Part shown: positions 1 through 64,000 of the stretch, piece after piece
How positions within the stretch are numbered: the stretch's first letter is position 1
How the letters are laid out: each line of letters starts with the position of its first letter
Assembly: GCA_026129905.1 (NCBI GenBank)
Contig: JAHCHE010000017.1
Coordinates: 1-64,000 of the forward strand
Source: Bryobacteraceae bacterium
GTDB lineage: Bacteria; Acidobacteriota; Terriglobia; Bryobacterales; Bryobacteraceae
Direction: 5' to 3'
DNA length: 64,000 nucleotides
The notes under the pieces: model-generated
What the model was told of the DNA's origin: nothing
The model's input: the letters and a program-made list of their open reading frames with translations, nothing else
Database searches by the model: none
Made by a program: the position numbers and the translations under genes

Positions 1-519
1 CGCCAGCGACAGGCTGCACGCCCCGCCGCTGATGGTCGGATTCATCTCCACCGCCACGAACGTCCCCGCGCTCGTCGGCCCCAGCCGCGCGTCCGGCGTC
101 GCCCCCAGGTACTGCACGTAGTAGCCGCCGGAGTTCTTCAGCCGCAGCGTCGTCTTCACCTCGTACTCGTTGGCCTGGTCCGGCACGGCATCCTTGTGGA
201 TCAACGACCCGCCCGCCGTCGTCGCCGTCAACCCGATGCTCGTACCGGATACCGTCCCGTTCTGCAGCCACGAACTCCACCAGCGCGAACTGCCCGTCGT
301 CGCTCACTTCATAGGCGTAGCCGAGGACCCGCGGTTCGCCCCGCGCCTGGAGCCGGTCGGACTCCGCCGGCGCGAACATGGGCCGCCGCGGGTCCTCGTA
401 GGTCCCGCTGCCCGTCATCGGCACGACGCAAATCAGCCGTTCCTACAGGTTCCGCGGGCTCACCGGCGTCTGGGCAATTATCTGAAATACGACAGGATTG
501 TTACCAGTCCCCCCCGCCC
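1..519 (-). pseudogene. Broken secreted-protein gene(s), two reading frames fused
   Basis: Read on the minus strand, about 519-443 encodes a hydrophobic stretch ending in Ala-Gln followed by TPVSPRNL, like a signal peptide and new N-terminus. An in-frame TAG at 443-445 interrupts it. The same frame continues as ERLICVVPMTGSGTYEDPRR and on to YEVSDDGQFALVEFV at about 300. From about 310 to base 1 the protein-like signal switches to another frame: RWWSSWLQNGTVSGTSIGLT, then NEYEVKTTLRLKNSGGYYVQ and VAVEMNPTISGG, running off the window. That second part looks like a beta-rich domain of a large surface protein. A nonsense codon and a frame switch inside one short stretch point to decay or a recombination joint between two neighbouring genes. 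Family names are not assigned. Confidence 0.5.
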
Positions 520-817
520 AAACAAAATTATCCAAAAGGATAAGTCCAAAACGCCATTCTTTCCAAAAGGATAGTTTTTTTTCGCGCCCATCCGTGCCCG
601 AAGCTCCAGTCACACGGCATTTTCCGCGCTCCCTCGGCGGATTACTCCCCTACCCGCAGCAGCTTACAAGCCGTGCGCCCGCTTCACAAGCGGGAATGCC
701 CATTTCCGCCAGGCTATAATGACTCCGGCTCGGTCGTGTTGTTCCCGCCGCGCCTCGGTCTCTGACAATTGAATCTCGCGTCGCGACCGCCGGCCGCTTT
801 CCGCGCATGAAAATTAA

Positions 818-849
818 CAATTCGAACCCATTCCCAAAATCGGACAGTG
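818..849 (+). repeat. 32-bp direct repeat, copy 1
   Basis: This begins CAATTCGAACCC and ends CGGACAGTG. It is identical over 32 bases to the copy at 1009-1040 and in the same orientation, 191 bp away start to start. The flanks also share weak similarity: ATGAAAATTAA before this copy, ATACAAAATAG before the other, and TGTCGAA just after both. With only two copies and one 159-bp gap it is not a CRISPR array. Confidence 0.85.
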
Positions 850-1008
850 TCGAAAAATGCAACGCCCGGCCGGCGCACATTTCCTGGCGGTCCGTGCCGA
901 ATCGCCTTTGCGACTCAAGGGACGTATCGCCATGAAACGGCGGGCTTTCGATCAATCGCGAGCTTCAGACAAAGCCCCCGGGACCGCGGTTTTCGCCATA
1001 CAAAATAG

Positions 1009-1040
1009 CAATTCGAACCCATTCCCAAAATCGGACAGTG
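1009..1040 (+). repeat. 32-bp direct repeat, copy 2
   Basis: Identical to 818-849. It lies just downstream of the decayed TonB-dependent receptor tail (minus strand, ends at 1116), so the pair could bracket a duplicated or recombined segment. Confidence 0.85.
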
Positions 1041-1115
1041 CTGTCGAATTCAACACAGCCCAGCCGTCCGGTCGTGACCAAACCGGTGTCTGGTCAAGTC
1101 GGTGACGCGCCGCCG

Positions 1116-1510
1116 TTACGTCCGGTCCTGGCGGTTGACGAGGACCAGTTCCGGGCGGACGATGAACCCCCTGTAGTTGAACTCGAGGCCCATGCGGCCG
1201 CGCAGCGGAGGGATGCGGGGCAGGGGAGTGCCCGAACCCTTTTCTTCGGCGTTGACGTAGTCGGCGCCCGCGTTCAGCCAGACGCCGTTGACCAGGAGCA
1301 CGCTGGCCGTCGCTTCGGAGCCGACGAACCGGCTGTCGGTCTGGGCGGATTCGTGGACTTGCAGCCCGCCTTCGGTATGGCCGGTGGCGAAGGGGAAGAC
1401 GAGCCGCCGAAGTGGTAGTAGAAGGAGTTTGCCTCCGCCTGAACCCGCTCGCTCTGGTGGCGCAGCGATAGGTCGATTCCGTTGCCGGTTTCGGCCCCGA
1501 GGGTCCCCGT
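1116..1510 (-). pseudogene. C-terminal remnant of a TonB-dependent receptor
   Basis: The minus strand carries the end of an outer-membrane beta-barrel receptor. One frame gives ETGNGIDLSLRHQ and ANSFYYHF down to about 1405. A one-base frame change then leads into FPFATGHTEGGLQVHESAQT, GSEATASVLLVNGVWLNAGA and PPLRGRMGLEFNYRGFIVRP, ending NRQDRT and a TAA at 1116-1118. 'Gly-Pro/Ala-Glu-Thr-Gly-x-Gly-Ile-Asp-Leu' and the late 'P.LRG..GLEF.Y' blocks are typical of the last 150 residues of these receptors. The rest of a roughly 700-residue protein is missing upstream, where the promoter region of the next gene begins. It is therefore a 5'-truncated, frameshifted relic. The substrate cannot be guessed. 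Confidence 0.75.
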
Positions 1511-1702
1511 AGGTAGCCTCGTAGGCTGCCCCACCGGCATTGTTAAGTCTTGCGCGGGACGGGAGACTGGCGCCCACCGGCGCCGAAGCTGCGATACGGA
1601 ATGCGGACGGTACTCTAAACGTACCCGAGAATCCCGCGGCCGGCGCTGGAAGTTGCCGAGTCCGCCGCGGCGGAGTATATTCAGAGCAACAGGTCCTGTG
1701 CA

Positions 1703-2605
1703 ATGAAAACAACGCGTCGGAACATCTTGCAAGCGGCTGCCGGAACCGCTGTCATGACCCGGAGCGCTCTGTCCGCGCCCGCTCTGCCGGCGATCCGGCT
1801 TGGAGAGCACGAAATCACCCGGCTGATTTGCGGGTCCAATCCTTTCTACGGTTATTCCCACTTCAACCGGCTGTTCGATCAGCACATGGGCGAGTGGATG
1901 ACGCCGGACCGCGTGCTTGGAGTACTGCGGCAATGCGAGCAGAACGGGATCAATACATGGCAGTTGCACTACAGCGACCGCAGCGTGGCCGACGTAAAGC
2001 GCTACCGCGAGGCGGGTGGCAAGATGCCCATCGTGATTCTGAGCGATGGCAGGATGCGCACGGACATCGGCGAAGTGAAGGTCGCGGCCGCGCTGAAACC
2101 GATCGGCATCGTGCACCACGGCGGTTGGACCGACCAGAAATTCCGCGCCGGGAAGATGGACGAGGTGCGCGGCTTCCTGAAAGCGGTCCGCGACTCGGGC
2201 GTGATGGTGGGATTGTCGATGCACAACCCCGCCGTCATGGAATACGTCGAGGAGAAGAACTGGGACATCGACTTTTACATGACCTGCTTCTATCGCGTCA
2301 CCCGAACGCGCGACGAAATCGTTAAGGAACTCGGAGAGGCTCCCCTCGGCGAGCTCTTCCTGGAAAAAGACCCCGAGCGGATGACCAGGGTGATCCGCCA
2401 AACGCGCAAGCCGTGCCTCGCCTTCAAGATCCTCGCAGCGGGCCGGCGCGCCAACTCGCCCGAAGAAGTCGCCACTGCTTTCCGGTACGCCTACGCCAAC
2501 ATCAAGGCCGGAGATGCCGTCATCGTCGGGATGTACCCTCGGTACCGCGATGAGGTTGCCGAGAACGCCGTCAACGTCCGCCGCGCTCTCAACCTGCTGA
2601 CCTGA
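1703..2605 (+). CDS. Tat-exported TIM-barrel protein, aldo/keto reductase-like
   Basis: 300 residues. The N-terminus (TTRRNILQ, then a short hydrophobic stretch with Ala-rich end) is a twin-arginine signal, so the folded protein is probably exported. The body alternates strands and helices like a TIM barrel: GINTWQLHYSD, KPIGIVHHGGWTD, GVMVGLSMHNP, and a late 'AFKILAAGRR...GDAVIVGMYPR' that matches the end of aldo/keto-reductase-like barrels. Such proteins are common in sugar-degrading acidobacteria and planctomycetes without a proven reaction. Only weak Shine-Dalgarno bases (AGGTC) precede the ATG. It is monocistronic, and a sigma70-type promoter for the next gene lies downstream. Substrate unknown. 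Confidence 0.7.
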   Translation: MKTTRRNILQAAAGTAVMTRSALSAPALPAIRLGEHEITRLICGSNPFYGYSHFNRLFDQHMGEWMTPDRVLGVLRQCEQNGINTWQLHYSDRSVADVKRYREAGGKMPIVILSDGRMRTDIGEVKVAAALKPIGIVHHGGWTDQKFRAGKMDEVRGFLKAVRDSGVMVGLSMHNPAVMEYVEEKNWDIDFYMTCFYRVTRTRDEIVKELGEAPLGELFLEKDPERMTRVIRQTRKPCLAFKILAAGRRANSPEEVATAFRYAYANIKAGDAVIVGMYPRYRDEVAENAVNVRRALNLLT

Positions 2606-2688
2606 GACCCGCCGGCTGCCACGAGAACCTTCCGCGCCGCGATGTTCGCGCCGCGCCCGCCGAGTGACGGGATTTCAAAACATTTCTC

Positions 2689-2717
2689 TTGACGGCTGTT
2701 TCGTATCGCGCTACACT
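2689..2717 (+). promoter_or_regulatory. Sigma70-type promoter for the DUF72 gene
   Basis: TTGACG at 2689-2694, a 17-base spacer and TACACT at 2712-2717. The start codon lies 35 bases further on, after an AGGAG ribosome site. This is the clearest housekeeping promoter seen in the window. Confidence 0.7.
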
Positions 2718-2752
2718 GTAGGCGAAGAAAAAGCGAAACAGGAGTCTCATCC

Positions 2753-3658
2753 ATGGCCGACAATAAGGTCCTCCGTTGCGGTCCCGCAGGCTGGTGCTAT
2801 CCGCACTGGGAAGGCGTCGTCTATCCCCGTCCGAAACCGCGCGGCTTCCATCCGCTCGAGTTCCTCTCGCGGTACTTCGACGCTGTGGAAATCAACACCT
2901 CGTTCTACGGGGCCATCCGGCCCGAAATTGCAAAGCTCTGGGCGGCCTGCGTGGCGGGCAACACCCGGTTTACGTTCACGGCGAAGCTCCATCGCGGCTT
3001 CACCCATGAGCGATCGCTCGACGCCGGAGAAGCGGAACACTTCTCCCGCGGTCTGCGGCCGCTCCGCGAGGCGGGCAGATTCGGCTGTTTGTTGATGCAG
3101 TTTCCGTGGTCGTTCCGTTTCACCGACGAGAATCGGGGGTTCCTTATCCGCCTGCGCCGCCTTTTCTCGGAGTTCCCGCTCGCCGTCGAAATGCGGCACG
3201 GAAGCTGGATGCGCGAGGAGGCGCTCGGCATGCTGGTCGACTATCGCCTGGGATTCTGCAACATCGATCAGCCGGAACACGCGGCGGCGATGCCCCCGAC
3301 GGCGTGGCTTACGTCCTCCACCGGGTACGTGAGACTCCATGGACGCAACTACGGCGATTGGTTTCGAAAGTTCGAGGAACCGCGCTCAGGCGGCGCGCGG
3401 CACGACTATCTCTATTCGATGGCCGAACTCGAGGAGTGGAAAAACCGAATCGAGCACATCCGGCGGTACGCCGATTCCGTCTACGTCATAACCAACAACG
3501 ACATCGGCGGCCGCGCGGTGGTCAACGCGCTTCAGCTCCAGGCGATGCTCGGCCAACGCCCCAGCCGGGCGCCGGGCCAGTTGGCCCGCCTGTACCGGCG
3601 GGAGCTGGACGCCTACCCGGCGGACGCGCCTTTGCAGGAGGTCTTGTTCGCCGCCTGA
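2753..3658 (+). CDS. DUF72 (YecE-like) family protein
   Basis: 301 residues, the usual DUF72 length. The N-terminal CGPAGWCYPHWEGVVYP matches the family signature 'GtsGWsY..W.g.fYP', followed by YFDAVEINTSFYG, FTFTAKLHRGFTH, CLLMQFPWSF, 'VEMRHGSW', YVRLHGRNYGDW and a late 'YVITNNDIGGRAVVNALQL'. These are the conserved strands of this TIM-barrel-like family. Its biochemical role is not established. The ATG at 2753 has an AGGAG site nine bases upstream and a good promoter at 2689-2717. It converges with the deacetylase gene on the other strand, leaving 13 bases between stops. Confidence 0.9.
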   Translation: MADNKVLRCGPAGWCYPHWEGVVYPRPKPRGFHPLEFLSRYFDAVEINTSFYGAIRPEIAKLWAACVAGNTRFTFTAKLHRGFTHERSLDAGEAEHFSRGLRPLREAGRFGCLLMQFPWSFRFTDENRGFLIRLRRLFSEFPLAVEMRHGSWMREEALGMLVDYRLGFCNIDQPEHAAAMPPTAWLTSSTGYVRLHGRNYGDWFRKFEEPRSGGARHDYLYSMAELEEWKNRIEHIRRYADSVYVITNNDIGGRAVVNALQLQAMLGQRPSRAPGQLARLYRRELDAYPADAPLQEVLFAA

Positions 3659-3671
3659 GCGCACATCTCGG

Positions 3672-4481
3672 CTAGCGCGGAAAGATCTCGTCCAGCAGGT
3701 CCGGGTCGGGCCGCGAGCCGTACTCGCACAATTCGAAAGCCTCGGCCTGCTTCACGCGGCTGGCTTTCTCCGGCCCGTAGCGCCTCTCCAGCGCAGTTCG
3801 TACCGCGTCGCCCAGCGGGCGATCCATCTTCCCGCACAGCCAGGCCTTTCGCGCTTCCAAGCCCGCCGGCGGCGTCTCTTCGTTCCAGTCCGCCCAGGGC
3901 AACCACTCGTACATTTGCGAGAAATGGGCGTCCAGCGAATCGATCTTCGTGTCCCACGCGTCGGTGATGTCCACCGCGACGTCGGGCTCGAACGGAACCG
4001 GCTTGCGGAAATCGTCCTGAAAATAGAAGTACATCGGGTTACGCCGCAATGGCGGCGTGTCCGGACAGACGTTGGGTACAAGGACCATGTAGGCCGAATC
4101 CTGAACAAGCTGGCTGGTGTAGCGGTGGTCCGGATGATAGTCGTTCGGGCGGTGCGTCAGTACCACGTCGGCCAGCCACAGCCGGATTTGCCGGATCACT
4201 TCCTGCCGCGCTTCCAGCGACGGGAGGAACAAGCCGTCATGATGGCCCAGCACCTCCGTGGCGGCGATCCCGAGGCGGCGCGCCGCCTCAATGGCCTCGT
4301 CCTTCCGTTTGGCCACAAGTTCCGCGCCCGAGAGAATATGGTGGCCCGACTCTCCATTAGTAATAGTGAGGAATTTCACGTTGTGCCCGGCCTTGGCGAG
4401 CTTGGCGGCGGTCCCGGCGAAGTAGTACTCACAGTCGTCCGGGTGCGCGCCGATGGCGATGATGTTCAAACGCGATGTCAA
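3672..4481 (-). CDS. PIG-L/LmbE family deacetylase
   Basis: 269 residues from a TTG at 4481, chosen because GGAG lies six bases upstream. An ATG at 4505 in the same frame lacks a ribosome site. The start reads LTSRLNIIAIGAHPDDCEYY: AHPDD is the zinc and catalytic motif of the family, and THRPNDYHPDHRYTS carries the second metal-binding histidines (HPDH). Known members remove acetyl groups from GlcNAc-type sugars or related N-acyl compounds; the substrate here is unknown. The start region faces the start of the JAMM protein gene 32 bases away, so the two probably share a divergent promoter region. Confidence 0.88.
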   Translation of the reverse strand: MTSRLNIIAIGAHPDDCEYYFAGTAAKLAKAGHNVKFLTITNGESGHHILSGAELVAKRKDEAIEAARRLGIAATEVLGHHDGLFLPSLEARQEVIRQIRLWLADVVLTHRPNDYHPDHRYTSQLVQDSAYMVLVPNVCPDTPPLRRNPMYFYFQDDFRKPVPFEPDVAVDITDAWDTKIDSLDAHFSQMYEWLPWADWNEETPPAGLEARKAWLCGKMDRPLGDAVRTALERRYGPEKASRVKQAEAFELCEYGSRPDPDLLDEIFPR

Positions 4482-4513
4482 TCCGTGCTCCAATGAGAAT
4501 ATCAAGTATACCG

Positions 4514-6307
4514 ATGCAGCAAGAGCGGAAACAGGAGAGCTTCGGCTCGTGGAGTCTGCCCACCCACCCGGGCGGCATTGAGCATTCGACCCAGCTCATC
4601 GAAGACCTGGCCGCCGAAGCGCGCAAAGGACATCGGAAGTTCCCTCGGGGCGGCGTCGAGATCGGCGGCGTTCTGTTCGGACGGCGCGAAAAAGGCGGCG
4701 TCCGCATTCTGGCCGCCCGGCCCATCCCGTGCCATTACGCCTTCGGGCCTTCCTTCGCCCTCTCGGCCGACGAACACGACGCTCTGTCTCTGATGCTGCG
4801 CGAGTATCGGAAGGATCCCGAACTCAAGGACCTGGTCCCCGTCGGCTGGTATCATTCCCATACGCGCGGCGAGTTGGCGCTAAGCGACGCCGACCTGCAC
4901 CTTCACAACCGCCACTTCCCGGAGCCCTGGCAGGTGGCCCTGCTATTCAAGCCCGACGGCGGCAAGCCCGGCCATCTCGGCGTATTCGTCAAACCGGACA
5001 AGGGGGAGCTTCCAACGCGTCCCGCTCTCACCGTCGAGCTCGTCGGGGCAGGCGTGGACGACGCGACGATCGTGATCACGCCTCCCGCGGCCCCCGCCGG
5101 CGGCGTGGAGAGCCAGGCGTCGCTTCCGCAGTGGCTGAATGAACCACCCCGACAGCCGCATTCCGCCGCGGGCAGGAGCGGAAAGCGCCTTGCCCTGGTC
5201 CTTCTCGCCCTCGCCCTGGTCGCCTCCGGCGTGGCCGGACTACGATTCGCCGTTCGGGCCGGCTACGCCGACCGCGTCTACAGTTACTGGAGCCGCGTGA
5301 TTCTCTCTGAACCTCCATCCGATGCGGGCCTGCGACTGGAGGGAACCGGGGAGGAACTTACAGTTCGTTGGGACGCCACCGCCGAACGCCTGCAGCCGAT
5401 CCGGAGAGCGGTTTTGACAATCTGGGACGGTGACCGTAAATCGGAAACGATTCTCGAGCGCAAGACCCTTCTTCAGGGTTCGACCACGTACCGCCGCAGC
5501 TCCGAAAGCGTCATCGTACGTCTCACCGCCGGCGCCACCCGCCATCCCCTTGTCGAGACCGCCCGGTTCGTCGGCAAATTGCCGGGCCACGGCTCGCCCA
5601 CGGATGCCGAAAATGAAAAGAAGGCGGAAGCCTTGCGCCAGGAGAAGGAGCAGCTCGAAGTCGCCGTTCAGCTTCAGGCTCGCGAGAACGACGTCCTGGG
5701 CGAACGAGTGGCCGCGCTTCAGCAGATGGCGCAGGCCAAGCCTGTGTCGCCGCCGCCGGCCGCGCCCGAGCCTCCCAAGCCGGATCTCGCGGAGCAGAAG
5801 CCCACGGAACCGGTCGCTCCGCCGCCCGTGCTGCTCGAGCAGCGTCCCGTAGCGCCGTCCTCCGCCGCCGCGCCGGCGGGCGACGCCAGCCCTTCGCGCG
5901 CCGCCCGCCCGGTCTACAGTGGCCCTGCTGTAGGCATGCTCATCTGGACCGGCGTGCTCACCAACGGCAGCGTCTTGACGATTCAGGGCCGCCAAGCGTC
6001 AACCGGCGTGGTGTCGGGCCGTTTGCCCGGACGGCCGGTCCGGGTAACGGCCTACGTGGCCGAGCTTTCCAGCGGCGGACTGGTTGTCTTCACCAACGAT
6101 TCAAAACACGCCGGCGCCGGCATCACGGAGTCGCCCAACGCGCAGAACTCCTGGACCCAGACCACCTACCGCTACGCTCCCGAGCGAGCCCGCACGGTTG
6201 AACTCGTCCAGCGTCCGGGCGAGAACAATAACTGGAGTTTCCTCGCTGTCCGCGCCGCCGGCGCCTCGCTCTCGCAGATCGTGATTTCCTGGGAACTGCT
6301 CCGCTGA
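4514..6307 (+). CDS. JAMM/MPN-domain protein with membrane helix and C-terminal beta domain
   Basis: 597 residues from the ATG at 4514; ATGs at 4475 and 4493 are also in frame. Residues about 25-170 are a JAB/MPN metalloprotease domain. Glu49 lies in GGVEIGGVLFG, and the zinc motif His114-x-His116-x7-Ser-x-x-Asp127 reads HSHTRGELALSDAD, a full match to the catalytic JAMM pattern. A transmembrane helix follows at about 225-246, then a region of about 100 residues without clear features, a coiled coil (EALRQEKEQLE) and a Pro/Ala-rich linker. The last 120 residues are a beta-rich domain with 'LIWTGVLTNGSVLTI' and end in a hydrophobic strand. The layout puts the JAMM domain in the cytoplasm and the linker outside. 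No ubiquitin-like partner is nearby, so the target is unknown. Confidence 0.8.
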   Translation: MQQERKQESFGSWSLPTHPGGIEHSTQLIEDLAAEARKGHRKFPRGGVEIGGVLFGRREKGGVRILAARPIPCHYAFGPSFALSADEHDALSLMLREYRKDPELKDLVPVGWYHSHTRGELALSDADLHLHNRHFPEPWQVALLFKPDGGKPGHLGVFVKPDKGELPTRPALTVELVGAGVDDATIVITPPAAPAGGVESQASLPQWLNEPPRQPHSAAGRSGKRLALVLLALALVASGVAGLRFAVRAGYADRVYSYWSRVILSEPPSDAGLRLEGTGEELTVRWDATAERLQPIRRAVLTIWDGDRKSETILERKTLLQGSTTYRRSSESVIVRLTAGATRHPLVETARFVGKLPGHGSPTDAENEKKAEALRQEKEQLEVAVQLQARENDVLGERVAALQQMAQAKPVSPPPAAPEPPKPDLAEQKPTEPVAPPPVLLEQRPVAPSSAAAPAGDASPSRAARPVYSGPAVGMLIWTGVLTNGSVLTIQGRQASTGVVSGRLPGRPVRVTAYVAELSSGGLVVFTNDSKHAGAGITESPNAQNSWTQTTYRYAPERARTVELVQRPGENNNWSFLAVRAAGASLSQIVISWELLR

Positions 6308-6435
6308 GAGCCGGCCGTATGTCAAGGGTGGTACGGTCAACGTTCCCGCCCCGGATCGAAGGCCGACGGTCCGGAGGATCACTGGCCGAGCGTCCGAGAG
6401 CGGGCCTCAGAAGCTCCGAAACCCGAGCGACGATG

Positions 6436-6741
6436 TCACTCGAGTAGCTCCAGGTCGTGCAGGTCGATGTGCCGGCCGCAGGCGCGTTTGTTCCGCGCCA
6501 GATCTTCGCGGCTGATGAACCAGGCTTGCTCCGTCGGCGGCAGCCCGGCCAATGGCGCCCCAAAGGTCACCAGGGACCGAAAAACTCTGCCGGCGTTCTC
6601 TTCGCCGGCTTCAATCCAGAGGTCCAGGTCCTTCGTGTAGCGGGGCTCGGTGTAGAGCATGACGGCGTGCCCGCCCACTACCAGGTACTTAACGGCGTTG
6701 TCGTTGAAAAGCTTCAACAGTTCTTCGAAGTCGGAGTTCAT
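6436..6741 (-). pseudogene. Nucleotidyltransferase-like protein with internal deletion
   Basis: 101 codons starting MNSDFEELLKLFNDN. The block KYLVVGGHAVMLYTEPRYTK then DLDLWI is the GG...D-x-D active-site region of MNT/AbiEii-like nucleotidyltransferases, often paired with a small partner as an antitoxin-like or toxin module. After TFGAPLAGL the sequence jumps to PPTEQAWFISREDLARNKRA, which normally sits 40-50 residues further on; the middle strand with the third acidic residue is missing. The reading frame is kept, so a shortened protein may be made, but it is probably inactive. It overlaps the upstream partner gene by 53 bases in another frame. Confidence 0.65.
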
Positions 6742-6907
6742 CGCCGCCGCCGGGACGACGCGAATGGGCGTCGACCACCATCTGCCATGCCGCCTCCAGT
6801 ATCGCCGCCGGCCCAAGACGCTGCCAATATGCGATATCGAAAGAACGGTCCATCTCAGGCAAACGACCGTAGCGTTCCATGACGAAGTCCGGGCCTGCTT
6901 TGCTCAC
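6689..6907 (-). CDS. Small conserved partner of the nucleotidyltransferase
   Basis: 72 codons from a GTG at 6907 with AGGGA eight bases upstream; an ATG at 6880 is a second choice. MERYGRLPEMDRSFDIAYWQ then RLGPAAILEAAWQMVVDA is a coherent, charged, helical protein, unlike the shadow frames around it. It ends inside the start of the nucleotidyltransferase gene, so the two form a unit transcribed leftward. Similar small-protein/nucleotidyltransferase pairs behave as two-gene modules. No catalytic motif is visible and the function is unknown. Confidence 0.55.
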   Translation of the reverse strand: MSKAGPDFVMERYGRLPEMDRSFDIAYWQRLGPAAILEAAWQMVVDAHSRRPGGGDELRLRRTVEAFQRQRR

Positions 6908-7028
6908 GAATCCGTCCCTGCTCCATTCTAGCCCAGTGGCCGGCGGATCCTTGCTTCAGGCTCCGCGCTCGAACAACGAACGAGGCTTCGTATCGTGGAG
7001 CTTCGCCGGGGACGCCGCGCCTGACGCG

Positions 7029-7340
7029 TTACCTCTTGACGAGAATGTCGTCGCCGGAACCCCAGTCGAACGTCTTGCCGCCCACCACGAGGGTACACCG
7101 GAAGGGGAAGTGGCCCTCGCGCGCCGGGCCTCGCCGCGGCTGATGGATGGGGGCCGACAACGTGAGCTTGCTGGAGCCGGCTTGAAAGGGACTGTCGGCG
7201 AATTCGACGCGCCAGTCGCCGGTATTGCTGGTGAAGGTGATCGAATCATTGACCAGAAACACGTCCGGCTTGTCGGGTTCCCATTTCGTGGGCACGGCTT
7301 GCGGGCCCGGGGGCGGCAACAGGGTGCATTTGTAATCCAT
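7029..7340 (-). CDS. Small hypothetical protein
   Basis: 103 residues with GGAGG eight bases before the ATG. The composition suggests a small cytoplasmic beta-sandwich: PDVFLVNDSITFTSNTG, WRVEFADSPF, 'SKLTLSAP' and CTLVVGGKTFDWGSGDDI. No signal peptide or known family motif is seen. It follows the TPR/kinase gene by four bases and may be its co-transcribed last member. Confidence 0.6.
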   Translation of the reverse strand: MDYKCTLLPPPGPQAVPTKWEPDKPDVFLVNDSITFTSNTGDWRVEFADSPFQAGSSKLTLSAPIHQPRRGPAREGHFPFRCTLVVGGKTFDWGSGDDILVKR

Positions 7341-7344
7341 AGTC

Positions 7345-8673
7345 TCAACCTCCGTCGGAGTTTGTTTTCTTGGCCTTCAATGCATCAAAGCGAGAATCGC
7401 GGCGAAAGTCCGCCAAGTCCGGATGGCGGCTCAGTTCGTCGAGCACGGCCGCGGGGACGCGCTCCAGCAGCCTCAATGCCTCTTCCGAGCGGCCGAGCGC
7501 CTGGTACAGGAGCACGGCGCGCCGCAGGATTTTGCCGTCTTGCGGCGCTTCCCGCAATGCGCCCTGTATTTGGGCGCTAGCGGCGCTGTCACGGCCCAGG
7601 CGGGCTTGCGCGTATGCGACGAAGGCGCGGGCAAAGGCATCGCGCTGGTTACGCGCCACTTGGCGTTCGGCCGCATCGAGCGCCTGGCCGTAGGTTCGCC
7701 CCGCTTCCGCGACGCGGCCCGTGCGGCGGTACGCATCCGCAAGCTTCGAGATCATGAGGTAGTCTTCCGGGCCGAGGGCGACCGCCTGCTCGTAATAGTA
7801 AGCCGATTCGCGGTGCCGGCCCAGATACGCCAGAAGCGCGCCCATTCCGGCTAACGTGTCGGAAGTGCGCTCCAGTCGGAGCGCTTGCTGAAATTCCCTC
7901 TCGGCCTCCTCGTACCTCCCGGTATCGGTCAGGACGGCGGCAAGATTATGATGTCCCTGCGCGAGGCCCTCCGCCAGGCGCGTGACGCGGCGGAATTCCC
8001 GCTCAGCTTCCACGTAACGCCCGCGGAAGTAATAGAAGACGCCAAGGTCCAGGACCGGCTGGAAGTAGTCCGGCTCTGCTTGAACCGCCGCTTCGTACGA
8101 TTTCAAAGCTTCCTGGGATCGGTTCCGATCGGCAAGCAGAAACGCCAGGCCGCGCAAAGCCGGCCCGTTGCGCGGATGGATGGCGAGAACGCGTCGATAA
8201 GCCTTCTCCGCCGGTTCCAGGCGCTGAGCGGATTCCAGCAAGGTCGCGCGAACCAGGTGAACGTAGGCCGAATCTGGCGCTTTTGAAGCAGCCCGCTCCA
8301 TCCACAGCGCGGCGCGGTCGAAGGCGGCCGGGTCGGCCGCGTGGCGGAAGCGCAGGACCTCGGCGCCCGCGAGAGCCAGCATCGGCAACGGGCCCTGGGG
8401 ATCGGCGTCCAGCGCTTTGCGCAAGGAGGAGGAGGCGCGCTCGGGGTTGGGAACCTGCTCGATATAGTAGAGTCCTTCGGCGTAGTCGGCGTAGGCAGCC
8501 GGGAGCAGGGGAAGGCCGCTGTTTTCCACCGTAAGGTCCAGCGCGGCCCCAAGCTTCCGGGTTCCGGCGCTCTGCCAGTCGCCCAACGCGCTTCTGTCGT
8601 AGAGGAGTCGGAAGGCGCGGCTACGCGCCGGGCGCGCCAGGTCCGATACGCTCGCGCCGATCTCGTAGCGGCC
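7345..8673 (-). CDS. TPR-repeat protein, 3' part of a split kinase-TPR gene
   Basis: The frame continues directly from the kinase part after one TGA at 8674-8676. The first ATG is not reached, and a start at about 8586 (TTG, in GDWQSAGTR) would give 413 residues. At least eight tetratricopeptide repeats are visible, with the pattern 'A...Y..A...P....A...L': for example AEKAYRRVLAIHPRNGPALR, ALKSYEAAVQAEP, 'AEREFQQALRLE' and 'ESAYYYEQAVALGP'. In relatives the repeats form the C-terminal sensor or scaffold of a membrane Ser/Thr kinase. Whether this piece is still translated is unclear; there is no obvious ribosome site at 8586. Confidence 0.6.
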   Translation of the reverse strand, partial: GRYEIGASVSDLARPARSRAFRLLYDRSALGDWQSAGTRKLGAALDLTVENSGLPLLPAAYADYAEGLYYIEQVPNPERASSSLRKALDADPQGPLPMLALAGAEVLRFRHAADPAAFDRAALWMERAASKAPDSAYVHLVRATLLESAQRLEPAEKAYRRVLAIHPRNGPALRGLAFLLADRNRSQEALKSYEAAVQAEPDYFQPVLDLGVFYYFRGRYVEAEREFRRVTRLAEGLAQGHHNLAAVLTDTGRYEEAEREFQQALRLERTSDTLAGMGALLAYLGRHRESAYYYEQAVALGPEDYLMISKLADAYRRTGRVAEAGRTYGQALDAAERQVARNQRDAFARAFVAYAQARLGRDSAASAQIQGALREAPQDGKILRRAVLLYQALGRSEEALRLLERVPAAVLDELSRHPDLADFRRDSRFDALKAKKTNSDGG

Positions 8674-9742
8674 TCAGACATTCCTCGCCAGCAGTTGCAC
8701 GGTGTGGGTGGCCCCCAGAGCGGAGGAGGCTTCCTGCGGCGTCGCGACGTGGTAACGGACGGCCTTGGACAGCGGAATGACATTCAGGCGGCGCTCGGAG
8801 GGCCGGGCGCTACGGAGACGGGCCGACCAGTCGAGCGCCATGCCGCTCGCGAGAACGGTTGTTTCCGATGCGCTCTCCGGAGGCAGAACCGCCAGGCGTA
8901 CCACGGGGGGAAGCGCCGGCTCGAACGCCCACCGGCCGACAAGCGCCGCGAGCAGCAGCAAGGCGGCAAGCAGGGCCGCGATTCGCCATACTTTGCCGCT
9001 CCATTCGACCGCCGTCCCGGCCGAATCGAATGCCGGGGCTGCGCGAGCAAGGCCGAAGGCGGTGATGACGGCCCGAAGACCGCCTTTTCTCGTGCGAGCG
9101 AGAATGACATTGCCCGGCTTCAGATCGCCGTGAATCACTTCGCGATCGTGCGCCGCAGCCAGTCCTGAGCAGATCTGCTGGGCGATGGGTTCGACTTCTT
9201 CGAGAGGGAGCCTGCCGGCGGATCTCAGGCGATGGGCGAGCGTTTCGCCTTCGAGGTACTCCATGGTGAGAAAGTCGACCGGCCCGGCTTCGGTTTGCGC
9301 GGAATGAATGGAGTGGACGCGGCAGATGTTGAAGTGGGTGACTTCGAGGGCGCTTTCGAGTTCTGCGAGGAGGCGGCGGCGGAAGGGGAGCTTGGGCACT
9401 TTCACCGCCACGCGCTGCGATGTCTTTCGATCGCGAGCCTCACAGACGACAGCCATGCCGCCCTCGGCGATGAGGCGGGTAACCTCGAAACGGTCGGCGA
9501 GGAGGCGTCCGGGCGGGAAAAGGGCTTCGGCGCGCGCGGGAGATGAGCGGCGACCCGAGGAACCCGGCCATCTTTTGCTCCCACTTCAGCCGCTCGAGGA
9601 CGCGGCGGCAGAGGTCGGCGTCGTCGCCGCAGGCCTGCCGGACGAAGGCCTCGCGCTCGTTCTCCGGCGCGGCGAGGGCGAGGGCGAAGACGGTCATCTC
9701 CAGATCGACGGTTGACGACTCGGAGGTAGGGGACATGGTCAC
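8674..9742 (-). pseudogene. Decayed membrane Ser/Thr protein kinase
   Basis: The start GTG at 9742 overlaps the stop of the ECF sigma gene (GTGA). The N-terminal part reads TVDLEMTVFALALAAPENER and continues to FLGSPL near 9550. A one-base shift then leads to ALFPPGRLLADRFEVTRL, IAEGGMAVVCEARD, VAVKVPK and HGDLKPGNVIL, a kinase N-lobe and catalytic loop. The DFG motif is AFG (codon GCC for GAC near 9080). The C-lobe is gone: the sequence jumps from GLARAAPAFDSAGT straight to a transmembrane helix (WRIAALLAALLLLAALVGRW). An in-frame TGA at 8674 separates the TPR region. Four independent lesions make it a clear pseudogene. Confidence 0.8.
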
Positions 9743-10311
9743 GACGGTCGGGCTCCGCCGGAGAGGCGTTCAAACAGCCAGCGCCGGGCATCGTGCCACT
9801 GGCGCTGGATGGTGCGGACCGGCTGGCCGAGCGCTTCCGAGGTCTCTTCGTCGGTGAGGCCGAGGAAGAACTTCAACTCCACCACAGAGCAGCCGGCGGG
9901 ATCTTGTTTTTCCAGCTCATCGAGGAGCAGGTCCAATTGCGCGGCCTGCTCCAGTCCGGCGTCACGGGCAACGCCCCAGCCGGCCAGCGCGTCGGCATCG
10001 AGGAAGACTGCAGGCGAGCGGCCGCGAGCGTAATCGATGAGGATGCGGCGCATGACTCGGGCGGCAATCGCGAAGAAGTGGGCCCGGTTACGATATTCGA
10101 TTTCCCTCGCGCCGGCCGAGGCCGCCAGGCGGAGATACATCTGGTCCACGAGTTCCGTGGGTTCCAACGTGTGATCGCGGCGCTCGCGCTGTAGCTGCCG
10201 GCGGGCGAGCCGCCGCAGTTCAGGCAGGATGAGTTCGAACAGACGCCCTTCGGCGTCGCGGTCGCCCCCGCGCCACCGCTGCAGCAACAACGTCACGTCG
10301 CTGGCCTGCAT
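9739..10311 (-). CDS. ECF-type RNA polymerase sigma factor
   Basis: 190 residues. Region 2 is MQASDVTLLLQRWRGGDRDA, then 'LFELILPELRRLARRQL' and 'LEPTELVDQMYLRL', with HFFAIAARVMRRILIDYAR. Region 4 is VVELKFFLGLTDEETSEALG plus 'RTIQRQWHDARRWLF'. This matches the acidobacterial/planctomycete ECF subgroup (TIGR02999-like) that sits next to a Ser/Thr kinase. Its stop overlaps the kinase start by four bases (GTGA), showing that the two were translationally coupled. The sigma factor itself is intact while its kinase partner has decayed, so its control may be lost or rewired. Confidence 0.9.
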   Translation of the reverse strand: MQASDVTLLLQRWRGGDRDAEGRLFELILPELRRLARRQLQRERRDHTLEPTELVDQMYLRLAASAGAREIEYRNRAHFFAIAARVMRRILIDYARGRSPAVFLDADALAGWGVARDAGLEQAAQLDLLLDELEKQDPAGCSVVELKFFLGLTDEETSEALGQPVRTIQRQWHDARRWLFERLSGGARPS

Positions 10312-10430
10312 CCCCGAATGAACGCATTATGCCACGGCCGGCCAGGCGGTTCGCGCGGGGCGCTCGGAACATTTCGACAGCATCCTGTAGAATGGGACGT
10401 AAGGCGCAGTTTCCTTACTGGTTTCCTCAG

Positions 10431-11696
10431 ATGTCCAGGTCGGAGGCGAGGAAGCCCATCCTCGTGCGAGGCGCGCGGCAGTTGCTTACCTTGCGCGGCC
10501 CCAGCGGTCCCCGTCGCGGTTCCGCCATGCGGGAACTCGGACTATTTCAGGATGGGGCTCTCCTGATTTCAGACGGCGTAATCCAGGATGTTGGGCCGAG
10601 CCGGCGGGTGGAGAATCTGGCCGCCGCGCGGGACGCGGAGGAGATTTCTGCCGACGGCCGGGTGGTGATGCCCGGCTTTGTGGACAGCTACGCGCAACTG
10701 GTGTGCGGACCGCCGCTGCTCGACGAGTACGAGTCGCGGATCCTGTCGGACGGCGGCTCGCCGTCAAGGCCCGGCTCGGGAGGGGACCGGACGATTCAGG
10801 CTTTGCGCGCGGCGTCGAAGCAACGTCTGGAACTGGACGCGCGCAAGACGCTTCGCGAATTCATCCGGAACGGCGCGACGGCGATTGGCGCGGCCACAAC
10901 GGCGGATCCGGAGGCGCGGTCGGAGATGAAAGCGCTTCGGGTGATCGCGGCGCTGAACGAGAAACCGCTGGACCTCCTGCCGGCGTTGCGGGTGGAGAAA
11001 TGGCCGCTGTCGGCGGGGGAATGCGAACCGGGCGGGGCACAGGCCGACATTCTGGAAACCCTGATGCACCGGCGGCTGGCGCGCTTTGTCATCGCCGACT
11101 GCGGCCAGGACAACCTTCCACCCGAGGACGCGGACCTGTTGTTGAAGGTGGCGGCGCAGAAGGGTTTCTATGTCGGCGTCGCAACGGACCGTTTCGCGTC
11201 AACAGGCGGCGTACGGGTGGCGGTCGCGAACAACGGCGCGAGCGTCAGTCACCTGACGCACGTCACGGAGGAGGACATCGATCTGCTGGCCCATGCGCCC
11301 ACGGTCGCGACCCTCTTGCCGGGCGCCGTCTTCCACTCGGGCCTGGATCGCTACCCGCCGGCGCGGGCCCTGATTGACGCCGGAGCGGCCGTGGCGCTGG
11401 CGTCAGGTTTCAGTTGCGACCAATCGCCCACGTGCAGTATGGCGGCGGTCATTTCGCTGGCCTGCAACCTGATGCGCATGACGCCGGCCGAGGCGATCTC
11501 GGCGGCCACGATCAACGGCGCTCACGCGCTGCGCTCCGCGCACCGGTTTGGGTCGCTGGAGTACGGAAAAGAAGCAACGCTGCTGATGCTGAATGCGTCC
11601 GACTACCGCGAGATACCGTATCATTTCGGGATGAACCTGATCGCCATGTGCATGAAGCGCGGCGACGTGCTATTTCCCCGCATGGCATACTCGTGA
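10431..11696 (+). CDS. Imidazolonepropionase-like amidohydrolase lacking metal ligands
   Basis: 421 residues from the ATG at 10431; an ATG at 10392 is also in frame, and neither has a strong ribosome site. Overall it follows HutI: an N-terminal strand region (GALLISDGVIQDVGP), PGFVDSYAQLVCGPP, SVSHLTHVTEEDIDLLA, TVATLLPGAVFHSG and SPTCSMAAVISLACNLMRMT followed by 'PAEAISAATINGAHAL'. In HutI the metal ligands are His-x-His in the first block, a His in 'HADQ' and an Asp in 'ATDFNPG'. Here these are Tyr87/Gln89, VATD (250-253) and Gly326. It is therefore probably not a working metal hydrolase, though the fold and the histidine-pathway context are kept. GTGA overlap with ftcD. Confidence 0.75.
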   Translation: MSRSEARKPILVRGARQLLTLRGPSGPRRGSAMRELGLFQDGALLISDGVIQDVGPSRRVENLAAARDAEEISADGRVVMPGFVDSYAQLVCGPPLLDEYESRILSDGGSPSRPGSGGDRTIQALRAASKQRLELDARKTLREFIRNGATAIGAATTADPEARSEMKALRVIAALNEKPLDLLPALRVEKWPLSAGECEPGGAQADILETLMHRRLARFVIADCGQDNLPPEDADLLLKVAAQKGFYVGVATDRFASTGGVRVAVANNGASVSHLTHVTEEDIDLLAHAPTVATLLPGAVFHSGLDRYPPARALIDAGAAVALASGFSCDQSPTCSMAAVISLACNLMRMTPAEAISAATINGAHALRSAHRFGSLEYGKEATLLMLNASDYREIPYHFGMNLIAMCMKRGDVLFPRMAYS

Positions 11697-12607
11697 CCGC
11701 GCCGCTCATCGAGTGCATTCCGAATTTTTCCGAGGGCCGGGATGCGGCGGTTATCGGCCGGATTGTTGCGGCGATCGCCTCGGTCTCGGGCGCGCTGCTG
11801 CTGGATACGCACTCCGACGCCGATCACAACCGGACCGTGGTTACGTTCGCCGGACCGCCGGAGGCGGTGGTGGAAGCGGCGGTGCGGGGCGCGGGAGCGG
11901 CAGCGGAGTCGATCGACATGCGGCGGCACCGGGGCGCGCATCCGCGGATGGGCGCGCTCGACGTGCTGCCGTTCGTGCCGCTGGAAGGCATCACGCTCAC
12001 CGGCTGCGCCGGTCTGGCGGCTGAAGCCGGCGAAGAGATCTGGCGTCTGTACGGCATTCCGGTCTATCTGTACGAAGTGGCCGCGCGGCGCCCGGAACGA
12101 AGAAACCTCGCGAACGTGCGGAGACTTCAATTCGAAGGCCTGTGCGAGCGCGCCCCGTCCGATCCGGCGTGCCGCCCGGACATCGGCGGGCCGGCGTTGC
12201 ATCCGACAGCCGGCGCAACGGCGGCCGGCGCCCGGAAGATCCTGATCGCCTACAACATCCACCTCGCAACGCGCGATGCGACAATCGCTCACCGGATAGC
12301 CCAACGGGTTCGGGAATCCTCGGGCGGCCTGCCATACGTTAAGGCGATGGGCGTGTACCTGGCGGCGCGCGGTCAGGCGCAGGTCTCGATGAACCTGACC
12401 GATTTTGAAACGACGCCTCCGCACGTGGTTTTCGAAGCGGTCGTGGACGAGGCCGCGCGCGAAGGAGTGGAAGTGGCGGGCAGTGAAATCGTCGGGTTGA
12501 TCCCGGGCCGGGCGCTCGAGATGGCGGCCGGACGCGATCTGAAGCTGGAAGGGTTTCATCAAGGCCTGATCCTCGAACGGCGCATCGCAGAGGTTCGCGG
12601 GCGATAA
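11693..12607 (+). CDS. ftcD: Glutamate formimidoyltransferase
   Basis: 304 residues from a GTG overlapping the previous stop (GTGA). It transfers the formimino group of N-formiminoglutamate, a histidine breakdown product, to tetrahydrofolate. The start VTAPLIECIPNFSEGRDAAV, the block DADHNRTVVTFAG (His45), HRGAHPRMGALDVLPFVPL (His83-Pro-Arg-Met-Gly) and YEVAARRPERRNLANVRR are the family signatures. The length equals the transferase domain alone, so the cyclodeaminase half of the mammalian enzyme is absent. It sits between the HutI-like gene and lipA, one base overlapping the lipA start (TAATG). This suggests one operon, although lipoate synthesis has no direct link to histidine use. Confidence 0.9.
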   Translation: MTAPLIECIPNFSEGRDAAVIGRIVAAIASVSGALLLDTHSDADHNRTVVTFAGPPEAVVEAAVRGAGAAAESIDMRRHRGAHPRMGALDVLPFVPLEGITLTGCAGLAAEAGEEIWRLYGIPVYLYEVAARRPERRNLANVRRLQFEGLCERAPSDPACRPDIGGPALHPTAGATAAGARKILIAYNIHLATRDATIAHRIAQRVRESSGGLPYVKAMGVYLAARGQAQVSMNLTDFETTPPHVVFEAVVDEAAREGVEVAGSEIVGLIPGRALEMAAGRDLKLEGFHQGLILERRIAEVRGR

Positions 12608-13482
12608 TGGAAGCAGTGCTGGTTTCCATCGAGCCTCCGAAGCCTCGGCGGCCGGAGTGGCTTCGTGCGCCGGCCCCTGCCGGATCCAACTACCGCGACC
12701 TGAAGTCGCTGGTGGACCGCTTGCGGCTTCACACGGTCTGCGAAAGCGCGGCCTGTCCTAATGTGGGCGAATGCTGGAACCGGCGCACGGCGACGTTCAT
12801 GATCCTCGGCAACGTGTGCACGCGCCGCTGCGGCTTTTGCGCGGTGGGCAAGGGCGCGCCGCTGCCGGTGGACTATGACGAACCGCGGCGCGTCGCCGAA
12901 GCGGTGGCCGAACTGGGTCTGAATTACGCCGTCATCACCAGCGTCAACCGGGACGACCGCAAGGACGGCGGCGCGGAGTTGTTCGCGCTAACGATCCGCG
13001 CCATTCGCGAGGCTGTTCCCGGATGTAAGGTAGAGGTTCTGATCCCGGACTTTCAGGGTAGCCGCGAAGCCCTTGCCATGGTCTTGGAGGCGGAGCCCGA
13101 CGTGCTAAACCACAACACGGAGACCGTGCCGCGCCTTTACCGCCAGGTTCGGCTCGGCGCGCGCTACCAGCGCTCGCTCGACCTGCTGGCCGATTCCAAG
13201 CGGGCGGCGCCTTCGATTCCGACCAAGAGCGGGCTGATGCTCGGGCTCGGGGAAACGCCGGCGGAGGTCCTGGCGGTGATGGGCGACCTCTGCCGCCACG
13301 ACGTCGACATCCTGACGCTGGGGCAATACCTGCGACCATCGCCCAAGCATTTGCCGGTGATCCGCTACCTTCCGCCGGAGGAGTTCGACGGGCTTCGGCG
13401 GTCCGGCCTGGCGATGGGATTCCGGCATGTCGAAGCGGGGCCGCTGGTGCGCAGTTCCTATCACGCCGACCGAGCGATCTGA
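12607..13482 (+). CDS. lipA: Lipoyl synthase
   Basis: 291 residues, standard length. This radical-SAM enzyme inserts two sulfurs into octanoyl groups on E2/GcvH proteins. Both iron-sulfur sites are present: the auxiliary cluster CESAACPNVGEC (Cys45, Cys50, Cys56) and the radical-SAM motif CTRRCGFC (Cys71, Cys75, Cys78). The C-terminal RSSYHA motif (Arg282-His286) supplies the Ser ligand of the auxiliary cluster. Other family blocks are VNRDDRKDGGA, 'NHNTETVPRLY' and 'TKSGLMLGLGET'. No lipB lies nearby. Confidence 0.97.
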   Translation: MEAVLVSIEPPKPRRPEWLRAPAPAGSNYRDLKSLVDRLRLHTVCESAACPNVGECWNRRTATFMILGNVCTRRCGFCAVGKGAPLPVDYDEPRRVAEAVAELGLNYAVITSVNRDDRKDGGAELFALTIRAIREAVPGCKVEVLIPDFQGSREALAMVLEAEPDVLNHNTETVPRLYRQVRLGARYQRSLDLLADSKRAAPSIPTKSGLMLGLGETPAEVLAVMGDLCRHDVDILTLGQYLRPSPKHLPVIRYLPPEEFDGLRRSGLAMGFRHVEAGPLVRSSYHADRAI

Positions 13483-13510
13483 GGCGGCGCGAGGTAATGG
13501 CCCTCGGCGT

Positions 13511-14278
13511 TCATTGACTGAGCGTGAATCGTACTTCGATGGGCGCAATCACCTCGACCGGCTCGCCATTCAGCAGCGTGGGCCGGTATCGCCACTGGCG
13601 TACCGCATCCAACGCGGCTGGGACCAGCAGCGGGTGTCCCTCCAGGACCTGCAACTCCCGGACGCCTCCGTCGGCGGCGATGATGCCAAGCAGCCGCACG
13701 ACGCCCGCGACACGCGCTTGTCGGGCAAGCGGCGGATAAACGGGCAGGACGCGCCTGAGAATCATCGCCTCCTGAACCCGACCGCCGACCTTGATGCGTT
13801 CCGGCGGGCGGCGGGGCGGCTCCGCGGGCGGCGGAGGCGGGGGAGGCGGCGCGGGAGGATCGAGGCTTCCGAGACCGGAGGCGAACCGATCCCAGGATCC
13901 CGAGGGGACGCCGATTCCCCCGGGAACGCCAACCGAGGTTGCGAAGCCGGACAGCGGCGGCAGGCCCGCGTCGTCGATAACGGCGGCCTTGGCGGGGATT
14001 CTCAGGGGCGCCACCAGTTTCGATCCGTCAAACTGCCGGGGGACATACTTCACGTCGACGATCTTCACCGCGCAGCAGGGACCTGCCGGCGGAGGCGGCG
14101 GGGGCGGGGAGGGACTCATGATTCCGGCGACGATGAGGGCTCGAGGCAAGGTTTCGGGTTTCAGCAGGGGAACGAGAATCGCGAGACCAACAAGCAGCGT
14201 CTGAAAGATCCCGGATGCCGCGGCCGTACAGAAGGCGGCCGTCTTGTTCGGCGGGGTGAGAAACGTCTGTTGAAACAT
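13511..14278 (-). CDS. Energy transducer TonB-like protein
   Basis: 255 residues. One transmembrane helix lies near the N-terminus (FQTLLVGLAILVPLL), followed by two proline runs (SPPPPPPP and DPPAPPPPPPPP) spanning the periplasm and a C-terminal TonB domain. That domain has 'LPVYPPLARQARVAGVVRLL', GGVRELQVLEGHPLLVPAAL, DAVRQWRYRPTLLNGEPVEV and a closing 'IEVRFTL'. It links proton motive force to outer-membrane receptors such as those at 47.6-50.9 kb. No ExbB/ExbD genes are next to it. It converges with lipA, the two stops being 28 bases apart. Confidence 0.9.
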   Translation of the reverse strand: MFQQTFLTPPNKTAAFCTAAASGIFQTLLVGLAILVPLLKPETLPRALIVAGIMSPSPPPPPPPAGPCCAVKIVDVKYVPRQFDGSKLVAPLRIPAKAAVIDDAGLPPLSGFATSVGVPGGIGVPSGSWDRFASGLGSLDPPAPPPPPPPPAEPPRRPPERIKVGGRVQEAMILRRVLPVYPPLARQARVAGVVRLLGIIAADGGVRELQVLEGHPLLVPAALDAVRQWRYRPTLLNGEPVEVIAPIEVRFTLSQ

Positions 14279-14632
14279 AACCCTCCTTCGGGCGCCACAG
14301 GCGTGGCGGGGCGGAGACCCGGCCTTCCCGGTCCGGCGCTGCTTTCAGCGGATGCGCCGTGGATCGTCCAACGGGATAGACACGAGGCGGATGCCGGAAG
14401 TTCCCCGTCGTTGAGACAGAAGCGGCGCCGCGAATCTCAAGCGGCGGGTGAGTTTTTTCCGATAACTGGCGGGAAAACAGCCGACGGCTCGCGACAATCG
14501 TAGCTGTTTTCTGTCGGTCGCCGCTGAATTGTCACGGTATTTTCACTCATGCCAAGTTGATGCGATGTCCCGTCGCACGAGTTGTCTTGGAAATTCGGCT
14601 TGGGAAAGGCAGCGATTGGATCTCTTCAGGAC

Positions 14633-15931
14633 TCAGACGATGCGGAGGGGGTCATGCTCGAGAAGAGCGTGGGGCGAGACGGCGCCGATTGCCACGTTCA
14701 GCAGACGATTCGCAGGCCGGGAGCGGGTCAGTTCGACCTTAAGATAGTTGCCGCTGAGCGCAACGCGGTCCTGGCCCAGCGTTACGACGGAAAGCGAGCG
14801 GCCGACCATGCGGCGGCGGAACTCGAGGTTCTTAGCGGCGCCAAGCTCGCGCAGGACGCGATTGCGCTCCTTTCGCGCCCGGACCGGAACCGGCGCGGGC
14901 ATGTCGGCCGCGGGCGTTCCCGGCCTTTCCGAGTAGGTGAAAACGTGCAGGTAGGTGAACGGCGTGCTCTCGATGAATCGCCGGTTCTCTTCGAACTCGG
15001 CGTCCGTTTCGCCGGGGAACCCCACCATCACGTCGGCGCCTATCGCCGCGTCGGGCATCAGGCGGCGCGCCTTCAGTATCCGGTCGGCATAGTGACGCTG
15101 GCGATACCGGCGTCGCATTCGGCGGAGCACGCTGTCCGAGGCGGATTGCAGCGGCGCGTGGACATGGGGGGCTATCCGTGGCGACGACGCCATCAACTCC
15201 AGCAATTCGTCGGAGTAGTCCATCGGTTCGATCGAACTCAGGCGCAGGCGCTCGACGGGCGTCTCGTCCAGCAGCCGGCGCAGCAGCCCGGCCAAACGCA
15301 TGCCGCCGGCGTCGCGCCCCCATCGTCCCAGGTTGATGCCGCTCAACACCACTTCGCGGTAGCGTCCGGCCAGAGCGGCGACCTGTCCGACAACCTGTTC
15401 GGCCGGAGCGCTCCGGCTCCGCCCGCGCACCGATGGGATGACGCAGAACGAGCAGCGATTGCCGCAGCCATCCTGGATCTTCAGATTGGGACGGGTGCGG
15501 TCGCCGGCCGCGTCCTCCACCGGAGCAGTGAGAAACTCGTACGGCGCGAAGATGTCTCCGACGTGGATCTGCCCGTGATAGGGAGCGTGGGGCTCCTGCT
15601 CGCCGATGATCTCCGGAATGCGCGTCTTCAGCGAGTTGCCTACCACCCAGGTGACGCCGGGCAGGGAGGCGATCTCGTCGGGCGCGCGCTGGGCGTAGCA
15701 GCCGGTGACCAGAATGCGGGCTTCGGGATTCTCGCGGTGAACGCGGCGCACAGCCTGCCGGACATCCTCGTCGGCGGCGGCGGTGACGGTGCAGGTGTTC
15801 AGCACCACGAGGTCCGCGTTCCGAGCTTCGGCGGCCGGCGAGAGCCCTTGCCGGTGAAGCAGCGCGGCCAACGCGGCGCCATCGGCCTGGGTAGCGCGGC
15901 AGCCGAAGTTTTGAATAAGGAATCTGCCCAC
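14633..15931 (-). CDS. mtaB: tRNA t6A37 methylthiotransferase, MtaB type
   Basis: 432 residues from a GTG at 15931 (VGRFLIQNFGCRATQADG); an ATG at 15994 adds 21 unlikely residues. It is a radical-SAM methylthiotransferase. The N-terminal domain has NTCTVTAAAD and VTGCYAQRAP for the second cluster. The radical-SAM motif is CGNRCSFC in KIQDGCGNRCSFCVIPSVRG, followed by 'EVVLSGINLGRWG', 'RLRLSSIEP', HAPLQSASDSVLRRMRRRY and GADVMVGFPGETDAEF. A short TRAM-like end follows. The NFGCR (not GCQMN) start and the VPxxRGR-like 'IPSVRGRSRS' favour MtaB over MiaB or RimO. Divergent from fliM. Confidence 0.88.
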   Translation of the reverse strand: MGRFLIQNFGCRATQADGAALAALLHRQGLSPAAEARNADLVVLNTCTVTAAADEDVRQAVRRVHRENPEARILVTGCYAQRAPDEIASLPGVTWVVGNSLKTRIPEIIGEQEPHAPYHGQIHVGDIFAPYEFLTAPVEDAAGDRTRPNLKIQDGCGNRCSFCVIPSVRGRSRSAPAEQVVGQVAALAGRYREVVLSGINLGRWGRDAGGMRLAGLLRRLLDETPVERLRLSSIEPMDYSDELLELMASSPRIAPHVHAPLQSASDSVLRRMRRRYRQRHYADRILKARRLMPDAAIGADVMVGFPGETDAEFEENRRFIESTPFTYLHVFTYSERPGTPAADMPAPVPVRARKERNRVLRELGAAKNLEFRRRMVGRSLSVVTLGQDRVALSGNYLKVELTRSRPANRLLNVAIGAVSPHALLEHDPLRIV

Positions 15932-16017
15932 TTGCAACCATTTTACCAGTGGGCGCCGGTAGCCCCGACCAAAAAAAACAGTAAAGATTCCCATTGGATT
16001 GGTCGATATGTGATCGA

Positions 16018-17049
16018 ATGTCGGCGATCGATCGGAACCTCAGCCAGGAAGAGATCGACAGCGTATTCCAGAACCTGCGCGAAGGCGGCGCCGGCCGCCA
16101 AGCCGCCAAGAAGGCGCTGCCGTACGACTTCCGCCGTCCCGACCGAATCCCCAAAGACCAACTGCGCGCCATCCACCTGCTGCACGAGAATTTCGCCCGT
16201 AGCGTTGCGTCGAGCCTGTCGGCCTACCTGCGAGCGTATGTGACCGTGAACCTGGTCTCGGTCGAGCAGATTTCGTTCGTCGAGTTTTGTCAGTGCCTTC
16301 CGTCGCCGACGGTGCTCATCTCGTTGGGAATGAAGCCCTATGATGGTTACGCCATCCTGGAGATGAACCCGACGCTGGTGTTCCCGATCCTGGAGATGGT
16401 GCTCGGCGGAACGGGCAAATCGGCGGTGGCGGTAAACCGTGAGATTACCGAGATCGAGCAATCGATCCTGGACAGCATCTGCCGCATCATCCTTCACGAC
16501 TTGCGTGAGGCGTGGAAGGGCGTGGCCACCATCGCATTCAACGTCGAGGGACACGAAACGGAACCGCAGTTGCTCCAGATCCTGGCGCCGAACGAAGCGG
16601 TTGTGGCCGTAAGCATGGAGGCGAAGATCGGCGAGAACGCCGGCATGATGAACCTCGGCATTCCGTCGATCCTGGTGAAGATGCTGCGCCAGAAATTCGA
16701 GCAGCAGTTGTCGCTTCGCAAGCCCGGCTCGTCGGAAGAAGTGCATGAGCGGCTGGTCAAACTGCTGCAAGGGGCGCAGTTCCACCTCGACGCGCGTTTG
16801 GCGGGCAGCAGGCTGCGCGTGGAAGACATGCTCAGCCTCAAGGAAGGGGATGTCCTGACCTTCGATTACCCCCTCGATCGGCCTCTACAGCTCGAGATCA
16901 ACGGTAAGCGCCGTTTCGACGGGCAAGTAGTGGACAACGGACGTAAACGAGCCTTCCTGGTTCAGGACGCGGTGGCCCACGACCGCGGCTCGCGCAAGAG
17001 CCGGCGGCCTCTACGCTCGCTGATTGCCGAGAACCAGTCTGCCGACTGA
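16018..17049 (+). CDS. fliM: Flagellar motor switch protein FliM
   Basis: 343 residues. It starts with the FliM tail MSAIDRNLSQEEIDSVF, whose 'LSQEEID' is the CheY-binding peptide. The FliM core follows: YDFRRPDRIPKDQLRAIHLL, HENFARSVASSLSAYLRAYV, the GGxG-like 'EMVLGGTGKSAVAVNREIT' and 'EIEQSILDSICRIILHDLREAW'. It ends with a SpoA domain (LLQGAQFHLDARLAGSRLRV, 'LKEGDVLTFDYPLD'). In the C-ring it couples CheY-P to rotor direction. It is the only flagellar gene visible in 64 kb, outside any flagellar operon, with unrelated neighbours. Confidence 0.92.
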   Translation: MSAIDRNLSQEEIDSVFQNLREGGAGRQAAKKALPYDFRRPDRIPKDQLRAIHLLHENFARSVASSLSAYLRAYVTVNLVSVEQISFVEFCQCLPSPTVLISLGMKPYDGYAILEMNPTLVFPILEMVLGGTGKSAVAVNREITEIEQSILDSICRIILHDLREAWKGVATIAFNVEGHETEPQLLQILAPNEAVVAVSMEAKIGENAGMMNLGIPSILVKMLRQKFEQQLSLRKPGSSEEVHERLVKLLQGAQFHLDARLAGSRLRVEDMLSLKEGDVLTFDYPLDRPLQLEINGKRRFDGQVVDNGRKRAFLVQDAVAHDRGSRKSRRPLRSLIAENQSAD

Positions 17050-17134
17050 CCCTTCGGCTCGATCAAGCGGAGCCCGGTCCGCAGCGTAGCTTCCGCTTGC
17101 CGGGACCGCTCTCCCGTCTGAGCAGCGCTTCCAC

Positions 17135-17527
17135 CTACTCTCCCTGCCGCAGAACGCTGGCAAGAACGTGCCGATGGCACTGGGACGCGTCCTCCGGACA
17201 GTGGCACATCAAGGTCACCGTCCCCCGTTTGCCGAGTTCCGTCAGCAGCCGCAGCGTGAACTTCTGGCCGCGGTTCCTGATTGTCCGGTTGCGGTCGTCG
17301 ATCGGTCCGCTTTCAAACAGTTCAGCCCGATATCGCCGCTTGAACTCCGCCCACGTGATAGCGCCTTCCTGCGCAGCTCGCAGCAACTCCTCGCTCGGTC
17401 CGAGATTCGGCATCCACACGTCGTAGCGGTCTTTTGGCAGACCGCGCCCGCGGAAGCGCGCTACGAGCAAACGTAGGCCATCGGTCTTCGGCTCGATCGA
17501 CGAATGCACCGACTTCGTCCTGATCAT
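17135..17527 (-). CDS. DUF488 family protein
   Basis: 130 residues from the ATG at 17527 (MIRTKSVHSSIEPKTDGLRL). The family blocks are 'RFRGRGLPKDRYDVWMPNLG', 'EELLRAAQEGAITWAEFKRR' and the C-terminal TVTLMCHCPEDASQCHRHVL, with the Cys-His-Cys pattern of this small family. The biochemical function of DUF488 is not settled. It stands alone, upstream of the TIM-barrel gene on the same strand. Confidence 0.85.
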   Translation of the reverse strand: MIRTKSVHSSIEPKTDGLRLLVARFRGRGLPKDRYDVWMPNLGPSEELLRAAQEGAITWAEFKRRYRAELFESGPIDDRNRTIRNRGQKFTLRLLTELGKRGTVTLMCHCPEDASQCHRHVLASVLRQGE

Positions 17528-17612
17528 GCTTACGCCCGCATTTTCTCGCGCACGTCGCGGCCAGGGCAAGCGGTTCAAGCCCGCACTGGCCCGCACGGCC
17601 GGACCGCCGGCG

Positions 17613-18509
17613 TTAGCCGGCGAAAACAGAACGGACTTCGGCGAGGAACTTCGCGACCTTCACCGCCGGATCGCCCGGCCCGAGCGTTTCGATCGGCAGG
17701 AAACCGCGATAGCCGGCCCTGTCGATGATCGCCTTCAACCTGCCCAGGTCGGTCGGCGTCTCTTTGTCGCCATAGCCGACGTTCTCCTTCAACTGCCAGG
17801 AGACGGCGTAGGGGACGAGTTGCTCGATTTCGGCGTACGGGTCGCCCTGTCGGAGACTGCCGACATCGAGGACGATGCCGAACCACTCCGAGTTGACGGC
17901 GTTGACCAGGCGGACCGTCTCGGCCGCCGTTTTGAGGAAGTCGTTGTGGTTTTGCAGACCGACAACAACGCCGTGGCTCTGACCGTACGCGACGCATTCC
18001 CGGAGATCCGGGACCATCCAATCCAACACCTGGTCGAAGCTATAGCCGGCGGGCACGCCTCGCCCGCTGAAGACGCGGATGACGGACGCGCCGAGGGTGG
18101 CCGCAACCTCGATCCATGCCTTCACGAGTTGGACGTCCCGCTTGCGCGCCGCGGCGTCGGGAACCGAGAAGTCGTTCCGTACGCCGGTGCCGAAGACCGT
18201 GACGCCGTTGACGAGCGCTTCGCGCTTCAGGTTGCGGATGTAGTCGCCGGGGGGCGCCTGGGGGTAGCCCGGGAAGTAATAACCCGTGGCGTCCAGCGCC
18301 TCGATGCCATGCCGGGCGCAGTAGTGGACCACATCGGAGAGCGTCAACGAGCCATCGCGCAGCGGCCGATCGAAGGAGTACGAGTTGAGCGCAATGCGCA
18401 CGTGGGCGCCGGGCAGACGCGCGACTTTGGGCTGGGCGAGGACCGCCCGCGGGACGGTGAGTCCGATAGCGGACTGCGCCAAAGCACGGCGAGAAATTTG
18501 TACGTCCAT
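17613..18509 (-). CDS. Exported sugar phosphate isomerase/epimerase-like TIM barrel
   Basis: 298 residues from the ATG at 18509 (MDVQISRRALAQSAIGLTVP), a likely twin-arginine or Sec signal with cleavage near VLAQ. The barrel belongs to the xylose-isomerase-like AP-endonuclease-2 superfamily: HVRIALNSYSFDRPL, IEALDATGYYFPGY, LGASVIRVFSGRG, VVVGLQNHNDFLKTAAET (metal ligand region), EWFGIVLDVGSL and GFLPIETLGPGDP. His and Asp/Glu metal ligands appear kept in 'QNHND', 'LDVGS' and 'PIETLG'. The natural substrate is unknown; the export signal suggests a periplasmic sugar. Confidence 0.75.
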   Translation of the reverse strand: MDVQISRRALAQSAIGLTVPRAVLAQPKVARLPGAHVRIALNSYSFDRPLRDGSLTLSDVVHYCARHGIEALDATGYYFPGYPQAPPGDYIRNLKREALVNGVTVFGTGVRNDFSVPDAAARKRDVQLVKAWIEVAATLGASVIRVFSGRGVPAGYSFDQVLDWMVPDLRECVAYGQSHGVVVGLQNHNDFLKTAAETVRLVNAVNSEWFGIVLDVGSLRQGDPYAEIEQLVPYAVSWQLKENVGYGDKETPTDLGRLKAIIDRAGYRGFLPIETLGPGDPAVKVAKFLAEVRSVFAG

Positions 18510-18552
18510 TGCCGAGGCAGTATAGCGCAACTGGCCGGAACCCGCGCCGAAG

Positions 18553-18981
18553 CTAGCCGATCCGCTCGCGGCCCGCTCGCCGGGGCTTAGGCTTTGCTTT
18601 GCTCTCGAGATTGAGCGCCACGGCTGCGCGGATGAGATCCTTCAATGCCGCTTCGTCGACCTCGTCGCCCTCATGGAGGTCGATGGCGCGCCTGGTATTC
18701 CCCTCCAGGCTGGAGTTGAATAGACCGGCGGGGTCCTTCAACGCAGCTCCCTTGAGAAATGTCATCTTGACGACGTTCTTGTACGTCTCTCCGGTGCAGA
18801 CGATGCCGCCGTGCGACCAGACGGGAGTCCCCATCCACTTCCATTCTTCGACGATCTCGGCGTCTGCCTCGCGTATGATTCTGCGCACTTTCGCAAGCGT
18901 CTGGCCGCGCCAGTCCCCAAGTTCCTTGATCCTTTCGTCGATCAATGCAGAGGCGGATTCTACCGGGACGGGCCTTTTCAT
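18553..18981 (-). CDS. DUF1801 domain protein
   Basis: 142 residues with GGAG seven bases before the ATG. The sequence SALIDERIKELGDWRGQTLA, 'IVEEWKWMGTPVWSHGGIVC' and KNVVKMTFLKGAALKDPAGL, then GNTRRAIDLHEGDEVDEAAL, is the YdhG-like fold: a compact protein of 110-140 residues of unknown role. The C-terminus is basic (KAKPKPRRAGRERIG). A paralogue lies divergently 145 bases away. Confidence 0.85.
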   Translation of the reverse strand: MKRPVPVESASALIDERIKELGDWRGQTLAKVRRIIREADAEIVEEWKWMGTPVWSHGGIVCTGETYKNVVKMTFLKGAALKDPAGLFNSSLEGNTRRAIDLHEGDEVDEAALKDLIRAAVALNLESKAKPKPRRAGRERIG

Positions 18982-19126
18982 GTCAGCTCCAATTCTCGCA
19001 CCTATATTAGTCGTGCTCGGCGCAACATGCGCCTCGGAAAATGGAAGCCTCGTCCTTCCGCCCCGGAAGCAGGAATCAATTGGAATAATGGTGAATACCG
19101 TAAGTCTCGTAGTTGGAGTAAACACA

Positions 19127-19597
19127 ATGGCCGGCAAGACGTCCACGAAATCGGCGAAGATCGCGAAGAAGGCCCCCGCCAAGCGGGTCGCTACGAAAAT
19201 GACCCTCCTCGCAGGCGGCAACCCGCAGATCGCGAAGGCTGAAGGCGACGCCCCCGTGCAGGCCTACCTCGCGGCCATGCCGGGCTGGAAAAGCGACGTC
19301 GGGCGCCTCCTCGACGCGCTGATCGTGCGCACCGTCCCCGGCGTGCGCAAGGCGGTCAAATGGAACTCGCCCTTCTACGGAGTCGAGGGCCAGGGCCGGT
19401 TCCTCAGCTTCCATTGCTTCAGGAACTACGTCAAGCTGGCTTTCTTCCGCGGCGCGTCGCTGCGTCCTGTCCCCCCCGGCGAGTCCAAGCACAAGGAAGT
19501 GCGCTACCTCGACATCCACCGGGACGACCAGCTCGACGAGGCGCAGTTGGCGACATGGATCCGGCAGGCGGCCGCCTTGCCCGGCTGGGTCCCGTAA
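19127..19597 (+). CDS. DUF1801 domain protein, second copy
   Basis: 156 residues from the ATG at 19127, with GGAG eight bases upstream; an ATG at 19088 has none. After a Lys/Ala-rich tail (KSAKIAKKAPAKRVATK), the domain runs VQAYLAAMPGWKSDVGRLLD, 'VPGVRKAVKWNSPFYGVEG' and YVKLAFFRGASLRPVPPG, then 'EVRYLDIHRDDQLDEAQLAT'. It shares the fold and the closing 'LDIHxxDxxDEAxL' block with the divergent neighbour, so the pair probably arose by duplication. Role unknown. Confidence 0.85.
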   Translation: MAGKTSTKSAKIAKKAPAKRVATKMTLLAGGNPQIAKAEGDAPVQAYLAAMPGWKSDVGRLLDALIVRTVPGVRKAVKWNSPFYGVEGQGRFLSFHCFRNYVKLAFFRGASLRPVPPGESKHKEVRYLDIHRDDQLDEAQLATWIRQAAALPGWVP

Positions 19598-19621
19598 AAC
19601 CTCCATCGCGAGCAAAGCCGG

Positions 19622-19732
19622 TTATCGTCTTCGCCGGAATCCTAACGCGATTTGTGCGAGCCTCCGCCGCGACAGACGTGCGTACAGGTCGCGGTAAGTT
19701 TCGTAAGGCTCCAGGATCAGGGCGTCCAGCAT
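19622..19732 (-). other. Short coding-like frame, possible gene remnant
   Basis: A 36-codon frame MLDALILEPYETYRDLYARL continues for 16 residues to a TAA at 19622-19624. The same frame reads upstream through SERIRFLK before a stop. The amino acid pattern looks protein-like, but no start with a ribosome site is seen. It may be the 3' end of a lost gene or a very small protein. Low certainty. Confidence 0.25.
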
Positions 19733-19776
19733 CTTCAAAAAGCGAATGCGCTCGCTGACATTGGTCGCTCATCGTT

Positions 19777-20235
19777 TCATTTGTCTTCGTACTTGCGCTC
19801 AGCGAGTTCTTGCGCAAGTCCGATGAGAAGTCCTTCAGGCCCGCGGATGTAGCAGAGCCGATACGCGTCTTTATACTGGACTACCTCGCCTACGAGTTGC
19901 GCGCCGCACTTGCGGAGCCTCTCAAGCGTTTCGTCGATGTCGTCAACGGCGAACATGACGCGGAGGTAGCCTAGAGCGTTCACCGGGGCGTTGCGGTGAT
20001 CCGCGACGGCAGCCGGCGCGAGAAAGCGCGAGAGTTCGAGCCTGCCGTGGCCGTCCGGCGTACGCATCATGGCAATCTCTACGCGCTGATTGCCCAGTCC
20101 GGTGACACGTCCGGCCCACTCTCCTTCGATCATGGCCCGCCCTTCGAGCTCGAGGCCGAGCTCGCGAAAGAAATCAATCGTCGCTGCGAGGTCATCGACG
20201 ACGATTCCCACGTTGTCCATCCTTTTGAGGGCCAT
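19777..20235 (-). CDS. VOC family (glyoxalase-like) protein
   Basis: 152 residues. One paired beta-alpha-beta3 module: MALKRMDNVGIVVDDLAATI, 'FFRELGLELEGR', GNQRVEIAMMRTPDGHGRLE, NALGYLRVMFAVDDIDETLE, 'GAQLVGEVVQYKDAYRLCYI' and RGPEGLLIGLAQEL. This matches the glyoxalase/bleomycin-resistance/dioxygenase superfamily. Metal-binding positions cannot be assigned with certainty (Glu in GRLELSRF and Glu in 'GPEGLLI' are candidates). Activity is unknown. Confidence 0.88.
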   Translation of the reverse strand: MALKRMDNVGIVVDDLAATIDFFRELGLELEGRAMIEGEWAGRVTGLGNQRVEIAMMRTPDGHGRLELSRFLAPAAVADHRNAPVNALGYLRVMFAVDDIDETLERLRKCGAQLVGEVVQYKDAYRLCYIRGPEGLLIGLAQELAERKYEDK

Positions 20236-20302
20236 GCGTCCAATCTACAAGGTGTGGCCTAATCTGGCAACGGACAAGTGGGCATCTTCAGCGGGACGAG
20301 AG

Positions 20303-20837
20303 TCATCCGCGACCGGAGGGACAAAATCCCAGGTGCGGAAGACGAGGTCGTGGCGGCGAAAGACCAGCAAGGAGGTCTCGCACGCGATCCACGGGTCCGA
20401 CGACCAAGTATGAAGCGGCGCAGGCCGTCCGACCATCGCCGTCCGTGAACGGGTGAATCCAGTTGAGCCGCCACATCACGTACGCACACAGATGTAGAGC
20501 GTTACGGCGGCCCCAGTTCTCGTTGATGTAGTCGCAGAGGTCCTCGACCATTTCGGGAACCTGATGCGCCCCAACGGGGCGGTGGCGGCTGCCCGCCGAT
20601 TTCGATATCGGCGGGTCGCCAGTTTCCCGCATAGGAACTGATCCCTTCCAGAGCTATCCGATGTAGATGAAGCAGTTGCGATGGAGGAAATCGGAACTCG
20701 CGGTCTGGGTGCAGGAAGTACTCGACCATCTCCACAACGGCGTCGAATTGCCTGAGCCCATTGAGAGCCTCCTGCTCGGCAAGGAGGTCCGGGTCGGTGA
20801 TTAGTTCGGCAAGCGCGCGGTCGCCGATGGTCTGCAA
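20303..20837 (-). pseudogene. Frameshifted Fic family gene
   Basis: The first frame starts MQTIGDRALAELITDPDLLA and reaches FPPSQLLHLHRIALEGISSY then AGNWRPADIEIGG. A one-base change near 20590 moves it to SRHRPVGAHQVPEMVEDLCD, YINENW and WRLNWIHPFTDGDGRTACAA. In active Fic AMP-transferases the motif is HPFx(D/E)GNGRxxR; here Asn is Asp and the second Arg is Cys. After SYLVV the usual C-terminal 100 residues are not found in any frame. A frameshift, damaged motif and missing end all point to a dead gene. Confidence 0.75.
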
Positions 20838-20850
20838 GTGTCTGAAAGAC

Positions 20851-20925
20851 TGGTAGCGCTAACGGGATTCGAACCCGTATTTGAGCCTTGAGAGGGCTCC
20901 GTCCTAACCCTTAGACGATAGCGCC
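20851..20925 (-). tRNA. tRNA-Glu (anticodon CTC)
   Basis: On the minus strand the cloverleaf starts GGCGCTATCG. The anticodon loop is CTCTCAA (anticodon CTC), the T loop is TTCGAAT in ACGGG/CCCGT, and the CCA end is encoded. It reads GAG codons. The first acceptor pair is G-U. Confidence 0.93.
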
Positions 20926-20948
20926 GCTTGCCATCAGTATAGCAGGCG

Positions 20949-22148
20949 TCATTTCACGGCGATGATCGAGATCTCCTCCAGCTTCGGCCAGCGGCCCTTG
21001 TCGTCGGCCTTCCGCTCCACCGGCGGCAGCGGCTGCACCGTCGTCCGCGTCGGCGGCGCGCCGGTGAAGTACGACCCGTACACCGCGTTCATTTTCGCGA
21101 ACTCGTCCAGGTTGTCCACGTAAACGTTGCTGGCAACCACGTGCGAGAAGTCCAGGCCGGCCTCCTCCAGCCCGTCGAGCAGGTTCCGCATCGTTTGCCG
21201 CACTTGCCCGTCGACTTCGGACGCATAAATGCCGGAGTTGGGTCCCGGAATGAAGGCGGACTTGGCGGAGCAGTAGAACGTATCGCCCGCGAAGACGCAC
21301 GGGCTCGCGGTCGCGCTCGGCGCCATATTCTTCGGCCGGACGGCGCGGCGCTGGCTCAAGTCGCGGACCCCCACGCCGGTCAGCGCGAAGTTGGCGCCGT
21401 CAGGCAAAGACGCGACGCGGATCGTCGCGCGGGCGGGCGTATTGCCGAACTCGAACTGCCCCGCGTATGCCTTGTTCATCACGTCCATCGGCATGCCGTC
21501 GGTGAGGTATGGATTGATGAAAACCATGTGCGCCAGGCTCAGGCCGGCCGCCTTGACGACCTCGCCCGCACGCTCGAGCGCATTGCGCGCTTCGGCCTGG
21601 GGATCGGCTGGCGGCTTGCCGCTTGCGTCCGCGCCGGTCACGGCGCCCAGGTACAGGCGGTCGCCCGTCAACACTGCCCGGCCCTTGGCGCCAGGCAGTT
21701 CGACGACCTTTTTCTTCGCGAGGTCGGTAACGGCGACGACGGTGATCTCGATGGGCGTGTTGGTGGGCATCCGCTTAACGCCGACTACCGCTCGGGCCGG
21801 CGGATCCTTGGCGAAGTACGCCGTCCAGACCGGCTCCACGACGCCAAGGTTGCTCATATTGTCGAGGTAGAGATGCGCGTAGACGATGTGCTGCATCGTC
21901 AGGCCGGCCGCCTCGACGATGGCCTTCACGTTTTCCAGGCACTGCTTCGTCTGCTGTCCGAACGAGCCGAGTTCCTTACCGTCCGGCGTTCGTGCCCCCT
22001 GACCCGAGACGTACAAGTAGTCGCCGGCGAGAATGCCGGGGCTGTAGGGACCCACCGGCTTGGGACCAGCCGGCGGCACGATAACCCGCTTCTCGGCGGC
22101 CACGGCGAGACAAGCGAAGATGAGGACTGCGGCAATGTGACGTGACAT
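20949..22148 (-). CDS. Secreted protein with three fused RidA domains
   Basis: 399 residues with a Sec signal (SRHIAAVLIFACLAVAA). Three YjgF/YER057c/UK114 domains follow at about 28-147, 152-262 and 275-399. Each has the late strand block: PPARAVVGVKRMP (Arg119), TPARATIRVASLP (Arg240) and PPTRTTVQPLP (Arg368). The arginine corresponds to the RidA residue that holds the carboxylate of reactive imines. Single-domain RidA works as a trimer with sites at subunit faces, so a three-in-one chain could fold as a pseudo-trimer. The signal peptide is odd, as RidA normally acts on cytosolic 2-aminoacrylate. The start lies upstream of the tRNA-Ser gene and is transcribed away from it. Confidence 0.85.
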   Translation of the reverse strand: MSRHIAAVLIFACLAVAAEKRVIVPPAGPKPVGPYSPGILAGDYLYVSGQGARTPDGKELGSFGQQTKQCLENVKAIVEAAGLTMQHIVYAHLYLDNMSNLGVVEPVWTAYFAKDPPARAVVGVKRMPTNTPIEITVVAVTDLAKKKVVELPGAKGRAVLTGDRLYLGAVTGADASGKPPADPQAEARNALERAGEVVKAAGLSLAHMVFINPYLTDGMPMDVMNKAYAGQFEFGNTPARATIRVASLPDGANFALTGVGVRDLSQRRAVRPKNMAPSATASPCVFAGDTFYCSAKSAFIPGPNSGIYASEVDGQVRQTMRNLLDGLEEAGLDFSHVVASNVYVDNLDEFAKMNAVYGSYFTGAPPTRTTVQPLPPVERKADDKGRWPKLEEISIIAVK

Positions 22149-22227
22149 GGAAACTCCTCGGGATATTCTCCCAAAGCCGGACGCGGTTATGTTGCGGGCG
22201 CCGCTTTCGGTCCGCTACCTTGAAAGC

Positions 22228-22317
22228 GGAGGAATGGCCGAGCGGTCGAAGGCGGCGGTCTTGAAAACCGCAGTAGTCGAAAGGCTACCGGGGGTTCGAA
22301 TCCCTCTTCCTCCGCCA
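22228..22317 (+). tRNA. tRNA-Ser (anticodon TGA)
   Basis: 90 bases starting GGAGGAATGGCCGAGCGG. The anticodon loop is CTTGAAA (anticodon TGA), there is a long variable arm, the T loop is GGTTCGAATCC, and the acceptor end is TTCCTCCGCCA with CCA encoded. It reads UCA codons. Confidence 0.95.
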
Positions 22318-22426
22318 AATTCCTTGACCGCGGCGCGCGATTAAGCTCGCGGGACACTTCTGCCGGGCGCGCTGACGTCTCCGCCGCATGATAAACTCGT
22401 CCCCGCGACTGCGCCGAGGTTCCACC

Positions 22427-23437
22427 ATGCTTCGATTTCTACTTTGCTTGACGCTGCTAACCGCCGGCGCGGCGGCGCAGCGGAAAACGGGCAACCCCCT
22501 GGACCACCTGCCGAAGAACGTCGAACTACTCACGCATTTCGGCGAGCGCGCGGATTTTTCGCCCGACAACCGCCACATCGCCTTCATGAACAAAAGTTTC
22601 GGCGATGCGTTCACGGTGGACATCCGGACGAAGATCATCCGGTGCCTCACCTGCAACGTGCCCGGCGCCGCGTTCCTGCGCGTGATGCACCTGGTCTCCG
22701 GCGACTACATCCTCATCGGCCCGGAATCCTTCAAGGACATCCGCGCCAGCCGGCGCGACGACAACGAGCTGTGGTTCCTCAGCAGGAAGGCGGGCTCGAA
22801 GCCGGTCCGGCTCGGACAAAAGATGAGCGAGGGCGCGGCCGTATCCAAGCAAAGCATGAAGATCGGCTTCTCGGTCTTCCGTTCGCAGGACCCGAGCCTG
22901 GCGCCGGACCAGTCGCAGTTGTTCGTGGCGGAGGTGGATCTGTCCGGCTCCACGCCGAGGCTCGCCAACAAGAAGATGGTCTACGAAAGCAAAACCGCGG
23001 GCTGCCGCATCGAAGCGCAGGACTTCTTCGATAACGACCGGAAGATGACCTTCACCTGCTACGAGCCGAAAGACCTGGCTTCGGTCATGGCGCTCGACCT
23101 CGAAACCGGCAAAGCCGAAAACATGTCGCAGGCGCCGGGCAAGTACAACGAGGTGGAGGGCATTTTCCCCGGCGGCGAATTCACGCTGGTGGAGTCGGAC
23201 CGGCAGGTGGACACGCTGGGCGGCGATCGGGGCTCGCGCAACATCGACATCTGGAGACTCCGGCTGGACGGCACGGGGAAAGATTTCGTACGGTTGACGC
23301 ACTTCAACGACTATGAAGGCGGAAAAGCGTCGAACCCGGTCGTCTCAACCGACGGCCGGCTGATGGCTTTTCAAAGCGCGCGTACGGCGGATGAAGCAGG
23401 CGTCGGCTACGGGATCCTTCTCTACCGGCTGGATTGA
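22427..23437 (+). CDS. Secreted TolB-like beta-propeller protein
   Basis: 336 residues from the ATG at 22427 (MLRFLLCLTLLTAGAAAQ), a clear signal peptide; GAGG is eight bases upstream. The body is made of repeated four-stranded blades with WD40-like/PD40 turns: ADFSPDNRHIAFMNKS, 'DNELWFLSRKAGSKPVRL', ASVMALDLETGKAENMSQAP, RNIDIWRLRLDGTGKDFVRL and 'NPVVSTDGRLMAFQSAR'. Such proteins act as periplasmic sensors or binding modules. It stands alone downstream of tRNA-Ser. No catalytic site is seen. Confidence 0.75.
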   Translation: MLRFLLCLTLLTAGAAAQRKTGNPLDHLPKNVELLTHFGERADFSPDNRHIAFMNKSFGDAFTVDIRTKIIRCLTCNVPGAAFLRVMHLVSGDYILIGPESFKDIRASRRDDNELWFLSRKAGSKPVRLGQKMSEGAAVSKQSMKIGFSVFRSQDPSLAPDQSQLFVAEVDLSGSTPRLANKKMVYESKTAGCRIEAQDFFDNDRKMTFTCYEPKDLASVMALDLETGKAENMSQAPGKYNEVEGIFPGGEFTLVESDRQVDTLGGDRGSRNIDIWRLRLDGTGKDFVRLTHFNDYEGGKASNPVVSTDGRLMAFQSARTADEAGVGYGILLYRLD

Positions 23438-23767
23438 GGTCAACTCGATCTACCTCGCTTGGCGCGATTCTAAGCACAAAAGCTTGCTGTTGCTCTTCCA
23501 TGCCTCATTTATCCCTATCAGCAGTAATCGGAACAGAGACGATATCACACTGTAGTCCACGGCCCTTCCGCCGTGATCTCCCAACCCGCCAGCACCACGC
23601 TGACATCCTTCGGCGTCACCCAACTGGCCTCGTATCCCAGCTTCGGTTCCACCACAGCAGACCCGCGGCTCCGAGGACGGCGGCGGCCATCGGGACTCTT
23701 GCGGCGGACGTATCCATAGCTATTCAATAAGAGGGATTTGCAGCGTGATCAGGCGGGAGAAAATCCA
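23438..23767. other. Intergenic stretch, no gene recognised
   Basis: 330 bases. A minus-strand frame ending near 23545 reads KLGYEASWVTPKDVSVVLAG, which looks protein-like but has no start or partner and may be a gene relic. The last bases hold GGGAG before the TTG start of the next gene. Confidence 0.4.
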
Positions 23768-25240
23768 TTGAGCAATTCACTTCGCATTCCGCGCCGAAAG
23801 CCGCTCAACGCCCGGGTGGGCGTGTTCGGCGTCGGCCACCACGCGTATTGGCCCCAGTTCGAAGGCTTGCGCGACGAGATGCACCGGAAGCTGGCCGTCT
23901 TCGAAGCCAAGGTCCGGGCGTGCGGCGTCGAAGTTGTGAGCTTCGGACTGGTGGACGACGCCCGCTCCGCCTACGAGCTTCGCGACCGCCTCCAGGCGGC
24001 GAACCTGGATCTGGTCTTCTGCGACATGGTGACCTACGCGACGTCGGCGACCTTCGGCGCCATTGTCCGCGACCTGAACGCGCCGATCGTCCTCGTGGCC
24101 TTGCAGCCGATGAAGGCGATGGATTACGCGCGCGCCTCCACCTACATGCAGTTGTGCAACGACGATTTCTGTTCCGTGCCGGAGTTCACGGGCGTGGCGA
24201 TCCGGATGGGCCGCAAGCCGCCGCCGGTGATCCTGGGCACGCTCGAATGCGACCCGGAGGCGGACGCGGAGATCGCCGAATGGAGCCGCATCGCCTGCGT
24301 CCTGCACGACCTGAAGCGCGCCCGCATCGGCCATTTCGGGCACGTCCTCGAGAACATGCTCGACATGCAGACCGATCACACGGCGCTGACGTCGGCGTTC
24401 GGCTGCCACATCGTCCAGACCGAAGCGGACGACCTGTTGCGTCACTTCCGGAAGGTCACCGGCGACGACGCGAAAACGATGAAGACCCGCATCCTGGAGT
24501 TGTTCGATACGCCGGACCCGAAATCCGATCCGATCACGCGCAAGCTGACGGCCGAGGACCTCGAGATGGCCGCCCGCGTAGCCGTGGCGCTGGAGCGTTT
24601 CGTCGAAGAAAAGGAGCTCGACGGCCTGGCTTACTACTACGAGGCCGAACCCGAGAGCGAGCTGCGGCGCGTGGTGAGCAATCTCATCGTAGGCAACTCG
24701 CTGCTGACGGCGGCTGGGTTTCCGATGTGCGGCGAATCCGATCTGAAGACCTGCATCGCGATGCTGATCGAGGACCGTCTGGACATCGGGGGCAGCTTCG
24801 CGGAGTTCCACCCCATCGACTTCAACGAAGGCTTCGTCCTGGTGGGCCACGACGGGCCGCATCACCTGAACATCGCCGACGGCAAGCCGCTGCTGCGCAG
24901 CCTGACGAAATACCACGGCAAGCCGGGTTCCGGCGCAAGCGTCGAGTTCAAGATCCGGGAAGGGCCCATCACGATGCTCAGCATCGGGCTCACCGGGCAG
25001 GGACGGTTCAAGTTTGTGGTCGCTGAAGGCCGCAGCGTCCGGGGGCCCATCCCGCCGACCGGGAACACGAACACGCGCGGCTTTTTTCGGCCTGACGTAC
25101 GGACGTTCCTGAAGTGTTGGGTGGCCGAGGGGCCGACGCACCATTTCGCCCTCGGCGTCGGGCGCCACGCGAGCGCCATCGAGCGGATCGGCTCGATCCT
25201 CGACATCGAGACTGCCGTCGTGGCCAGGGAATCCGAGTAG
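23768..25240 (+). CDS. L-arabinose/L-fucose isomerase family protein
   Basis: 490 residues from a TTG at 23768 (LSNSLRIPRRKP) with GGGAG about nine bases upstream; an in-frame TTG at 23738 is less likely. The sequence follows the sugar isomerase fold: ARVGVFGVGHHAYWPQFEGL, VSFGLVDDARSAYEL, DLVFCDMVTYATSATFGAIV, IGHFGHVLENMLDMQTDHTA and ELDGLAYYYEAEPESEL. It continues with FPMCGESDLKTCIAMLIEDR, 'SFAEFHPIDFNEGFVLVGHD' and GPHHLNIADGKP. The late Glu and His residues match the metal site of AraA/FucI. There is no signal peptide, so it acts in the cytoplasm. It lies three bases before an MFS transporter, implying uptake and isomerisation of the same sugar or uronate. Confidence 0.8.
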   Translation: MSNSLRIPRRKPLNARVGVFGVGHHAYWPQFEGLRDEMHRKLAVFEAKVRACGVEVVSFGLVDDARSAYELRDRLQAANLDLVFCDMVTYATSATFGAIVRDLNAPIVLVALQPMKAMDYARASTYMQLCNDDFCSVPEFTGVAIRMGRKPPPVILGTLECDPEADAEIAEWSRIACVLHDLKRARIGHFGHVLENMLDMQTDHTALTSAFGCHIVQTEADDLLRHFRKVTGDDAKTMKTRILELFDTPDPKSDPITRKLTAEDLEMAARVAVALERFVEEKELDGLAYYYEAEPESELRRVVSNLIVGNSLLTAAGFPMCGESDLKTCIAMLIEDRLDIGGSFAEFHPIDFNEGFVLVGHDGPHHLNIADGKPLLRSLTKYHGKPGSGASVEFKIREGPITMLSIGLTGQGRFKFVVAEGRSVRGPIPPTGNTNTRGFFRPDVRTFLKCWVAEGPTHHFALGVGRHASAIERIGSILDIETAVVARESE

Positions 25241-25243
25241 CCG

Positions 25244-26497
25244 ATGCGCACCGGCGTCTTCCGCTGGTTCATCGCCGGGCTGCTGTTCCTGGCTTCGGCG
25301 CTCAGCTTTTTCGACCGGCAGGTGCTCTCGGTGCTGGCCCCGCGAATTCTGGACGACCTGTCGATGTCCAACATCGAATACTCCCACGCGGTGTCGGCGT
25401 TCACGCTGGGGTACAGCGTGATGTTTACGCTGGGCGGGCGGCTGGTGGATTACCTCGGGACGCGGCTGGGCCTCGGGCTTACGGTCATCGTGTGGACGGC
25501 GGCTAGCCTGCTTCACGCGGCAGTGCGCAGCAGCACCCAGTTGACCGCGGTTCGTTTTCTGCTCGGCGCGGGCGAGGGCGGTTGTTTCCCGGGCGCGGCG
25601 CGCGGCGTGATGGAATGGTTTCCCGCGCGGGAGCGCGCCCTCGCGATGGGGATCGCGACGACGGGAGGTTCGGCTATCGGCGCGGTGGCCGCTCCGCCGG
25701 TCATCGTCTGGATCGCGGGCGAGGTCGGGTGGCGCGGCGCGTTTCTGGCCACGGGTCTCCTCGGCGCCGTGTGGGCGGCGCTATGGTTCTTCTTCTACCG
25801 CCTTCCGTCGCAGTCGCGGTTCACAACGGAGGCGGAGCGGCGGCACATTCTCTCGGACCCGGCCGGCGGTTCCGGATCGGTGCGCCGGGCGCCGCTCGGC
25901 TGGCGTACCCTGTTGAGCCGCCGCGACGTGTGGGGCTTCACGGCGACGCGTTTTCTGCTCGACCCCGTTTTCTATTTCTACATGTTCTGGATTCCGCAGT
26001 ACCTTCACCGCGAGCGGGGCGCGTCGTTGGAAGAGATCGGGCGCCTGGCCTGGATTCCGTTCCTGATGCTGGGCCTTTCGTCGCCGGTGGGCGGGGCGGC
26101 TTCCGACGCGCTGGTGCGGCGAGGCTGGAGCGCCAGCCGCGCGCGCAAAACCGTCATGGCCGCGGCCGCCTTTCTCACGCCCGCTTCCGTCGCGGCGCTC
26201 GCCGCGCCCGACATGGTTTGGGCGCTGCTGCTGATGTCGGCCCTGATGTTCGCCCACGGGTTCTGGATGACAAACTACATGACGCTGATCGGCGACCGCT
26301 TCCCGTCGAGCGTCGGGACGGTAGTTGGGATCACCGGCACATTCGGCGGCCTCGGCGGATTCCTGTCAAGCCTGCTGGTGGGCCGCGTTGTCGAGGCGTA
26401 TTCCTTCGCGCCCGTATTTGTCGTCTGCGGCGTCTTGTACCCGGTCGGGCTGTTGATTATTCTGGCGACGGTTCGCGGCGCGCCGCGCGCGGCCTAA
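25244..26497 (+). CDS. MFS transporter, hexuronate/anion-symporter type
   Basis: 417 residues with about 12 transmembrane helices. Helix 1 is FIAGLLFLASALSFFDRQVL; 'FFDRQVLSVLAPRILDDLSM' is typical of the ACS/ExuT branch of the major facilitator superfamily. The loop 2-3 motif is GGRLVDYLGTRLG. Helix 4-5 signature: 'RFLLGAGEGGCFPGAARGVM', EWFPARERALAMGI and 'GWRGAFLATGLLGAVWA'. It very likely moves a sugar acid with protons. It is translated right after the isomerase gene. Confidence 0.88.
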   Translation: MRTGVFRWFIAGLLFLASALSFFDRQVLSVLAPRILDDLSMSNIEYSHAVSAFTLGYSVMFTLGGRLVDYLGTRLGLGLTVIVWTAASLLHAAVRSSTQLTAVRFLLGAGEGGCFPGAARGVMEWFPARERALAMGIATTGGSAIGAVAAPPVIVWIAGEVGWRGAFLATGLLGAVWAALWFFFYRLPSQSRFTTEAERRHILSDPAGGSGSVRRAPLGWRTLLSRRDVWGFTATRFLLDPVFYFYMFWIPQYLHRERGASLEEIGRLAWIPFLMLGLSSPVGGAASDALVRRGWSASRARKTVMAAAAFLTPASVAALAAPDMVWALLLMSALMFAHGFWMTNYMTLIGDRFPSSVGTVVGITGTFGGLGGFLSSLLVGRVVEAYSFAPVFVVCGVLYPVGLLIILATVRGAPRAA

Positions 26498-26533
26498 CGG
26501 CGGACGCCGGGCGGTGGATGTTACACTCTCGCC

Positions 26534-29194
26534 ATGATCCGGCGTTCGTGGCGCGTTGCCCTTGTTGCGTGCGCGCTGGCGCCGTGCCTGGGACAGCAGC
26601 GCGCGGCGGAACAAACCTCTCTTACGGCGACGCCGGAGGAAACGCGCGTGGAGTCCGGCGCGCCGGAACAGCGAAGCGAAGCGGCCGCGGAACAGCGGCT
26701 GGAACTCAACCTGCTTGGACAGACCGACGCCGCCTCCGGCGAAAGCCGCCGCAACGAGAACGTGCAGTTCAACCTCATCGACCGCAACGCGATGCGGGAA
26801 CTCAATGCGCGGCTGGGCGTAACCGCGACGCCGGTTGAACGGTTCGACCCGGAGCGGAGCTATTTCGGCGCGGAGTACGGGCGTCCCCCGAGCGCTCCCA
26901 TCCACGCGCAACCCTCGCGCGATATGGCGCTGCACGGCGCGCTGTGGGAGGCGCACAGCAACCATCTGTTCCGCGCGCGCTCCTACTTTCAGGCGGGCGA
27001 AGTGCGGCCGGCCACCGAAAACGATTACGGGTTCCGTCTGGGCGGGCGGCTGCTCGGGCCCGCTCGCGTGTCGCTGGACGGCAGCCAGCAGAAGCTGCGC
27101 GGATTTGTAAACGGCAACGTCCTCGTACCGCTGCCCGGCGAGCGGACCCCGCTGGCCACCGACCCGTTCCTTCGGGCGCTGGTGGCGCGCTGGCTGGCGG
27201 CGTATCCGGCCGAGGCGCCGAACCGCACCGACATTGACCCGCGGGCTTTGAATACGAACGCGCCGCAGCGCATCAATACCGACTCCGCCGGCTCGCGCGT
27301 GGACGCGCCGCTGGGCTCCGACGACTGGCTCGGGATGCGTTACCAGTTCACTTCGCAGCAGGTGGACGCCTTCCAACTGGTGGCGGGCCAGAACCCGGAC
27401 ACCGACACCCATTCCCACACGGGAGTGATCACGTGGACGCGCGCGGTGAGCCCGGCGACGGTGACGTACTCCTCGATCGGATTTGAGCGCGTGACGACGC
27501 GGATCCGCCCGGAGGAGAACGCCGTCGGCCCTACGGTATCGGCGGCGAACGTGATTCAGGGGCTCGGCCCGCCTCCGCCGATTCCCATTCTCCGGGCGCA
27601 GAACCGGTTCCGCTACGCGGGCGCCGTCGAGCAGACGCGCGGCGCCCACCGCTGGAGCGCCGGCGCGGAAGCCCTCCGCTCGCAGGTGAACGGTCGCGAG
27701 CAGGACGGCGAACGCGGCATCATCACCTTCGGCAACGACTTCGGCCGCGACGCGCTGACCAACTTCCTCCTGGGCACGCCGAGCACGTACACGCAATCGC
27801 TCGGCAACACCCACCGCGGCTACCGCGTCTGGAACTTCCTGCTCTACGCGGGCGACGCCTGGCGCGTCCATCCGCGCCTGACGCTGCAGGCCGGCATCCG
27901 GTTCGAGCCGATGACGCGTCCGATCGAGGTGAATCGCCTGGACGAAATCCCTTTTCCGTGCGACTGCAATAACGTGGCGCCGCGCCTGGGCCAGGCGCTT
28001 CGGCTGCCCGGCGATTGGGGAACCTTGCGGGCCTCTTACGGCCTGCATTACGGCGAGATCTTCGCCACCACCTATAGCCAGGTGCGGATGAGCCGCCCGG
28101 GCAGCTACCGCGTGATCGCCGGCGCCCCGGACCTGCGCGATCCGCTGCGCGGCCTGACGCTCGCCGACATCGGTCCCGGATTTCGTGCGGGCATCTTCGA
28201 CGTCTCGCGCGATATGGTGACGCCGTACAGCCACCAGTACAATCTCGCCTGGGAGCGGGAACTGGGCGGCGGCGTGCGCATCCAGGCGGCGTATATCGGC
28301 AGCCGCACGCACAAGCTCTTTCAGATGCGCTTCGATAACCGCGCGCGCATCGTTCCGGGCATTCCCCAGACGACGGCCACCATCAACCAGCGCCGGCCCG
28401 ACCCGAATCTGCTCGAAGCGCTCCGGCTGCTCAACGGCTCGCGCGCATATTTCGACGCGGCGCGGGTGACGCTGACGGTCCCGCGAGCGAAGGGGCTCGG
28501 ATTGGACGTTTCCTACTGGTTCAGCAAGTCGATTGACCTCGGAAACGACTACACGAGCACGCTGTCGGGAGTGGATGCCCGCCAGGGGCGCAGCCAGTCC
28601 GAGGACAACGTGCATGGAGACCTCAAAGGGCTATCGCAGTTCGATCAGCCGCATGCCTTGCTGGCGCGGGGATCGTACGAAACGCCGCCGCTGCGCGCCG
28701 CTCCCGCGTGGCTGCGGAGGCTAGCAGGAGTCTGGGTTGTCACCGGCGTCCTGCTGTTGAAGAACGGCACGCCGTTTTCGGTGGAATCCGGGTCGGACGG
28801 TCCTGGGTTCGGCAACGTCGACGGACAAGGGAGCGACCGCGTCAACGTTGTCGATCCCGCCGTGCTCGGCCGCACCATCGGCAATCCCGACGCGTCCCAG
28901 CGCCTGCTTCCCCGATCGGCCTTCTCGTTCATCCGACCGGCCGACGACCGCGGCAACCTCGGCCGCAATACGTTCCGCCGCGGACGGATCGCCAACGTGA
29001 ACGCGGCGCTCGAGCGCACCTGGCGCCTCCGGAGGGAGTGGGCCCTGGCGTTCCGCGCCGAATCGATCAACTTCTTCAACACGCCGCAGTTCGCCGAGCC
29101 CAACTACAATCTCGTGTCGCCCAGTTTCGGCGCCATCACCAACACGCTGAACGACGGCCGCGCCTTCCGTTTCCGGCTCGAGGCGCAGTTCTGA
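26534..29194 (+). CDS. Outer-membrane TonB-dependent receptor-like barrel without plug-side domain
   Basis: 886 residues; signal peptide VALVACALAPCLGQQ. The C-terminal two thirds look like the barrel of Oar/TonB-dependent receptors: RVWNFLLYAGDAWRVHPRLT, LQAGIRFEPMTRP, YSHQYNLAWERELGGGVRIQ, AAYIGSRTHKLF, LKNGTPFSVESG and a final 'FRFRLEAQF' with terminal Phe. Unlike the receptor at 47.6-50.9 kb it has no N-terminal carboxypeptidase-like domain and no visible plug motif; residues 20-90 are acidic and Gln-rich instead. It begins 36 bases after the MFS gene, so the three genes may move one nutrient across both membranes. A GC-rich palindromic repeat follows the stop. Confidence 0.8.
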   Translation: MIRRSWRVALVACALAPCLGQQRAAEQTSLTATPEETRVESGAPEQRSEAAAEQRLELNLLGQTDAASGESRRNENVQFNLIDRNAMRELNARLGVTATPVERFDPERSYFGAEYGRPPSAPIHAQPSRDMALHGALWEAHSNHLFRARSYFQAGEVRPATENDYGFRLGGRLLGPARVSLDGSQQKLRGFVNGNVLVPLPGERTPLATDPFLRALVARWLAAYPAEAPNRTDIDPRALNTNAPQRINTDSAGSRVDAPLGSDDWLGMRYQFTSQQVDAFQLVAGQNPDTDTHSHTGVITWTRAVSPATVTYSSIGFERVTTRIRPEENAVGPTVSAANVIQGLGPPPPIPILRAQNRFRYAGAVEQTRGAHRWSAGAEALRSQVNGREQDGERGIITFGNDFGRDALTNFLLGTPSTYTQSLGNTHRGYRVWNFLLYAGDAWRVHPRLTLQAGIRFEPMTRPIEVNRLDEIPFPCDCNNVAPRLGQALRLPGDWGTLRASYGLHYGEIFATTYSQVRMSRPGSYRVIAGAPDLRDPLRGLTLADIGPGFRAGIFDVSRDMVTPYSHQYNLAWERELGGGVRIQAAYIGSRTHKLFQMRFDNRARIVPGIPQTTATINQRRPDPNLLEALRLLNGSRAYFDAARVTLTVPRAKGLGLDVSYWFSKSIDLGNDYTSTLSGVDARQGRSQSEDNVHGDLKGLSQFDQPHALLARGSYETPPLRAAPAWLRRLAGVWVVTGVLLLKNGTPFSVESGSDGPGFGNVDGQGSDRVNVVDPAVLGRTIGNPDASQRLLPRSAFSFIRPADDRGNLGRNTFRRGRIANVNAALERTWRLRREWALAFRAESINFFNTPQFAEPNYNLVSPSFGAITNTLNDGRAFRFRLEAQF

Positions 29195-29195
29195 G

Positions 29196-29226
29196 GCACT
29201 GCCGTGCGGCAGCCGGCCTCCGGCCG
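29196..29226 (+). repeat. REP-like palindromic element, copy A
   Basis: A 31-bp unit just after a stop codon: GCACTGCCGTGCGGCAG followed by a CCGGCCTCCGGCCG block, giving two short hairpins. The reverse complement of 52035-52065 matches 29 of 31 bases. It may terminate transcription or be a dispersed repeat. Confidence 0.65.
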
Positions 29227-29291
29227 AACGGCTTCACGTCAATAAACCAGAACACGTTCATCAAACGTCTCCTGGAGAGCACTGGCCGGCC

Positions 29292-30173
29292 CTACTGCTT
29301 TTCGAGTTCCGCCATGCGCTTCTTCTTGTACTCTTCGTATTCCTTGATCAGTGCGGGATCGAGCGGGCTGCCGTAGATTTCGTGCGACTTATACTTGCCG
29401 GTCCGCAGCTTTATCTTGGTCCACTCGTCGTGCACGAAGATCTCGAGGGCGCCTTTGACGGATTGCTCGATCAGTTCCGGCGGGACGACGGTGATGCCTT
29501 CACGGTCGCCGATGATGACGTCGCCCGGCATTACGGTGACGCCACCGATGCGCACGGGAACATTCAGACCGACGAGCGTGGCGCCGCGCACAGCGTCGGG
29601 ATGCGCGAACCGGTAGTAGATTTGCGTGTCGAGGTCCGCGAGGCCCTGGAGATCGCGCACGCCGCCCTCCACCACCAACCCCCCGGTCTTGGTGGCGATG
29701 CCGATGTACGCCGCGAGATTATCGCCGACGAAGCCCGGCGTCTTGCCGAACGCGTCCACCACCAGCACGTCGCCGGGCTGAAGCATGTCGATGACGTACT
29801 GGTGCCCGCCGCGCGGGAAACCCTTGGCCTTGATGCCGGACATCACCAGTTCGTTGAGATCCGGCCGGTCCGGCATGTACATGGCAGTGAGGGCGCGGCC
29901 CGCCATTTTCCGGTTCGGGTGTAGGATGCGAAATTCACCCTCAAAGTTGTTGTTGTAATTCGCGCGCCTCAGAACGCCCCAGCAGTCTTCGGCGGATAAT
30001 GCCCGCGCCCGTTCCAGCAGCGAGTCGGGAACCTTGGGGCGGCCATCCTCGAACCGCTCGAACGGGTTCTTAGGCGTGTACTTGATCATTTCGTCGCGGC
30101 TGAACTGAAACACCTGCGCCCCCAGGGGCAGGCAGGCCGCGAGAACGGCAGCGAATCTTGCGATCGATTTCAT
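29292..30173 (-). CDS. Exported RraA-like family protein
   Basis: 293 residues with a Sec signal (KSIARFAAVLAACLPLGAQ). The core of about 90-250 is the RraA/HMG-aldolase fold: MLQPGDVLVVDAFGKTPGFV, GDNLAAYIGIATKTGGLVVE and GGVRDLQGLADLDTQIYYRF, then VNVPVRIGGVTVMPGDVIIG and DREGITVVPPELI. The G-D-N and R-D residues that bind Mg and 2-oxo acids are present, so a class II aldolase or decarboxylase reaction on a 2-keto-4-hydroxy acid is possible. Signal peptide and a long N-terminal extension (residues 20-85) set it apart from cytosolic RraA. Convergent with the receptor gene. Confidence 0.8.
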   Translation of the reverse strand: MKSIARFAAVLAACLPLGAQVFQFSRDEMIKYTPKNPFERFEDGRPKVPDSLLERARALSAEDCWGVLRRANYNNNFEGEFRILHPNRKMAGRALTAMYMPDRPDLNELVMSGIKAKGFPRGGHQYVIDMLQPGDVLVVDAFGKTPGFVGDNLAAYIGIATKTGGLVVEGGVRDLQGLADLDTQIYYRFAHPDAVRGATLVGLNVPVRIGGVTVMPGDVIIGDREGITVVPPELIEQSVKGALEIFVHDEWTKIKLRTGKYKSHEIYGSPLDPALIKEYEEYKKKRMAELEKQ

Positions 30174-30222
30174 TCCGCGAAATCTATCACAAGTCCGTAA
30201 GCGATTGCCCGACGCGGCAGGC

Positions 30223-31392
30223 TTACTTCTCCGAGAGCGCCGCCACGCCCGGCAGTTCGATGCCCGAAAGGAATTCGAGCGATGCGCCGCCGCCGGTGGA
30301 GATGTGGCTGATCTTGTCCGCTACCCCTGCGGCTTTGATGGCCTTTTCCGAATCGCCGCCGCCCACCACGGACGTGGCCCCGGAATCGGCTACCGCTTTT
30401 GCGAGGGCAACGGTACCCTTATCGAAGGGCGGTTTTTCGAACACGCCCATCGGCCCGTTCCAGATGACGGTCTTAGCGCCCGCGAGCACGTTGGCGTAAG
30501 CTTCGATCGTTCGGGGACCAATGTCTACCCCGATCATTCCGTCCGGGATCGCTTCGACTGCCTGGCTGTCCGCGCCTTCCTTGATCTCAGCGGTGACGAC
30601 GTGATCCGCCGGCAGCATCAGTTTGTCGCCCGCGGCCTGCAGCAGCTCACGGGCGAGGTCGACCTTGTCTTCCTCCACCAGGGACTTGCCGGTCGGCTCG
30701 CTTTTGGCCCGGGCGAACGTATACGCCATGGCGCCGCCGATCATCAGCTTGTCCACCACTTTCAGGAAATTGCGAATGATCTCGATCTTGTCGGAAACCT
30801 TCGCGCCGCCCAGCAGCGCCACGCAAGGCCTTTCCGGATTGTGAATGGCCTTGCCGAGAAACTCCAGTTCCTTGTCCATCAGAAACCCGGCGGCCGATTG
30901 CGGCAAGTGTTTCGTGACGCCGACGGTGGACGCGTGCGCCCGGTGCGCCGAGCCGAAGGCGTCGATCACAAACACGTCGGCCAGCGCAGCCAGTTTCTGC
31001 GCGAACTCGGGATCGTTCTTCTCCTCCTGCGGGTGGAAGCGGACGTTCTCGAGCATCAGAACTTCGCCCGGCGCCGGCTTCATCGCCTCCACCTCCGGGC
31101 CGATGCAGTCCGGCGCCATCATGACCGGTTTGCCTAACAGCTCCTCCAGACGTTTGGCGGCCGGCGCGAGACTCATCTCCGGGACGCGCTTGCCTTTGGG
31201 CCGTCCAAGGTGGCTGGCGAGCACCAGTCCGGCGCCCTGTTCGAGCACGTACTTGATGCTCGGCAAAGAGGCGCGGATCCGTTTGTCCGACGTGATGGTC
31301 TGTCCGTCGGGGCTCAGCGGAACATTGAAATCGACGCGCATGAACACGCGTTTACCCTTTAAATCAAGATCGCGTAAGGATAATTTAGCCAT
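30223..31392 (-). CDS. pgk: Phosphoglycerate kinase
   Basis: 389 residues, full length. It makes ATP from 1,3-bisphosphoglycerate in glycolysis. Signatures: KRVFMRVDFNVPLSPDG, LVLASHLGRPKGKRVPEMSL, LENVRFHPQEEKNDPEF, VIDAFGSAHRAHASTVGV, 'PCVALLGGAKVSDKIEII', MIGGAMAYTFARAK, AKTVIWNGPMGVFEKPPFDK and SVVGGGDSEKAIKAAG, ending with STGGGASLEFLSG. All substrate-binding Arg and Lys positions are present. It follows the BadF-type kinase gene on the same strand. No gap or tpi lies next to it. Confidence 0.97.
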   Translation of the reverse strand: MAKLSLRDLDLKGKRVFMRVDFNVPLSPDGQTITSDKRIRASLPSIKYVLEQGAGLVLASHLGRPKGKRVPEMSLAPAAKRLEELLGKPVMMAPDCIGPEVEAMKPAPGEVLMLENVRFHPQEEKNDPEFAQKLAALADVFVIDAFGSAHRAHASTVGVTKHLPQSAAGFLMDKELEFLGKAIHNPERPCVALLGGAKVSDKIEIIRNFLKVVDKLMIGGAMAYTFARAKSEPTGKSLVEEDKVDLARELLQAAGDKLMLPADHVVTAEIKEGADSQAVEAIPDGMIGVDIGPRTIEAYANVLAGAKTVIWNGPMGVFEKPPFDKGTVALAKAVADSGATSVVGGGDSEKAIKAAGVADKISHISTGGGASLEFLSGIELPGVAALSEK

Positions 31393-31427
31393 AGTACTTC
31401 GACGATCTTATCATGTGAATTCGGACC

Positions 31428-32396
31428 TTAGCCTTCCGGAACTGCCTCGAGCCGGGGAGCGAGGCCCGCTGCCCGGTAGGCTTCCAGCAGCGCGCCCGCG
31501 GCGGGTCCGTACATGGGATCGGTGAACCGGTTGCCGTCGCTGAGTTCCACCAGCGAGCGGTAGCGCTCCCGCAGCAGCCCGCTTTGAAACACGCCGCCGG
31601 CGTATGATACAGCCGCGGGCTCTCCAGACTCGAAAAGTTGGGCGCGCGCGGCGGCCGCGAGCGTCGCAAGTTGCTGCGCCGCGTTGAAAAGGATGTCGCG
31701 CGCCACCGCATCGCCCGCACTCGCCGCTTCGTTGACCAGCGCCGCCAGTCCGGCGACCCGCGTGCGCGGGTAATCGTCCGTGTAGAAAAGGTGAAGCAGT
31801 TCGTTGGCCGTAGTTGCGCCCGTAGCGTCGAGCAGCGCCGCCGAGAGCGCCGTCGGCGGCCCCCAGCCTTCCTCCGACCGCAGAACCGCCCGAAGCGCCT
31901 GCCGCACCAGGTCGAACGCGCTCCCTTCGTCGCCGAAGATGTAACCCCATCCTCCTGCCCGAGCCGTCTTCCCTGCGCCGTTTCGGCCGAAGGCGATCGA
32001 ACCGGTGCCGGCGATGGTGATGATGCCCGGACCGCCTCCCGCCGCGCCGGCTAGCGCGATCAGCGCGTCGTGCGTCACCACAAGCCGGCCGGCCCGCAGC
32101 ATCCGGCGCAGCAGGTCGCGCTTGTCGTCGGGACCGCCGCTGAAGCCGAGACAGGCGGCCTCGAACGTCACGGCGACGGGATCGAGGCCCGCATTCCGGC
32201 AGGCCTCCCCCACGCACGTTTCGATCGCGGAGACGAATCGCGCGCGGCCTTCCGCGGCGCCGACGTGGTTGCACGGACCGCCTTTGCCCGCGGCGAGCAC
32301 GCGGCCGGCTTCGTCGCCGATGTAGGCCACGGTGCTGCTTTGCCCGCCGTCCACGCCGAGGAAATAACGCTCCACGCGGCTGCCTCCGGCGCTCAC
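31428..32396 (-). CDS. BadF/BadG/BcrA/BcrD-type kinase, N-acetylglucosamine kinase-like
   Basis: 322 residues. Actin-fold ATPase blocks: FLGVDGGQSSTVAYIG (phosphate 1), VTHDALIALAGAAGGGPGII, TIAGTGSIAFGRNG (phosphate 2), GGWGYIFGDEGSAFDLVRQA and AVSYAGGVFQS (adenosine). This pattern fits eukaryotic-type GlcNAc kinases and related amino-sugar kinases. The GTG at 32396 overlaps the M24 stop (GTGA); a second GTG in 'VERYFLGVDGG' is also possible. Substrate not certain, but the PIG-L and SGNH/sulfatase genes around suggest amino-sugar handling. Confidence 0.85.
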   Translation of the reverse strand: MSAGGSRVERYFLGVDGGQSSTVAYIGDEAGRVLAAGKGGPCNHVGAAEGRARFVSAIETCVGEACRNAGLDPVAVTFEAACLGFSGGPDDKRDLLRRMLRAGRLVVTHDALIALAGAAGGGPGIITIAGTGSIAFGRNGAGKTARAGGWGYIFGDEGSAFDLVRQALRAVLRSEEGWGPPTALSAALLDATGATTANELLHLFYTDDYPRTRVAGLAALVNEAASAGDAVARDILFNAAQQLATLAAAARAQLFESGEPAAVSYAGGVFQSGLLRERYRSLVELSDGNRFTDPMYGPAAGALLEAYRAAGLAPRLEAVPEG

Positions 32397-33766
32397 TCGG
32401 CCGCGATGGCCGACGGCGCGCCCACCAGCGCCTGCACGTTGTGCGGCACCTTGTTAAGCTCCTCCAGATTCGGCCCAAATTTGCCGCAGGTGTTCTCCAC
32501 CACCACGTAGTCCATGCCCGGAATCACCACGTCGTCCCAATAGTCGCTGACGCCGCGGATGGCCACGTCCAGCATGATGACGATCTGCCGGCCGAGCGGC
32601 TCCGACGAATTGAGCGTGATCGCCCCGTAGAACTCCTGGCACTCGGTGTAGCCGGCGTTATGCGTCCCCGTGTACGGCTTCAGCCGCTCCAGTTGCACCG
32701 GCCGGCCGAGCCGCCTGGACACGTCGGCCTCCCTGTCCCGGAAAAAATCCACCAGCGCTTGCTCTTGCAAGTATGCCGGCGAGCCACTCGCGGCGACGTC
32801 CCTCAGCGCCTTCAAACCGGCCTGGTAGGCCGATTCGACGAACTCGAACCAGTAGCGCTGCTCCTCGGTGACCAGCGAGGGATTCGCAACCGCGATGCAC
32901 GAGCGCCGGAGACACGAGTTCAGTCCGTCGCGTTTCGGCGCGACGCCGACGTGGACGTAGTCGCCCTGGTTGATCGGCCGGTTCAGGGCCTTCCCGATCA
33001 ACGTTCGGTTGGCGGTATTCGCGCCCACCATGACGTCCCACCCCATCTCTTCCGCGCCGAGTTCCCGACCGACAAAGTAACCCCAGGCGGCCACCTGCGT
33101 CTCGAGCATGCCCGGCTTCAGCACCGCCAGCATGGCGCGCACCATCGCGTCCGCGATGACGTTGGCGTCGCGAATCAGACGCATTTCGTTGTCGGACTTT
33201 TCGTACTTGATCTTGTAGTAAAGCTCCTGGCAATCGACGACGTTTTCCTTGCCGTAGAGACCCTCCAGGTATTCCACCAAGGCGGCAGGAATCACCTGGC
33301 GCGGCGTAAGCAGCCCGATCTGATGCGTCTTGCCGCCGGCAGCCGCTTCGATGATGTCCTCGATCCGCTCGGCGTTGATCGGGTACTCCTCGTCGGCCAG
33401 CTTCAGCATCTCGGCTTTGTGAACCTTGGCGTTAGCGCGCGGCGCGAGCTGCTCGGCGATATAGCCGCCTTCGAGCCCGGCCACGATGTGGAAACCGGTT
33501 TTGCCGATGACGCCGGCCACCTGCTCGATCTGGACGTTGGTGTTTCCGCCCAGGTAGGGCACGTCGCCGTCGTAGTGCTCGTCGCTGAAGACGAATCCCG
33601 CGGCCAGGCCGCGCTGCGCGAGAGCCTCCGCGGTCTTGCGCTGGCGCTCGACAAACTCCTCGGCCGGAATGGAGAAGAACTTATCGATGGCCGGGGTGTC
33701 GGCGAGGATCTTTTCAACTTTGGCGAATTCGCTCCGCAGTTCGTTGAGCCTGTTCTGAAGAGTCAT
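32393..33766 (-). CDS. M24 (pita-bread) family protein with altered metal site
   Basis: 457 residues: a creatinase-like N-terminal domain (about 50-190) and an M24 C-terminal domain. Where aminopeptidase P has VDxG...SDxTR, this protein has YVHVGVAPKRDGLNSCLRRS: His and Cys replace the two Asp ligands. The His block reads THNAGYTECQEFYGA, the fourth ligand (Glu in 'vEPG') looks like Asp in IVIMLDVAIRG, and the last Glu is kept in YVVVENTCG. It may bind a different metal set or act without metal, as creatinase does. Annotating it as an Xaa-Pro peptidase would be unsafe. Translationally coupled to the downstream kinase. Confidence 0.75.
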   Translation of the reverse strand: MTLQNRLNELRSEFAKVEKILADTPAIDKFFSIPAEEFVERQRKTAEALAQRGLAAGFVFSDEHYDGDVPYLGGNTNVQIEQVAGVIGKTGFHIVAGLEGGYIAEQLAPRANAKVHKAEMLKLADEEYPINAERIEDIIEAAAGGKTHQIGLLTPRQVIPAALVEYLEGLYGKENVVDCQELYYKIKYEKSDNEMRLIRDANVIADAMVRAMLAVLKPGMLETQVAAWGYFVGRELGAEEMGWDVMVGANTANRTLIGKALNRPINQGDYVHVGVAPKRDGLNSCLRRSCIAVANPSLVTEEQRYWFEFVESAYQAGLKALRDVAASGSPAYLQEQALVDFFRDREADVSRRLGRPVQLERLKPYTGTHNAGYTECQEFYGAITLNSSEPLGRQIVIMLDVAIRGVSDYWDDVVIPGMDYVVVENTCGKFGPNLEELNKVPHNVQALVGAPSAIAAE

Positions 33767-33885
33767 GGATTAGTTCCTCCCATATAAGCTATCAGGACGC
33801 TTCGCCGGCGTCGCTTCCATCGCTCAGAGGGATGAACCGGGCGTAAGGATGCCCGCGGGCGCGCCGTTGCCGGTGGCCGGTTGCG

Positions 33886-34665
33886 CTACTTGGGGAGTCG
33901 CTCGCGCAGGGCCGCGACTTCCGACGCCAGAGCCTTCCGGTAAATGGCCGCGTCCGCGCTCCACGAAATGACGTTGAAGCCGGTCTCGAGCCACTCCTCG
34001 GCTTGCTCCAGGCTGCCGGGTTGAATTCCGGCGTACCGCCCGTGCGCGCGCGCCGCCTCGATCACTCGCTTCAGCGCGTCCAGAAAGCGCGAATGGTGGA
34101 ACTGGCCGGGGATGCCCATCGCCTGCGACAGGTCGAAGTGCCCCACCCACAGAATGTCCACGCCTTCGGTGGCGGCGATCGAGTCCAGGTTGGCGACCCC
34201 GATCGGCGATTCGATCTGACAGATGAACGTCGTGTTCCGGTTCGATTCCTCGAAGTACGTCACCGGGTCCGGAACGACGAAGTCCGTGTGCGACGTCCCC
34301 AGGCCGACGCCCCGTTTCCCCAGCGGCGCATACTTCATCGCCTCGACCACCGAACGCGCCTGCTCCGGCGTCTCCACGTTCGCCACCATGACTCCAAGCG
34401 CGCCGGCGTCCATCACCCGGGCGATGAAATGGTACATGCCTTGCGGCACGCGGACGAACGGGGCCATTGGCGTCGCTTTAAACCACGCCATCAGGTCCGC
34501 CACGCGGTCCATCTCGATGCAGCTATGCTCCATATCGACGATGGCGAAGTCCAGGCCGGCGGACTCCAGAATCTTGGCCATTCCCCGCGTTCCGAATTCC
34601 CACACCATGTGGCCGACCGGTATCCGGCCTTCCGCGAGAACTTGCTTGAGTCTGTTAGGTTTCAT
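33886..34665 (-). CDS. HpcH/HpaI aldolase family protein
   Basis: 259 residues from the ATG at 34665 with GGAGG 9 bases upstream. A class II pyruvate aldolase barrel: VGHMVWEFGTRGMAKILESA, DFAIVDMEHSCIEMDRVADL, FVRVPQGMYHFIARVMDAGA, GVMVANVETPEQARSVVEAM and ICQIESPIGVANLDSIAATE, then VDILWVGHFDLSQAMG. Arg, the metal Glu (in QIESPIGV) and Asp (in VGHFDLS) are in place. It likely cleaves 4-hydroxy-2-oxo acids to pyruvate and an aldehyde. The next gene upstream is a 2-hydroxyacid dehydrogenase, supporting a sugar-acid or keto-acid route. Confidence 0.9.
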   Translation of the reverse strand: MKPNRLKQVLAEGRIPVGHMVWEFGTRGMAKILESAGLDFAIVDMEHSCIEMDRVADLMAWFKATPMAPFVRVPQGMYHFIARVMDAGALGVMVANVETPEQARSVVEAMKYAPLGKRGVGLGTSHTDFVVPDPVTYFEESNRNTTFICQIESPIGVANLDSIAATEGVDILWVGHFDLSQAMGIPGQFHHSRFLDALKRVIEAARAHGRYAGIQPGSLEQAEEWLETGFNVISWSADAAIYRKALASEVAALRERLPK

Positions 34666-34697
34666 TGGTCTGTCCTCCACGGCGTCCGCCCGACGCG

Positions 34698-35768
34698 CTA
34701 TCCCTCCGGCGCGGCGCCCGCCGCCATCCGAGCCTGCCTGTACCGCGCCAGCTTGGACTGAAACTTCGGGTTGGTCAGCACCTCGCGGTTCACGATCGCC
34801 TCCGGAAGTTCGCCCCGGGCGATCGTCAAAAGGTTCTGGCAGGTCTCCGTCGTGTTCTCGATCATCAGCTCTTCGGTCCAGGCCACCGCATGCGGCGCGA
34901 GGATCACGTTCTCCAGTTCGTACAGCGGCTCGTCGGGCCTCGGCGGCTCCGCCGGGAACACGTCGATGCCCGCTCCGCGAATCCAGTTTTCCCTCAGCGC
35001 TTTCACCAGCGCGTCGTGCTGCACGATTGGTCCTCGCGCGGTGTTGATGAAGAACGCGGTCGGCTTCATCAGCCGGAAATGCCGCTCTCCGATCAGTCGC
35101 TGCGTCTGCTCGCTCAGGAAGGTGTTCACCGCGACATAGTCGCTGTCGCGAAACACCGTGTCCATGTCTACCAGTTCTACTCCGAGCGCCGCCACGTCCT
35201 CCTGGCGCACGTACGGATCGCAGGCAATCATTCGCGAGAACCCGAGTGGCCGCGCCAGCCGGAACAGCTCGCGGCCGATGTTGCCGCAACCGACCGACCC
35301 GAGCACCCGGCCGCCGAGCGAGTAGCCGAGCCTGCTCAAGCCCGTTCGCCACAAGCCGGCGCGCGTGATGCGGTCCAGTAGAAACAGGTTCTTCGACAAC
35401 GCGAAAATCAAGGCCAGTATCGATTCCGCCACGGGCCGCCGCACTGCGTTGGGAGCGATGGTCAGCGCAATGCCCGCTTGAGTCAGCGCCGGCACGTCGA
35501 TGCGATCGTATCCGACGCCCCAGCGGGAAACCACCGCCGTCCGCTCCACTCCTCGCAGGCTGGCCGCGCCGATATGGATTCCCAGCGCGAAGATGCCGTC
35601 GAACTGCTCGAGCGTGTCCGGTTGCGCCAGATTGTCCGGCTGCGGAGGCATTGGCGCGTACTCGATGCCCGGCTGCCCGCCCAGCATCCGCTCCAGTTCC
35701 CGCTCCGGCCCGCCCTTGGCGTCGGTGTACAGGTCCGAAGTGATTCCGATTCGAAAAACAGGGTTCAT
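34698..35768 (-). CDS. D-2-hydroxyacid dehydrogenase
   Basis: 356 residues. NAD-binding motif GSVGCGNIGRELFRLARPLG, catalytic Arg in FFINTARGPIVQHDALVKAL, Glu in GIDVFPAEPPRPDEPLYEL and His in ILAPHAVAWTEELM, so the catalytic triad is complete. The N-terminal substrate domain is typical. It reduces a 2-oxo acid to a D-2-hydroxy acid or the reverse. The start overlaps the M14 stop by four bases (ATGA), and 32 bases separate it from the aldolase gene, suggesting co-transcription. Confidence 0.9.
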   Translation of the reverse strand: MNPVFRIGITSDLYTDAKGGPERELERMLGGQPGIEYAPMPPQPDNLAQPDTLEQFDGIFALGIHIGAASLRGVERTAVVSRWGVGYDRIDVPALTQAGIALTIAPNAVRRPVAESILALIFALSKNLFLLDRITRAGLWRTGLSRLGYSLGGRVLGSVGCGNIGRELFRLARPLGFSRMIACDPYVRQEDVAALGVELVDMDTVFRDSDYVAVNTFLSEQTQRLIGERHFRLMKPTAFFINTARGPIVQHDALVKALRENWIRGAGIDVFPAEPPRPDEPLYELENVILAPHAVAWTEELMIENTTETCQNLLTIARGELPEAIVNREVLTNPKFQSKLARYRQARMAAGAAPEG

Positions 35769-38260
35769 TCTTTGAGAATTTTGGCAGACGCCAGGTAAAT
35801 GGCGTTCAACAGGAACTTAAATGTCCCGAAAGTCTGTCCGCGAAATTGCGGGCGGAAGCCGAACAGAACGACGCGCCCCTTTCCATATCGCGCGTCGAGC
35901 AGGATGTGCCGGTTCTTCACCACGTCCTCGCCCGAGAGCCAGCCGCTGGCCAGAACGTCGGAACCCGCGTACCGCGCCGCCGATTCGATGCGCTGATCGC
36001 CTGTGTTCTCCGCTTCCGCCAGCTCGATTTCCCAGGCCCGGCCGCCGGTGGAAAAGGCCGTCACTTGCACCGGCATGCCGAACGCCAGCGGACTCGCGTT
36101 ATTCACGTTGATCCGCAGCAGCGACCCCGGGCAGTAGTAACGACTCGAGGACGCCGCGCGCAAAACGTTATCCACCCCGAGCGGGAAGAAATCCACCGCG
36201 AGGTCCGTGGCAGCGTCGAAGGCGATGAGCATGCCTCCTCCGGCGACGAACCGTTCGAGCTGTCCGAGCCCCGCCACCCCGATGCCGCCCGTATACTCGA
36301 GCCGCTGGATCGCCTTGTTCGCTATTTCCGCCGGCGTACGCGTGTTGGGTTGTCCGCGCCGGTAGCCGTGAAGAATGGACGTCGCCCGCTGCGACGCCAG
36401 AATGATCGCGTCGGCCTTGCCGAATCGCCCCTGCCGCACCTCCTCGTCGCGCAGCAGCGCGTACGGAATTCGGAACTCATCCAGAACCCACTGCGTCCAC
36501 CCGGCGTCCATGTTGGCGACCCACGGCTCGTAAAGCGCCACACGCGGACGCCGCAGTTCGAATCGCGCGGCCGCGAATGCCTCCCGGGGCGATCTTCCTT
36601 CCGCCAGGATCTCGCCATCGGCGGCCCACCGCACCTTCACGCCCCGATCGAGTAGGTCCACCGTCGCCAGAAATGAAGAAACGCTCCGATGATCGAGTGA
36701 CGGGGCCGGCTGCGCCAGTTCGTCCATCGGTTCCAGGTCGGCTTCAAACGGCGCGTCGACGCGCTGCGCGTCCACCCCCATGCTCATCCGCAGCGTCCAT
36801 CCGGCCACATCGTACGGACGCTTGGTCGGCCCGTCGGCGCCGGTGCGCAGTTCCGGGTACCGCTGCGGTTCCATCAGGTCGATCAGGTACGGCCGGAACG
36901 GCTGCGCGGCCAACAGCACGTACGTCCCCGCCGGGTAATCGGCCGAATTCGCCGTAAACGGCGCCCTCGCGCGGTGCGCCTGGATGCCCGCCGCCTGCAA
37001 CCGCCGCAGCATTTCAATGGCGCTGTAGGAGTCCCACTGTTGCTCCGGCACGACGTACGCGTAGGGATTGCCCTTCTTGCCGTCCTCGATCGACTCGCGC
37101 GCCAGGTGGTGCGCCTTCTTCAGCAATGCGCCGGAGTGAGAGGCGGCGAACGCCAGGATGGCGAAGTCGGCCGTGAGCATGTAGTCGATGGCCTCGCGCA
37201 CGCCCCACTTTCCTCCGGTCCACGGCTTCGGATAGAAGATGCTCGGCTCTCTCGTCGGCAGCCCGTTGGAGAAGCGTGCCGGAAAGTCCTTCAGCTCCTC
37301 CTGCCGCGGCGTGGCGTAGAACCCGGCCGCCGTTTCGGTGAGGATGCCGTGCATGTTGTGAAACGCCGGCGCCGTGCGCAGACCGCCGTTCCACCAGCCG
37401 TCGAAGCCGTGATAGGAGAGCACGCCCGGCTTGTTCTCGCGCGCGAATCGCTCCTTCATCGCCGCGCCGATCAGGTTCACTCCCTCCATCAGCGCCGCCG
37501 GTATGTTGGGGTTCAGCGGATCGGCATAAGGCGGCACGAAGATGCGCGCCGGGTACGGCGGTTGCTGGTGCTGGTTATAGACGATCTGCGGAAACCACTC
37601 CTGGAACAGCAGCCGGGTGACGTGGCGCGTCTCCGTCAGATTTAGCATGAACCAGTCGCGATTGTTGTCGTGACCCGCGTACTTCTGATACAGCCTAGGC
37701 AGCGGAGCGATTTCGTGCGGCGTGCCGAGGTTGCGGCGATACCATTCCACGATCCAGTCCAGACCGTCCGGATTGATCACCGGAACCTGCATCAGGATCA
37801 CCGACTCCCGAATCCTGCGCGCCTCTTCCGATTCGGAGGTGACCAGCGTATGAGCCAGTACCGGCGCGTGCTGCGCCGGCGCCACTTCGCTGGCATGGAG
37901 CCCCGAATCGACCCAGACCACTGCTTTCCCTTCTCGCGCCAGCGCCTCAGCTTCCTCCTCGCCGCCCAGCCCGAGCGCCATGCGCCGGCTGATCTCGCGG
38001 TAGCTGTCCAGCCGCTCCAGGTTCGCGGCGTCGGAAATGAAAGCCACGTACATCGGCTTGCCATGGGAACTCCGGCCGAACTCTACCAGGCGCATGCGGT
38101 CGCTCCCGGCGTCGAGTTTCTGGAAATAGCCGCTGATCTCGGCGTAATCGGCCAGCTTGTAGTCGTCGCCGGGCCGGAAACCCAGGTGCTCCTCCGGCGT
38201 CGGAACCGACGACGCAAAGGCCGCGGCGCAAGCCAGCAGCGCCATCCCTAGGCGGATCAT
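35765..38260 (-). CDS. Secreted M14 family zinc carboxypeptidase
   Basis: 831 residues with a signal peptide (IRLGMALLACAAAFASSVP). The M14 domain occupies about 35-400: zinc ligands His122 and Glu125 in SGLHASEVAPAQH, substrate Arg/Asn in GHDNNRDWFMLNLTE, the third His in IVYNQHQQPPYPARIF and the catalytic Glu in GILTETAAGFY. About 400 further residues form beta-rich and glutamine-amidotransferase-like regions ('LGQLERFVAGGGMLIAFD'). It probably degrades peptides or peptidoglycan-like material outside the cytoplasm. It is the first gene of the minus-strand run and diverges from the Gfo/Idh/MocA gene. Confidence 0.88.
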   Translation of the reverse strand: MIRLGMALLACAAAFASSVPTPEEHLGFRPGDDYKLADYAEISGYFQKLDAGSDRMRLVEFGRSSHGKPMYVAFISDAANLERLDSYREISRRMALGLGGEEEAEALAREGKAVVWVDSGLHASEVAPAQHAPVLAHTLVTSESEEARRIRESVILMQVPVINPDGLDWIVEWYRRNLGTPHEIAPLPRLYQKYAGHDNNRDWFMLNLTETRHVTRLLFQEWFPQIVYNQHQQPPYPARIFVPPYADPLNPNIPAALMEGVNLIGAAMKERFARENKPGVLSYHGFDGWWNGGLRTAPAFHNMHGILTETAAGFYATPRQEELKDFPARFSNGLPTREPSIFYPKPWTGGKWGVREAIDYMLTADFAILAFAASHSGALLKKAHHLARESIEDGKKGNPYAYVVPEQQWDSYSAIEMLRRLQAAGIQAHRARAPFTANSADYPAGTYVLLAAQPFRPYLIDLMEPQRYPELRTGADGPTKRPYDVAGWTLRMSMGVDAQRVDAPFEADLEPMDELAQPAPSLDHRSVSSFLATVDLLDRGVKVRWAADGEILAEGRSPREAFAAARFELRRPRVALYEPWVANMDAGWTQWVLDEFRIPYALLRDEEVRQGRFGKADAIILASQRATSILHGYRRGQPNTRTPAEIANKAIQRLEYTGGIGVAGLGQLERFVAGGGMLIAFDAATDLAVDFFPLGVDNVLRAASSSRYYCPGSLLRINVNNASPLAFGMPVQVTAFSTGGRAWEIELAEAENTGDQRIESAARYAGSDVLASGWLSGEDVVKNRHILLDARYGKGRVVLFGFRPQFRGQTFGTFKFLLNAIYLASAKILKE

Positions 38261-38366
38261 ATAGTGCTCAATGATAGCATTGAGGCTTCCCGGCGCCTGC
38301 TGTTCCCCGAGGACGCGCGGGAGCCGCGCCGCGCAATATTCAATAATGAATGCAGGTAACGCACAT

Positions 38367-39683
38367 ATGCCTTATACCAGGAGACATTTTCTGAACTCGG
38401 CGGGCGCCGCGGTCGTCTACCGGCTGGTGGATTCCGGCTTCGCGCTCAAAGCCGCCGCCGCCAACGACAAGGTCGGGGTCGGCTTCATCGGCTCCGGAAT
38501 TCGCGGCCAGCAATTGCTCGATGAGTTCAAGGTCATCCCCGCCGTTCGCCCGGCGATGGTGGCCGATCTCTATGACGGCTGCCTCGAACGCGCCAAGGAG
38601 CAGACCAACGGCGTCGCGAAAACCACGCGGCGCTACGAGGACGTGCTCGACAGCAAAGAAGTGGACGCTGTCGTCATCGCGACTCCCGATCACTGGCACA
38701 AGAAGATCGTGCTCGACGCGCTGGCGGCCGGCAAGCACGTCTACGTCGAGAAGCCGATGACCTGGAGCATCGAGGAGGGTTTCGAGATCATGCGCGCCGT
38801 CGAGGGCGCCGGCAAGGTCCTCCAGGTGGGCAGCCAGGGCAAGACGTCCGCCCTCACGGCCAGGGCGCGCGAGATCGTGAAATCCGGCGAACTGGGCCAG
38901 GTCACCATGATCCGCATGGCCAACCACCGCAACAGCGCCGAAGGCGCCTGGGTCTACCCGGTCCCGCCGGACGCCTCCCCCGAGACCCTCGATTGGGAAC
39001 GTTTCCTGGGATCCGCTCCGCCGCGGCCCTTTGACCCCAAAGTGTTCTTCCGCTGGCGCTGCTGGTGGGATTACTCCGGCGGCGTGGCCACGGACCTGTT
39101 TGTCCACCTGCTCACCTGGCTGCATTTCGTCATGGACGTGAAGGCCCCGAAATCGGCCGTTTCCCAGGGCGGTCTTTACCGCTGGCTCGACGGCAGGAAC
39201 GTGCCTGACGTCATGAACACCCTCTATGAGTACGACGGCTTCGTCGCCGACATGTACGTCCACCTGGCCAGCGGCTATCCCACGCCGCCGACCGTGATTC
39301 TGGGCACGAAAGGTTCCATCGAGGTCGGCTGGTCCAAGCTGGTCGTGCAGCCGCACATCGAGCCGCCGGACGTGCAGGCGTACGGCACCCTCAATTTCCC
39401 GAAGCGGCTTCGCGAGCAATACTTCCTCTCGCATGGTTACACCGCCGACGGCAGGTCCAAAAAGAAGGAAGCGAAAGATCCGCCCGCGAAAGAGGTCAAG
39501 GTGGAGGAGGGCCCTTCGCACACCGAGTTGTTCATCATCTCGGTGCGCGACGGCAAGCCCAGCCAGGAAACCGCCGCCGAAGGACACTACGCCGCCGGCG
39601 CCGGCCACCTCGCCAACATTTCCTACCGGAATCACTGCCGGGCATCCTGGGATCCCGACACCGGAGAGGTGCGCGAAAGCTGA
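38367..39683 (+). CDS. Tat-exported Gfo/Idh/MocA family oxidoreductase
   Basis: 438 residues from the ATG at 38367 (MPYTRRHFLNSAGAAVVYRL), a twin-arginine signal; an ATG at 38346 adds seven residues. NAD(P)-binding Rossmann start VGVGFIGSGIRGQQLLDEF, then 'DAVVIATPDHWHKKIVLDAL', AGKHVYVEKPMTWSIEEGF (the EKP motif with catalytic Lys), LQVGSQGKTSALTAR and WWDYSGGVATDLFVHLLTWL. The C-terminal domain ends with 'SYRNHCRASWDPDTGEV'. Members oxidise or reduce sugars and inositols; many exported ones in this phylum have no assigned substrate. The stop lies 14 bases from the end of the convergent SGNH gene. Confidence 0.9.
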   Translation: MPYTRRHFLNSAGAAVVYRLVDSGFALKAAAANDKVGVGFIGSGIRGQQLLDEFKVIPAVRPAMVADLYDGCLERAKEQTNGVAKTTRRYEDVLDSKEVDAVVIATPDHWHKKIVLDALAAGKHVYVEKPMTWSIEEGFEIMRAVEGAGKVLQVGSQGKTSALTARAREIVKSGELGQVTMIRMANHRNSAEGAWVYPVPPDASPETLDWERFLGSAPPRPFDPKVFFRWRCWWDYSGGVATDLFVHLLTWLHFVMDVKAPKSAVSQGGLYRWLDGRNVPDVMNTLYEYDGFVADMYVHLASGYPTPPTVILGTKGSIEVGWSKLVVQPHIEPPDVQAYGTLNFPKRLREQYFLSHGYTADGRSKKKEAKDPPAKEVKVEEGPSHTELFIISVRDGKPSQETAAEGHYAAGAGHLANISYRNHCRASWDPDTGEVRES

Positions 39684-39697
39684 GCCTCGCCTTTTGA

Positions 39698-40858
39698 TCA
39701 GTTCGCGTCTTCGCCGACGACGCTGCGCCACGCGTCCGGATCCGCGCGCAGCTTGCGGTAGAGATTCTCGAAAAGGATGATGTGCCCGCGCGTGTTGGGA
39801 TGGTTGTCCCACGACGCAAGGCGCAACGCCTCCAGGTCCGGAACTCGCTCGAACGTGTCCAGCAGTTCGACGACGGGAAAATCAAACTCTTTCAGCAGTC
39901 TCTTTGTAGAGAAGAAGCGCCGCTCCAGCACGTCGCGTTCGTCCGCCGTCGGAACCAGGAGCACCACCACCGAAGCGCCGGAACTCGCCGTTTCTCGAAC
40001 GTGCTCCAGCGCCCACCGGTTCACCTCCAGTCGGTATGGTTGCAACCGCCGAATGCTTTCCCGGTAGCCCAATTCGACAGCGGCGCCCGACCGCCGGACA
40101 ATGCCGCGCAGCGTTTCGTACTCGAGATCGATCCCGTGATGGATCAGCGACCACAGATGCTCCGACCAGCCCCGAAACACCAGGTCCGTGAGCGCCAGCA
40201 TATACACGTCCGGATCGAAGCGCCGCGCTTTTTCCGACGCCACGCCGGCGAACTGCGTGACGCGGTAGCCGCTGGTCGAGAAGTTCAGGATTTCAAAGCG
40301 CTGATAGCGGCCGCCCGCGCGCTCCGCATTCAAGCGTTCTTCCAGCAGCGCCTCGTAGTTCCTCCCCACCGGGACGCCCATGCTCCGCGAAACCGAGTCG
40401 CCGAACAGCGCGATTCGGCGCGTCCCAGCCGGCTTGTTCAGCGCGTACGGTCCGTCGGCCATTCCGTGTTCATTCGTGACCAGAGGGCCTTCCCGGGAAT
40501 GCTGCACGTCCAGGTTGGGCTTGAGTTCGTAGACGAGGAACTTGCCCCGGCGGTCGACGATCTCGGGTTCCGCCTGTTCCTCCCGCCGCCGCAACGCGTC
40601 GAGAAACGCGCCGGCGCGTGCACCGGGGACTCCGGTTGACGCGTCCAACAACTGCTCGTAGTACCCGGTCCCTTCCGCCTGCCAGTTCAGCACCCGGCTC
40701 CGCGCATGCCGGACCAGCTTTTGCAGCTCCCACGTCCACTCCCAACCGGTGCTCGCGACGCGAGGGCTGATCCATACCAGACCCAGCGCGGCGAGCAGCG
40801 TCACAATGCACGCCAGCGCCTGCCGCCTGCGTTCGTCCCCCGACGGGAACCGCGTCAT
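39698..40858 (-). CDS. Membrane-anchored SGNH/GDSL hydrolase-like protein, DltD/AlgJ-like role
   Basis: 386 residues. One N-terminal transmembrane helix (ALACIVTLLAALGLVWIS, about 14-31) leaves the rest outside. The SGNH signature is ALFGDSVSRSMGVPVG with Asp154-Ser155. The closing Asp/His block is Asp351 and His353 in WDNHPNTRGH. Such proteins partner MBOAT acyltransferases and carry or transfer the acyl group to a glycan or polymer. It is the last gene of the five-gene operon, ten bases after the adenylating enzyme. Which acceptor it serves cannot be seen. Confidence 0.85.
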   Translation of the reverse strand: MTRFPSGDERRRQALACIVTLLAALGLVWISPRVASTGWEWTWELQKLVRHARSRVLNWQAEGTGYYEQLLDASTGVPGARAGAFLDALRRREEQAEPEIVDRRGKFLVYELKPNLDVQHSREGPLVTNEHGMADGPYALNKPAGTRRIALFGDSVSRSMGVPVGRNYEALLEERLNAERAGGRYQRFEILNFSTSGYRVTQFAGVASEKARRFDPDVYMLALTDLVFRGWSEHLWSLIHHGIDLEYETLRGIVRRSGAAVELGYRESIRRLQPYRLEVNRWALEHVRETASSGASVVVLLVPTADERDVLERRFFSTKRLLKEFDFPVVELLDTFERVPDLEALRLASWDNHPNTRGHIILFENLYRKLRADPDAWRSVVGEDAN

Positions 40859-40868
40859 TGTCTCTTCC

Positions 40869-42434
40869 TCAACCGGCCCCCGCCCCTCGCCGCAGCGTCT
40901 GGTAATCCACCTTCGCCGTAGACGTTCGCGGCAGTTCCGCCACGAATTCAAACCGGTCCGGACTCATGTACGTCGGCAGGTGTTTCGCCGTAAACAGCTT
41001 CATCTCGATCATGGACGGCCTGGCCTCCGGGCGGGTCGCCACGTAAGCGATGATCTGGACGTCGGCGCCGGGTTCGGATCGGGCCACCACGGCCGCTTCG
41101 CGAACCAACAGGTGCCGGTGCAGGACGCTTTCGATCTCTCCTAACTCGATCCGGTAGCCCCGGCGTTTCACCATGCGATCGCGCCTCCCCAGGTACACAA
41201 ACCCCTCCCGGCCGCGCTCCACCACCACATCCCCCGTGTTGTACCAGCGCTTGCCATACCGCTCGACAAACCGGTCCCGGCTCTCGTCCGCGCGGTTCCA
41301 GTATCCGCGGAAAACCGCCGGACCGGCGATGTGAAGCAGGCCCTCCCGTCCGGGCTCGACCGGCCGGCCCTCTTCGCCGAGCACCAGCGCTTCGCAATGG
41401 TCGCAGACCGCGCCGATCGGATAGGGGTCGGTTCGGCCTTCCGGAACGGGCAGCGGAATCGGAGCAAAGGTGCAAACGTTCGTCTCGGTTGGGCCGTACA
41501 GGTTGTAATACCGCGGGTGCGGCCACAGCTTCGTAAGCGCGCGCAGGCGCTTCACCGGGAACACCTCCCCGGCGAACAACGCCAGCCGCAGAGCCGAACA
41601 GTCCAGCTTCGCCAGTTCGCCAAACTCGGCCATTAGGCCGAGGATCGACGGCGCCGAGTACCAGACCGTGAGACGATTGGCGGCGATGAAGCGGGCCAGT
41701 TCGCGAGGATTCTTTCCTAGGTCGTCGCCGATGAGGTAGACGCAGGCGCCGTGCCGGGACGCAAGGTACAGGTCCAGTACCGACAGGTCGAAGTAGAAGG
41801 GCGCGTGGCTACTGAATCGGTCCTGCTCGGTAGGGCGGAAAACGCCGCCGGCCCACTCGACGAAGCTCGTGGCGTTCTCGTGGGTCAGCATCACCCCCTT
41901 GGGAACGCCTGTCGATCCCGACGTGTATAGAATGTACGCCAGGTCTTCCGCCCGCGTCGTCCGCTCCCCGGCCGCAAGAGGCGGATGCGCCGCCGCTTCC
42001 TCCCAGGCGACCGCGCCGGCGCCGCTTCGTTCGCCCGTCACCACCACGGTTTGCGGCCTCGCCGCCGGCGCTAGGTCGTCCAGCGCCGCAAGACAGTTCG
42101 GATGGACCACCACGGTTCGCATCGGGCAATCCGTCAGAATGGCGCGCAGCCGCGCCGCCGGGGCGGTCCAGTCGAGCGGAACATACGCAGCGCCCGCCTT
42201 CATCGCCCCATAGAGCGCCGCCACCTTCACCGTCCCCTTCGGCAGGAGCAACCCGACGCGGTCGCCCGCGCCAATGCCGCGAGACCCCAGGTACCCGGCG
42301 AACCGGTCCGCCATCCCGTTCAACCGGGCATAGCTCACCGCCCCGTCGGCGGGATCCACCACCGCGGGCCGTTTGGGAAATCGGGCGGCGCTCTGCTCCA
42401 GGTACGCCGGCAGAACCGCGGCGGGACCCGTCAC
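40869..42434 (-). CDS. Stand-alone amino-acid-type adenylating enzyme
   Basis: 521 residues of the ANL superfamily. ATP loop YTSGSTGVPKG (170-180), FYFDLSVLDLYL with Asp216 where amino-acid-specific domains bind the alpha-amino group, SAPSILGLM, GEVFPVKRL, YYNLYGPTETNVC, WYNTGDVVV, GRRDRMVKRRGYRIELGEIE and the catalytic Lys508 in TSTAKVDYQTL. It activates an acid as AMP ester and loads it onto a carrier. The sequence is closest in feel to DltA and to proline-activating enzymes of pyrrole pathways; substrate undecided. The GTG start overlaps the carrier gene stop (GTGA). Confidence 0.92.
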   Translation of the reverse strand: MTGPAAVLPAYLEQSAARFPKRPAVVDPADGAVSYARLNGMADRFAGYLGSRGIGAGDRVGLLLPKGTVKVAALYGAMKAGAAYVPLDWTAPAARLRAILTDCPMRTVVVHPNCLAALDDLAPAARPQTVVVTGERSGAGAVAWEEAAAHPPLAAGERTTRAEDLAYILYTSGSTGVPKGVMLTHENATSFVEWAGGVFRPTEQDRFSSHAPFYFDLSVLDLYLASRHGACVYLIGDDLGKNPRELARFIAANRLTVWYSAPSILGLMAEFGELAKLDCSALRLALFAGEVFPVKRLRALTKLWPHPRYYNLYGPTETNVCTFAPIPLPVPEGRTDPYPIGAVCDHCEALVLGEEGRPVEPGREGLLHIAGPAVFRGYWNRADESRDRFVERYGKRWYNTGDVVVERGREGFVYLGRRDRMVKRRGYRIELGEIESVLHRHLLVREAAVVARSEPGADVQIIAYVATRPEARPSMIEMKLFTAKHLPTYMSPDRFEFVAELPRTSTAKVDYQTLRRGAGAG

Positions 42435-42688
42435 GAACGGCCTTCCTTCTTCCGGACGACGAATGCGGCGATGTCCGCGACGCTATCGAAGTTCTCCACC
42501 CCGGTTTCGTGCGCCTCGACTTCGATCTTGTAGTGCTCCTCCAGAAACGTGATCAGTTGCAGCGTCGCCACCGAACTGAGAATCCCACTCGTCCGGAGCG
42601 GCGTATCGTCCTGCAAATTCGACGGAGACTCTCCGGGAAGAAACTCCTGCAACACGTAACTCCGGATATCCTCTTTGACTTCATTCAC
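42431..42688 (-). CDS. Acyl/peptidyl carrier protein
   Basis: 85 residues, acidic, four-helix carrier fold: MNEVKEDIRSYVLQEFLP, LRTSGILSSVATLQLITFLE and EEHYKIEVEAHETGVENFDS. The phosphopantetheine serine is Ser39 in LSSVATL; the usual Asp before it is Ser, as in some carriers outside fatty acid synthesis. It sits between the MBOAT gene and the adenylating enzyme and is coupled to the latter by a 4-base overlap, so it is the carrier for this pathway rather than the fatty-acid ACP. Confidence 0.92.
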   Translation of the reverse strand: MNEVKEDIRSYVLQEFLPGESPSNLQDDTPLRTSGILSSVATLQLITFLEEHYKIEVEAHETGVENFDSVADIAAFVVRKKEGRS

Positions 42689-42715
42689 GATGACTTACCT
42701 CTTAATCCACAACGC

Positions 42716-44029
42716 TCACTTCCACCACGTAAGTAGATCCATCCAATATTCCACCGTGGGCGCCTGCCACAAGGACCACAAGACGGTGATCAGTGAGAAC
42801 GTGCCTGCCACCTGCGCATAACCCAACCACCGCGGCTGGTGCTCTCCCTTTCGCCTCGGATGCTTGATCTCCCAAATCAGGTTGACAATCACCAGCGCCC
42901 CAAGAATTCCCCAGAACAGGACATCCGGCCACGTGAACAGTACCTCTCCCCGTAGCCAGAAGAACTGGTAAGAATGGAGCGCCCACGTCGCCAGAAACAC
43001 GCTCGCCGTAGCCACAACCTGCGCCTGCAGATCGCCTCGTTTCCGAAGCCGGAAATAGATCGGAAAGTAGACGATCTTTACCATGAAGTCCTTCCAGTAG
43101 ACGTTGATCCTGCGCCAGAAGTCCGTGAGGCTGCTCGCCAGTAGGTACCGGCGATGCGTTTCGGGCAGATCGTAGCCGAATAAATGCAGCAGGCCGATGA
43201 TGAAGTGAAACGTCCCGCTTACGCGGAGATACAAAAGGTAAGCCAGAAGCAGGCAAGTTGCCAGCGCGGCGAAGCTGGTGGTGTTCTCCGGCGCGCGGGA
43301 GTTATTCCAATGCTCGATGACGCGGTACAGCAGTAACTGAATCACTCCCCGCGTCATCCAGGTGATCCCCTGCTGCGCCGAGTCGTGTATGTCGCGCTGG
43401 TAGAAGCTGCGCCGCATCGTCTGATAGTCGATCAGCGGGAACAGCAGGAAGTAGTAGTTCGGCAGAACGAAAAAGTACCGCAGGTATTCGCGGAGAGAGG
43501 GCTTCCCCCGCTCGTGGCGGATATCGTAAAGGTAGACGATCATCCGGAACATGAACAACGATCCGAACATCGGCCAGAATTCCGCCGGAAACCCGGGCGG
43601 CCCGGAGCGGCTCACGAATGCCGCCGCCGCACCGCCCAGCGCGATCAGGCCGGCCCGTACCCGGAAAGGGAGCCCGCTCCGCGCAATGCCAAAGAACAGG
43701 ATGCCCACCCCGATCAGCAGGATCGCCGTTTCCGTGTAGAAAAAGACAAACGCCGACGCCAGCGACAGCAGTATCCAGAAAGGCTCCTTCCAACGGAACG
43801 GAAGCCAATAATGAACGGCAAAGCCGGAGAAAGCCAGCGCCGCCAGGAGATGGAAGCTGCGGGTTTCGACTCGAAATACGCGGATGACCGCGAACAGCAG
43901 ACCGAGTTGAACCAGCAGCCGCGCGAACTGGACGAGATTCGCCGTCGCCCGTTTCTCGCGCGGGTCCGAGGCCGCGGCAGCGGATTCCGGCAGCGCGTAC
44001 GAGATGAGCCGCGTAATCGCCGTCGCCAT
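42716..44029 (-). CDS. MBOAT family membrane acyltransferase
   Basis: 437 residues, about 10-11 transmembrane helices. The MBOAT core contains LTDFWRRINVYWKDFMVKIV (303-309 DFWRRIN) and the conserved catalytic His352 in ATWALHSYQFFWLRG. Other polar loop blocks: RMIVYLYDIRHERG and LPNYYFLLFPLIDYQ, the latter seen in DltB/AlgI-type proteins. It would take an acyl group from the carrier protein on the cytoplasmic side and pass it across the membrane. The start lies two bases after the dehydrogenase stop and 27 bases before the carrier gene. Confidence 0.9.
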   Translation of the reverse strand: MATAITRLISYALPESAAAASDPREKRATANLVQFARLLVQLGLLFAVIRVFRVETRSFHLLAALAFSGFAVHYWLPFRWKEPFWILLSLASAFVFFYTETAILLIGVGILFFGIARSGLPFRVRAGLIALGGAAAAFVSRSGPPGFPAEFWPMFGSLFMFRMIVYLYDIRHERGKPSLREYLRYFFVLPNYYFLLFPLIDYQTMRRSFYQRDIHDSAQQGITWMTRGVIQLLLYRVIEHWNNSRAPENTTSFAALATCLLLAYLLYLRVSGTFHFIIGLLHLFGYDLPETHRRYLLASSLTDFWRRINVYWKDFMVKIVYFPIYFRLRKRGDLQAQVVATASVFLATWALHSYQFFWLRGEVLFTWPDVLFWGILGALVIVNLIWEIKHPRRKGEHQPRWLGYAQVAGTFSLITVLWSLWQAPTVEYWMDLLTWWK

Positions 44030-44031
44030 GC

Positions 44032-45183
44032 CTACAACCTCAGCGCGGCCGCGATGATGTTCCGCTGGATCTCCGTGGTGCCGGAGTACAGCGAGCTGCC
44101 CACGGCATTCCGCAGCTCCAACTCAATCAACTGCTCCGTCATGTACCCATAGCCACCATGGATCTGAATGGCATCCAGGCACGACTTGACATAGCAGTCG
44201 GATACATACAGCTTTGCCACGGCGGCCTCCAGCATGGCCGGCAGATTCCTCTCCTTCAGGCGCCCGATCCGGTACACCATAGGCCGCGACGTCTCCAGAC
44301 GGACCTTCATGTCGACGATGCGGTTGGCCACCGATTGAAACTTCCCGATCGGCTTGCCGAACTGCCTTCGAGCGCGGACGTGGCCGATGCACTCCTCCAA
44401 CTGGCGGCGCATGACTCCCAGGCAGTTGGCCAGAATACAGCCGCGCTCCCATTCCATCGAGGACTCGAAAACGGCTACGCCGCGTCCTTCTCGCCCCAGC
44501 CGCTGCGCCAGAGGAATCTCGCAATTGTCAAACACCACTTCGGCCATTGGCGACGTTCGCAAGCCCATTTTTTCCATCGGGCGGCCGACATGAAGGCCCG
44601 GCGTGTCCCGTTCGACGAGGAAGGCCGTCACGCCCAACGCCCCGAGCGACGGGTTAATCGTGGCGTAGGTGACAAAGAGGCCCGCCACCGGCGCGTTGGA
44701 GACGAACGTCTTGGCCCCATTGAGAACGTAACAGTCCCCTCGCCGCTCGGCCCGCGTCCGCATCGAGAAAATGTCGGACCCCGCTTCGGGCTCCGAGGCG
44801 GCGTTGGCGCCGATCAGTTCGCCGGTCGAAAGCCGCGGAAGATACTTCCGCTTTTGCTCTTCCGTACCATACGCCAGTATTGGAATGGAATTGGTCCACA
44901 GGTGCGCATTGATGGAGAACAGCAGCCCCTGGTCTCGGGTCGCATACCCCAGCCCTTCCATCGCCGCGATCATGTCCACCGGCCCGTGACCCAGCCCGCC
45001 ATAGGTCTCCGGGACCGGCATCGCGAGGACCCCGAACTCGGCGCACTGCCGCCAGCCCTCGCGATGGAATTCTTCGTCCCGGTCGCGCCGCGCAATGTCC
45101 GGACATTCCAGCCGGGACCGCGCGAATTCGATCGCCGCGTTCTGCAAACTCCGCTGATCTTCCGTGAGTTCGAGATCCAGCAT
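44032..45183 (-). CDS. Acyl-CoA/acyl-carrier dehydrogenase, PigA/IVD-like
   Basis: 383 residues. FAD-binding blocks: GANAASEPEAGSDIFSMRT, YVLNGAKTFVSNAPVAG, RRQFGKPIGKFQSVANRI, DAIQIHGGYGYMTE and LYSGTTEIQRNIIA. The catalytic base of medium-chain enzymes (Glu in YEGT) is replaced by Ser367. Instead MEWERGCILANCLG places Glu246 where isovaleryl-CoA dehydrogenase and the prolyl-carrier dehydrogenases (PigA, RedW, PltE) have theirs. Together with the linked carrier and amino-acid-type ligase, this favours oxidation of a carrier-bound acyl group. It is the first gene of the operon. Confidence 0.88.
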   Translation of the reverse strand: MLDLELTEDQRSLQNAAIEFARSRLECPDIARRDRDEEFHREGWRQCAEFGVLAMPVPETYGGLGHGPVDMIAAMEGLGYATRDQGLLFSINAHLWTNSIPILAYGTEEQKRKYLPRLSTGELIGANAASEPEAGSDIFSMRTRAERRGDCYVLNGAKTFVSNAPVAGLFVTYATINPSLGALGVTAFLVERDTPGLHVGRPMEKMGLRTSPMAEVVFDNCEIPLAQRLGREGRGVAVFESSMEWERGCILANCLGVMRRQLEECIGHVRARRQFGKPIGKFQSVANRIVDMKVRLETSRPMVYRIGRLKERNLPAMLEAAVAKLYVSDCYVKSCLDAIQIHGGYGYMTEQLIELELRNAVGSSLYSGTTEIQRNIIAAALRL

Positions 45184-45374
45184 CTGTTACTCGACGCAGA
45201 ATCGTCAAGGGCTCGACCGCGCGGACACAGAAATCCTCTCCCGCCCAGCGCAGTCGCTACATTCTTTGCGAGACCTGGCGCGTCCCCCACCTATCGGAGA
45301 ATGAAGCTATTTCACGCATCCTAACACGTTGATCGGGCTTGGGCAATTCAGCTTCGACAACAGCGACTCGGCGT

Positions 45375-46847
45375 TTATCGCGCTTCGACTTCAACCGGCC
45401 GGCCGGGCGCCCAGTAGAACCGACGATCTTCCGGCGTCAGACGCCCGGGTTCGCGCGTTCCGGCGCCCTTCACGCCGCGCGCGGAGTCGCCCAAGTCCGC
45501 CCGCATCCCGTCCGCAAGGCGCTCGATGCGCGCCACAACCTCCGGGTGCGCCGCGGCCACATTGCGCGTCTCTCCGGCGTCTTCGCGCAGGTTGAACAGT
45601 GACAGCGCCACCGAACCCTCATCGTAGGGGACGGGCTTTCCGCCCGATCCCCCGGGCCGCCCCGCCAGTGTTCGGTACGTATGCGGAAAATGGAGCTTCC
45701 AGTCGCCCATCCTCACCGCCTGCAATTCGCGGTTCCAATAGAAGTAGTACGCCTCGTGCGGGCTCTTCGCGCCGGACGCGCCGGAGATCAACGGCCAGAT
45801 ATCCCTGCCGTCAATCGGGTGACCCGGAAGCCTCGCCCCAACAAGCCCAGCGATCGTGGGGAGGATGTCAATCGTCATCGCAGGCTCGCTGGTGGTCGTC
45901 CCGGCAGGGATCCGGCCCGGCCACCACATGACCGTCGGCTCGCGACAGCCGCCGTCGAACATCGTACCCTTCCCTTCGCGCAGCGGCCCGGCGGATCCCG
46001 CGTGGTCGCCATAGCTGAGCCACGGCCCGTTGTCGGAGGTGAAGATCACCAACGTGCGGCGCTCCAGGCCGTACTTGCGCAGCGTATCCAGAATGCGCCC
46101 CACGGACCAGTCCACTTCTTCCACCACGTCGCCGAACAGTCCCCGGCTGGTCCGGCCGCGGAACTTCTTTGAAACGTAAAGTGGAACGTGTACCATCGAG
46201 TGCGGAAGGTAGATGAGGAACGGACGGTTCCGGTTTCGCTCGATGAACTTCACAGCCCGTTCCGTGTATTTTGTCGTGAGCTGCTCCTGGTCCTTCGGCG
46301 TCACCTGGCGGTCGACTACCCGCAAGCCCTCGATCAGCGCAAGGTCCGGGTAATCTTTCCCTGCGGTGGGATGGTACGGCCACATGTCGTTCGAGTAAGG
46401 CAAGCCGAAATACTCGTCGAACCCATGACGGGTCGGCAGGAACTTCGGATGATGGCCCAGGTGCCACTTGCCGTAGCAGGCGGTTGCATAGCCTTTCTGC
46501 TTCACCACCTCCGCCAGCGTCATCTCGTCCGAATGGATACCGTAGTCCGCGCGATGGTTCAGCGCGCCGAGAATTCCCACCCGCACGTTGTAGCAGCCCG
46601 TCATCAGACCCGCCCGCGAGGCCGAGCAGACCGCCTGCGTCACGTAGAAATCCGTGAATACCCGCCCTTCCCGCGCCATCCGGTCGAGGCTCGGCGTCGA
46701 GTAGCCCTGCGCGCCGAACGGCCCGATATCGGCGTACCCCATGTCATCGATGTAGATGATGACGAAGTTGGGCAGCGGCTCCGCTGCTCCCGCCGCGCAA
46801 GCGATAACAAGAGCCAGGAGTATGATTCGAGTTCCTGTGCGCACCAC
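45375..46847 (-). CDS. Secreted sulfatase
   Basis: 490 residues with a signal peptide ([16 protein letters not shown]). Metal site Asp34-Asp35 in [14 protein letters not shown]. The formylglycine motif is CSASR with Cys74 ([15 protein letters not shown]), so maturation needs an FGly-generating enzyme or anSME, neither in the window. Other blocks: [40 protein letters not shown] and [20 protein letters not shown]. It is an arylsulfatase-like enzyme acting on sulfated glycans or esters outside the cytoplasm. It lies 191 bases upstream of the acyl-carrier operon on the same strand; co-transcription is possible but not shown. Confidence 0.93.
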
Positions 46848-46978
46848 CCGATCATACAGCCGTTTGTTGTCGCGGAAGTGTACGCCCCGGAGTGAATCGC
46901 CGGCGATCGTTCCTGCGAAGCGCGCAGGGCCGGCGCGACCTGTGATAGACTCCCCAGGTCAACAAGTGAGGAATCCAA

Positions 46979-47614
46979 TTGACGTTCCGACTCCTCATCG
47001 CCGCCTCGTTCGCCTCCGTGGGCTGCATATCGGCTCAGGACCTTGTGACCGTCTTCCTGGACTTCGATCATCCGCCTTCCGGCATCTCCTTCGCCGAGAT
47101 GAAACGTGAAGCGGCAACCGTGATCGCCGCAGCCGGCCTCGCGGTGGAATGGAAGCCCCTGCCGGAGACCCAGGGGGTGGAAACATTCAGCCGGTTAGCG
47201 GTCCTGCGGTTTCGGGGCCGCTGCGACAGCGAGCGGCGGCTGGAGAAGTACTCCGGAGGCGATGTGCTTGGCCTCACGAACCTGGACGGGAATCGCGTTC
47301 TGCCCTTCGGTGAAATACTATGTGACGCCGTCCGCGAGTGGCTGGCGGCACCCGCCGGCGCTTTCGGCTATGCGCAACGGGCTCAGGTCTACGGGCGGGC
47401 GTTGGGGCGGGTGGTCGCGCACGAGTTGTATCACATCTTCGGAAACACGCTGCTCCACGACTTGGCGGGTATCGCGAAAGCAACGCAAAGCGGGGCCGAC
47501 CTGCGGTCGCGCCGGGCTCGTTTAGAGGCCCCGGCGGCTCAAAGGCTGCGCGGAAACGTGAACGGCGCGCGGAGGGGATTCTTCCACGCGCCGTCCAATC
47601 CTGCGGTTTATTGA
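46979..47614 (+). CDS. Secreted protein with HExxH motif, putative metalloprotease
   Basis: 211 residues from a TTG at 46979; GAGGA is seven bases upstream. Signal peptide TFRLLIAASFASVGCISAQ. The motif AHELYHIFGNTLLHD gives His148-Glu149-x-x-His152 plus His160, a zincin-like metal site. Upstream strands include LVTVFLDFDHPPSG, LAVLRFRGRCD and DVLGLTNLDGNRVLPFGEIL. It looks like a small reprolysin-type zincin fold, but no named family is recognised. The C-terminal 50 residues are basic. It converges with the large receptor gene. Confidence 0.6.
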   Translation: MTFRLLIAASFASVGCISAQDLVTVFLDFDHPPSGISFAEMKREAATVIAAAGLAVEWKPLPETQGVETFSRLAVLRFRGRCDSERRLEKYSGGDVLGLTNLDGNRVLPFGEILCDAVREWLAAPAGAFGYAQRAQVYGRALGRVVAHELYHIFGNTLLHDLAGIAKATQSGADLRSRRARLEAPAAQRLRGNVNGARRGFFHAPSNPAVY

Positions 47615-47627
47615 GTCGCGCCGCTGT

Positions 47628-50600
47628 TCAGAAGATGAGCCTTACGCCGAGATTCAGTTGGCGTCCGGAACCGAAGCTATCCGTTCCCCAGGCGTTCGTC
47701 CGGGTGGCGACAATCCTTCCGAAGTTCGGCGAGTTCAGATTCGCCACCGGATTGGCGAACTGGGCGCTATTGGTCACGTTGTAGAGCTCTCCGCGGAACT
47801 CGAGCCTCCGCTGCTCGCTAAACGAGAAGGAGCGGAACAGGCCGAGGTTGTAATTGAAGAAACCCGGGCCGCGAAAGGCGTTTCTTCCGACGTTGCCGAA
47901 TGTCCCTGGCGCGGGCATCGAAAAGGGGTTTGTATCGAAGTACAGCCCGGCGCCGATATCCCCCGGCGTGGAACCGGAGAAGTTCACGTCGCCCGTGACG
48001 TCGGCAGTGACGAGATTGTTGCCGGGACAGCATTCCAGCGAACCGGCGACAGGCGTGAACGGCAGGCCGCTGACCCACTGCAGCGTGCCGGTGAGTTCCC
48101 AATCGGTCAGCAGCCGGGTGAGCCACCCTGCGTTCTGGATGGACAGGTCCCAGACGTGGGACGCGGCGAAGACGTGCGTGCGGTCAAAATCGGCCGGTCC
48201 GTAGTTGCGCCGCCTGTCGAAGTTGTACAGCAGGAAGTCTTGTCCACTGACTTCATCCAGGGTCCTGCTGTAGGTGTAGGAAGCGCTCCCGCTCAGGCCG
48301 AAGGCGAATCGCTTTCTGGCGGAAGCCTGGAGCGCGTTGTAGTTGTTGTTAGCGCCGGTGTCGGCGTGAATGGTGCTTGCGCCACGTCCAAACTCTTCCA
48401 GCAGCGGAATGCCGGCCATCCCCGTTCCGGGCATGGCGGCGTTCCATTGCCGGTAATACGGAAGGCGCCGGCCCAGCGTTCCGACATAGCCCACGTCCAT
48501 GGTCAAGGCGCCGGGCAGTTCCGTCTGGTAGGTCACGTTGTAGCTGTGCACAACCGGCGTTCGGGGCGCTTCCGACAGGAATACCAGCGGCTGAGTCCCC
48601 GGGGGCGTTATCGTCCCGGCGCTCAGATCGCCCAGCTCCGGTGGCGGTCCCGTAAACAAGGCTCCGCCGGGCGCGTACACGCCGTCGAGACCCAGTTGTG
48701 AACTCACCACCGCCGGATACGGACCGCCGGCCGCGAACCCGATCGTGGTTGGGAAGTAGCTCATGGCATAACCTGCCCGGATCGCGGACCGGTTGCCAAG
48801 CCGGTATGCCATACCGAACCGCGGAGCGACGTTGTTGGCGTCCCAGCGCACGCCGGCGTACCGGTTCACGCCTCCGAGGCCGCCGATTCGCAGCGTGTTG
48901 TCCGCGGGATTGTAGTTTCCGATGCCGCCCTCGTGCGCCGCCCTTACCGGAGAGAAGACATCGTAGCGCAGGCCGGCGTTCAGACTGAGGCGATTGGTGG
49001 CGCGCCAGGTGTCGCCGATGAACCCCGAATAGAACGTCCTCCGGTAGGCGGGCTGCATCGCCTCAACCGCTGTGATCGACGTGGCCGGCATGCCGAGAAG
49101 GAAGCTCGCGAACTCGGAGGCGCCGGATCCCGGATTCAAGGCGGCATCGGGGGATGAGGTCGCGCCGAAACCAAAGGTGTACGCCGTGCCGGGGCTGAAG
49201 CCGAACCCGCCGGGCATCAGTCCCAGGCCGCGGTAACCGTCGACCCGGAAATGATGGACGTCCGCGCCGAACACCACCGTGTGGCGGCCGGTCGTCCAAC
49301 TCCAGTTATTTCCAACCTGGTAAGTGTTGTCGACCATGCGGGCGGGAAGTCCTTCGCGCGCGCCGATCGACGTCATTGTTCCGAATTGAAAGGTCGGCAG
49401 CCTTTCTCCGCCGAGGTTGCCGAGCGGAAGCCCCGCCAGCGGGTTCTGCGCATTCACCGGATCCAGGAAGTTACGGTAGCGGTTATAACCAAGTCGCGCC
49501 TCAGTTACTAACTGAGAACCGAAGATGTGGTTAAAGCCCAGATAGGCATTGTGAGTTCGCAGCCGGCCTTCGGCGTCGTTGCCGAGAACGTTGCCCAGCG
49601 GCGAAGCGTCGGAGACGAAGTACTTTCCGTAGCGATAGTTGAGGAACAGGCTGGAGTTGGACCCGATGCGCGCGTCAACCCGTCCGCCGGTTCGATGATT
49701 GTCGTTGCGCAACGGGGCGTACGCCAGCAGGTTATTCTCGATGCCCGGCTGGTTCGCCTCAGGGAAGAACGGCAGCAGTTGCTGGGTGATCGGATTCAAG
49801 CGGGACGTCGGTATCGCGTTGTTAGTGAACGGGGTACGGCCCGCGCCGCTGGCGCCCCCCGTGGCCGGATCGAACAGGGTGAGGTTTGGAATCTCCGAGA
49901 AATCGCCCTGCCGCATCGCCGCGGTCGGCGTGGTCGCCAAGCGGGGCCTGTCCCAGTGGAGGTAGGAACCTTCGTACGTGCCGAAGAAGAACACCCTGTC
50001 TGGCGCAATCGGGCCGCCGATGTTGCCGCCGAACTGGTTCCAGCGGAACTGGCCTTCCGGGATGGCATCGGTTTCAAAGAAGTCGCGGTTGCGGAATTCG
50101 TCGATGCTATTGAACCAGTAGGCGCTGCCGTGAAACTCATTCGCGCCGGATCGCGTGATCGGGTTTACGATCGAACCGCCCGACCAGCGGGACGAAGGTT
50201 CATAGCTTCCGGTTACTACTTTCGTTTCATCGAGCGATTCGACGGGCGAAATGAAGATACTCGTGTGCGATGTCGGCTCGTTCTGATAGAAGCCGTCCAT
50301 GTTCCAACTGTTGGCTATGTAGGATTGCCCGTTCGTGTTGAAGATTCGATTCCGCTGAGGATCCAAGAGGATCGGCGTGGACGTTTCAGGCGGAGTAATA
50401 CCGGGCAGAAGACCAATGAGTTCCTGGAAATTGCGGTCCCGGATGGGAAGTTCCCGAATCTGGCGCGCTCCCAGGCCCATGACGATCTCGCCGTTTTCCG
50501 CGCCGATCTGCGTCCCGGCCGCGGTCGCCTGGACCGTCTCGCCGGCCGCCCCGGTTTCAAGCGCAATGGCGATCTGCGCGGGTCGGACCGTGGTTAAGGT

Positions 50601-50873
50601 TACGTCCTCCAGCACATACGAACGGTAGCCTGGAGCCTGCGCCTCCACCCGGTACCGGCCCGGCGGCAGACCTGTCAGTCGGAACCTTCCGTCGCTGTCC
50701 GTTAGAGCCTGCGTTGTTCTCTGGGTTTCGATCTGCGTCACGGCGAGGGCCACGTTGGGAACGCCCTCTCCGGTGACCGTTACCACTCTACCGGTTATGG
50801 TCCCATTCTGTTGCGCAAGCGCCGTAAAACAGCACAGCGCGGTTACTAATAGTGTCGTTCTGATTTTACTCAC
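47628..50873 (-). CDS. TonB-dependent receptor with carboxypeptidase-regulatory domain (Oar-like)
   Basis: 1081 residues from a GTG at 50873 with GGAGG upstream; signal peptide TTLLVTALCCFTALAQ. Residues about 20-110 form a carboxypeptidase-regulatory-like beta-sandwich (NGTITGRVVTVTGEGVPNVA, SDGRFRLTGLPPGRYRVEAQ), followed by a plug-like region with ELPIRDRNFQELIGLLPGIT and FNTNGQSYIANSWNMDGFY. The barrel ends 'NLGVRLIF' with terminal Phe, needed for outer-membrane insertion. This is the typical acidobacterial Oar-like receptor of about 1100 residues. It probably takes up a glycan or peptide with TonB energy; the substrate is unknown. Confidence 0.92.
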   Translation of the reverse strand: MSKIRTTLLVTALCCFTALAQQNGTITGRVVTVTGEGVPNVALAVTQIETQRTTQALTDSDGRFRLTGLPPGRYRVEAQAPGYRSYVLEDVTLTTVRPAQIAIALETGAAGETVQATAAGTQIGAENGEIVMGLGARQIRELPIRDRNFQELIGLLPGITPPETSTPILLDPQRNRIFNTNGQSYIANSWNMDGFYQNEPTSHTSIFISPVESLDETKVVTGSYEPSSRWSGGSIVNPITRSGANEFHGSAYWFNSIDEFRNRDFFETDAIPEGQFRWNQFGGNIGGPIAPDRVFFFGTYEGSYLHWDRPRLATTPTAAMRQGDFSEIPNLTLFDPATGGASGAGRTPFTNNAIPTSRLNPITQQLLPFFPEANQPGIENNLLAYAPLRNDNHRTGGRVDARIGSNSSLFLNYRYGKYFVSDASPLGNVLGNDAEGRLRTHNAYLGFNHIFGSQLVTEARLGYNRYRNFLDPVNAQNPLAGLPLGNLGGERLPTFQFGTMTSIGAREGLPARMVDNTYQVGNNWSWTTGRHTVVFGADVHHFRVDGYRGLGLMPGGFGFSPGTAYTFGFGATSSPDAALNPGSGASEFASFLLGMPATSITAVEAMQPAYRRTFYSGFIGDTWRATNRLSLNAGLRYDVFSPVRAAHEGGIGNYNPADNTLRIGGLGGVNRYAGVRWDANNVAPRFGMAYRLGNRSAIRAGYAMSYFPTTIGFAAGGPYPAVVSSQLGLDGVYAPGGALFTGPPPELGDLSAGTITPPGTQPLVFLSEAPRTPVVHSYNVTYQTELPGALTMDVGYVGTLGRRLPYYRQWNAAMPGTGMAGIPLLEEFGRGASTIHADTGANNNYNALQASARKRFAFGLSGSASYTYSRTLDEVSGQDFLLYNFDRRRNYGPADFDRTHVFAASHVWDLSIQNAGWLTRLLTDWELTGTLQWVSGLPFTPVAGSLECCPGNNLVTADVTGDVNFSGSTPGDIGAGLYFDTNPFSMPAPGTFGNVGRNAFRGPGFFNYNLGLFRSFSFSEQRRLEFRGELYNVTNSAQFANPVANLNSPNFGRIVATRTNAWGTDSFGSGRQLNLGVRLIF

Positions 50874-51126
50874 AACTAACCCCTCCGACCATGTAGATTC
50901 GACCTGCACCAATTCGTTTCGACACGGGTGACGGATGGCTGCAATTTGTCAGGATCGATAGCGTAGTCGCACTAATTCAATTACTACCGAGGCCGCTATG
51001 GGTAGGTTTTTTCCCTGGGTGGTTTCCCGAAATTGGAAGCGTTCCTACGAACATTGGAATCGCTCGCCCCGATGGCGGTTGGCCGCAACGCGCTGGTTCC
51101 GTGTAGCATACTGGGGGACGCGCAGC

Positions 51127-52014
51127 ATGCAACGGGACGGAAAATTTCTGCTGAGGCTGGTGGACGCTTACGGAGAGTTCATCCGCGAGAGGGTCGATAT
51201 CACGGCCCGCAATCAGACGCTTGCGGACGACCGGCGATTCGCCGCGGTGGATGCAGGCAGCGAGTTGCTTCTTTCGGATTTGATCGGCCCGCCCAACAAT
51301 CGCTATCTGGTCGAGATCGGCGCGCCGTCGTATCTCCCTGTCCGGCGGTTCCTGTCGACGAGCGGAGGCGCTCCGAAGGAAGCTCGGACCCTGCCTATGC
51401 CCGTGAATCCGGACAAGGTCGTGACCGTGCTGTTCCCGGAGTTCGACGCGCTCCCTGCTTCAGCGCGCGCGCTGCTTACTAACAGCGCGAACGTGCTCGG
51501 CCATCAGGGTGCGGCGGGCGAGGAATTATATCGCAATCTCGACAATATCCGCCGCGCGGGTTTCCTGAATGTGATCGCAAAAGGCGACCGCACGCGGCTC
51601 TCCAATGGCCGCACCGTCGGCTCCTATTTCCAGGAGGAGCCCGCCGAACTGCTTGAAATTCGCGGCGACCGTTTCTTCGTAAACGTCCCGCACGAACTCC
51701 GGGAAGAGACGAAGAATAGCGTTCCAGACCGGCTGTTCGAACCGGCGTCGGCGAAGCTGCACAAGCCGCCGCCGGGCTTCAGCCGAGCCGGAAGCTTCAA
51801 GACCCCCGATAGTTACGGAAATCTCCAGCTAACGTTCTTTGCCCGGTCGGGACGGTGGGTAGCGGATGCCGATCTCGACGAGGCCGCCGGTTTGGAGCAC
51901 GTTTTCCAGGTTGCGCGGAACGCGCTCACCGGCCGTCCCACCCACCCATATCACATCCACGAGATTCTGCTGATCCACCAGGAACTGGATCCAGGTTATC
52001 GGTTCCTCATCTAG
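51127..52014 (+). CDS. Hypothetical protein
   Basis: 295 residues from the ATG at 51127 with GGGGA eight bases upstream; the frame is open back to 50998 but that part looks non-coding. It starts MQRDGKFLLRLVDAYGEFIR, then a beta-rich stretch (NNRYLVEIGAPSYLPVRRFL), a helical middle (LLTNSANVLGHQGAAGEELY), DNIRRAGFLNVIAKGDRTRL and a C-terminal block GNLQLTFFARSGRWVADADL ending in HPYHIHEILLIHQELDPGYR. No signal peptide or catalytic motif is recognised. It has its own upstream region and diverges from the receptor gene. A REP-like element lies between its stop and the next gene. Confidence 0.65.
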   Translation: MQRDGKFLLRLVDAYGEFIRERVDITARNQTLADDRRFAAVDAGSELLLSDLIGPPNNRYLVEIGAPSYLPVRRFLSTSGGAPKEARTLPMPVNPDKVVTVLFPEFDALPASARALLTNSANVLGHQGAAGEELYRNLDNIRRAGFLNVIAKGDRTRLSNGRTVGSYFQEEPAELLEIRGDRFFVNVPHELREETKNSVPDRLFEPASAKLHKPPPGFSRAGSFKTPDSYGNLQLTFFARSGRWVADADLDEAAGLEHVFQVARNALTGRPTHPYHIHEILLIHQELDPGYRFLI

Positions 52015-52034
52015 CCTGGATACCCGCTGGGACG

Positions 52035-52065
52035 CGGCCGGAGGCCGCCTGCCGCACGGTAGTGC
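52035..52065 (-). repeat. REP-like palindromic element, copy B
   Basis: The reverse complement of this 31-bp stretch matches copy A at 29196-29226 in 29 of 31 positions, mismatching at the sixth and eighteenth bases. It lies between two convergent stops (52014 and 52066), where a hairpin could act as a two-way terminator. Confidence 0.65.
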
Positions 52066-53088
52066 TCAGAACTTGCCGTCGCGTACTTCGAAGTGGGTGG
52101 GCTTATTGAGCGAGACGCCGCCGGATCGGATCCAGCCCGCGATCCAGTCGATTATCTGTGACGGCGTCACCCGCGGCTTCCCGAAGCGGGCATGGCACCG
52201 CGACGCGTTATTCAGCAGCGCCGTCTCCGCTTCCTTCCCCGTAAACTCCGGCTCCACGCCGAAATGCCGGCCGAACTCGAGGGCGACGTCGCGCACGGAG
52301 AGCGTTTCGGGACCGGTCAGGTTGAGAATCGCCGGTGGCGACTGGCACAACTCGAACGAGCGGAGGCAGGCGGAGTTGGCGTCGCCTTGCCAGATCACGT
52401 TCGCGTAGCCCATGGTGAGATCGATGGGACGCCGTTCGAAGACTTGGCGTCCGATGTCGACCAGAACGCCATAGCGCAACTCGACGGCATAGTTGAGGCG
52501 CAGCATCACAACGCGCGTGCCGTAGCTCCGGGAAAAGTACTCAAAAATGCGCTCGCGCGCCAGCACTGACTGCGCGTACTCGCCCACGGGTCCCACCGCG
52601 GTTTCCTCGGTGGCGCCGCCGCCGGACACGGGAACGAACGGGTAGATGTTGCCGCTGGAGAAGGCGACGATCGCCGCGTCGCGGTATCGTTCGGCCACAC
52701 GGCCTGGCAGGACAGCGTTCATCGCCCAAGTGAGCGATTCCTCGCCGGTTGAGCCGAACTTCCGCGCGGCCATGTAGATGACGTTCTTTGCGTCCGGCAG
52801 CCCCGCGAGTTCGTCGGCGTTCAACAGGTCGGCGGAGATGGTCTCGACGCCGCCATCCTCCAACTGGCGCCGCGCCTGCGGACTGCTGAATCGCGATACG
52901 CCTATGACCCGGGCACGGGCGCCTGTCTCGCGGGCGGCGCGGGCGGCGCGGAGCGCGAGGCTGGGGCCCATCTTACCTCCGACTCCGAGGATCAGCAGGT
53001 CGCCCTCGAGGGACCGGATCGCGGCGCGGTCTTCTTCGTACGGAGCGGAGAGCAGGTTCTCGAGATCGTACTCGCTGGCGATCGTCAT
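52066..53088 (-). CDS. NAD(P)-binding epimerase/dehydratase-like protein
   Basis: 340 residues from the ATG at 53088, overlapping the upstream stop by four bases (ATGA). Rossmann motif [20 protein letters not shown] is extended-SDR-like, with [37 protein letters not shown] and [20 protein letters not shown]. In classic members Tyr-x3-Lys follows; here [19 protein letters not shown] has Tyr but no Lys three residues later, so the usual proton relay is altered. It is the last gene of the mqnA-mqnC operon; a role in nucleotide-sugar chemistry is a guess. Confidence 0.78.
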
Positions 53089-53567
53089 CGTTTGTAGCCT
53101 ATTTTTCGCAGGAAGCTGTGCCGGAACTCGATGTCCTTCTCTCCCTCGACGCCAAGCGGCGACTCTCCGTCGACCGCGCCAAGGACCGCCCGTCCCTGCT
53201 CGGTCTCGGCGACGATGACCTCGACCGGATTCGCCGTCGCGCAGAAGATGTTGCATACTTCCGGAACGTCTTTGATCCGCCCCAGAATGTTGATGGGAAA
53301 TCCTTCCCGCATCGTAACAACGAAAGTGTGGCCCGCCGCAATGGCCTGCGTGTTGCGAACGGCGAGTTCCTTCAGCTCTTCGTCGTTGCCGTCGCTTCGG
53401 ATCAGACGGTGTTGCGATGCTTCGGAGAACGCCACGCCGAACTTCATCCGCGGCGCCGTGTTGACAATGGCTTCGTAAACGTCCTCAACCGTTTTGATGA
53501 AATGAGAATGGCCGACGATGATATTCCCTCCCTCGGGAATCTCCAGCCGTACAGCTCTGAGTTCCAT
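53085..53567 (-). CDS. Adenosine-specific kinase family protein
   Basis: 160 residues, full length for PF04008. Signature stretches: [80 protein letters not shown] and [20 protein letters not shown], then [18 protein letters not shown]. The family is named for adenosine binding; its cellular role is not well defined. It lies ten bases after mqnC. Because the futalosine route uses and releases adenosyl/inosine parts, a link through nucleoside salvage is possible but unproven. Confidence 0.9.
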
Positions 53568-53577
53568 GCGGACCTCT

Positions 53578-54609
53578 CTAGTTCAGGAAATAGGTTCGAT
53601 ACAGCGTGTCGCGCTGCCTGGGTATGAAACCGGCGTCGCGGATGATGCGGCGCAGCTCCTCTTCGCTAGCCTTGTTGCGGGCCCCCGCCGCGGAGACCAC
53701 GTTCTCCTCGATCATGATGCTGCCCACGTCGTTTCCTCCAAACCGCAGGCCGATTTGACACGTCTTCAGTCCCTGCGTCACCCACGACGACTGCACGTTG
53801 AGGATGTTGTCCAGGTACACGCGCGAAACGGCGAGCGTTGTCAGATACTCGACGGCGGTGGCTTCCTCCTTGACGAAGCGGCCTAGCGAGGTGTTCTCAG
53901 GCTGGAAGCTCCAGGGAATGAAGGCCGTAAAGCCCCCGTACTCTTCCTGGAGCCGGCGAATGCCCTCGAGGTGGTTCATCCGCTGGTCGACGGTCTCCCC
54001 GCAGCCGAACATCATTGTCGCGGTCGTGCGCATGCCGAGCTGGTGCGCCGTCCGGTGCACGTCGTACCATTCCGCGGTGGAGCACTTGAGCCGGCTGATG
54101 CGATGGCGCACCGCGTCGTCGAGGATCTCGGCGCCGCCGCCGGGAATGGAATCGAGTCCCGCATCGCGCAACCTGGCAATCGTCTCCCGCAGCGACAGCC
54201 CGCTCACCTCGGCGATGTTGACGATCTCCGGCGAGGAGAAGCAGTGGAGATGAATGCGGAAACGCTTCTTGATGGAGGAAAGCAGATCTTCGTACCACTC
54301 GATCTTCAGGTCCGGGTGGAGCCCGCCTTGCATCAGGATCCCCGTGCCGCCGAGATCGATCGTCTCCTGGATTTTCTCGTGGATGACTTCTTTGGGGAGG
54401 ATGTAGCCGTCGGCATGGCCCAGCGGGCGATAGAAGGCGCAGAACGAGCAGTACTCGGTGCAGAAGTTCGTGTAGTTGATGTTGCGATCGATGATGTAGG
54501 TGACGATGCCTTCCGGGTGCAGCCGGCGCCGGACGGCGTCGGCCTCGATTCCGATGCCGATGAGGTCGTCGCTCCGGAACATGTCGATGGCTTGGTCTCG
54601 AGTGATCAT
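53578..54609 (-). CDS. mqnC: Cyclic dehypoxanthinyl futalosine synthase
   Basis: 343 residues. A radical-SAM enzyme of the futalosine menaquinone pathway, closing the ring of dehypoxanthinyl futalosine. The cluster motif is Cys50-x3-Cys54-x2-Cys57 in [19 protein letters not shown]. Supporting blocks are '[20 protein letters not shown]', [40 protein letters not shown] and [14 protein letters not shown], and late [19 protein letters not shown]. MqnC is separated from MqnE by the NINYTNxC start and the 'IPWxFQPxNT' block. The start overlaps mqnA by four bases (ATGA). Confidence 0.95.
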
Positions 54610-55403
54610 ACCGGCACGGGCCTCGCGTTCAATTTCGCCGCATACTTGAGGTAAAGCTCCAGCCCTTTGTACTCATTCTCCCCCAAGCCGTTGCGGACGT
54701 GGCGCGTCAGGTAGGCGCGGACCAGGGGTTGAGAAATCCGGCGGCTTTCGGATTCGGCGCGAATGATCTGTTCGAGGTTAGCCAGTCCGAAGCGGCGCGA
54801 TCCATTGAAGGCGGCCTCGAGTTCGGTGAGCCTGCGCAGGTTCCGGCCGGCCCAGACCGCGAAGACCATGGGCAGGCCGGTCATTCGGGTCCACTCGTCG
54901 CCCAGGTCCCAGCATTGGTGCGGCAGGGAGGCCGGTTCTACCCGGAGCGCCGGATCGCCGATCACCAAAGCTGCATCCGCGGCCTCCAGCATCGACGGCA
55001 GGTCGGGGCGCATCACCATAACCCGCGGGGCGCTGCCGTGGATCTCAGAGAGGATGATTCGCGCCAGAACGACCGACGTCCGCGAACTGGAATCGCCGGC
55101 GAGCGTACGGACCTCGCGAAGCGGGCGCTTGCTCACCAGCAGGATGCTGCGAACCGGTCCAAAACTGGCGATGCCGGACCCCGGAATCATGTCTAGCCCG
55201 AGGCGGGGCAGTTCAACCGCCGGCACGATGCCGATGTCGGCCGAGCCGTCCTCCAGACGGTCCGCGCACTCGGAAGGTACGCAGAACGAAAGCTGGAACA
55301 AGCCGCGCTGTTGCCCGTGCAGCATGCCCCAAACCAGCGGAACAGTGTTCAGATAGCCAACGGCGCACACACGGGGCTTGCGATCGGGGCAAAAGGGCGT
55401 CAA
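54606..55403 (-). CDS. mqnA: Chorismate dehydratase
   Basis: 265 residues. First step of the futalosine route: chorismate to 3-enolpyruvylbenzoate. Family blocks: VCAVGYLNTVPLVWGML, ADIGIVPAVELPRLGLDMIP, GIASFGPVRSILLVSKRPLR, LAGDSSSRTSVVLARIILSE, ALVIGDPALRVEP, WTRMTGLPMVFAVWAGRN and 'YLTRHVRNGLGENEYKGLEL'. The fold is a periplasmic-binding-protein-like domain used as an enzyme. First gene of a four-gene operon with mqnC, the adenosine kinase and an epimerase-like gene; mqnB, mqnD and mqnE are elsewhere. Confidence 0.95.
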   Translation of the reverse strand: MTPFCPDRKPRVCAVGYLNTVPLVWGMLHGQQRGLFQLSFCVPSECADRLEDGSADIGIVPAVELPRLGLDMIPGSGIASFGPVRSILLVSKRPLREVRTLAGDSSSRTSVVLARIILSEIHGSAPRVMVMRPDLPSMLEAADAALVIGDPALRVEPASLPHQCWDLGDEWTRMTGLPMVFAVWAGRNLRRLTELEAAFNGSRRFGLANLEQIIRAESESRRISQPLVRAYLTRHVRNGLGENEYKGLELYLKYAAKLNARPVPV

Positions 55404-55476
55404 ACATATCAGGGTAGCATTCCGCCGCCACGGAGGGGCGCCGGCGTCGACTTGAACCGGCCCGAAGCCGTCCTAC

Positions 55477-56274
55477 TTAGTCCGACGATTGTCTTGAAGC
55501 CGCACCCTTATCGACAACGCCCGGAATCGGCGTGCCCGGCCGGGGAAACTTGCCCTGCAAAGCATCCACTCCGGCCTGCGGACGCGCGAGCTTCACCAGA
55601 TTCTGACGTTCCCTGCGGATCTCCTTCGAATCGATGCTCATCGCCTGATCGCGCCGCTCGACCAGATCCGGGCGGGCCTCTCCATCCCGGTTGAACGACC
55701 AGGCGAGCATCGGCTCTCCGAAGGGTAGCTTCTCGCCCCTGTCCGTGCCCCAGACATGCCACGTCTTGCCATAGCTGTTCATCTTGTTCTTCATGAGTTC
55801 TTGGCTCGCCAAGTCGGGCAAGCCCGGCGCGATAAGCTGGCCCGACAGAATTTCATAGTTGTGCGGATGCCAGTATTTGCGCTCCTCCTGCGGCAGTGTT
55901 TCGAACAGCCTTTCCGAGATGATGTACTCGATCCCATTCAAATTCGCGTCTTTCGTGTTGCCGTCGAAAAGCGCACACTGCGCGAAATCCTCATTCACCT
56001 GCCGGCAGAAGTGATGTGCCTCCATCTGGTGACCGGGATCGTCTTTCATCGGGTGAAATCCGACAATATAGACGTTCATCCCCTCCAGCGGAGCGTCAGT
56101 TTGAAGCGCCGCGGCCCCCGTCCTGAGCACGTCCGTTTCGGTAGTGGTGTCGGCGCCTGCGGGTTCTGTACTCCGTTCCCGGTCGGCAGTGCAACCCGCT
56201 GAAAAACACGAGATCACCGCGCTGGCGAGTACGGCGCGAACACACTTCCCGGCCTTTGCAACGCTCATTACCAA
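55477..56274 (-). CDS. DUF1264 (OBAP-like) lipoprotein
   Basis: 265 residues. Lipobox FSAGC with Cys28, so it is probably anchored in a membrane. Residues 60-230 match the DUF1264/oil-body-associated protein family: PLEGMNVYIVGFHPMKDDPG, HQMEAHHFCRQVNEDFAQCA, LFDGNTKDANLNGIEYIISE, ERKYWHPHNYEILSGQLIAP and YGKTWHVWGTDRGEKLPFGE. His-rich blocks (HHF, WHPHNYE, TWHVW) suggest metal binding. The plant relatives sit on lipid bodies; the bacterial role is unknown. The last 40 residues are a charged, probably disordered tail. Confidence 0.85.
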   Translation of the reverse strand: MVMSVAKAGKCVRAVLASAVISCFSAGCTADRERSTEPAGADTTTETDVLRTGAAALQTDAPLEGMNVYIVGFHPMKDDPGHQMEAHHFCRQVNEDFAQCALFDGNTKDANLNGIEYIISERLFETLPQEERKYWHPHNYEILSGQLIAPGLPDLASQELMKNKMNSYGKTWHVWGTDRGEKLPFGEPMLAWSFNRDGEARPDLVERRDQAMSIDSKEIRRERQNLVKLARPQAGVDALQGKFPRPGTPIPGVVDKGAASRQSSD

Positions 56275-56403
56275 CTTCCCGCAATGCCCAGTTGCATTGC
56301 GCTGCCACGGCTGGTGATGCGTGTTCGCTACGCCCGTAACGCGAAGTGGAAGGAGGAAGTGGCTCGCGTCTTGAAATCTTGGTAGTTATAGGCGCGGGAG
56401 CGC

Positions 56404-56477
56404 TGGCTCCCCGGCATGGATTCGAACCACGATTCACGGCTCCAAAGGCCGCTGTCCTACCATTAGACGACCGGGGA
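56404..56477 (-). tRNA. tRNA-Gln (anticodon TTG)
   Basis: Minus strand TCCCCGGTCGTCTAATGG. The anticodon loop is CTTTGGA with anticodon TTG, the T arm is GTGGTTCGAATCC, and the acceptor end is CCGGGGAGCCA with CCA encoded. It reads CAA codons. Confidence 0.94.
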
Positions 56478-56574
56478 TTGCGGGGCGATCTCTTCTCGCA
56501 GTCTAGCACGGTGCGCCGCGGACACGGCGTTGCGGGACGGGTCGGAACGGGTCGGAAGGGGGCGCGGGCGTCTC

Positions 56575-57903
56575 CTACTGTTTCAGTTCGGATTCGAAGC
56601 CGAAGTTCTCGAGCTTGCCAGCCAGGTAATTCTCATAGGACGACATGTCGAAGTGGCCGTGGCCGCTGAGGTTGAACAGGATGGTGCGTTTGCGGCCTTC
56701 CTGCTTCGCGGCGAGCGCTTCGTCGACGGCGGCCTTGATGGCGTGCGAGGATTCGGGCGCGGGGATGACGCCTTCCGTTTTCGCGAACTGCATCGCCGCT
56801 TCGAAGACGTCTAGCTGCTGGTAGGCGCGCGCTTCAATCCAGCCGTGGTGCAGGAGATGGCTGCACAGCGGGGCGGCGCCGTGATAGCGGAGGCCGCCGG
56901 CGTGGATCTTCGGCGGGACGAAGCGGTGGCCGAGGGTGTACATCTTCAACAGCGGCGTCAGTTCCGCGGTGTCGCCGAAGTCGTAATCGAAATTGCCCCT
57001 GGTGAGGGTAGGGCAGGCCGTGGGCTCGATGGCGAGCAGGCGTACGGGAGAGCCGTTGAGCTTGTCCAGCAGGTAGGGCAGCGCGATGCCGGCGAAGTTG
57101 CTGCCGCCGCCGAAGCAGCCGATGACGACGTCCGGGGATTCTCCGGCCAGGGCCATCTGCTCCTTGCATTCGAGACCGATGACGGTCTGATGCAGGCAGA
57201 CGTGGTTGAGGACGCTGCCGAGGGAGTAGTTGGTGTCGGGGTGGGTGGCGGCGTCTTCGACGGCCTCGCTGATGGCGATGCCCAGGCTGCCGGGGGAATC
57301 CGGCGATTGTTCGAGGATGGCGCGGCCGGAATTGGTTTTGTCGCTGGGGCTGGGGAAGATCTCGGCGCCCCAGGAGGTGATCATCAGGCGGCGGTAGGGC
57401 TTCTGGTGGTAACTGACCTTGACCATGTAGACGGTGCAGTCCATGCCGAACAGGGTGCAGGCGAGGGCGAGGGCGCTGCCCCACTGGCCGGCGCCGGTCT
57501 CGGTGGCCAGGCGCTTGATGCCGGCCTGCTTGTTGTAGTAGGCCTGGGCCACGGCGGTATTCGGCTTGTGGCTTCCGGCGGGACTGACGCCTTCGTACTT
57601 GTAATAGATGTGCGCCGGGGTGTCGAGCGCCCGTTCCAGGCGGCGCGCGCGAAACAGGGGCGTGGGCCGCCACAGGCGGTAGATGTCGAGCACCTCGCCG
57701 GGGACGTCGATTTGCGGCTGCATCGACATTTCCTGCTCGATCAGGGCCATGGGAAAGATGGGCGCGAGATCGGCGGGCGTCAAAGGCTGCTTCGTCCCGG
57801 GATGCAGGGGCGGCGCCATCGGCTCCTTGAGGGAAGGCAGAACGTTGGCCCAGTAGGAGGGCAGTTGTTTTTCGGTTAAGACGAACTTAGTCGTGTCCGG
57901 CAT
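56575..57903 (-). CDS. trpB: Tryptophan synthase beta subunit, TrpB2 type
   Basis: 442 residues, longer than the usual 390-residue TrpB1. It condenses indole with serine using PLP. The PLP lysine lies in [20 protein letters not shown]; 'GVSPAGSHK' is typical of the TrpB2 form, which usually acts without TrpA. Further blocks: [79 protein letters not shown] and [12 protein letters not shown] (phosphate and ring sites). No trpA follows. It may use indole from another source or act as a serine/threonine deaminase. Confidence 0.95.
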
Positions 57904-57963
57904 AAATCTGTTTATTGTAAAACAGCCCGAGTTCGGAACCGCGGTCTTCGACGGAGGCGCGCG

Positions 57964-59481
57964 TCAGGCGCTGACGTTCAGCCAGCCGACGCCCAGTTTC
58001 TTGAGGGCGTAGCCGGTTTCGCGCAGGTACGAGCCGTAGGAGGTCATCCAGTGGAAACCGCGCATTTCTTCGGCGAGGCGCTCGCAGCTTCCCTTGATGC
58101 GGACGTCGATCTGGGAGCGGCAGATGGCCATGAACGGGCTGTCGACGATCTCGCCCTCGAAGCCGACCCAGCGTTTGCAGCCGAAATCGGGGATGAGATT
58201 GGTCACCACCTGGCCTTTTCGCATCTCCACCTTGGGCGCCGCGCCGAAATCGGATTCGAAGTGGGTGAGGATCCGCGCGGGCTCGAGGCGCTCGCCGTCC
58301 ATTTTGCGGGGCGCGGTGCAGTGCGCCAGCGTGACGACGCCGTGGTGGGGGTAGGTGGGGTCGTTTAAGAAAACCGGCTTGCCCGAGATGTAGCGCAGCA
58401 GGACGCCCGACGGAATGACGACGAAGTCCGATTCGCAAAAGGCCATGTAACCGTCGTCGTTGATGAGGCTGAGCGGCATGCAAGCGGTGGTTTTGCTGAT
58501 GGGCATGATCGTGCTCATGCAGTTGTTGATCGTCATGGCGTCGGTTTTGGCCTCGGCCATGAGGTCGTGGAAGACCTCCGTGAGCAGGAAGGCGTTGCGG
58601 ACGAATTCGACGTCCGTCTCCAGGCGCACGCCGCGCTGCTTGAGGTAACGGTCGGCGTCCTCGCGCGTGCGGCGGACCAGAGCCTCGTCGCCGCGAGCGG
58701 CCTCGATGCGCTTGCCGAGATCGTCGTAGGAGACGGTCTGGAGGTCGAACTTCCAGAGATTGCGGGTAATGTCAGGCGCCTGGCGGCCGCCTTTGCCCCA
58801 GCCGCTGGGCCCGCCGACGCAGACCATGCGCTTGCCGACAGTATTTTTCAGGGCGGCGAGGGCGCGCAGGCGCCAGAGCACGTCGTCGTGGCTATCCACC
58901 ACCACATCCTGCGAGTCCATGCCGGGTTCGCCGTACTCGTCGACGGTTTTGCGCAGGTAGCGCGGATGCGCGATCTCATACCAGAGGTAGACCGGGCCGC
59001 TGCGGTGCCGCACGAACATCACGTTGCGCTTGCCGGGCACGTTCATCGTCTCGTAGGCTTCGAGCGGCCCGCTGGCGGCGTACATCAGGCCGGCGTCGTA
59101 TTCGCCTTTGGCGATGGCGGCCGCCTCATCGCGGGTGCGCGCTGTGGCCAGCGGCAGGATTTCAAGCGGAAAATCCGCCGCCGATTTCATCTGTTCAAGC
59201 TCCCGTCCGATGCGGTTCTTTTCCGCCTCGATGTCCTGATCGGAGAGAAGTCCGCCCCAGGGGCGCCAGCTTGTCTGCTCGCGGCGCTGGTACGTTTCGT
59301 AGACCAGGACCGGCTGAACCTTGAGCGGCAGGCGAACAACGGGGTGGCGTCCCGCGCCGGCCGGCCCGGTCCAGGCGCCGGCGGAGGGCGCGGCGGCCAG
59401 GCCCGCGGCGGAGATGGCCAGCAGTTCGCGGCGGCTGAATCCGGCGCCGCAACAGGAGTGCGCGTGATCGGCTCGGTGCAT
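57964..59481 (-). CDS. Tat-exported sugar-isomerase-like protein
   Basis: 505 residues from the ATG at 59481 with GAGGTCC upstream. The twin-arginine signal is GFSRRELLAISAAGLAAAPS. The mature part has VRLPLKVQPVLVYETYQRRE, AKGEYDAGLMYAASGP, VVDSHDDVLWRLRALAALKN and DAMTINNCMSTIMPISKTTA. It continues with LINDDGYMAFCESDFVVIPS, LNDPTYPHHGVVTLAHCTAP and a late FESDFGAAPKVEMRKGQVVT. The CESD and AHCTAP blocks recall the C-terminal metal region of fucose/arabinose isomerases. An exported isomerase-like protein is unusual; it may be a binding or periplasmic sugar enzyme. The five-prime region is AT-richer than the surroundings. Confidence 0.75.
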   Translation of the reverse strand: MHRADHAHSCCGAGFSRRELLAISAAGLAAAPSAGAWTGPAGAGRHPVVRLPLKVQPVLVYETYQRREQTSWRPWGGLLSDQDIEAEKNRIGRELEQMKSAADFPLEILPLATARTRDEAAAIAKGEYDAGLMYAASGPLEAYETMNVPGKRNVMFVRHRSGPVYLWYEIAHPRYLRKTVDEYGEPGMDSQDVVVDSHDDVLWRLRALAALKNTVGKRMVCVGGPSGWGKGGRQAPDITRNLWKFDLQTVSYDDLGKRIEAARGDEALVRRTREDADRYLKQRGVRLETDVEFVRNAFLLTEVFHDLMAEAKTDAMTINNCMSTIMPISKTTACMPLSLINDDGYMAFCESDFVVIPSGVLLRYISGKPVFLNDPTYPHHGVVTLAHCTAPRKMDGERLEPARILTHFESDFGAAPKVEMRKGQVVTNLIPDFGCKRWVGFEGEIVDSPFMAICRSQIDVRIKGSCERLAEEMRGFHWMTSYGSYLRETGYALKKLGVGWLNVSA

Positions 59482-59938
59482 AAGGACCTCGATTCCGGTG
59501 TTACGGACCTTATTATGACACAGCCAAGCCGAAACCGGACGGATGTGTCCTGTCTGGGGAGCGACGCGCGACGCACCGGGAATGGCGGATGCGTCGCGGC
59601 GCAACTTATTACGAATGTGTAACTTGCATCGTCCGCGACGCAAGATCGAAGAATTCTGTTGAATTTCGTCGATTTGTGAAAACGTGTTGAAAGTGTAGAA
59701 AAGTGATGAACGCCAGGCGCAGACGGAGGCCCTTTGCGCTGTGGGTATTCGGTTGGCAAAGATCGCCGTGGACGGGGATTGGCCGCCGACCAAGATTGTA
59801 ACGGGCAGGGCGCGGCCACGGACGTTTCGCACGAGCGAGCTTTGCCCGTAAGTGGTTGGCGCGCCGCGAGTTGGAGTGCGGGCAAAATATTTGAATTGGT
59901 TGTGTCCGGCCGGTACGGCGACGACGTGGGCCGCGGCG
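59482..59938. other. Regulatory intergenic stretch, no gene
   Basis: 457 bases without a protein-like frame. It holds the leader of the minus-strand gene, with a TCATAATAA stretch about 40 bases upstream of its start as a possible -10 box, and AT-rich bases around 59600-59710. The right end is the leader of the antitoxin gene, with AAAATATTTGAATTGG at 59884-59899. Confidence 0.35.
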
Positions 59939-60175
59939 ATGTATGATGCTATCTTGCGGGTAACGCTCGACTTGACCGACGAAGCCTACCAGATCGCGAA
60001 GGCGGCCGACAGGGAACAGAAGCGCAGCCTCGGACGCGTGGTCAGTGACTTCATCACCGGAGACCTCGGAGGCCGGTCAAGTGCCCGTCCGGATACGGCG
60101 GAAGAGTTTCCGACGTTCCGATGCATCCGGCGCGTCACTTCGGAGGATGTGAAGGCGTTGGAGGATGAGCCGTGA
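59939..60175 (+). CDS. VapB-like antitoxin
   Basis: 78 residues from the ATG at 59939 (MYDAILRVTLDLTDEAYQIA); a TTG at 59954 is an alternative. The start ILRVTLDLTDEAYQIAKAAD, then REQKRSLGRVVSDFI, is a ribbon-helix-helix/VapB DNA-binding domain; the C-terminal part, EEFPTFRCIRRVTSEDVKAL, would wrap the toxin. It overlaps the start of a VapC remnant by 11 bases (ATG at 60165 before the stop), the usual arrangement of a toxin-antitoxin operon. The partner is broken, so this is an orphan antitoxin. Confidence 0.75.
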   Translation: MYDAILRVTLDLTDEAYQIAKAADREQKRSLGRVVSDFITGDLGGRSSARPDTAEEFPTFRCIRRVTSEDVKALEDEP

Positions 60176-60368
60176 AGTCTATCTCCTTGACGCCAACGTT
60201 CTGATCGCGCTGGCGACGCCATCGATGAGAGCAGCTCCTATCTTTTCCGGATGCGCCACCGGGCGGCGCCTCAGTTGGGCCAGGCTATTCTACTTCGTCG
60301 GCGCGCCTTGGTCGAGGACGATGTCCACGGGGATGGAGGCGCGGGCGAGGCGGTTGAGGTCGGACTGA
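60165..60368 (+). pseudogene. Truncated VapC (PIN domain) toxin remnant
   Basis: It starts MSREVYLLDANVLIALATPS: YLLDANVLIAL is the first strand and catalytic Asp of PIN-domain ribonucleases. After about 20 residues the sequence no longer resembles a PIN domain and stops at 67 codons, against about 135 normally. From 60290 on it overlaps the end of the convergent M49-like gene on the other strand, which suggests that a deletion or insertion joined the two and removed three quarters of the toxin. Confidence 0.65.
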
Positions 60369-61933
60369 AGCTGGGCGCCCATCAGGCCCATGTCGTCGAA
60401 GAGTCGGCCGACGCCGGCGTAGTCGCCGTCGCCCTGTAGCTGGATAATGCGGGCGGAAAGGTCGTTCACGGCCGCCTTCATTTTGTCGAGCTCGACGCGG
60501 TGAGCGCCGGTTTGCGGATCGCGGGTGAAAGCCCCGTTCTTTTCGAAAAAGTTGAACTCCAGCAGGTTGGCCTTGCCGTGGGCGCTGGAGGCGCCGAAGC
60601 GGATCGAGCGGAAGATGCCGGCCAGGAAAGTGGCGTAGTTGTCCATCAGGACGGCGCCGGGAAGTTCGCCCTGTTCGATCAGGCGGGTGACCATATAGAG
60701 GCCGAGAATGTCGGCCTTGGCTTCCTCGAGCGAAGAGAACCTATCCTTGAGCGCTTCGCGCACCGTGCCCTTGCCGGCGATTGTTTTCTTCACGCCGAGG
60801 CCGTGCGCGACTTCGTGAAACATGGTGTTGGCGAAGAAGGCGTCGAATTTCACGTGCGGGCGCTGGTCCTCGGCGATGACCACGCCAGCCACCGGCATCA
60901 GGATCTTGTCGAACTTGGCGCGCATGCTGTTCTTGAGTTGCAGGCGGCGGGTACCCTTCTTGAGCTGCACTTCTTCGTCGTTCGGCAGGTTGATGGCGAT
61001 GGTCTTGGAGCCGGCGTTGCAGTCGCCGGCATAATAGATGGCGTCGTAGGCGTTGAGGTCGGAGTCGGCGCCGGGACTTTCCTTCTTATAAGCGTCGGGG
61101 ACGGGGAGTCCTCGCTGGAGGGCGGGCAGCATGGCGGCGTACTTCTCCAGGCGGCGGCTCCATTCCTTGTCCTTGACCAGCACGTAGGCTTCGTAAGCGG
61201 CCTTGTAGCCGAAAAGCTTGTCCTCGTAGGTTTCGATCGGCCCAATGACGATGTCGAGCGTGTTGGTCTTCATGTCCATCCAGGCGAGGTCGCTCGGCTG
61301 GTAGTTGTCGGTGAGGAGGGCGTCGGCGCGAAGGTTGAGATAGCGGCGCAGGCCGGCGTCCTCGGCGAGTTTGGCGGCGTCGCGCAGGGCGGCGGCGGCG
61401 ACTTTGAGGAGCATGCCGTAAGCCTGATGGTATGGCTCCGCGGCGAGGGCGCCGTCAGCGTCGCGGCGGACGACGGTATAGAGGCTTTTCATAGCTCTTC
61501 CGCCGTCCTTGGACGCGGCGACGGCGGCCTCGAATTCGTCCTTGGTCATGTCGGCGGGGTAGAAGTTGGCGCCGGGCGGCTTGGGTCCGACGCCGTCGAT
61601 GAACGGCGCGTCGCCTTCCAGACGGTCCCACGGACCGTAGTTGATCTGGACGAAGCGGCGGGCGTCGGGATCCTGCACTTTGGCCAGGAGCGTGAGCTTG
61701 TCGCCGTAGGCCTGGATCCAGAAGAGTTCATCCATCACCTCAGCGGCGCGCTTGAGCAGCGGGATCATCTGCCGTTCCTTTTCGGTGAGGAGGCTCAGGT
61801 CGGTCTCCAGTTTGACTTCGGTGTACTTGGCGAGGCGCTGCTTCATTTTGCTCTCTTCCGCGGGAGGGCGCTCAATGCGGCCGCAGCCCAGCAGGAGCAG
61901 AGACACGGCCAATAACGGGAGTCGAGTTCTCAT
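60290..61933 (-). CDS. M49-like zinc peptidase lipoprotein
   Basis: 547 residues from the ATG at 61933. Signal with lipobox: LPLLAVSLLLLGCG, Cys about 17. The zinc site is HEVAHGLG (HExxH) in NTMFHEVAHGLGVKKTI, with a third ligand in the downstream EEAKADILGLYMVTRLIEQ; this spacing recalls dipeptidyl peptidase III-type (M49) enzymes, which have HExxGH and EExxAE. N-terminal helices carry LLTEKERQMIPLLKRAAEVM and FWIQAYGDK, seen in M49-like bacterial proteins. It probably cleaves small peptides at the outer or inner membrane. Divergent from the oxidoreductase gene 61 bases away. Confidence 0.85.
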   Translation of the reverse strand: MRTRLPLLAVSLLLLGCGRIERPPAEESKMKQRLAKYTEVKLETDLSLLTEKERQMIPLLKRAAEVMDELFWIQAYGDKLTLLAKVQDPDARRFVQINYGPWDRLEGDAPFIDGVGPKPPGANFYPADMTKDEFEAAVAASKDGGRAMKSLYTVVRRDADGALAAEPYHQAYGMLLKVAAAALRDAAKLAEDAGLRRYLNLRADALLTDNYQPSDLAWMDMKTNTLDIVIGPIETYEDKLFGYKAAYEAYVLVKDKEWSRRLEKYAAMLPALQRGLPVPDAYKKESPGADSDLNAYDAIYYAGDCNAGSKTIAINLPNDEEVQLKKGTRRLQLKNSMRAKFDKILMPVAGVVIAEDQRPHVKFDAFFANTMFHEVAHGLGVKKTIAGKGTVREALKDRFSSLEEAKADILGLYMVTRLIEQGELPGAVLMDNYATFLAGIFRSIRFGASSAHGKANLLEFNFFEKNGAFTRDPQTGAHRVELDKMKAAVNDLSARIIQLQGDGDYAGVGRLFDDMGLMGAQLQSDLNRLARASIPVDIVLDQGAPTK

Positions 61934-61994
61934 GGCGGGGAACACCCTGGAACGATTGTAGCCGCTAAATCATGCTTCAATGGAGAACGCGCTC

Positions 61995-63281
61995 ATGAAC
62001 GAGATACGACTGATCACCCTCGATCCCGGCCATTTTCACGCGGCGTTGGTGCAGAAGGAGATGTATCCGCGGGTGTCGCGGCGGGCGGCGGTCTACGGTC
62101 CGCTGGGGCCGGACCTGATCGCCCACGTCAGCCGCATCGCGCAGTTCAACCTTCGCGGGGACAATCCGACGGCGTGGGAAGTGGACATTCACTGCGGGCC
62201 GGGCTTCCTGGCGGAGATGGCGGCGAACCGCACGGGGAACGTGGTGGTGCTGGCCGGGCGCAATCAGACGAAGCTGCGGTACATCGAGACGGCGGTGGAG
62301 GCCGGGCTGAACGTACTGGCCGACAAGCCGTGGATCATCTCGTCGAAGGAACTCGACCGGCTGGCGAACGTGCTGGAGTCGGCGGAGCGCAAGGGACTGG
62401 TGGCGTACGACATCATGACGGAGCGCTACGAGATCACGTCGATTCTTCAGCGGGAACTGGTGAACGATGCGGACGTGTTCGGCGAGGCGGAGGCGGGCAG
62501 TCCGGAGGCGCCGGCGGTGCGCATGGACAGCGTGCATCACATCGCCAAGCTGGTGGCGGGGACGCCGCTGACGCGCCCGCCATGGTTTTTCGATATCGCC
62601 GTGCAGGGCGAGGGGCTCTCCGACGTCGGCACGCACCTGGTGGACCTTGTTCAATGGACGCTGTTCCCCGAGCAGGCGGTGGACTACCGTACGGAGGTCG
62701 AGATCGTCGAGTCGAAGCGCTGGCCGACCTTCGTGAGCGGAGAAGAGTTCCGGCGGGTGACGGGGGAGCGTGGGTTTCCGCCGTCTCTTGCGCCGCAGGT
62801 GAGCGACAACCGCCTGGCGTTCTATTGCAACAACCAGGTGACGTATGCCGTCCGCGGCGTGCACGTGCGGCTGGAGGCGACGTGGAACTACGAAGCTCCG
62901 GCGGGGACCGGCGACACGCACTTCGCGTCGTATCGCGGGACGAAGGCGCGGGTGGAGGTGCGGCAGGGGGCGGAGGAAAGCTACGCGCCGGAGTTGTACG
63001 TGGTTCCGCGGGCGGACGATGTCGCCGGCGCGCTGGAGCGGCGGGTAGAGGCGTGGCAGTCGCGGTGGCCGGGCGTGGCCGTCGAGCATCGCGGCGAGGA
63101 GTCGCGCGTGGCCATACCGGATCGATACCGGGTGGGGCACGAGGCGCATTTCGCGCAGGTGGCGCGCCAGTTTTTCGCGTACTTGCGGCGGGAAGAGCGG
63201 ATGCCCGCGTGGGAGAAGCCGAACATGCTGGCCAAGTACTGCGTGACCACTCGGGGCGTGGAGCAGGCCGGAAGCGCGTGA
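61995..63281 (+). CDS. Putative oxidoreductase, Gfo/Idh/MocA-like with C-terminal domain
   Basis: 428 residues from the ATG at 61995, with GGAG about nine bases upstream; an ATG at 61980 is also in frame. The start RLITLDPGHFHAALVQKEMY replaces the usual GxGxxG loop with DPGHFHA, a mark of this subfamily. Then VVVLAGRNQTKLRYIETAVE, AGLNVLADKPWIISSKELDR (KP motif as in EKP), 'HHIAKLVAGTPLTRPPWFFD', GLSDVGTHLVDLVQWTLFPE and VSDNRLAFYCNNQVTYAVRG. It likely binds NAD(P) and acts on a sugar. The stop overlaps the purU start (GTGA). Confidence 0.85.
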   Translation: MNEIRLITLDPGHFHAALVQKEMYPRVSRRAAVYGPLGPDLIAHVSRIAQFNLRGDNPTAWEVDIHCGPGFLAEMAANRTGNVVVLAGRNQTKLRYIETAVEAGLNVLADKPWIISSKELDRLANVLESAERKGLVAYDIMTERYEITSILQRELVNDADVFGEAEAGSPEAPAVRMDSVHHIAKLVAGTPLTRPPWFFDIAVQGEGLSDVGTHLVDLVQWTLFPEQAVDYRTEVEIVESKRWPTFVSGEEFRRVTGERGFPPSLAPQVSDNRLAFYCNNQVTYAVRGVHVRLEATWNYEAPAGTGDTHFASYRGTKARVEVRQGAEESYAPELYVVPRADDVAGALERRVEAWQSRWPGVAVEHRGEESRVAIPDRYRVGHEAHFAQVARQFFAYLRREERMPAWEKPNMLAKYCVTTRGVEQAGSA

Positions 63282-64000
63282 AGAACACCGCGATTCTGCT
63301 GATCGACTGCCCAGACCGGAAAGGGCTGGTGGCGGCCATCTCGTCGTTTCTGTACACGCACGGGGCGAACATCCTGCACGCCGACCAGCACCAGGACAAC
63401 GACCTGAAGCTGTTCTTCATGCGGATCGAGTGGGCGCTGGAGGAGTTCGATCTGGACGACGCGTCGTTCCGGCGACTGTTCCAGCCGATCGCGGACCGGC
63501 TCGAGATGCGGTGGCGGCTGGAGTACTCGGCGGCGCGGCCGGCGATGGCCATATTCGTTTCGCGGCAACTGCACTGCCTGGCGGACCTGCTGTTCCGGCA
63601 GCGGGCGGGCGAGTTGCCGTGCCGGATACCGCTGATCGTGAGCAATCATGAGGACGCGGCGGACCTGGCGCGGTTCTACGGAGTGGAGTTCCATCACGTT
63701 CCGGTTGAAGCGTCGCGGAAGGCGGAGGCGGAGGAACGGCAACTGGAGCTGCTGGCGCGGGCGCCGGTCGACCTGGTGGCGTTGGCGCGGTACATGCAGG
63801 TGTTGTCGCCGCGGTTCGTCGCCGCGTACGAGGAGCGGATCATCAACGTACACCACTCGTTCCTGCCGGCGTTCGGCGGGGCGCGGCCGTATCATGCGGC
63901 GTTCGAGCGCGGGGTGAAGCTGATCGGCGCCACCAGCCACTACGTCACCGCTGCCCTGGACGACGGGCCGATCATCGAACAGGACGTAGTGCGCGTCTCC
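63278..64000 (+). CDS. purU: Formyltetrahydrofolate deformylase, partial
   Basis: 241 codons are in the window, cut at the right edge; the protein is normally about 285. It releases formate from 10-formyl-tetrahydrofolate. The N-terminal ACT domain is NTAILLIDCPDRKGLVAAIS with THGANILHADQHQDNDLKLF. The formyltransferase-like domain has VFVSRQLHCLADLLFRQRAG-like sequence (here IFVSRQ), CRIPLIVSNHEDAADLARFY, ALARYMQVLSPRFV, IINVHHSFLPAFGGARPYHA (catalytic His) and LDDGPIIEQDV (catalytic Asp). The GTG start overlaps the previous stop, so it is coupled to the oxidoreductase gene. Confidence 0.93.
   Translation, partial: MKNTAILLIDCPDRKGLVAAISSFLYTHGANILHADQHQDNDLKLFFMRIEWALEEFDLDDASFRRLFQPIADRLEMRWRLEYSAARPAMAIFVSRQLHCLADLLFRQRAGELPCRIPLIVSNHEDAADLARFYGVEFHHVPVEASRKAEAEERQLELLARAPVDLVALARYMQVLSPRFVAAYEERIINVHHSFLPAFGGARPYHAAFERGVKLIGATSHYVTAALDDGPIIEQDVVRVS

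Follow-up and report, generated by a model that had tools for sequence, protein, structure and literature searches.

Known pyrrole cassettes, such as those of the PltF-PltE-PltL, PigI-PigA-PigG and Bmp3-Bmp1 kind, feed polyketide or condensing enzymes, and in coumermycin and clorobiocin the pyrrole acyl group is moved from its carrier to a sugar hydroxyl, to our knowledge without an MBOAT or SGNH protein. The thiotemplated pyrrole trio is described, in the accessible part of the source, as a carrier, a proline adenylase and a dehydrogenase with a catalytic Glu (PMC10849742). Acyl transfer by membrane proteins is represented by the Dlt system (DltABCD, DltX), which D-alanylates teichoic acids with an adenylase, a carrier, an MBOAT and an SGNH protein, and by MBOAT-SGNH O-acyltransferases of the PatAB kind, with an MBOAT His and a membrane-linked SGNH Ser/Asp/His. 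According to the portion of the source available, MBOAT/SGNH systems other than Dlt have no carrier, and MBOAT and SGNH are referred to as separate proteins (PMC12148441).

The window, i.e. the whole stretch of 64,000 nucleotides analysed here from a Bryobacteraceae bacterium, contains five linked genes whose make-up suggests a pathway that has not been characterised and in which a natural-product route is coupled to a transferase of the cell envelope. Among the matches listed for the open-access literature (PMC), a scope that leaves out most subscription papers, there was no described pyrrolyl or prolyl MBOAT system. All five reading frames of the operon (39698-45183) are present on the minus strand, on which all operon features given below lie. 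The tight packing described in the original prediction was reproduced, with gaps in gene order of exactly 2, 27, -4 and 10 bases when the SGNH start is taken at 40858. Within the operon no Rfam or tRNA matches were obtained, and the promoter and terminator scan remained at chance level. An outer-membrane barrel (47628-50912) adjoins the operon and upholds the earlier argument, built on TonB and outer-membrane receptors, that teichoic acid is an improbable acceptor. We consider it probable that the carrier is where an acyl group derived from proline is formed and that an exported polymer then receives it, although no biochemistry exists and all reactions are inferred. The best reading is the transfer of a pyrrole-2-carboxyl or dehydroprolyl group to an exported glycan, with both oxidation state and acceptor inferred. 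Sequences and predicted models provide its basis: the gene set, the proline code, the presumed catalytic residues, the predicted folds, the recurrence, the missing FXYXXF motif and the conserved Tyr-Tyr pair.

The proline-type adenylating enzyme (521 aa, 40869..42434) was confirmed by Pfam as an AMP-binding enzyme. Its core segment matched PltF best (PDB: 6o6e, 196.6 bits), compared with 134.7 bits for the best DltA; another proline ligase (7thn, 130.8 bits) scored no better than DltA. The positions Asp216 to Lys508 (DLLYLALVCK, 40911..41789), which we take to determine specificity, are identical to PltF at nine of nine compared, and the code DL[LF]Y[LF]ALV[CV] occurs in all 12 adenylases of this type. 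Judged by this code, proline is the likely substrate, and the identity at nine positions argues against D-alanine. Of the amino or branched acid originally proposed, the amino acid was retained and the branched acid was not.

The stand-alone carrier protein (85 aa, 42431..42688) had no match in Pfam and matches peptidyl carriers including PltL and PigG. Its presumed phosphopantetheine site, Ser39 (42572..42574), lies in the context GILSS; the Ser is found in 18/18 carriers and is preceded by D in 16 of them. The best NCBIfam model, NF052616 (114.6 bits, cut-off 130), suggested an ornithine-lipid carrier. This candidate was rejected: in the accessible part of the source that pathway follows a GH3-like and an alpha/beta-hydrolase route, and the main text, to the extent available, does not mention MBOAT, proline, dehydrogenase or acyl carrier protein (PMC12493201).

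The gene at 44032..45183 encodes a prolyl-carrier dehydrogenase of the acyl-CoA dehydrogenase superfamily (383 aa), a family assignment confirmed by Pfam. Its best solved match was the AnaB-type prolyl-ACP dehydrogenase 4irn (E 6e-127), followed by 6cxt, named Bmp3 in the available part of its source (PMC10849742), and by the L-prolyl-carrier dehydrogenases 5zw0 and 6af6 (PigA and a PigA variant). The NCBIfam models for PigA (436.9 bits, cut-off 500) and RedW (417.8 bits, cut-off 650) both remained below cut-off. The two residues singled out originally were found as described. Glu246 (44446..44448, SMEWERG), the catalytic base position of prolyl-carrier oxidases, is matched by a Glu in both 4irn and 5zw0 and is read as WER in all 11 set dehydrogenases; Ser367 at the medium-chain Glu position (44083..44085, YSGT) is likewise read as SGT in all 11. 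The prolyl-oxidation trait, Glu at the AnaB position and none at the medium-chain position, is met in every set member, whereas eight ordinary dehydrogenase loci (L112-L119) have EGT at the Ser367 position and no Glu246 equivalent. Since mixed-type dehydrogenases exist (ERL with VGT in L097-L100, WER with AGT in L101, L102 and L104, WDR with GGT in L103), the Glu by itself is no proof of prolyl oxidation. In the dehydrogenase tree the window enzyme groups with AnaB, PigA and Bmp3 and is separated from the ordinary enzymes, but with a branch support of merely 85/83 (unstarred). Ordinary acyl-CoA oxidation is disfavoured by the PDB matches, the tree and the Glu/Ser pattern. With its proline code, this Glu pattern and a stand-alone carrier bearing the Ser, the operon shows the three sequence features checked for a thiotemplated prolyl oxidation trio.

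The MBOAT membrane acyltransferase (437 aa, 42716..44029) had no match of any kind in Pfam, and its label rests on a 20-bit DltB match, a conserved core, the His and a structure model (pLDDT 70.7). This model was closest to solved DltB structures (8jem, Z 20.0, rmsd 4.1 over 348 residues; 6bug, Z 19.0). The presumed catalytic His352 (42974..42976) is present in 30/31 rows, the remaining row being a fragment that ends short of it; fold and His together satisfy membership in the MBOAT superfamily. The acyl-shuttle motif FXYXXF expected at the C-terminus behind this His is missing from the window protein and from all 30 rows that hold the His, compared with its presence in 25 of 27 ordinary MBOATs taken as a control.

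The membrane-anchored SGNH acyltransferase (386 aa, 39698..40858, in a frame open up to 40951) gave GDSL matches in Pfam below cut-off only. Its model matched CgnD from crocagin biosynthesis best (8a2n, Z 18.9), with GDSL lipases and esterases at Z 14.7 and below. The catalytic Ser, Asp and His (Ser155, Asp351 and His353 in the window) are conserved in 26, 25 and 25 of the 27 aligned SGNH parts, and hydrolase-like membership is met by both fold and residues. Hydropathy places a membrane helix at residues 14-32 (40763..40819), behind which a GYY (residues 65-67, 40658..40666) holds a candidate acyl-shuttle tyrosine. GYY is found in 27/27 aligned parts, from which L065, L070 and L078 had been excluded for low score or damage; L065 reads GYY, L070 reads DYY, and L078, with a stop inside its MBOAT frame, had no GYY within the part that was searched. 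Altogether, the Tyr-Tyr pair stands behind the helix in 29/29 readable cases. It is a candidate for a relocated acyl shuttle replacing FXYXXF, a role that is inferred; the MBOAT and SGNH models, each built from six sequences, both leave this segment unplaced. In contrast to the PatAB kind, the set has a carrier, lacks FXYXXF behind the His, carries Tyr-Tyr in the SGNH linker and has MBOAT and SGNH fused in a single reading frame in 21/28 loci. The fusions, the missing shuttle motif, the Tyr-Tyr motif and the halogenase neighbours described below lie beyond the original prediction.

The full five-gene set was found in 11 of the 28 loci read with this MBOAT subfamily. Because it recurs in four phyla with shuffled gene order, the set is not a product of chance. 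The expected co-occurrence in relatives was borne out, with the loci belonging mostly to distant bacteria. Among 101 genomes of the nearest kin, only the organism's own and one other have this MBOAT above 500 bits (38 further genomes have some match, each at or below 46.5 bits), and conservation in close kin was not found. Across the whole window phylum the MBOAT occurs in 4/347 genomes (own counted), with only up to 5-8 first-look candidates scored per genome in such phylum-scale counts. The dehydrogenase is only partly tied to this MBOAT: among the matches listed for the window phylum, 13 dehydrogenases reach 340 bits and two of the 13 genomes (G000, G362) hold the MBOAT, while in the phylum of L005 five reach 350 bits and four of those genomes hold it. 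Dehydrogenase and adenylase form a cassette, since they are also paired in genomes without this MBOAT (L092-L095, where the adenylase code is DLFYLALVC); in other genomes the transferase, for its part, is accompanied by fatty-acyl-AMP-ligase-like enzymes. A single clade of set MBOATs was not recovered. The tree requires six changes, or five with the contig-end loci L006, L065, L072 and L088 omitted, and the clade test was borderline (AU p 0.042) for a group not named blind. Taken together, the dehydrogenase tree, the adenylation pocket and the co-occurrence each favour the overall interpretation first proposed.

Plain D-alanylation as in Dlt, or another amino-acyl esterification with the dehydrogenase as a passenger, would agree with a carrier that feeds an MBOAT, with the DltB-like model and with the 245 and 261 bits that DltA models give on the adenylase. 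The operon shares the adenylase, carrier, MBOAT and SGNH roles with Dlt, as assigned originally, but no Dlt model tested reached its cut-off (DltB, TIGR04091, 20.1 against 375 bits; DltA, TIGR01734, 244.9 against 559.85; DltC, PRK05087, 23.6 against 68). No DltX microprotein occurs in the operon, whose largest gap of 27 bases leaves no room for one. With the PltF code, the outer-membrane barrel next door and an extra dehydrogenase that accompanies this adenylase in 11 of 12 loci (a contig end truncates the remaining one), we regard D-alanylation as very improbable. It is also unlikely that the target is not a surface polymer but a small secreted natural product or lipid, acylated by the MBOAT-SGNH pair in the course of export. 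Such a role is suggested by the CgnD match and by O-methyltransferase and halogenase-family genes, resembling natural-product tailoring, that follow the set in two of the 11 full-set loci. The window operon also has no adjoining glycan cluster: of 12 neighbours scanned, none has a clear part in making glycans, with the possible exception of a protein of the NAD epimerase family at a distance of 7 kb. Glycan-type genes do, however, lie near the set elsewhere, i.e. flippase-type genes and sulfotransferase genes that come after the SGNH gene (L074, L005), a sugar transferase (L007), an ABC exporter with glycosyltransferases (L009) and further glycosyltransferases (L067, L090), and no NRPS or PKS was seen among the minority of neighbours scanned. 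The set of L009 belongs to a cultured bacterium, Neolewinella aurantiaca.

AnaB yields dehydroproline, and the dehydrogenase may stop after two electrons, so that the exported group would be dehydroprolyl and only the halogenase branch would reach pyrrole. We hold this to be a serious but rather doubtful possibility. The window enzyme, which matches 4irn best, branches with AnaB (90/90, unstarred); as AnaB is its nearest relative, a half-oxidised dehydroprolyl group is possible for the window operon. The dehydrogenases of L073 and L075, which adjoin halogenases, fall with PigA and Bmp3 (83/83, unstarred). Trp_halogenase-family proteins occur at L073 and L009, and the one halogenase compared, that of L075, matched the pyrrolyl-carrier halogenase PltA best (E 6e-118), then 5buk (2e-117) and ChlB4 (5e-117). 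Yet both tree branches are weakly supported, and the available part of one source ascribes pyrrole formation to AnaB and Bmp3 alike (PMC10849742). A halogenase beside the set in some relatives is a further likeness to thiotemplated pyrrole cassettes, from which the window trio differs by standing with an MBOAT-SGNH transferase.

In the preferred reading, the delivery of a pyrrole-2-carboxyl or dehydroprolyl group to an exported glycan, the adenylating enzyme would activate L-proline and load the carrier, and the flavin dehydrogenase would convert the prolyl-carrier to the dehydroprolyl or, with four electrons, the pyrrole-2-carboxyl thioester. On the inner side of the inner membrane, the carrier would then hand its acyl group over to the DltB-like MBOAT. 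One of the tyrosines in the Tyr-Tyr motif that follows the membrane helix of the SGNH protein would receive it next, and the SGNH serine after that, with a glycan or glycolipid hydroxyl as the final acceptor. More tentatively, and with somewhat less than even confidence, we propose a third transmembrane acyl-transfer architecture, in which a carrier-fed MBOAT hands proline-derived, sometimes halogenated pyrrolyl groups to Tyr-Tyr in the SGNH or fusion linker for surface glycans, with an exchangeable acyl cassette.

How an acyl group crosses the membrane in MBOAT-SGNH pairs can be tested sharply through the absence of FXYXXF and the conservation of Tyr-Tyr, and for structural work the single-chain fusions, such as that of L007, are convenient models. 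If the proposal is true, natural-product thiotemplate chemistry would be linked to envelope tailoring, and extracytoplasmic acylation would extend from acetyl, D-alanyl and similar groups to oxidised, in places halogenated, proline rings. Such rings could alter surface charge, hydrophobicity, recognition by phages or predators, or antimicrobial character.

The operon comprises five close-packed genes oriented in the same direction on the minus strand. They are read as open frames for a dehydrogenase (44032-45183), an MBOAT protein (42716-44029), a carrier (42431-42688), an adenylating enzyme (40869-42434) and an SGNH protein (39698-40858), with gaps of 2, 27, -4 and 10 bases. A sulfatase gene flanks the operon on one side and a Gfo/Idh-type gene on the other in a genome of 8.57 Mb (G000:C9), inferred from its gene content to be that of an acidobacterium. 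The original prediction, that an acid is activated, oxidised on the carrier and then transferred, is supported and sharpened by a PltF-like pocket, a prolyl-type dehydrogenase and a divergent MBOAT-SGNH pair. Elsewhere in the window, at 53578-55403, lie two menaquinone-type genes next to each other, one for a radical SAM protein resembling CofH/MqnC, the other for a VitK2_biosynth protein.

The core of the adenylating enzyme matched PltF best (196.6 bits), followed by the best DltA (134.7 bits) and the proline ligase 7thn (130.8 bits). Structure 6o6e, listed as L-proline ligase with PltL, is presumably PltF. At the nine pocket positions, chosen by the usual GrsA numbering, the enzyme is identical to PltF (DLLYLALVC), and the code DL[LF]Y[LF]ALV[CV] recurs in all 12 adenylases of the set, i.e. 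carrier, proline-type adenylase and prolyl-carrier-type dehydrogenase (the cassette) beside an MBOAT-SGNH transferase. We take proline as the likely substrate. Peptidyl carriers, PltL and PigG among them, match the carrier protein, and Asp precedes the modified Ser in 16 of 18 carriers. The window's motif (42572-42577) reads GILSS, not GILDS, and that of locus L087 GILVS.

The best solved relative of the dehydrogenase is 4irn, a listed prolyl-ACP dehydrogenase (E 6e-127), which we take to be the AnaB structure. It is followed by 6cxt and then by 5zw0 (presumably PigA) and 6af6, both listed as L-prolyl-carrier dehydrogenases; the first solved match after these four is an ordinary enzyme (E 2e-82). 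Within the same genome, the next three matches to the operon dehydrogenase are only 28-35% identical. PMC10849742 identifies 6cxt as Bmp3 and describes the thiotemplated pyrrole trio as a carrier, a proline adenylase and a dehydrogenase with a catalytic Glu. Glu246 within WER and Ser within SGT are found in 11 of 11 set members, the window enzyme among them, and the eight ordinary loci (L112-L119) carry EGT without the Glu. The dehydrogenases of L097-L104 are of mixed types; Glu lies at or near the AnaB position there, but VGT, AGT or GGT replaces SGT. In a 19-row tree, the set grouped with AnaB, Bmp3 and PigA (support 85/83), and the window with L067, L005, L074 and L087 (99/98). Oxidation on the carrier is likely. 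Directly behind the proline set of L087 (13165-16073) lie a further AMP-binding enzyme and a second dehydrogenase, the latter of ordinary type.

Behind the dehydrogenase gene of L073 and L075 come two more genes, of the O-methyltransferase and the Trp_halogenase family. PltA, known from pyoluteorin biosynthesis, chlorinates the pyrrolyl-carrier, and the L075 halogenase matches PltA, 5buk and ChlB4 (E 6e-118 to 5e-117; next match 4e-51). A more distant halogenase-family gene occupies the same place in L009 (best E 2e-45). Because halogenases, that of L075 nearest to PltA, accompany the set, pyrrole on the carrier is supported in these relatives and is likely for the halogenase branch. The window operon has no halogenase gene, and whether its product is a pyrrole or a dehydroproline remains open. 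Near the proline cassette, L073 (127-2571) also encodes a B12-binding radical SAM protein fused to an aspartyl/asparaginyl beta-hydroxylase domain.

A Pfam scan of the MBOAT protein gave no match, and the DltB model matched with only 20 bits. Its structural model (pLDDT 70.7, built on six sequences) is nearest to DltB (8jem, Z 20.0, rmsd 4.1 over 348 residues); judged by title, rows 1-24 of the search belong to the MBOAT superfamily, the next row having Z 7.3. The SGNH model (pLDDT 69.7) matched CgnD best (Z 18.9), then GDSL lipases/esterases (Z ≤ 14.7), and the catalytic residues are kept among 27 relatives (Ser 26/27, Asp 25/27, His 25/27). The operon resembles Dlt in its mode of working, yet none of the models tested identifies it as Dlt. 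Between the MBOAT-SGNH pair and the proline cassette, L067 codes for a further SGNH protein (12062-13192), this one AlgX-like.

The MBOAT scan returned five loci, two from Planctomycetota and one each from KSB1, Deltaproteobacteria (classed as Myxococcota in the dehydrogenase tree) and Bacteroidota (Neolewinella aurantiaca). With a profile of six MBOAT rows (A1; E 1e-30 or better, starting genome counted each time), matches were found in 4/347 genomes of the window's phylum and in 8/294, 3/296, 5/282 and 1/82 genomes of the phyla of L005, L009, L007 and L006, respectively. Among the 101 nearest kin, only G000 (the window's own genome) and G073 exceeded 500 bits; the other 38 genomes with a match reached at most 46.5 bits. 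We read 28 loci, several sharing a genome (window, L005-L009, L065-L082, L087-L090). The full cassette with transferase is present in 11 (window, L005, L007, L009, L067, L073, L074, L075, L087, L089, L090), in varying gene order; in L066 the contig ends inside the adenylase. MBOAT and SGNH share a single frame in 21/28 loci and are separate in five (window, L005, L067, L070, L074), L065 and L078 not being assignable. In L068 and L069 the position of the cassette is filled by an enzyme resembling fatty-acyl-AMP ligases together with a carrier, and L082 has both nearby. The transferase thus resembles a chassis whose loads can be exchanged. The set MBOATs are dispersed over the MBOAT tree, which requires 5 to 6 changes; the AU test is borderline (p 0.042). 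Dehydrogenase and proline-code adenylase occur together without this MBOAT in L092-L095, all of the window's phylum; no carrier was found within these 4 kb stretches, and they probably represent separate natural-product pathways. Tandem MBOAT-SGNH fusions in L006 (KSB1, three MBOAT parts) and L080 (two fusions; phylum of L009) suggest several acyl groups or acceptors per cell. Frames flanking the fusion in L079 (5575-7767 and 11068-11475) share nearly identical first 30 residues, which looks like a trace of insertion into a polysaccharide-type locus.

Neighbours in several relatives point to glycans. In L074 and L005 the SGNH gene is immediately followed by genes of the Polysacc_synt (flippase-type) and sulfotransferase kinds; L007 has a glycosyltransferase and a bacterial sugar transferase, L009 an ABC transporter and glycosyltransferases, L067 a glycosyltransferase and an epimerase, and L090 two glycosyltransferases at a distance of roughly 3-5 kb from its set. 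Against a glycan acceptor count the single scanned neighbours of L066, L075, L087 and L089, which are unrelated, and the window itself, where a sulfatase and a Gfo/Idh-type gene flank the operon and the only possible sugar gene among those scanned encodes an NAD epimerase-family protein (52066-53256).

According to PMC12148441, PatA acylates a tyrosine within its C-terminal FXYXXF hexapeptide and DltX supplies such a motif for DltB; the same is proposed there for other MBOAT-SGNH pairs. Among 28 ordinary MBOAT frames of relatives, 25 of the 27 with a closed end terminate in F.Y..F, the two misses being short frames. Whereas PatAB-kind pairs carry FXYXXF at the MBOAT C-terminus, the present subfamily lacks it and has Tyr-Tyr in the SGNH linker. 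F.Y..F was found behind the catalytic His in none of the 30 rows holding this His; eight proteins have it before the His. GYY occurs in 27/27 aligned SGNH parts, in the linker behind the last membrane helix (residues 14-32 and 65-67 for helix and GYY in the window), and is followed by E in 23/27. Outside these 27 are L065 (GYY), L070 (DYY) and L078 (damaged, unreadable), so that Tyr-Tyr is present in 29/29 readable parts. We propose that the shuttle role has passed to one tyrosine of this pair. A docking or structural role of the segment is equally compatible with these observations, and the SGNH model does not place it (pLDDT < 50). Transfer through the inner membrane by the divergent MBOAT-SGNH pair is likely and a glycan is the probable acceptor; the relocated shuttle tyrosine is proposed as the bold part of this reading.
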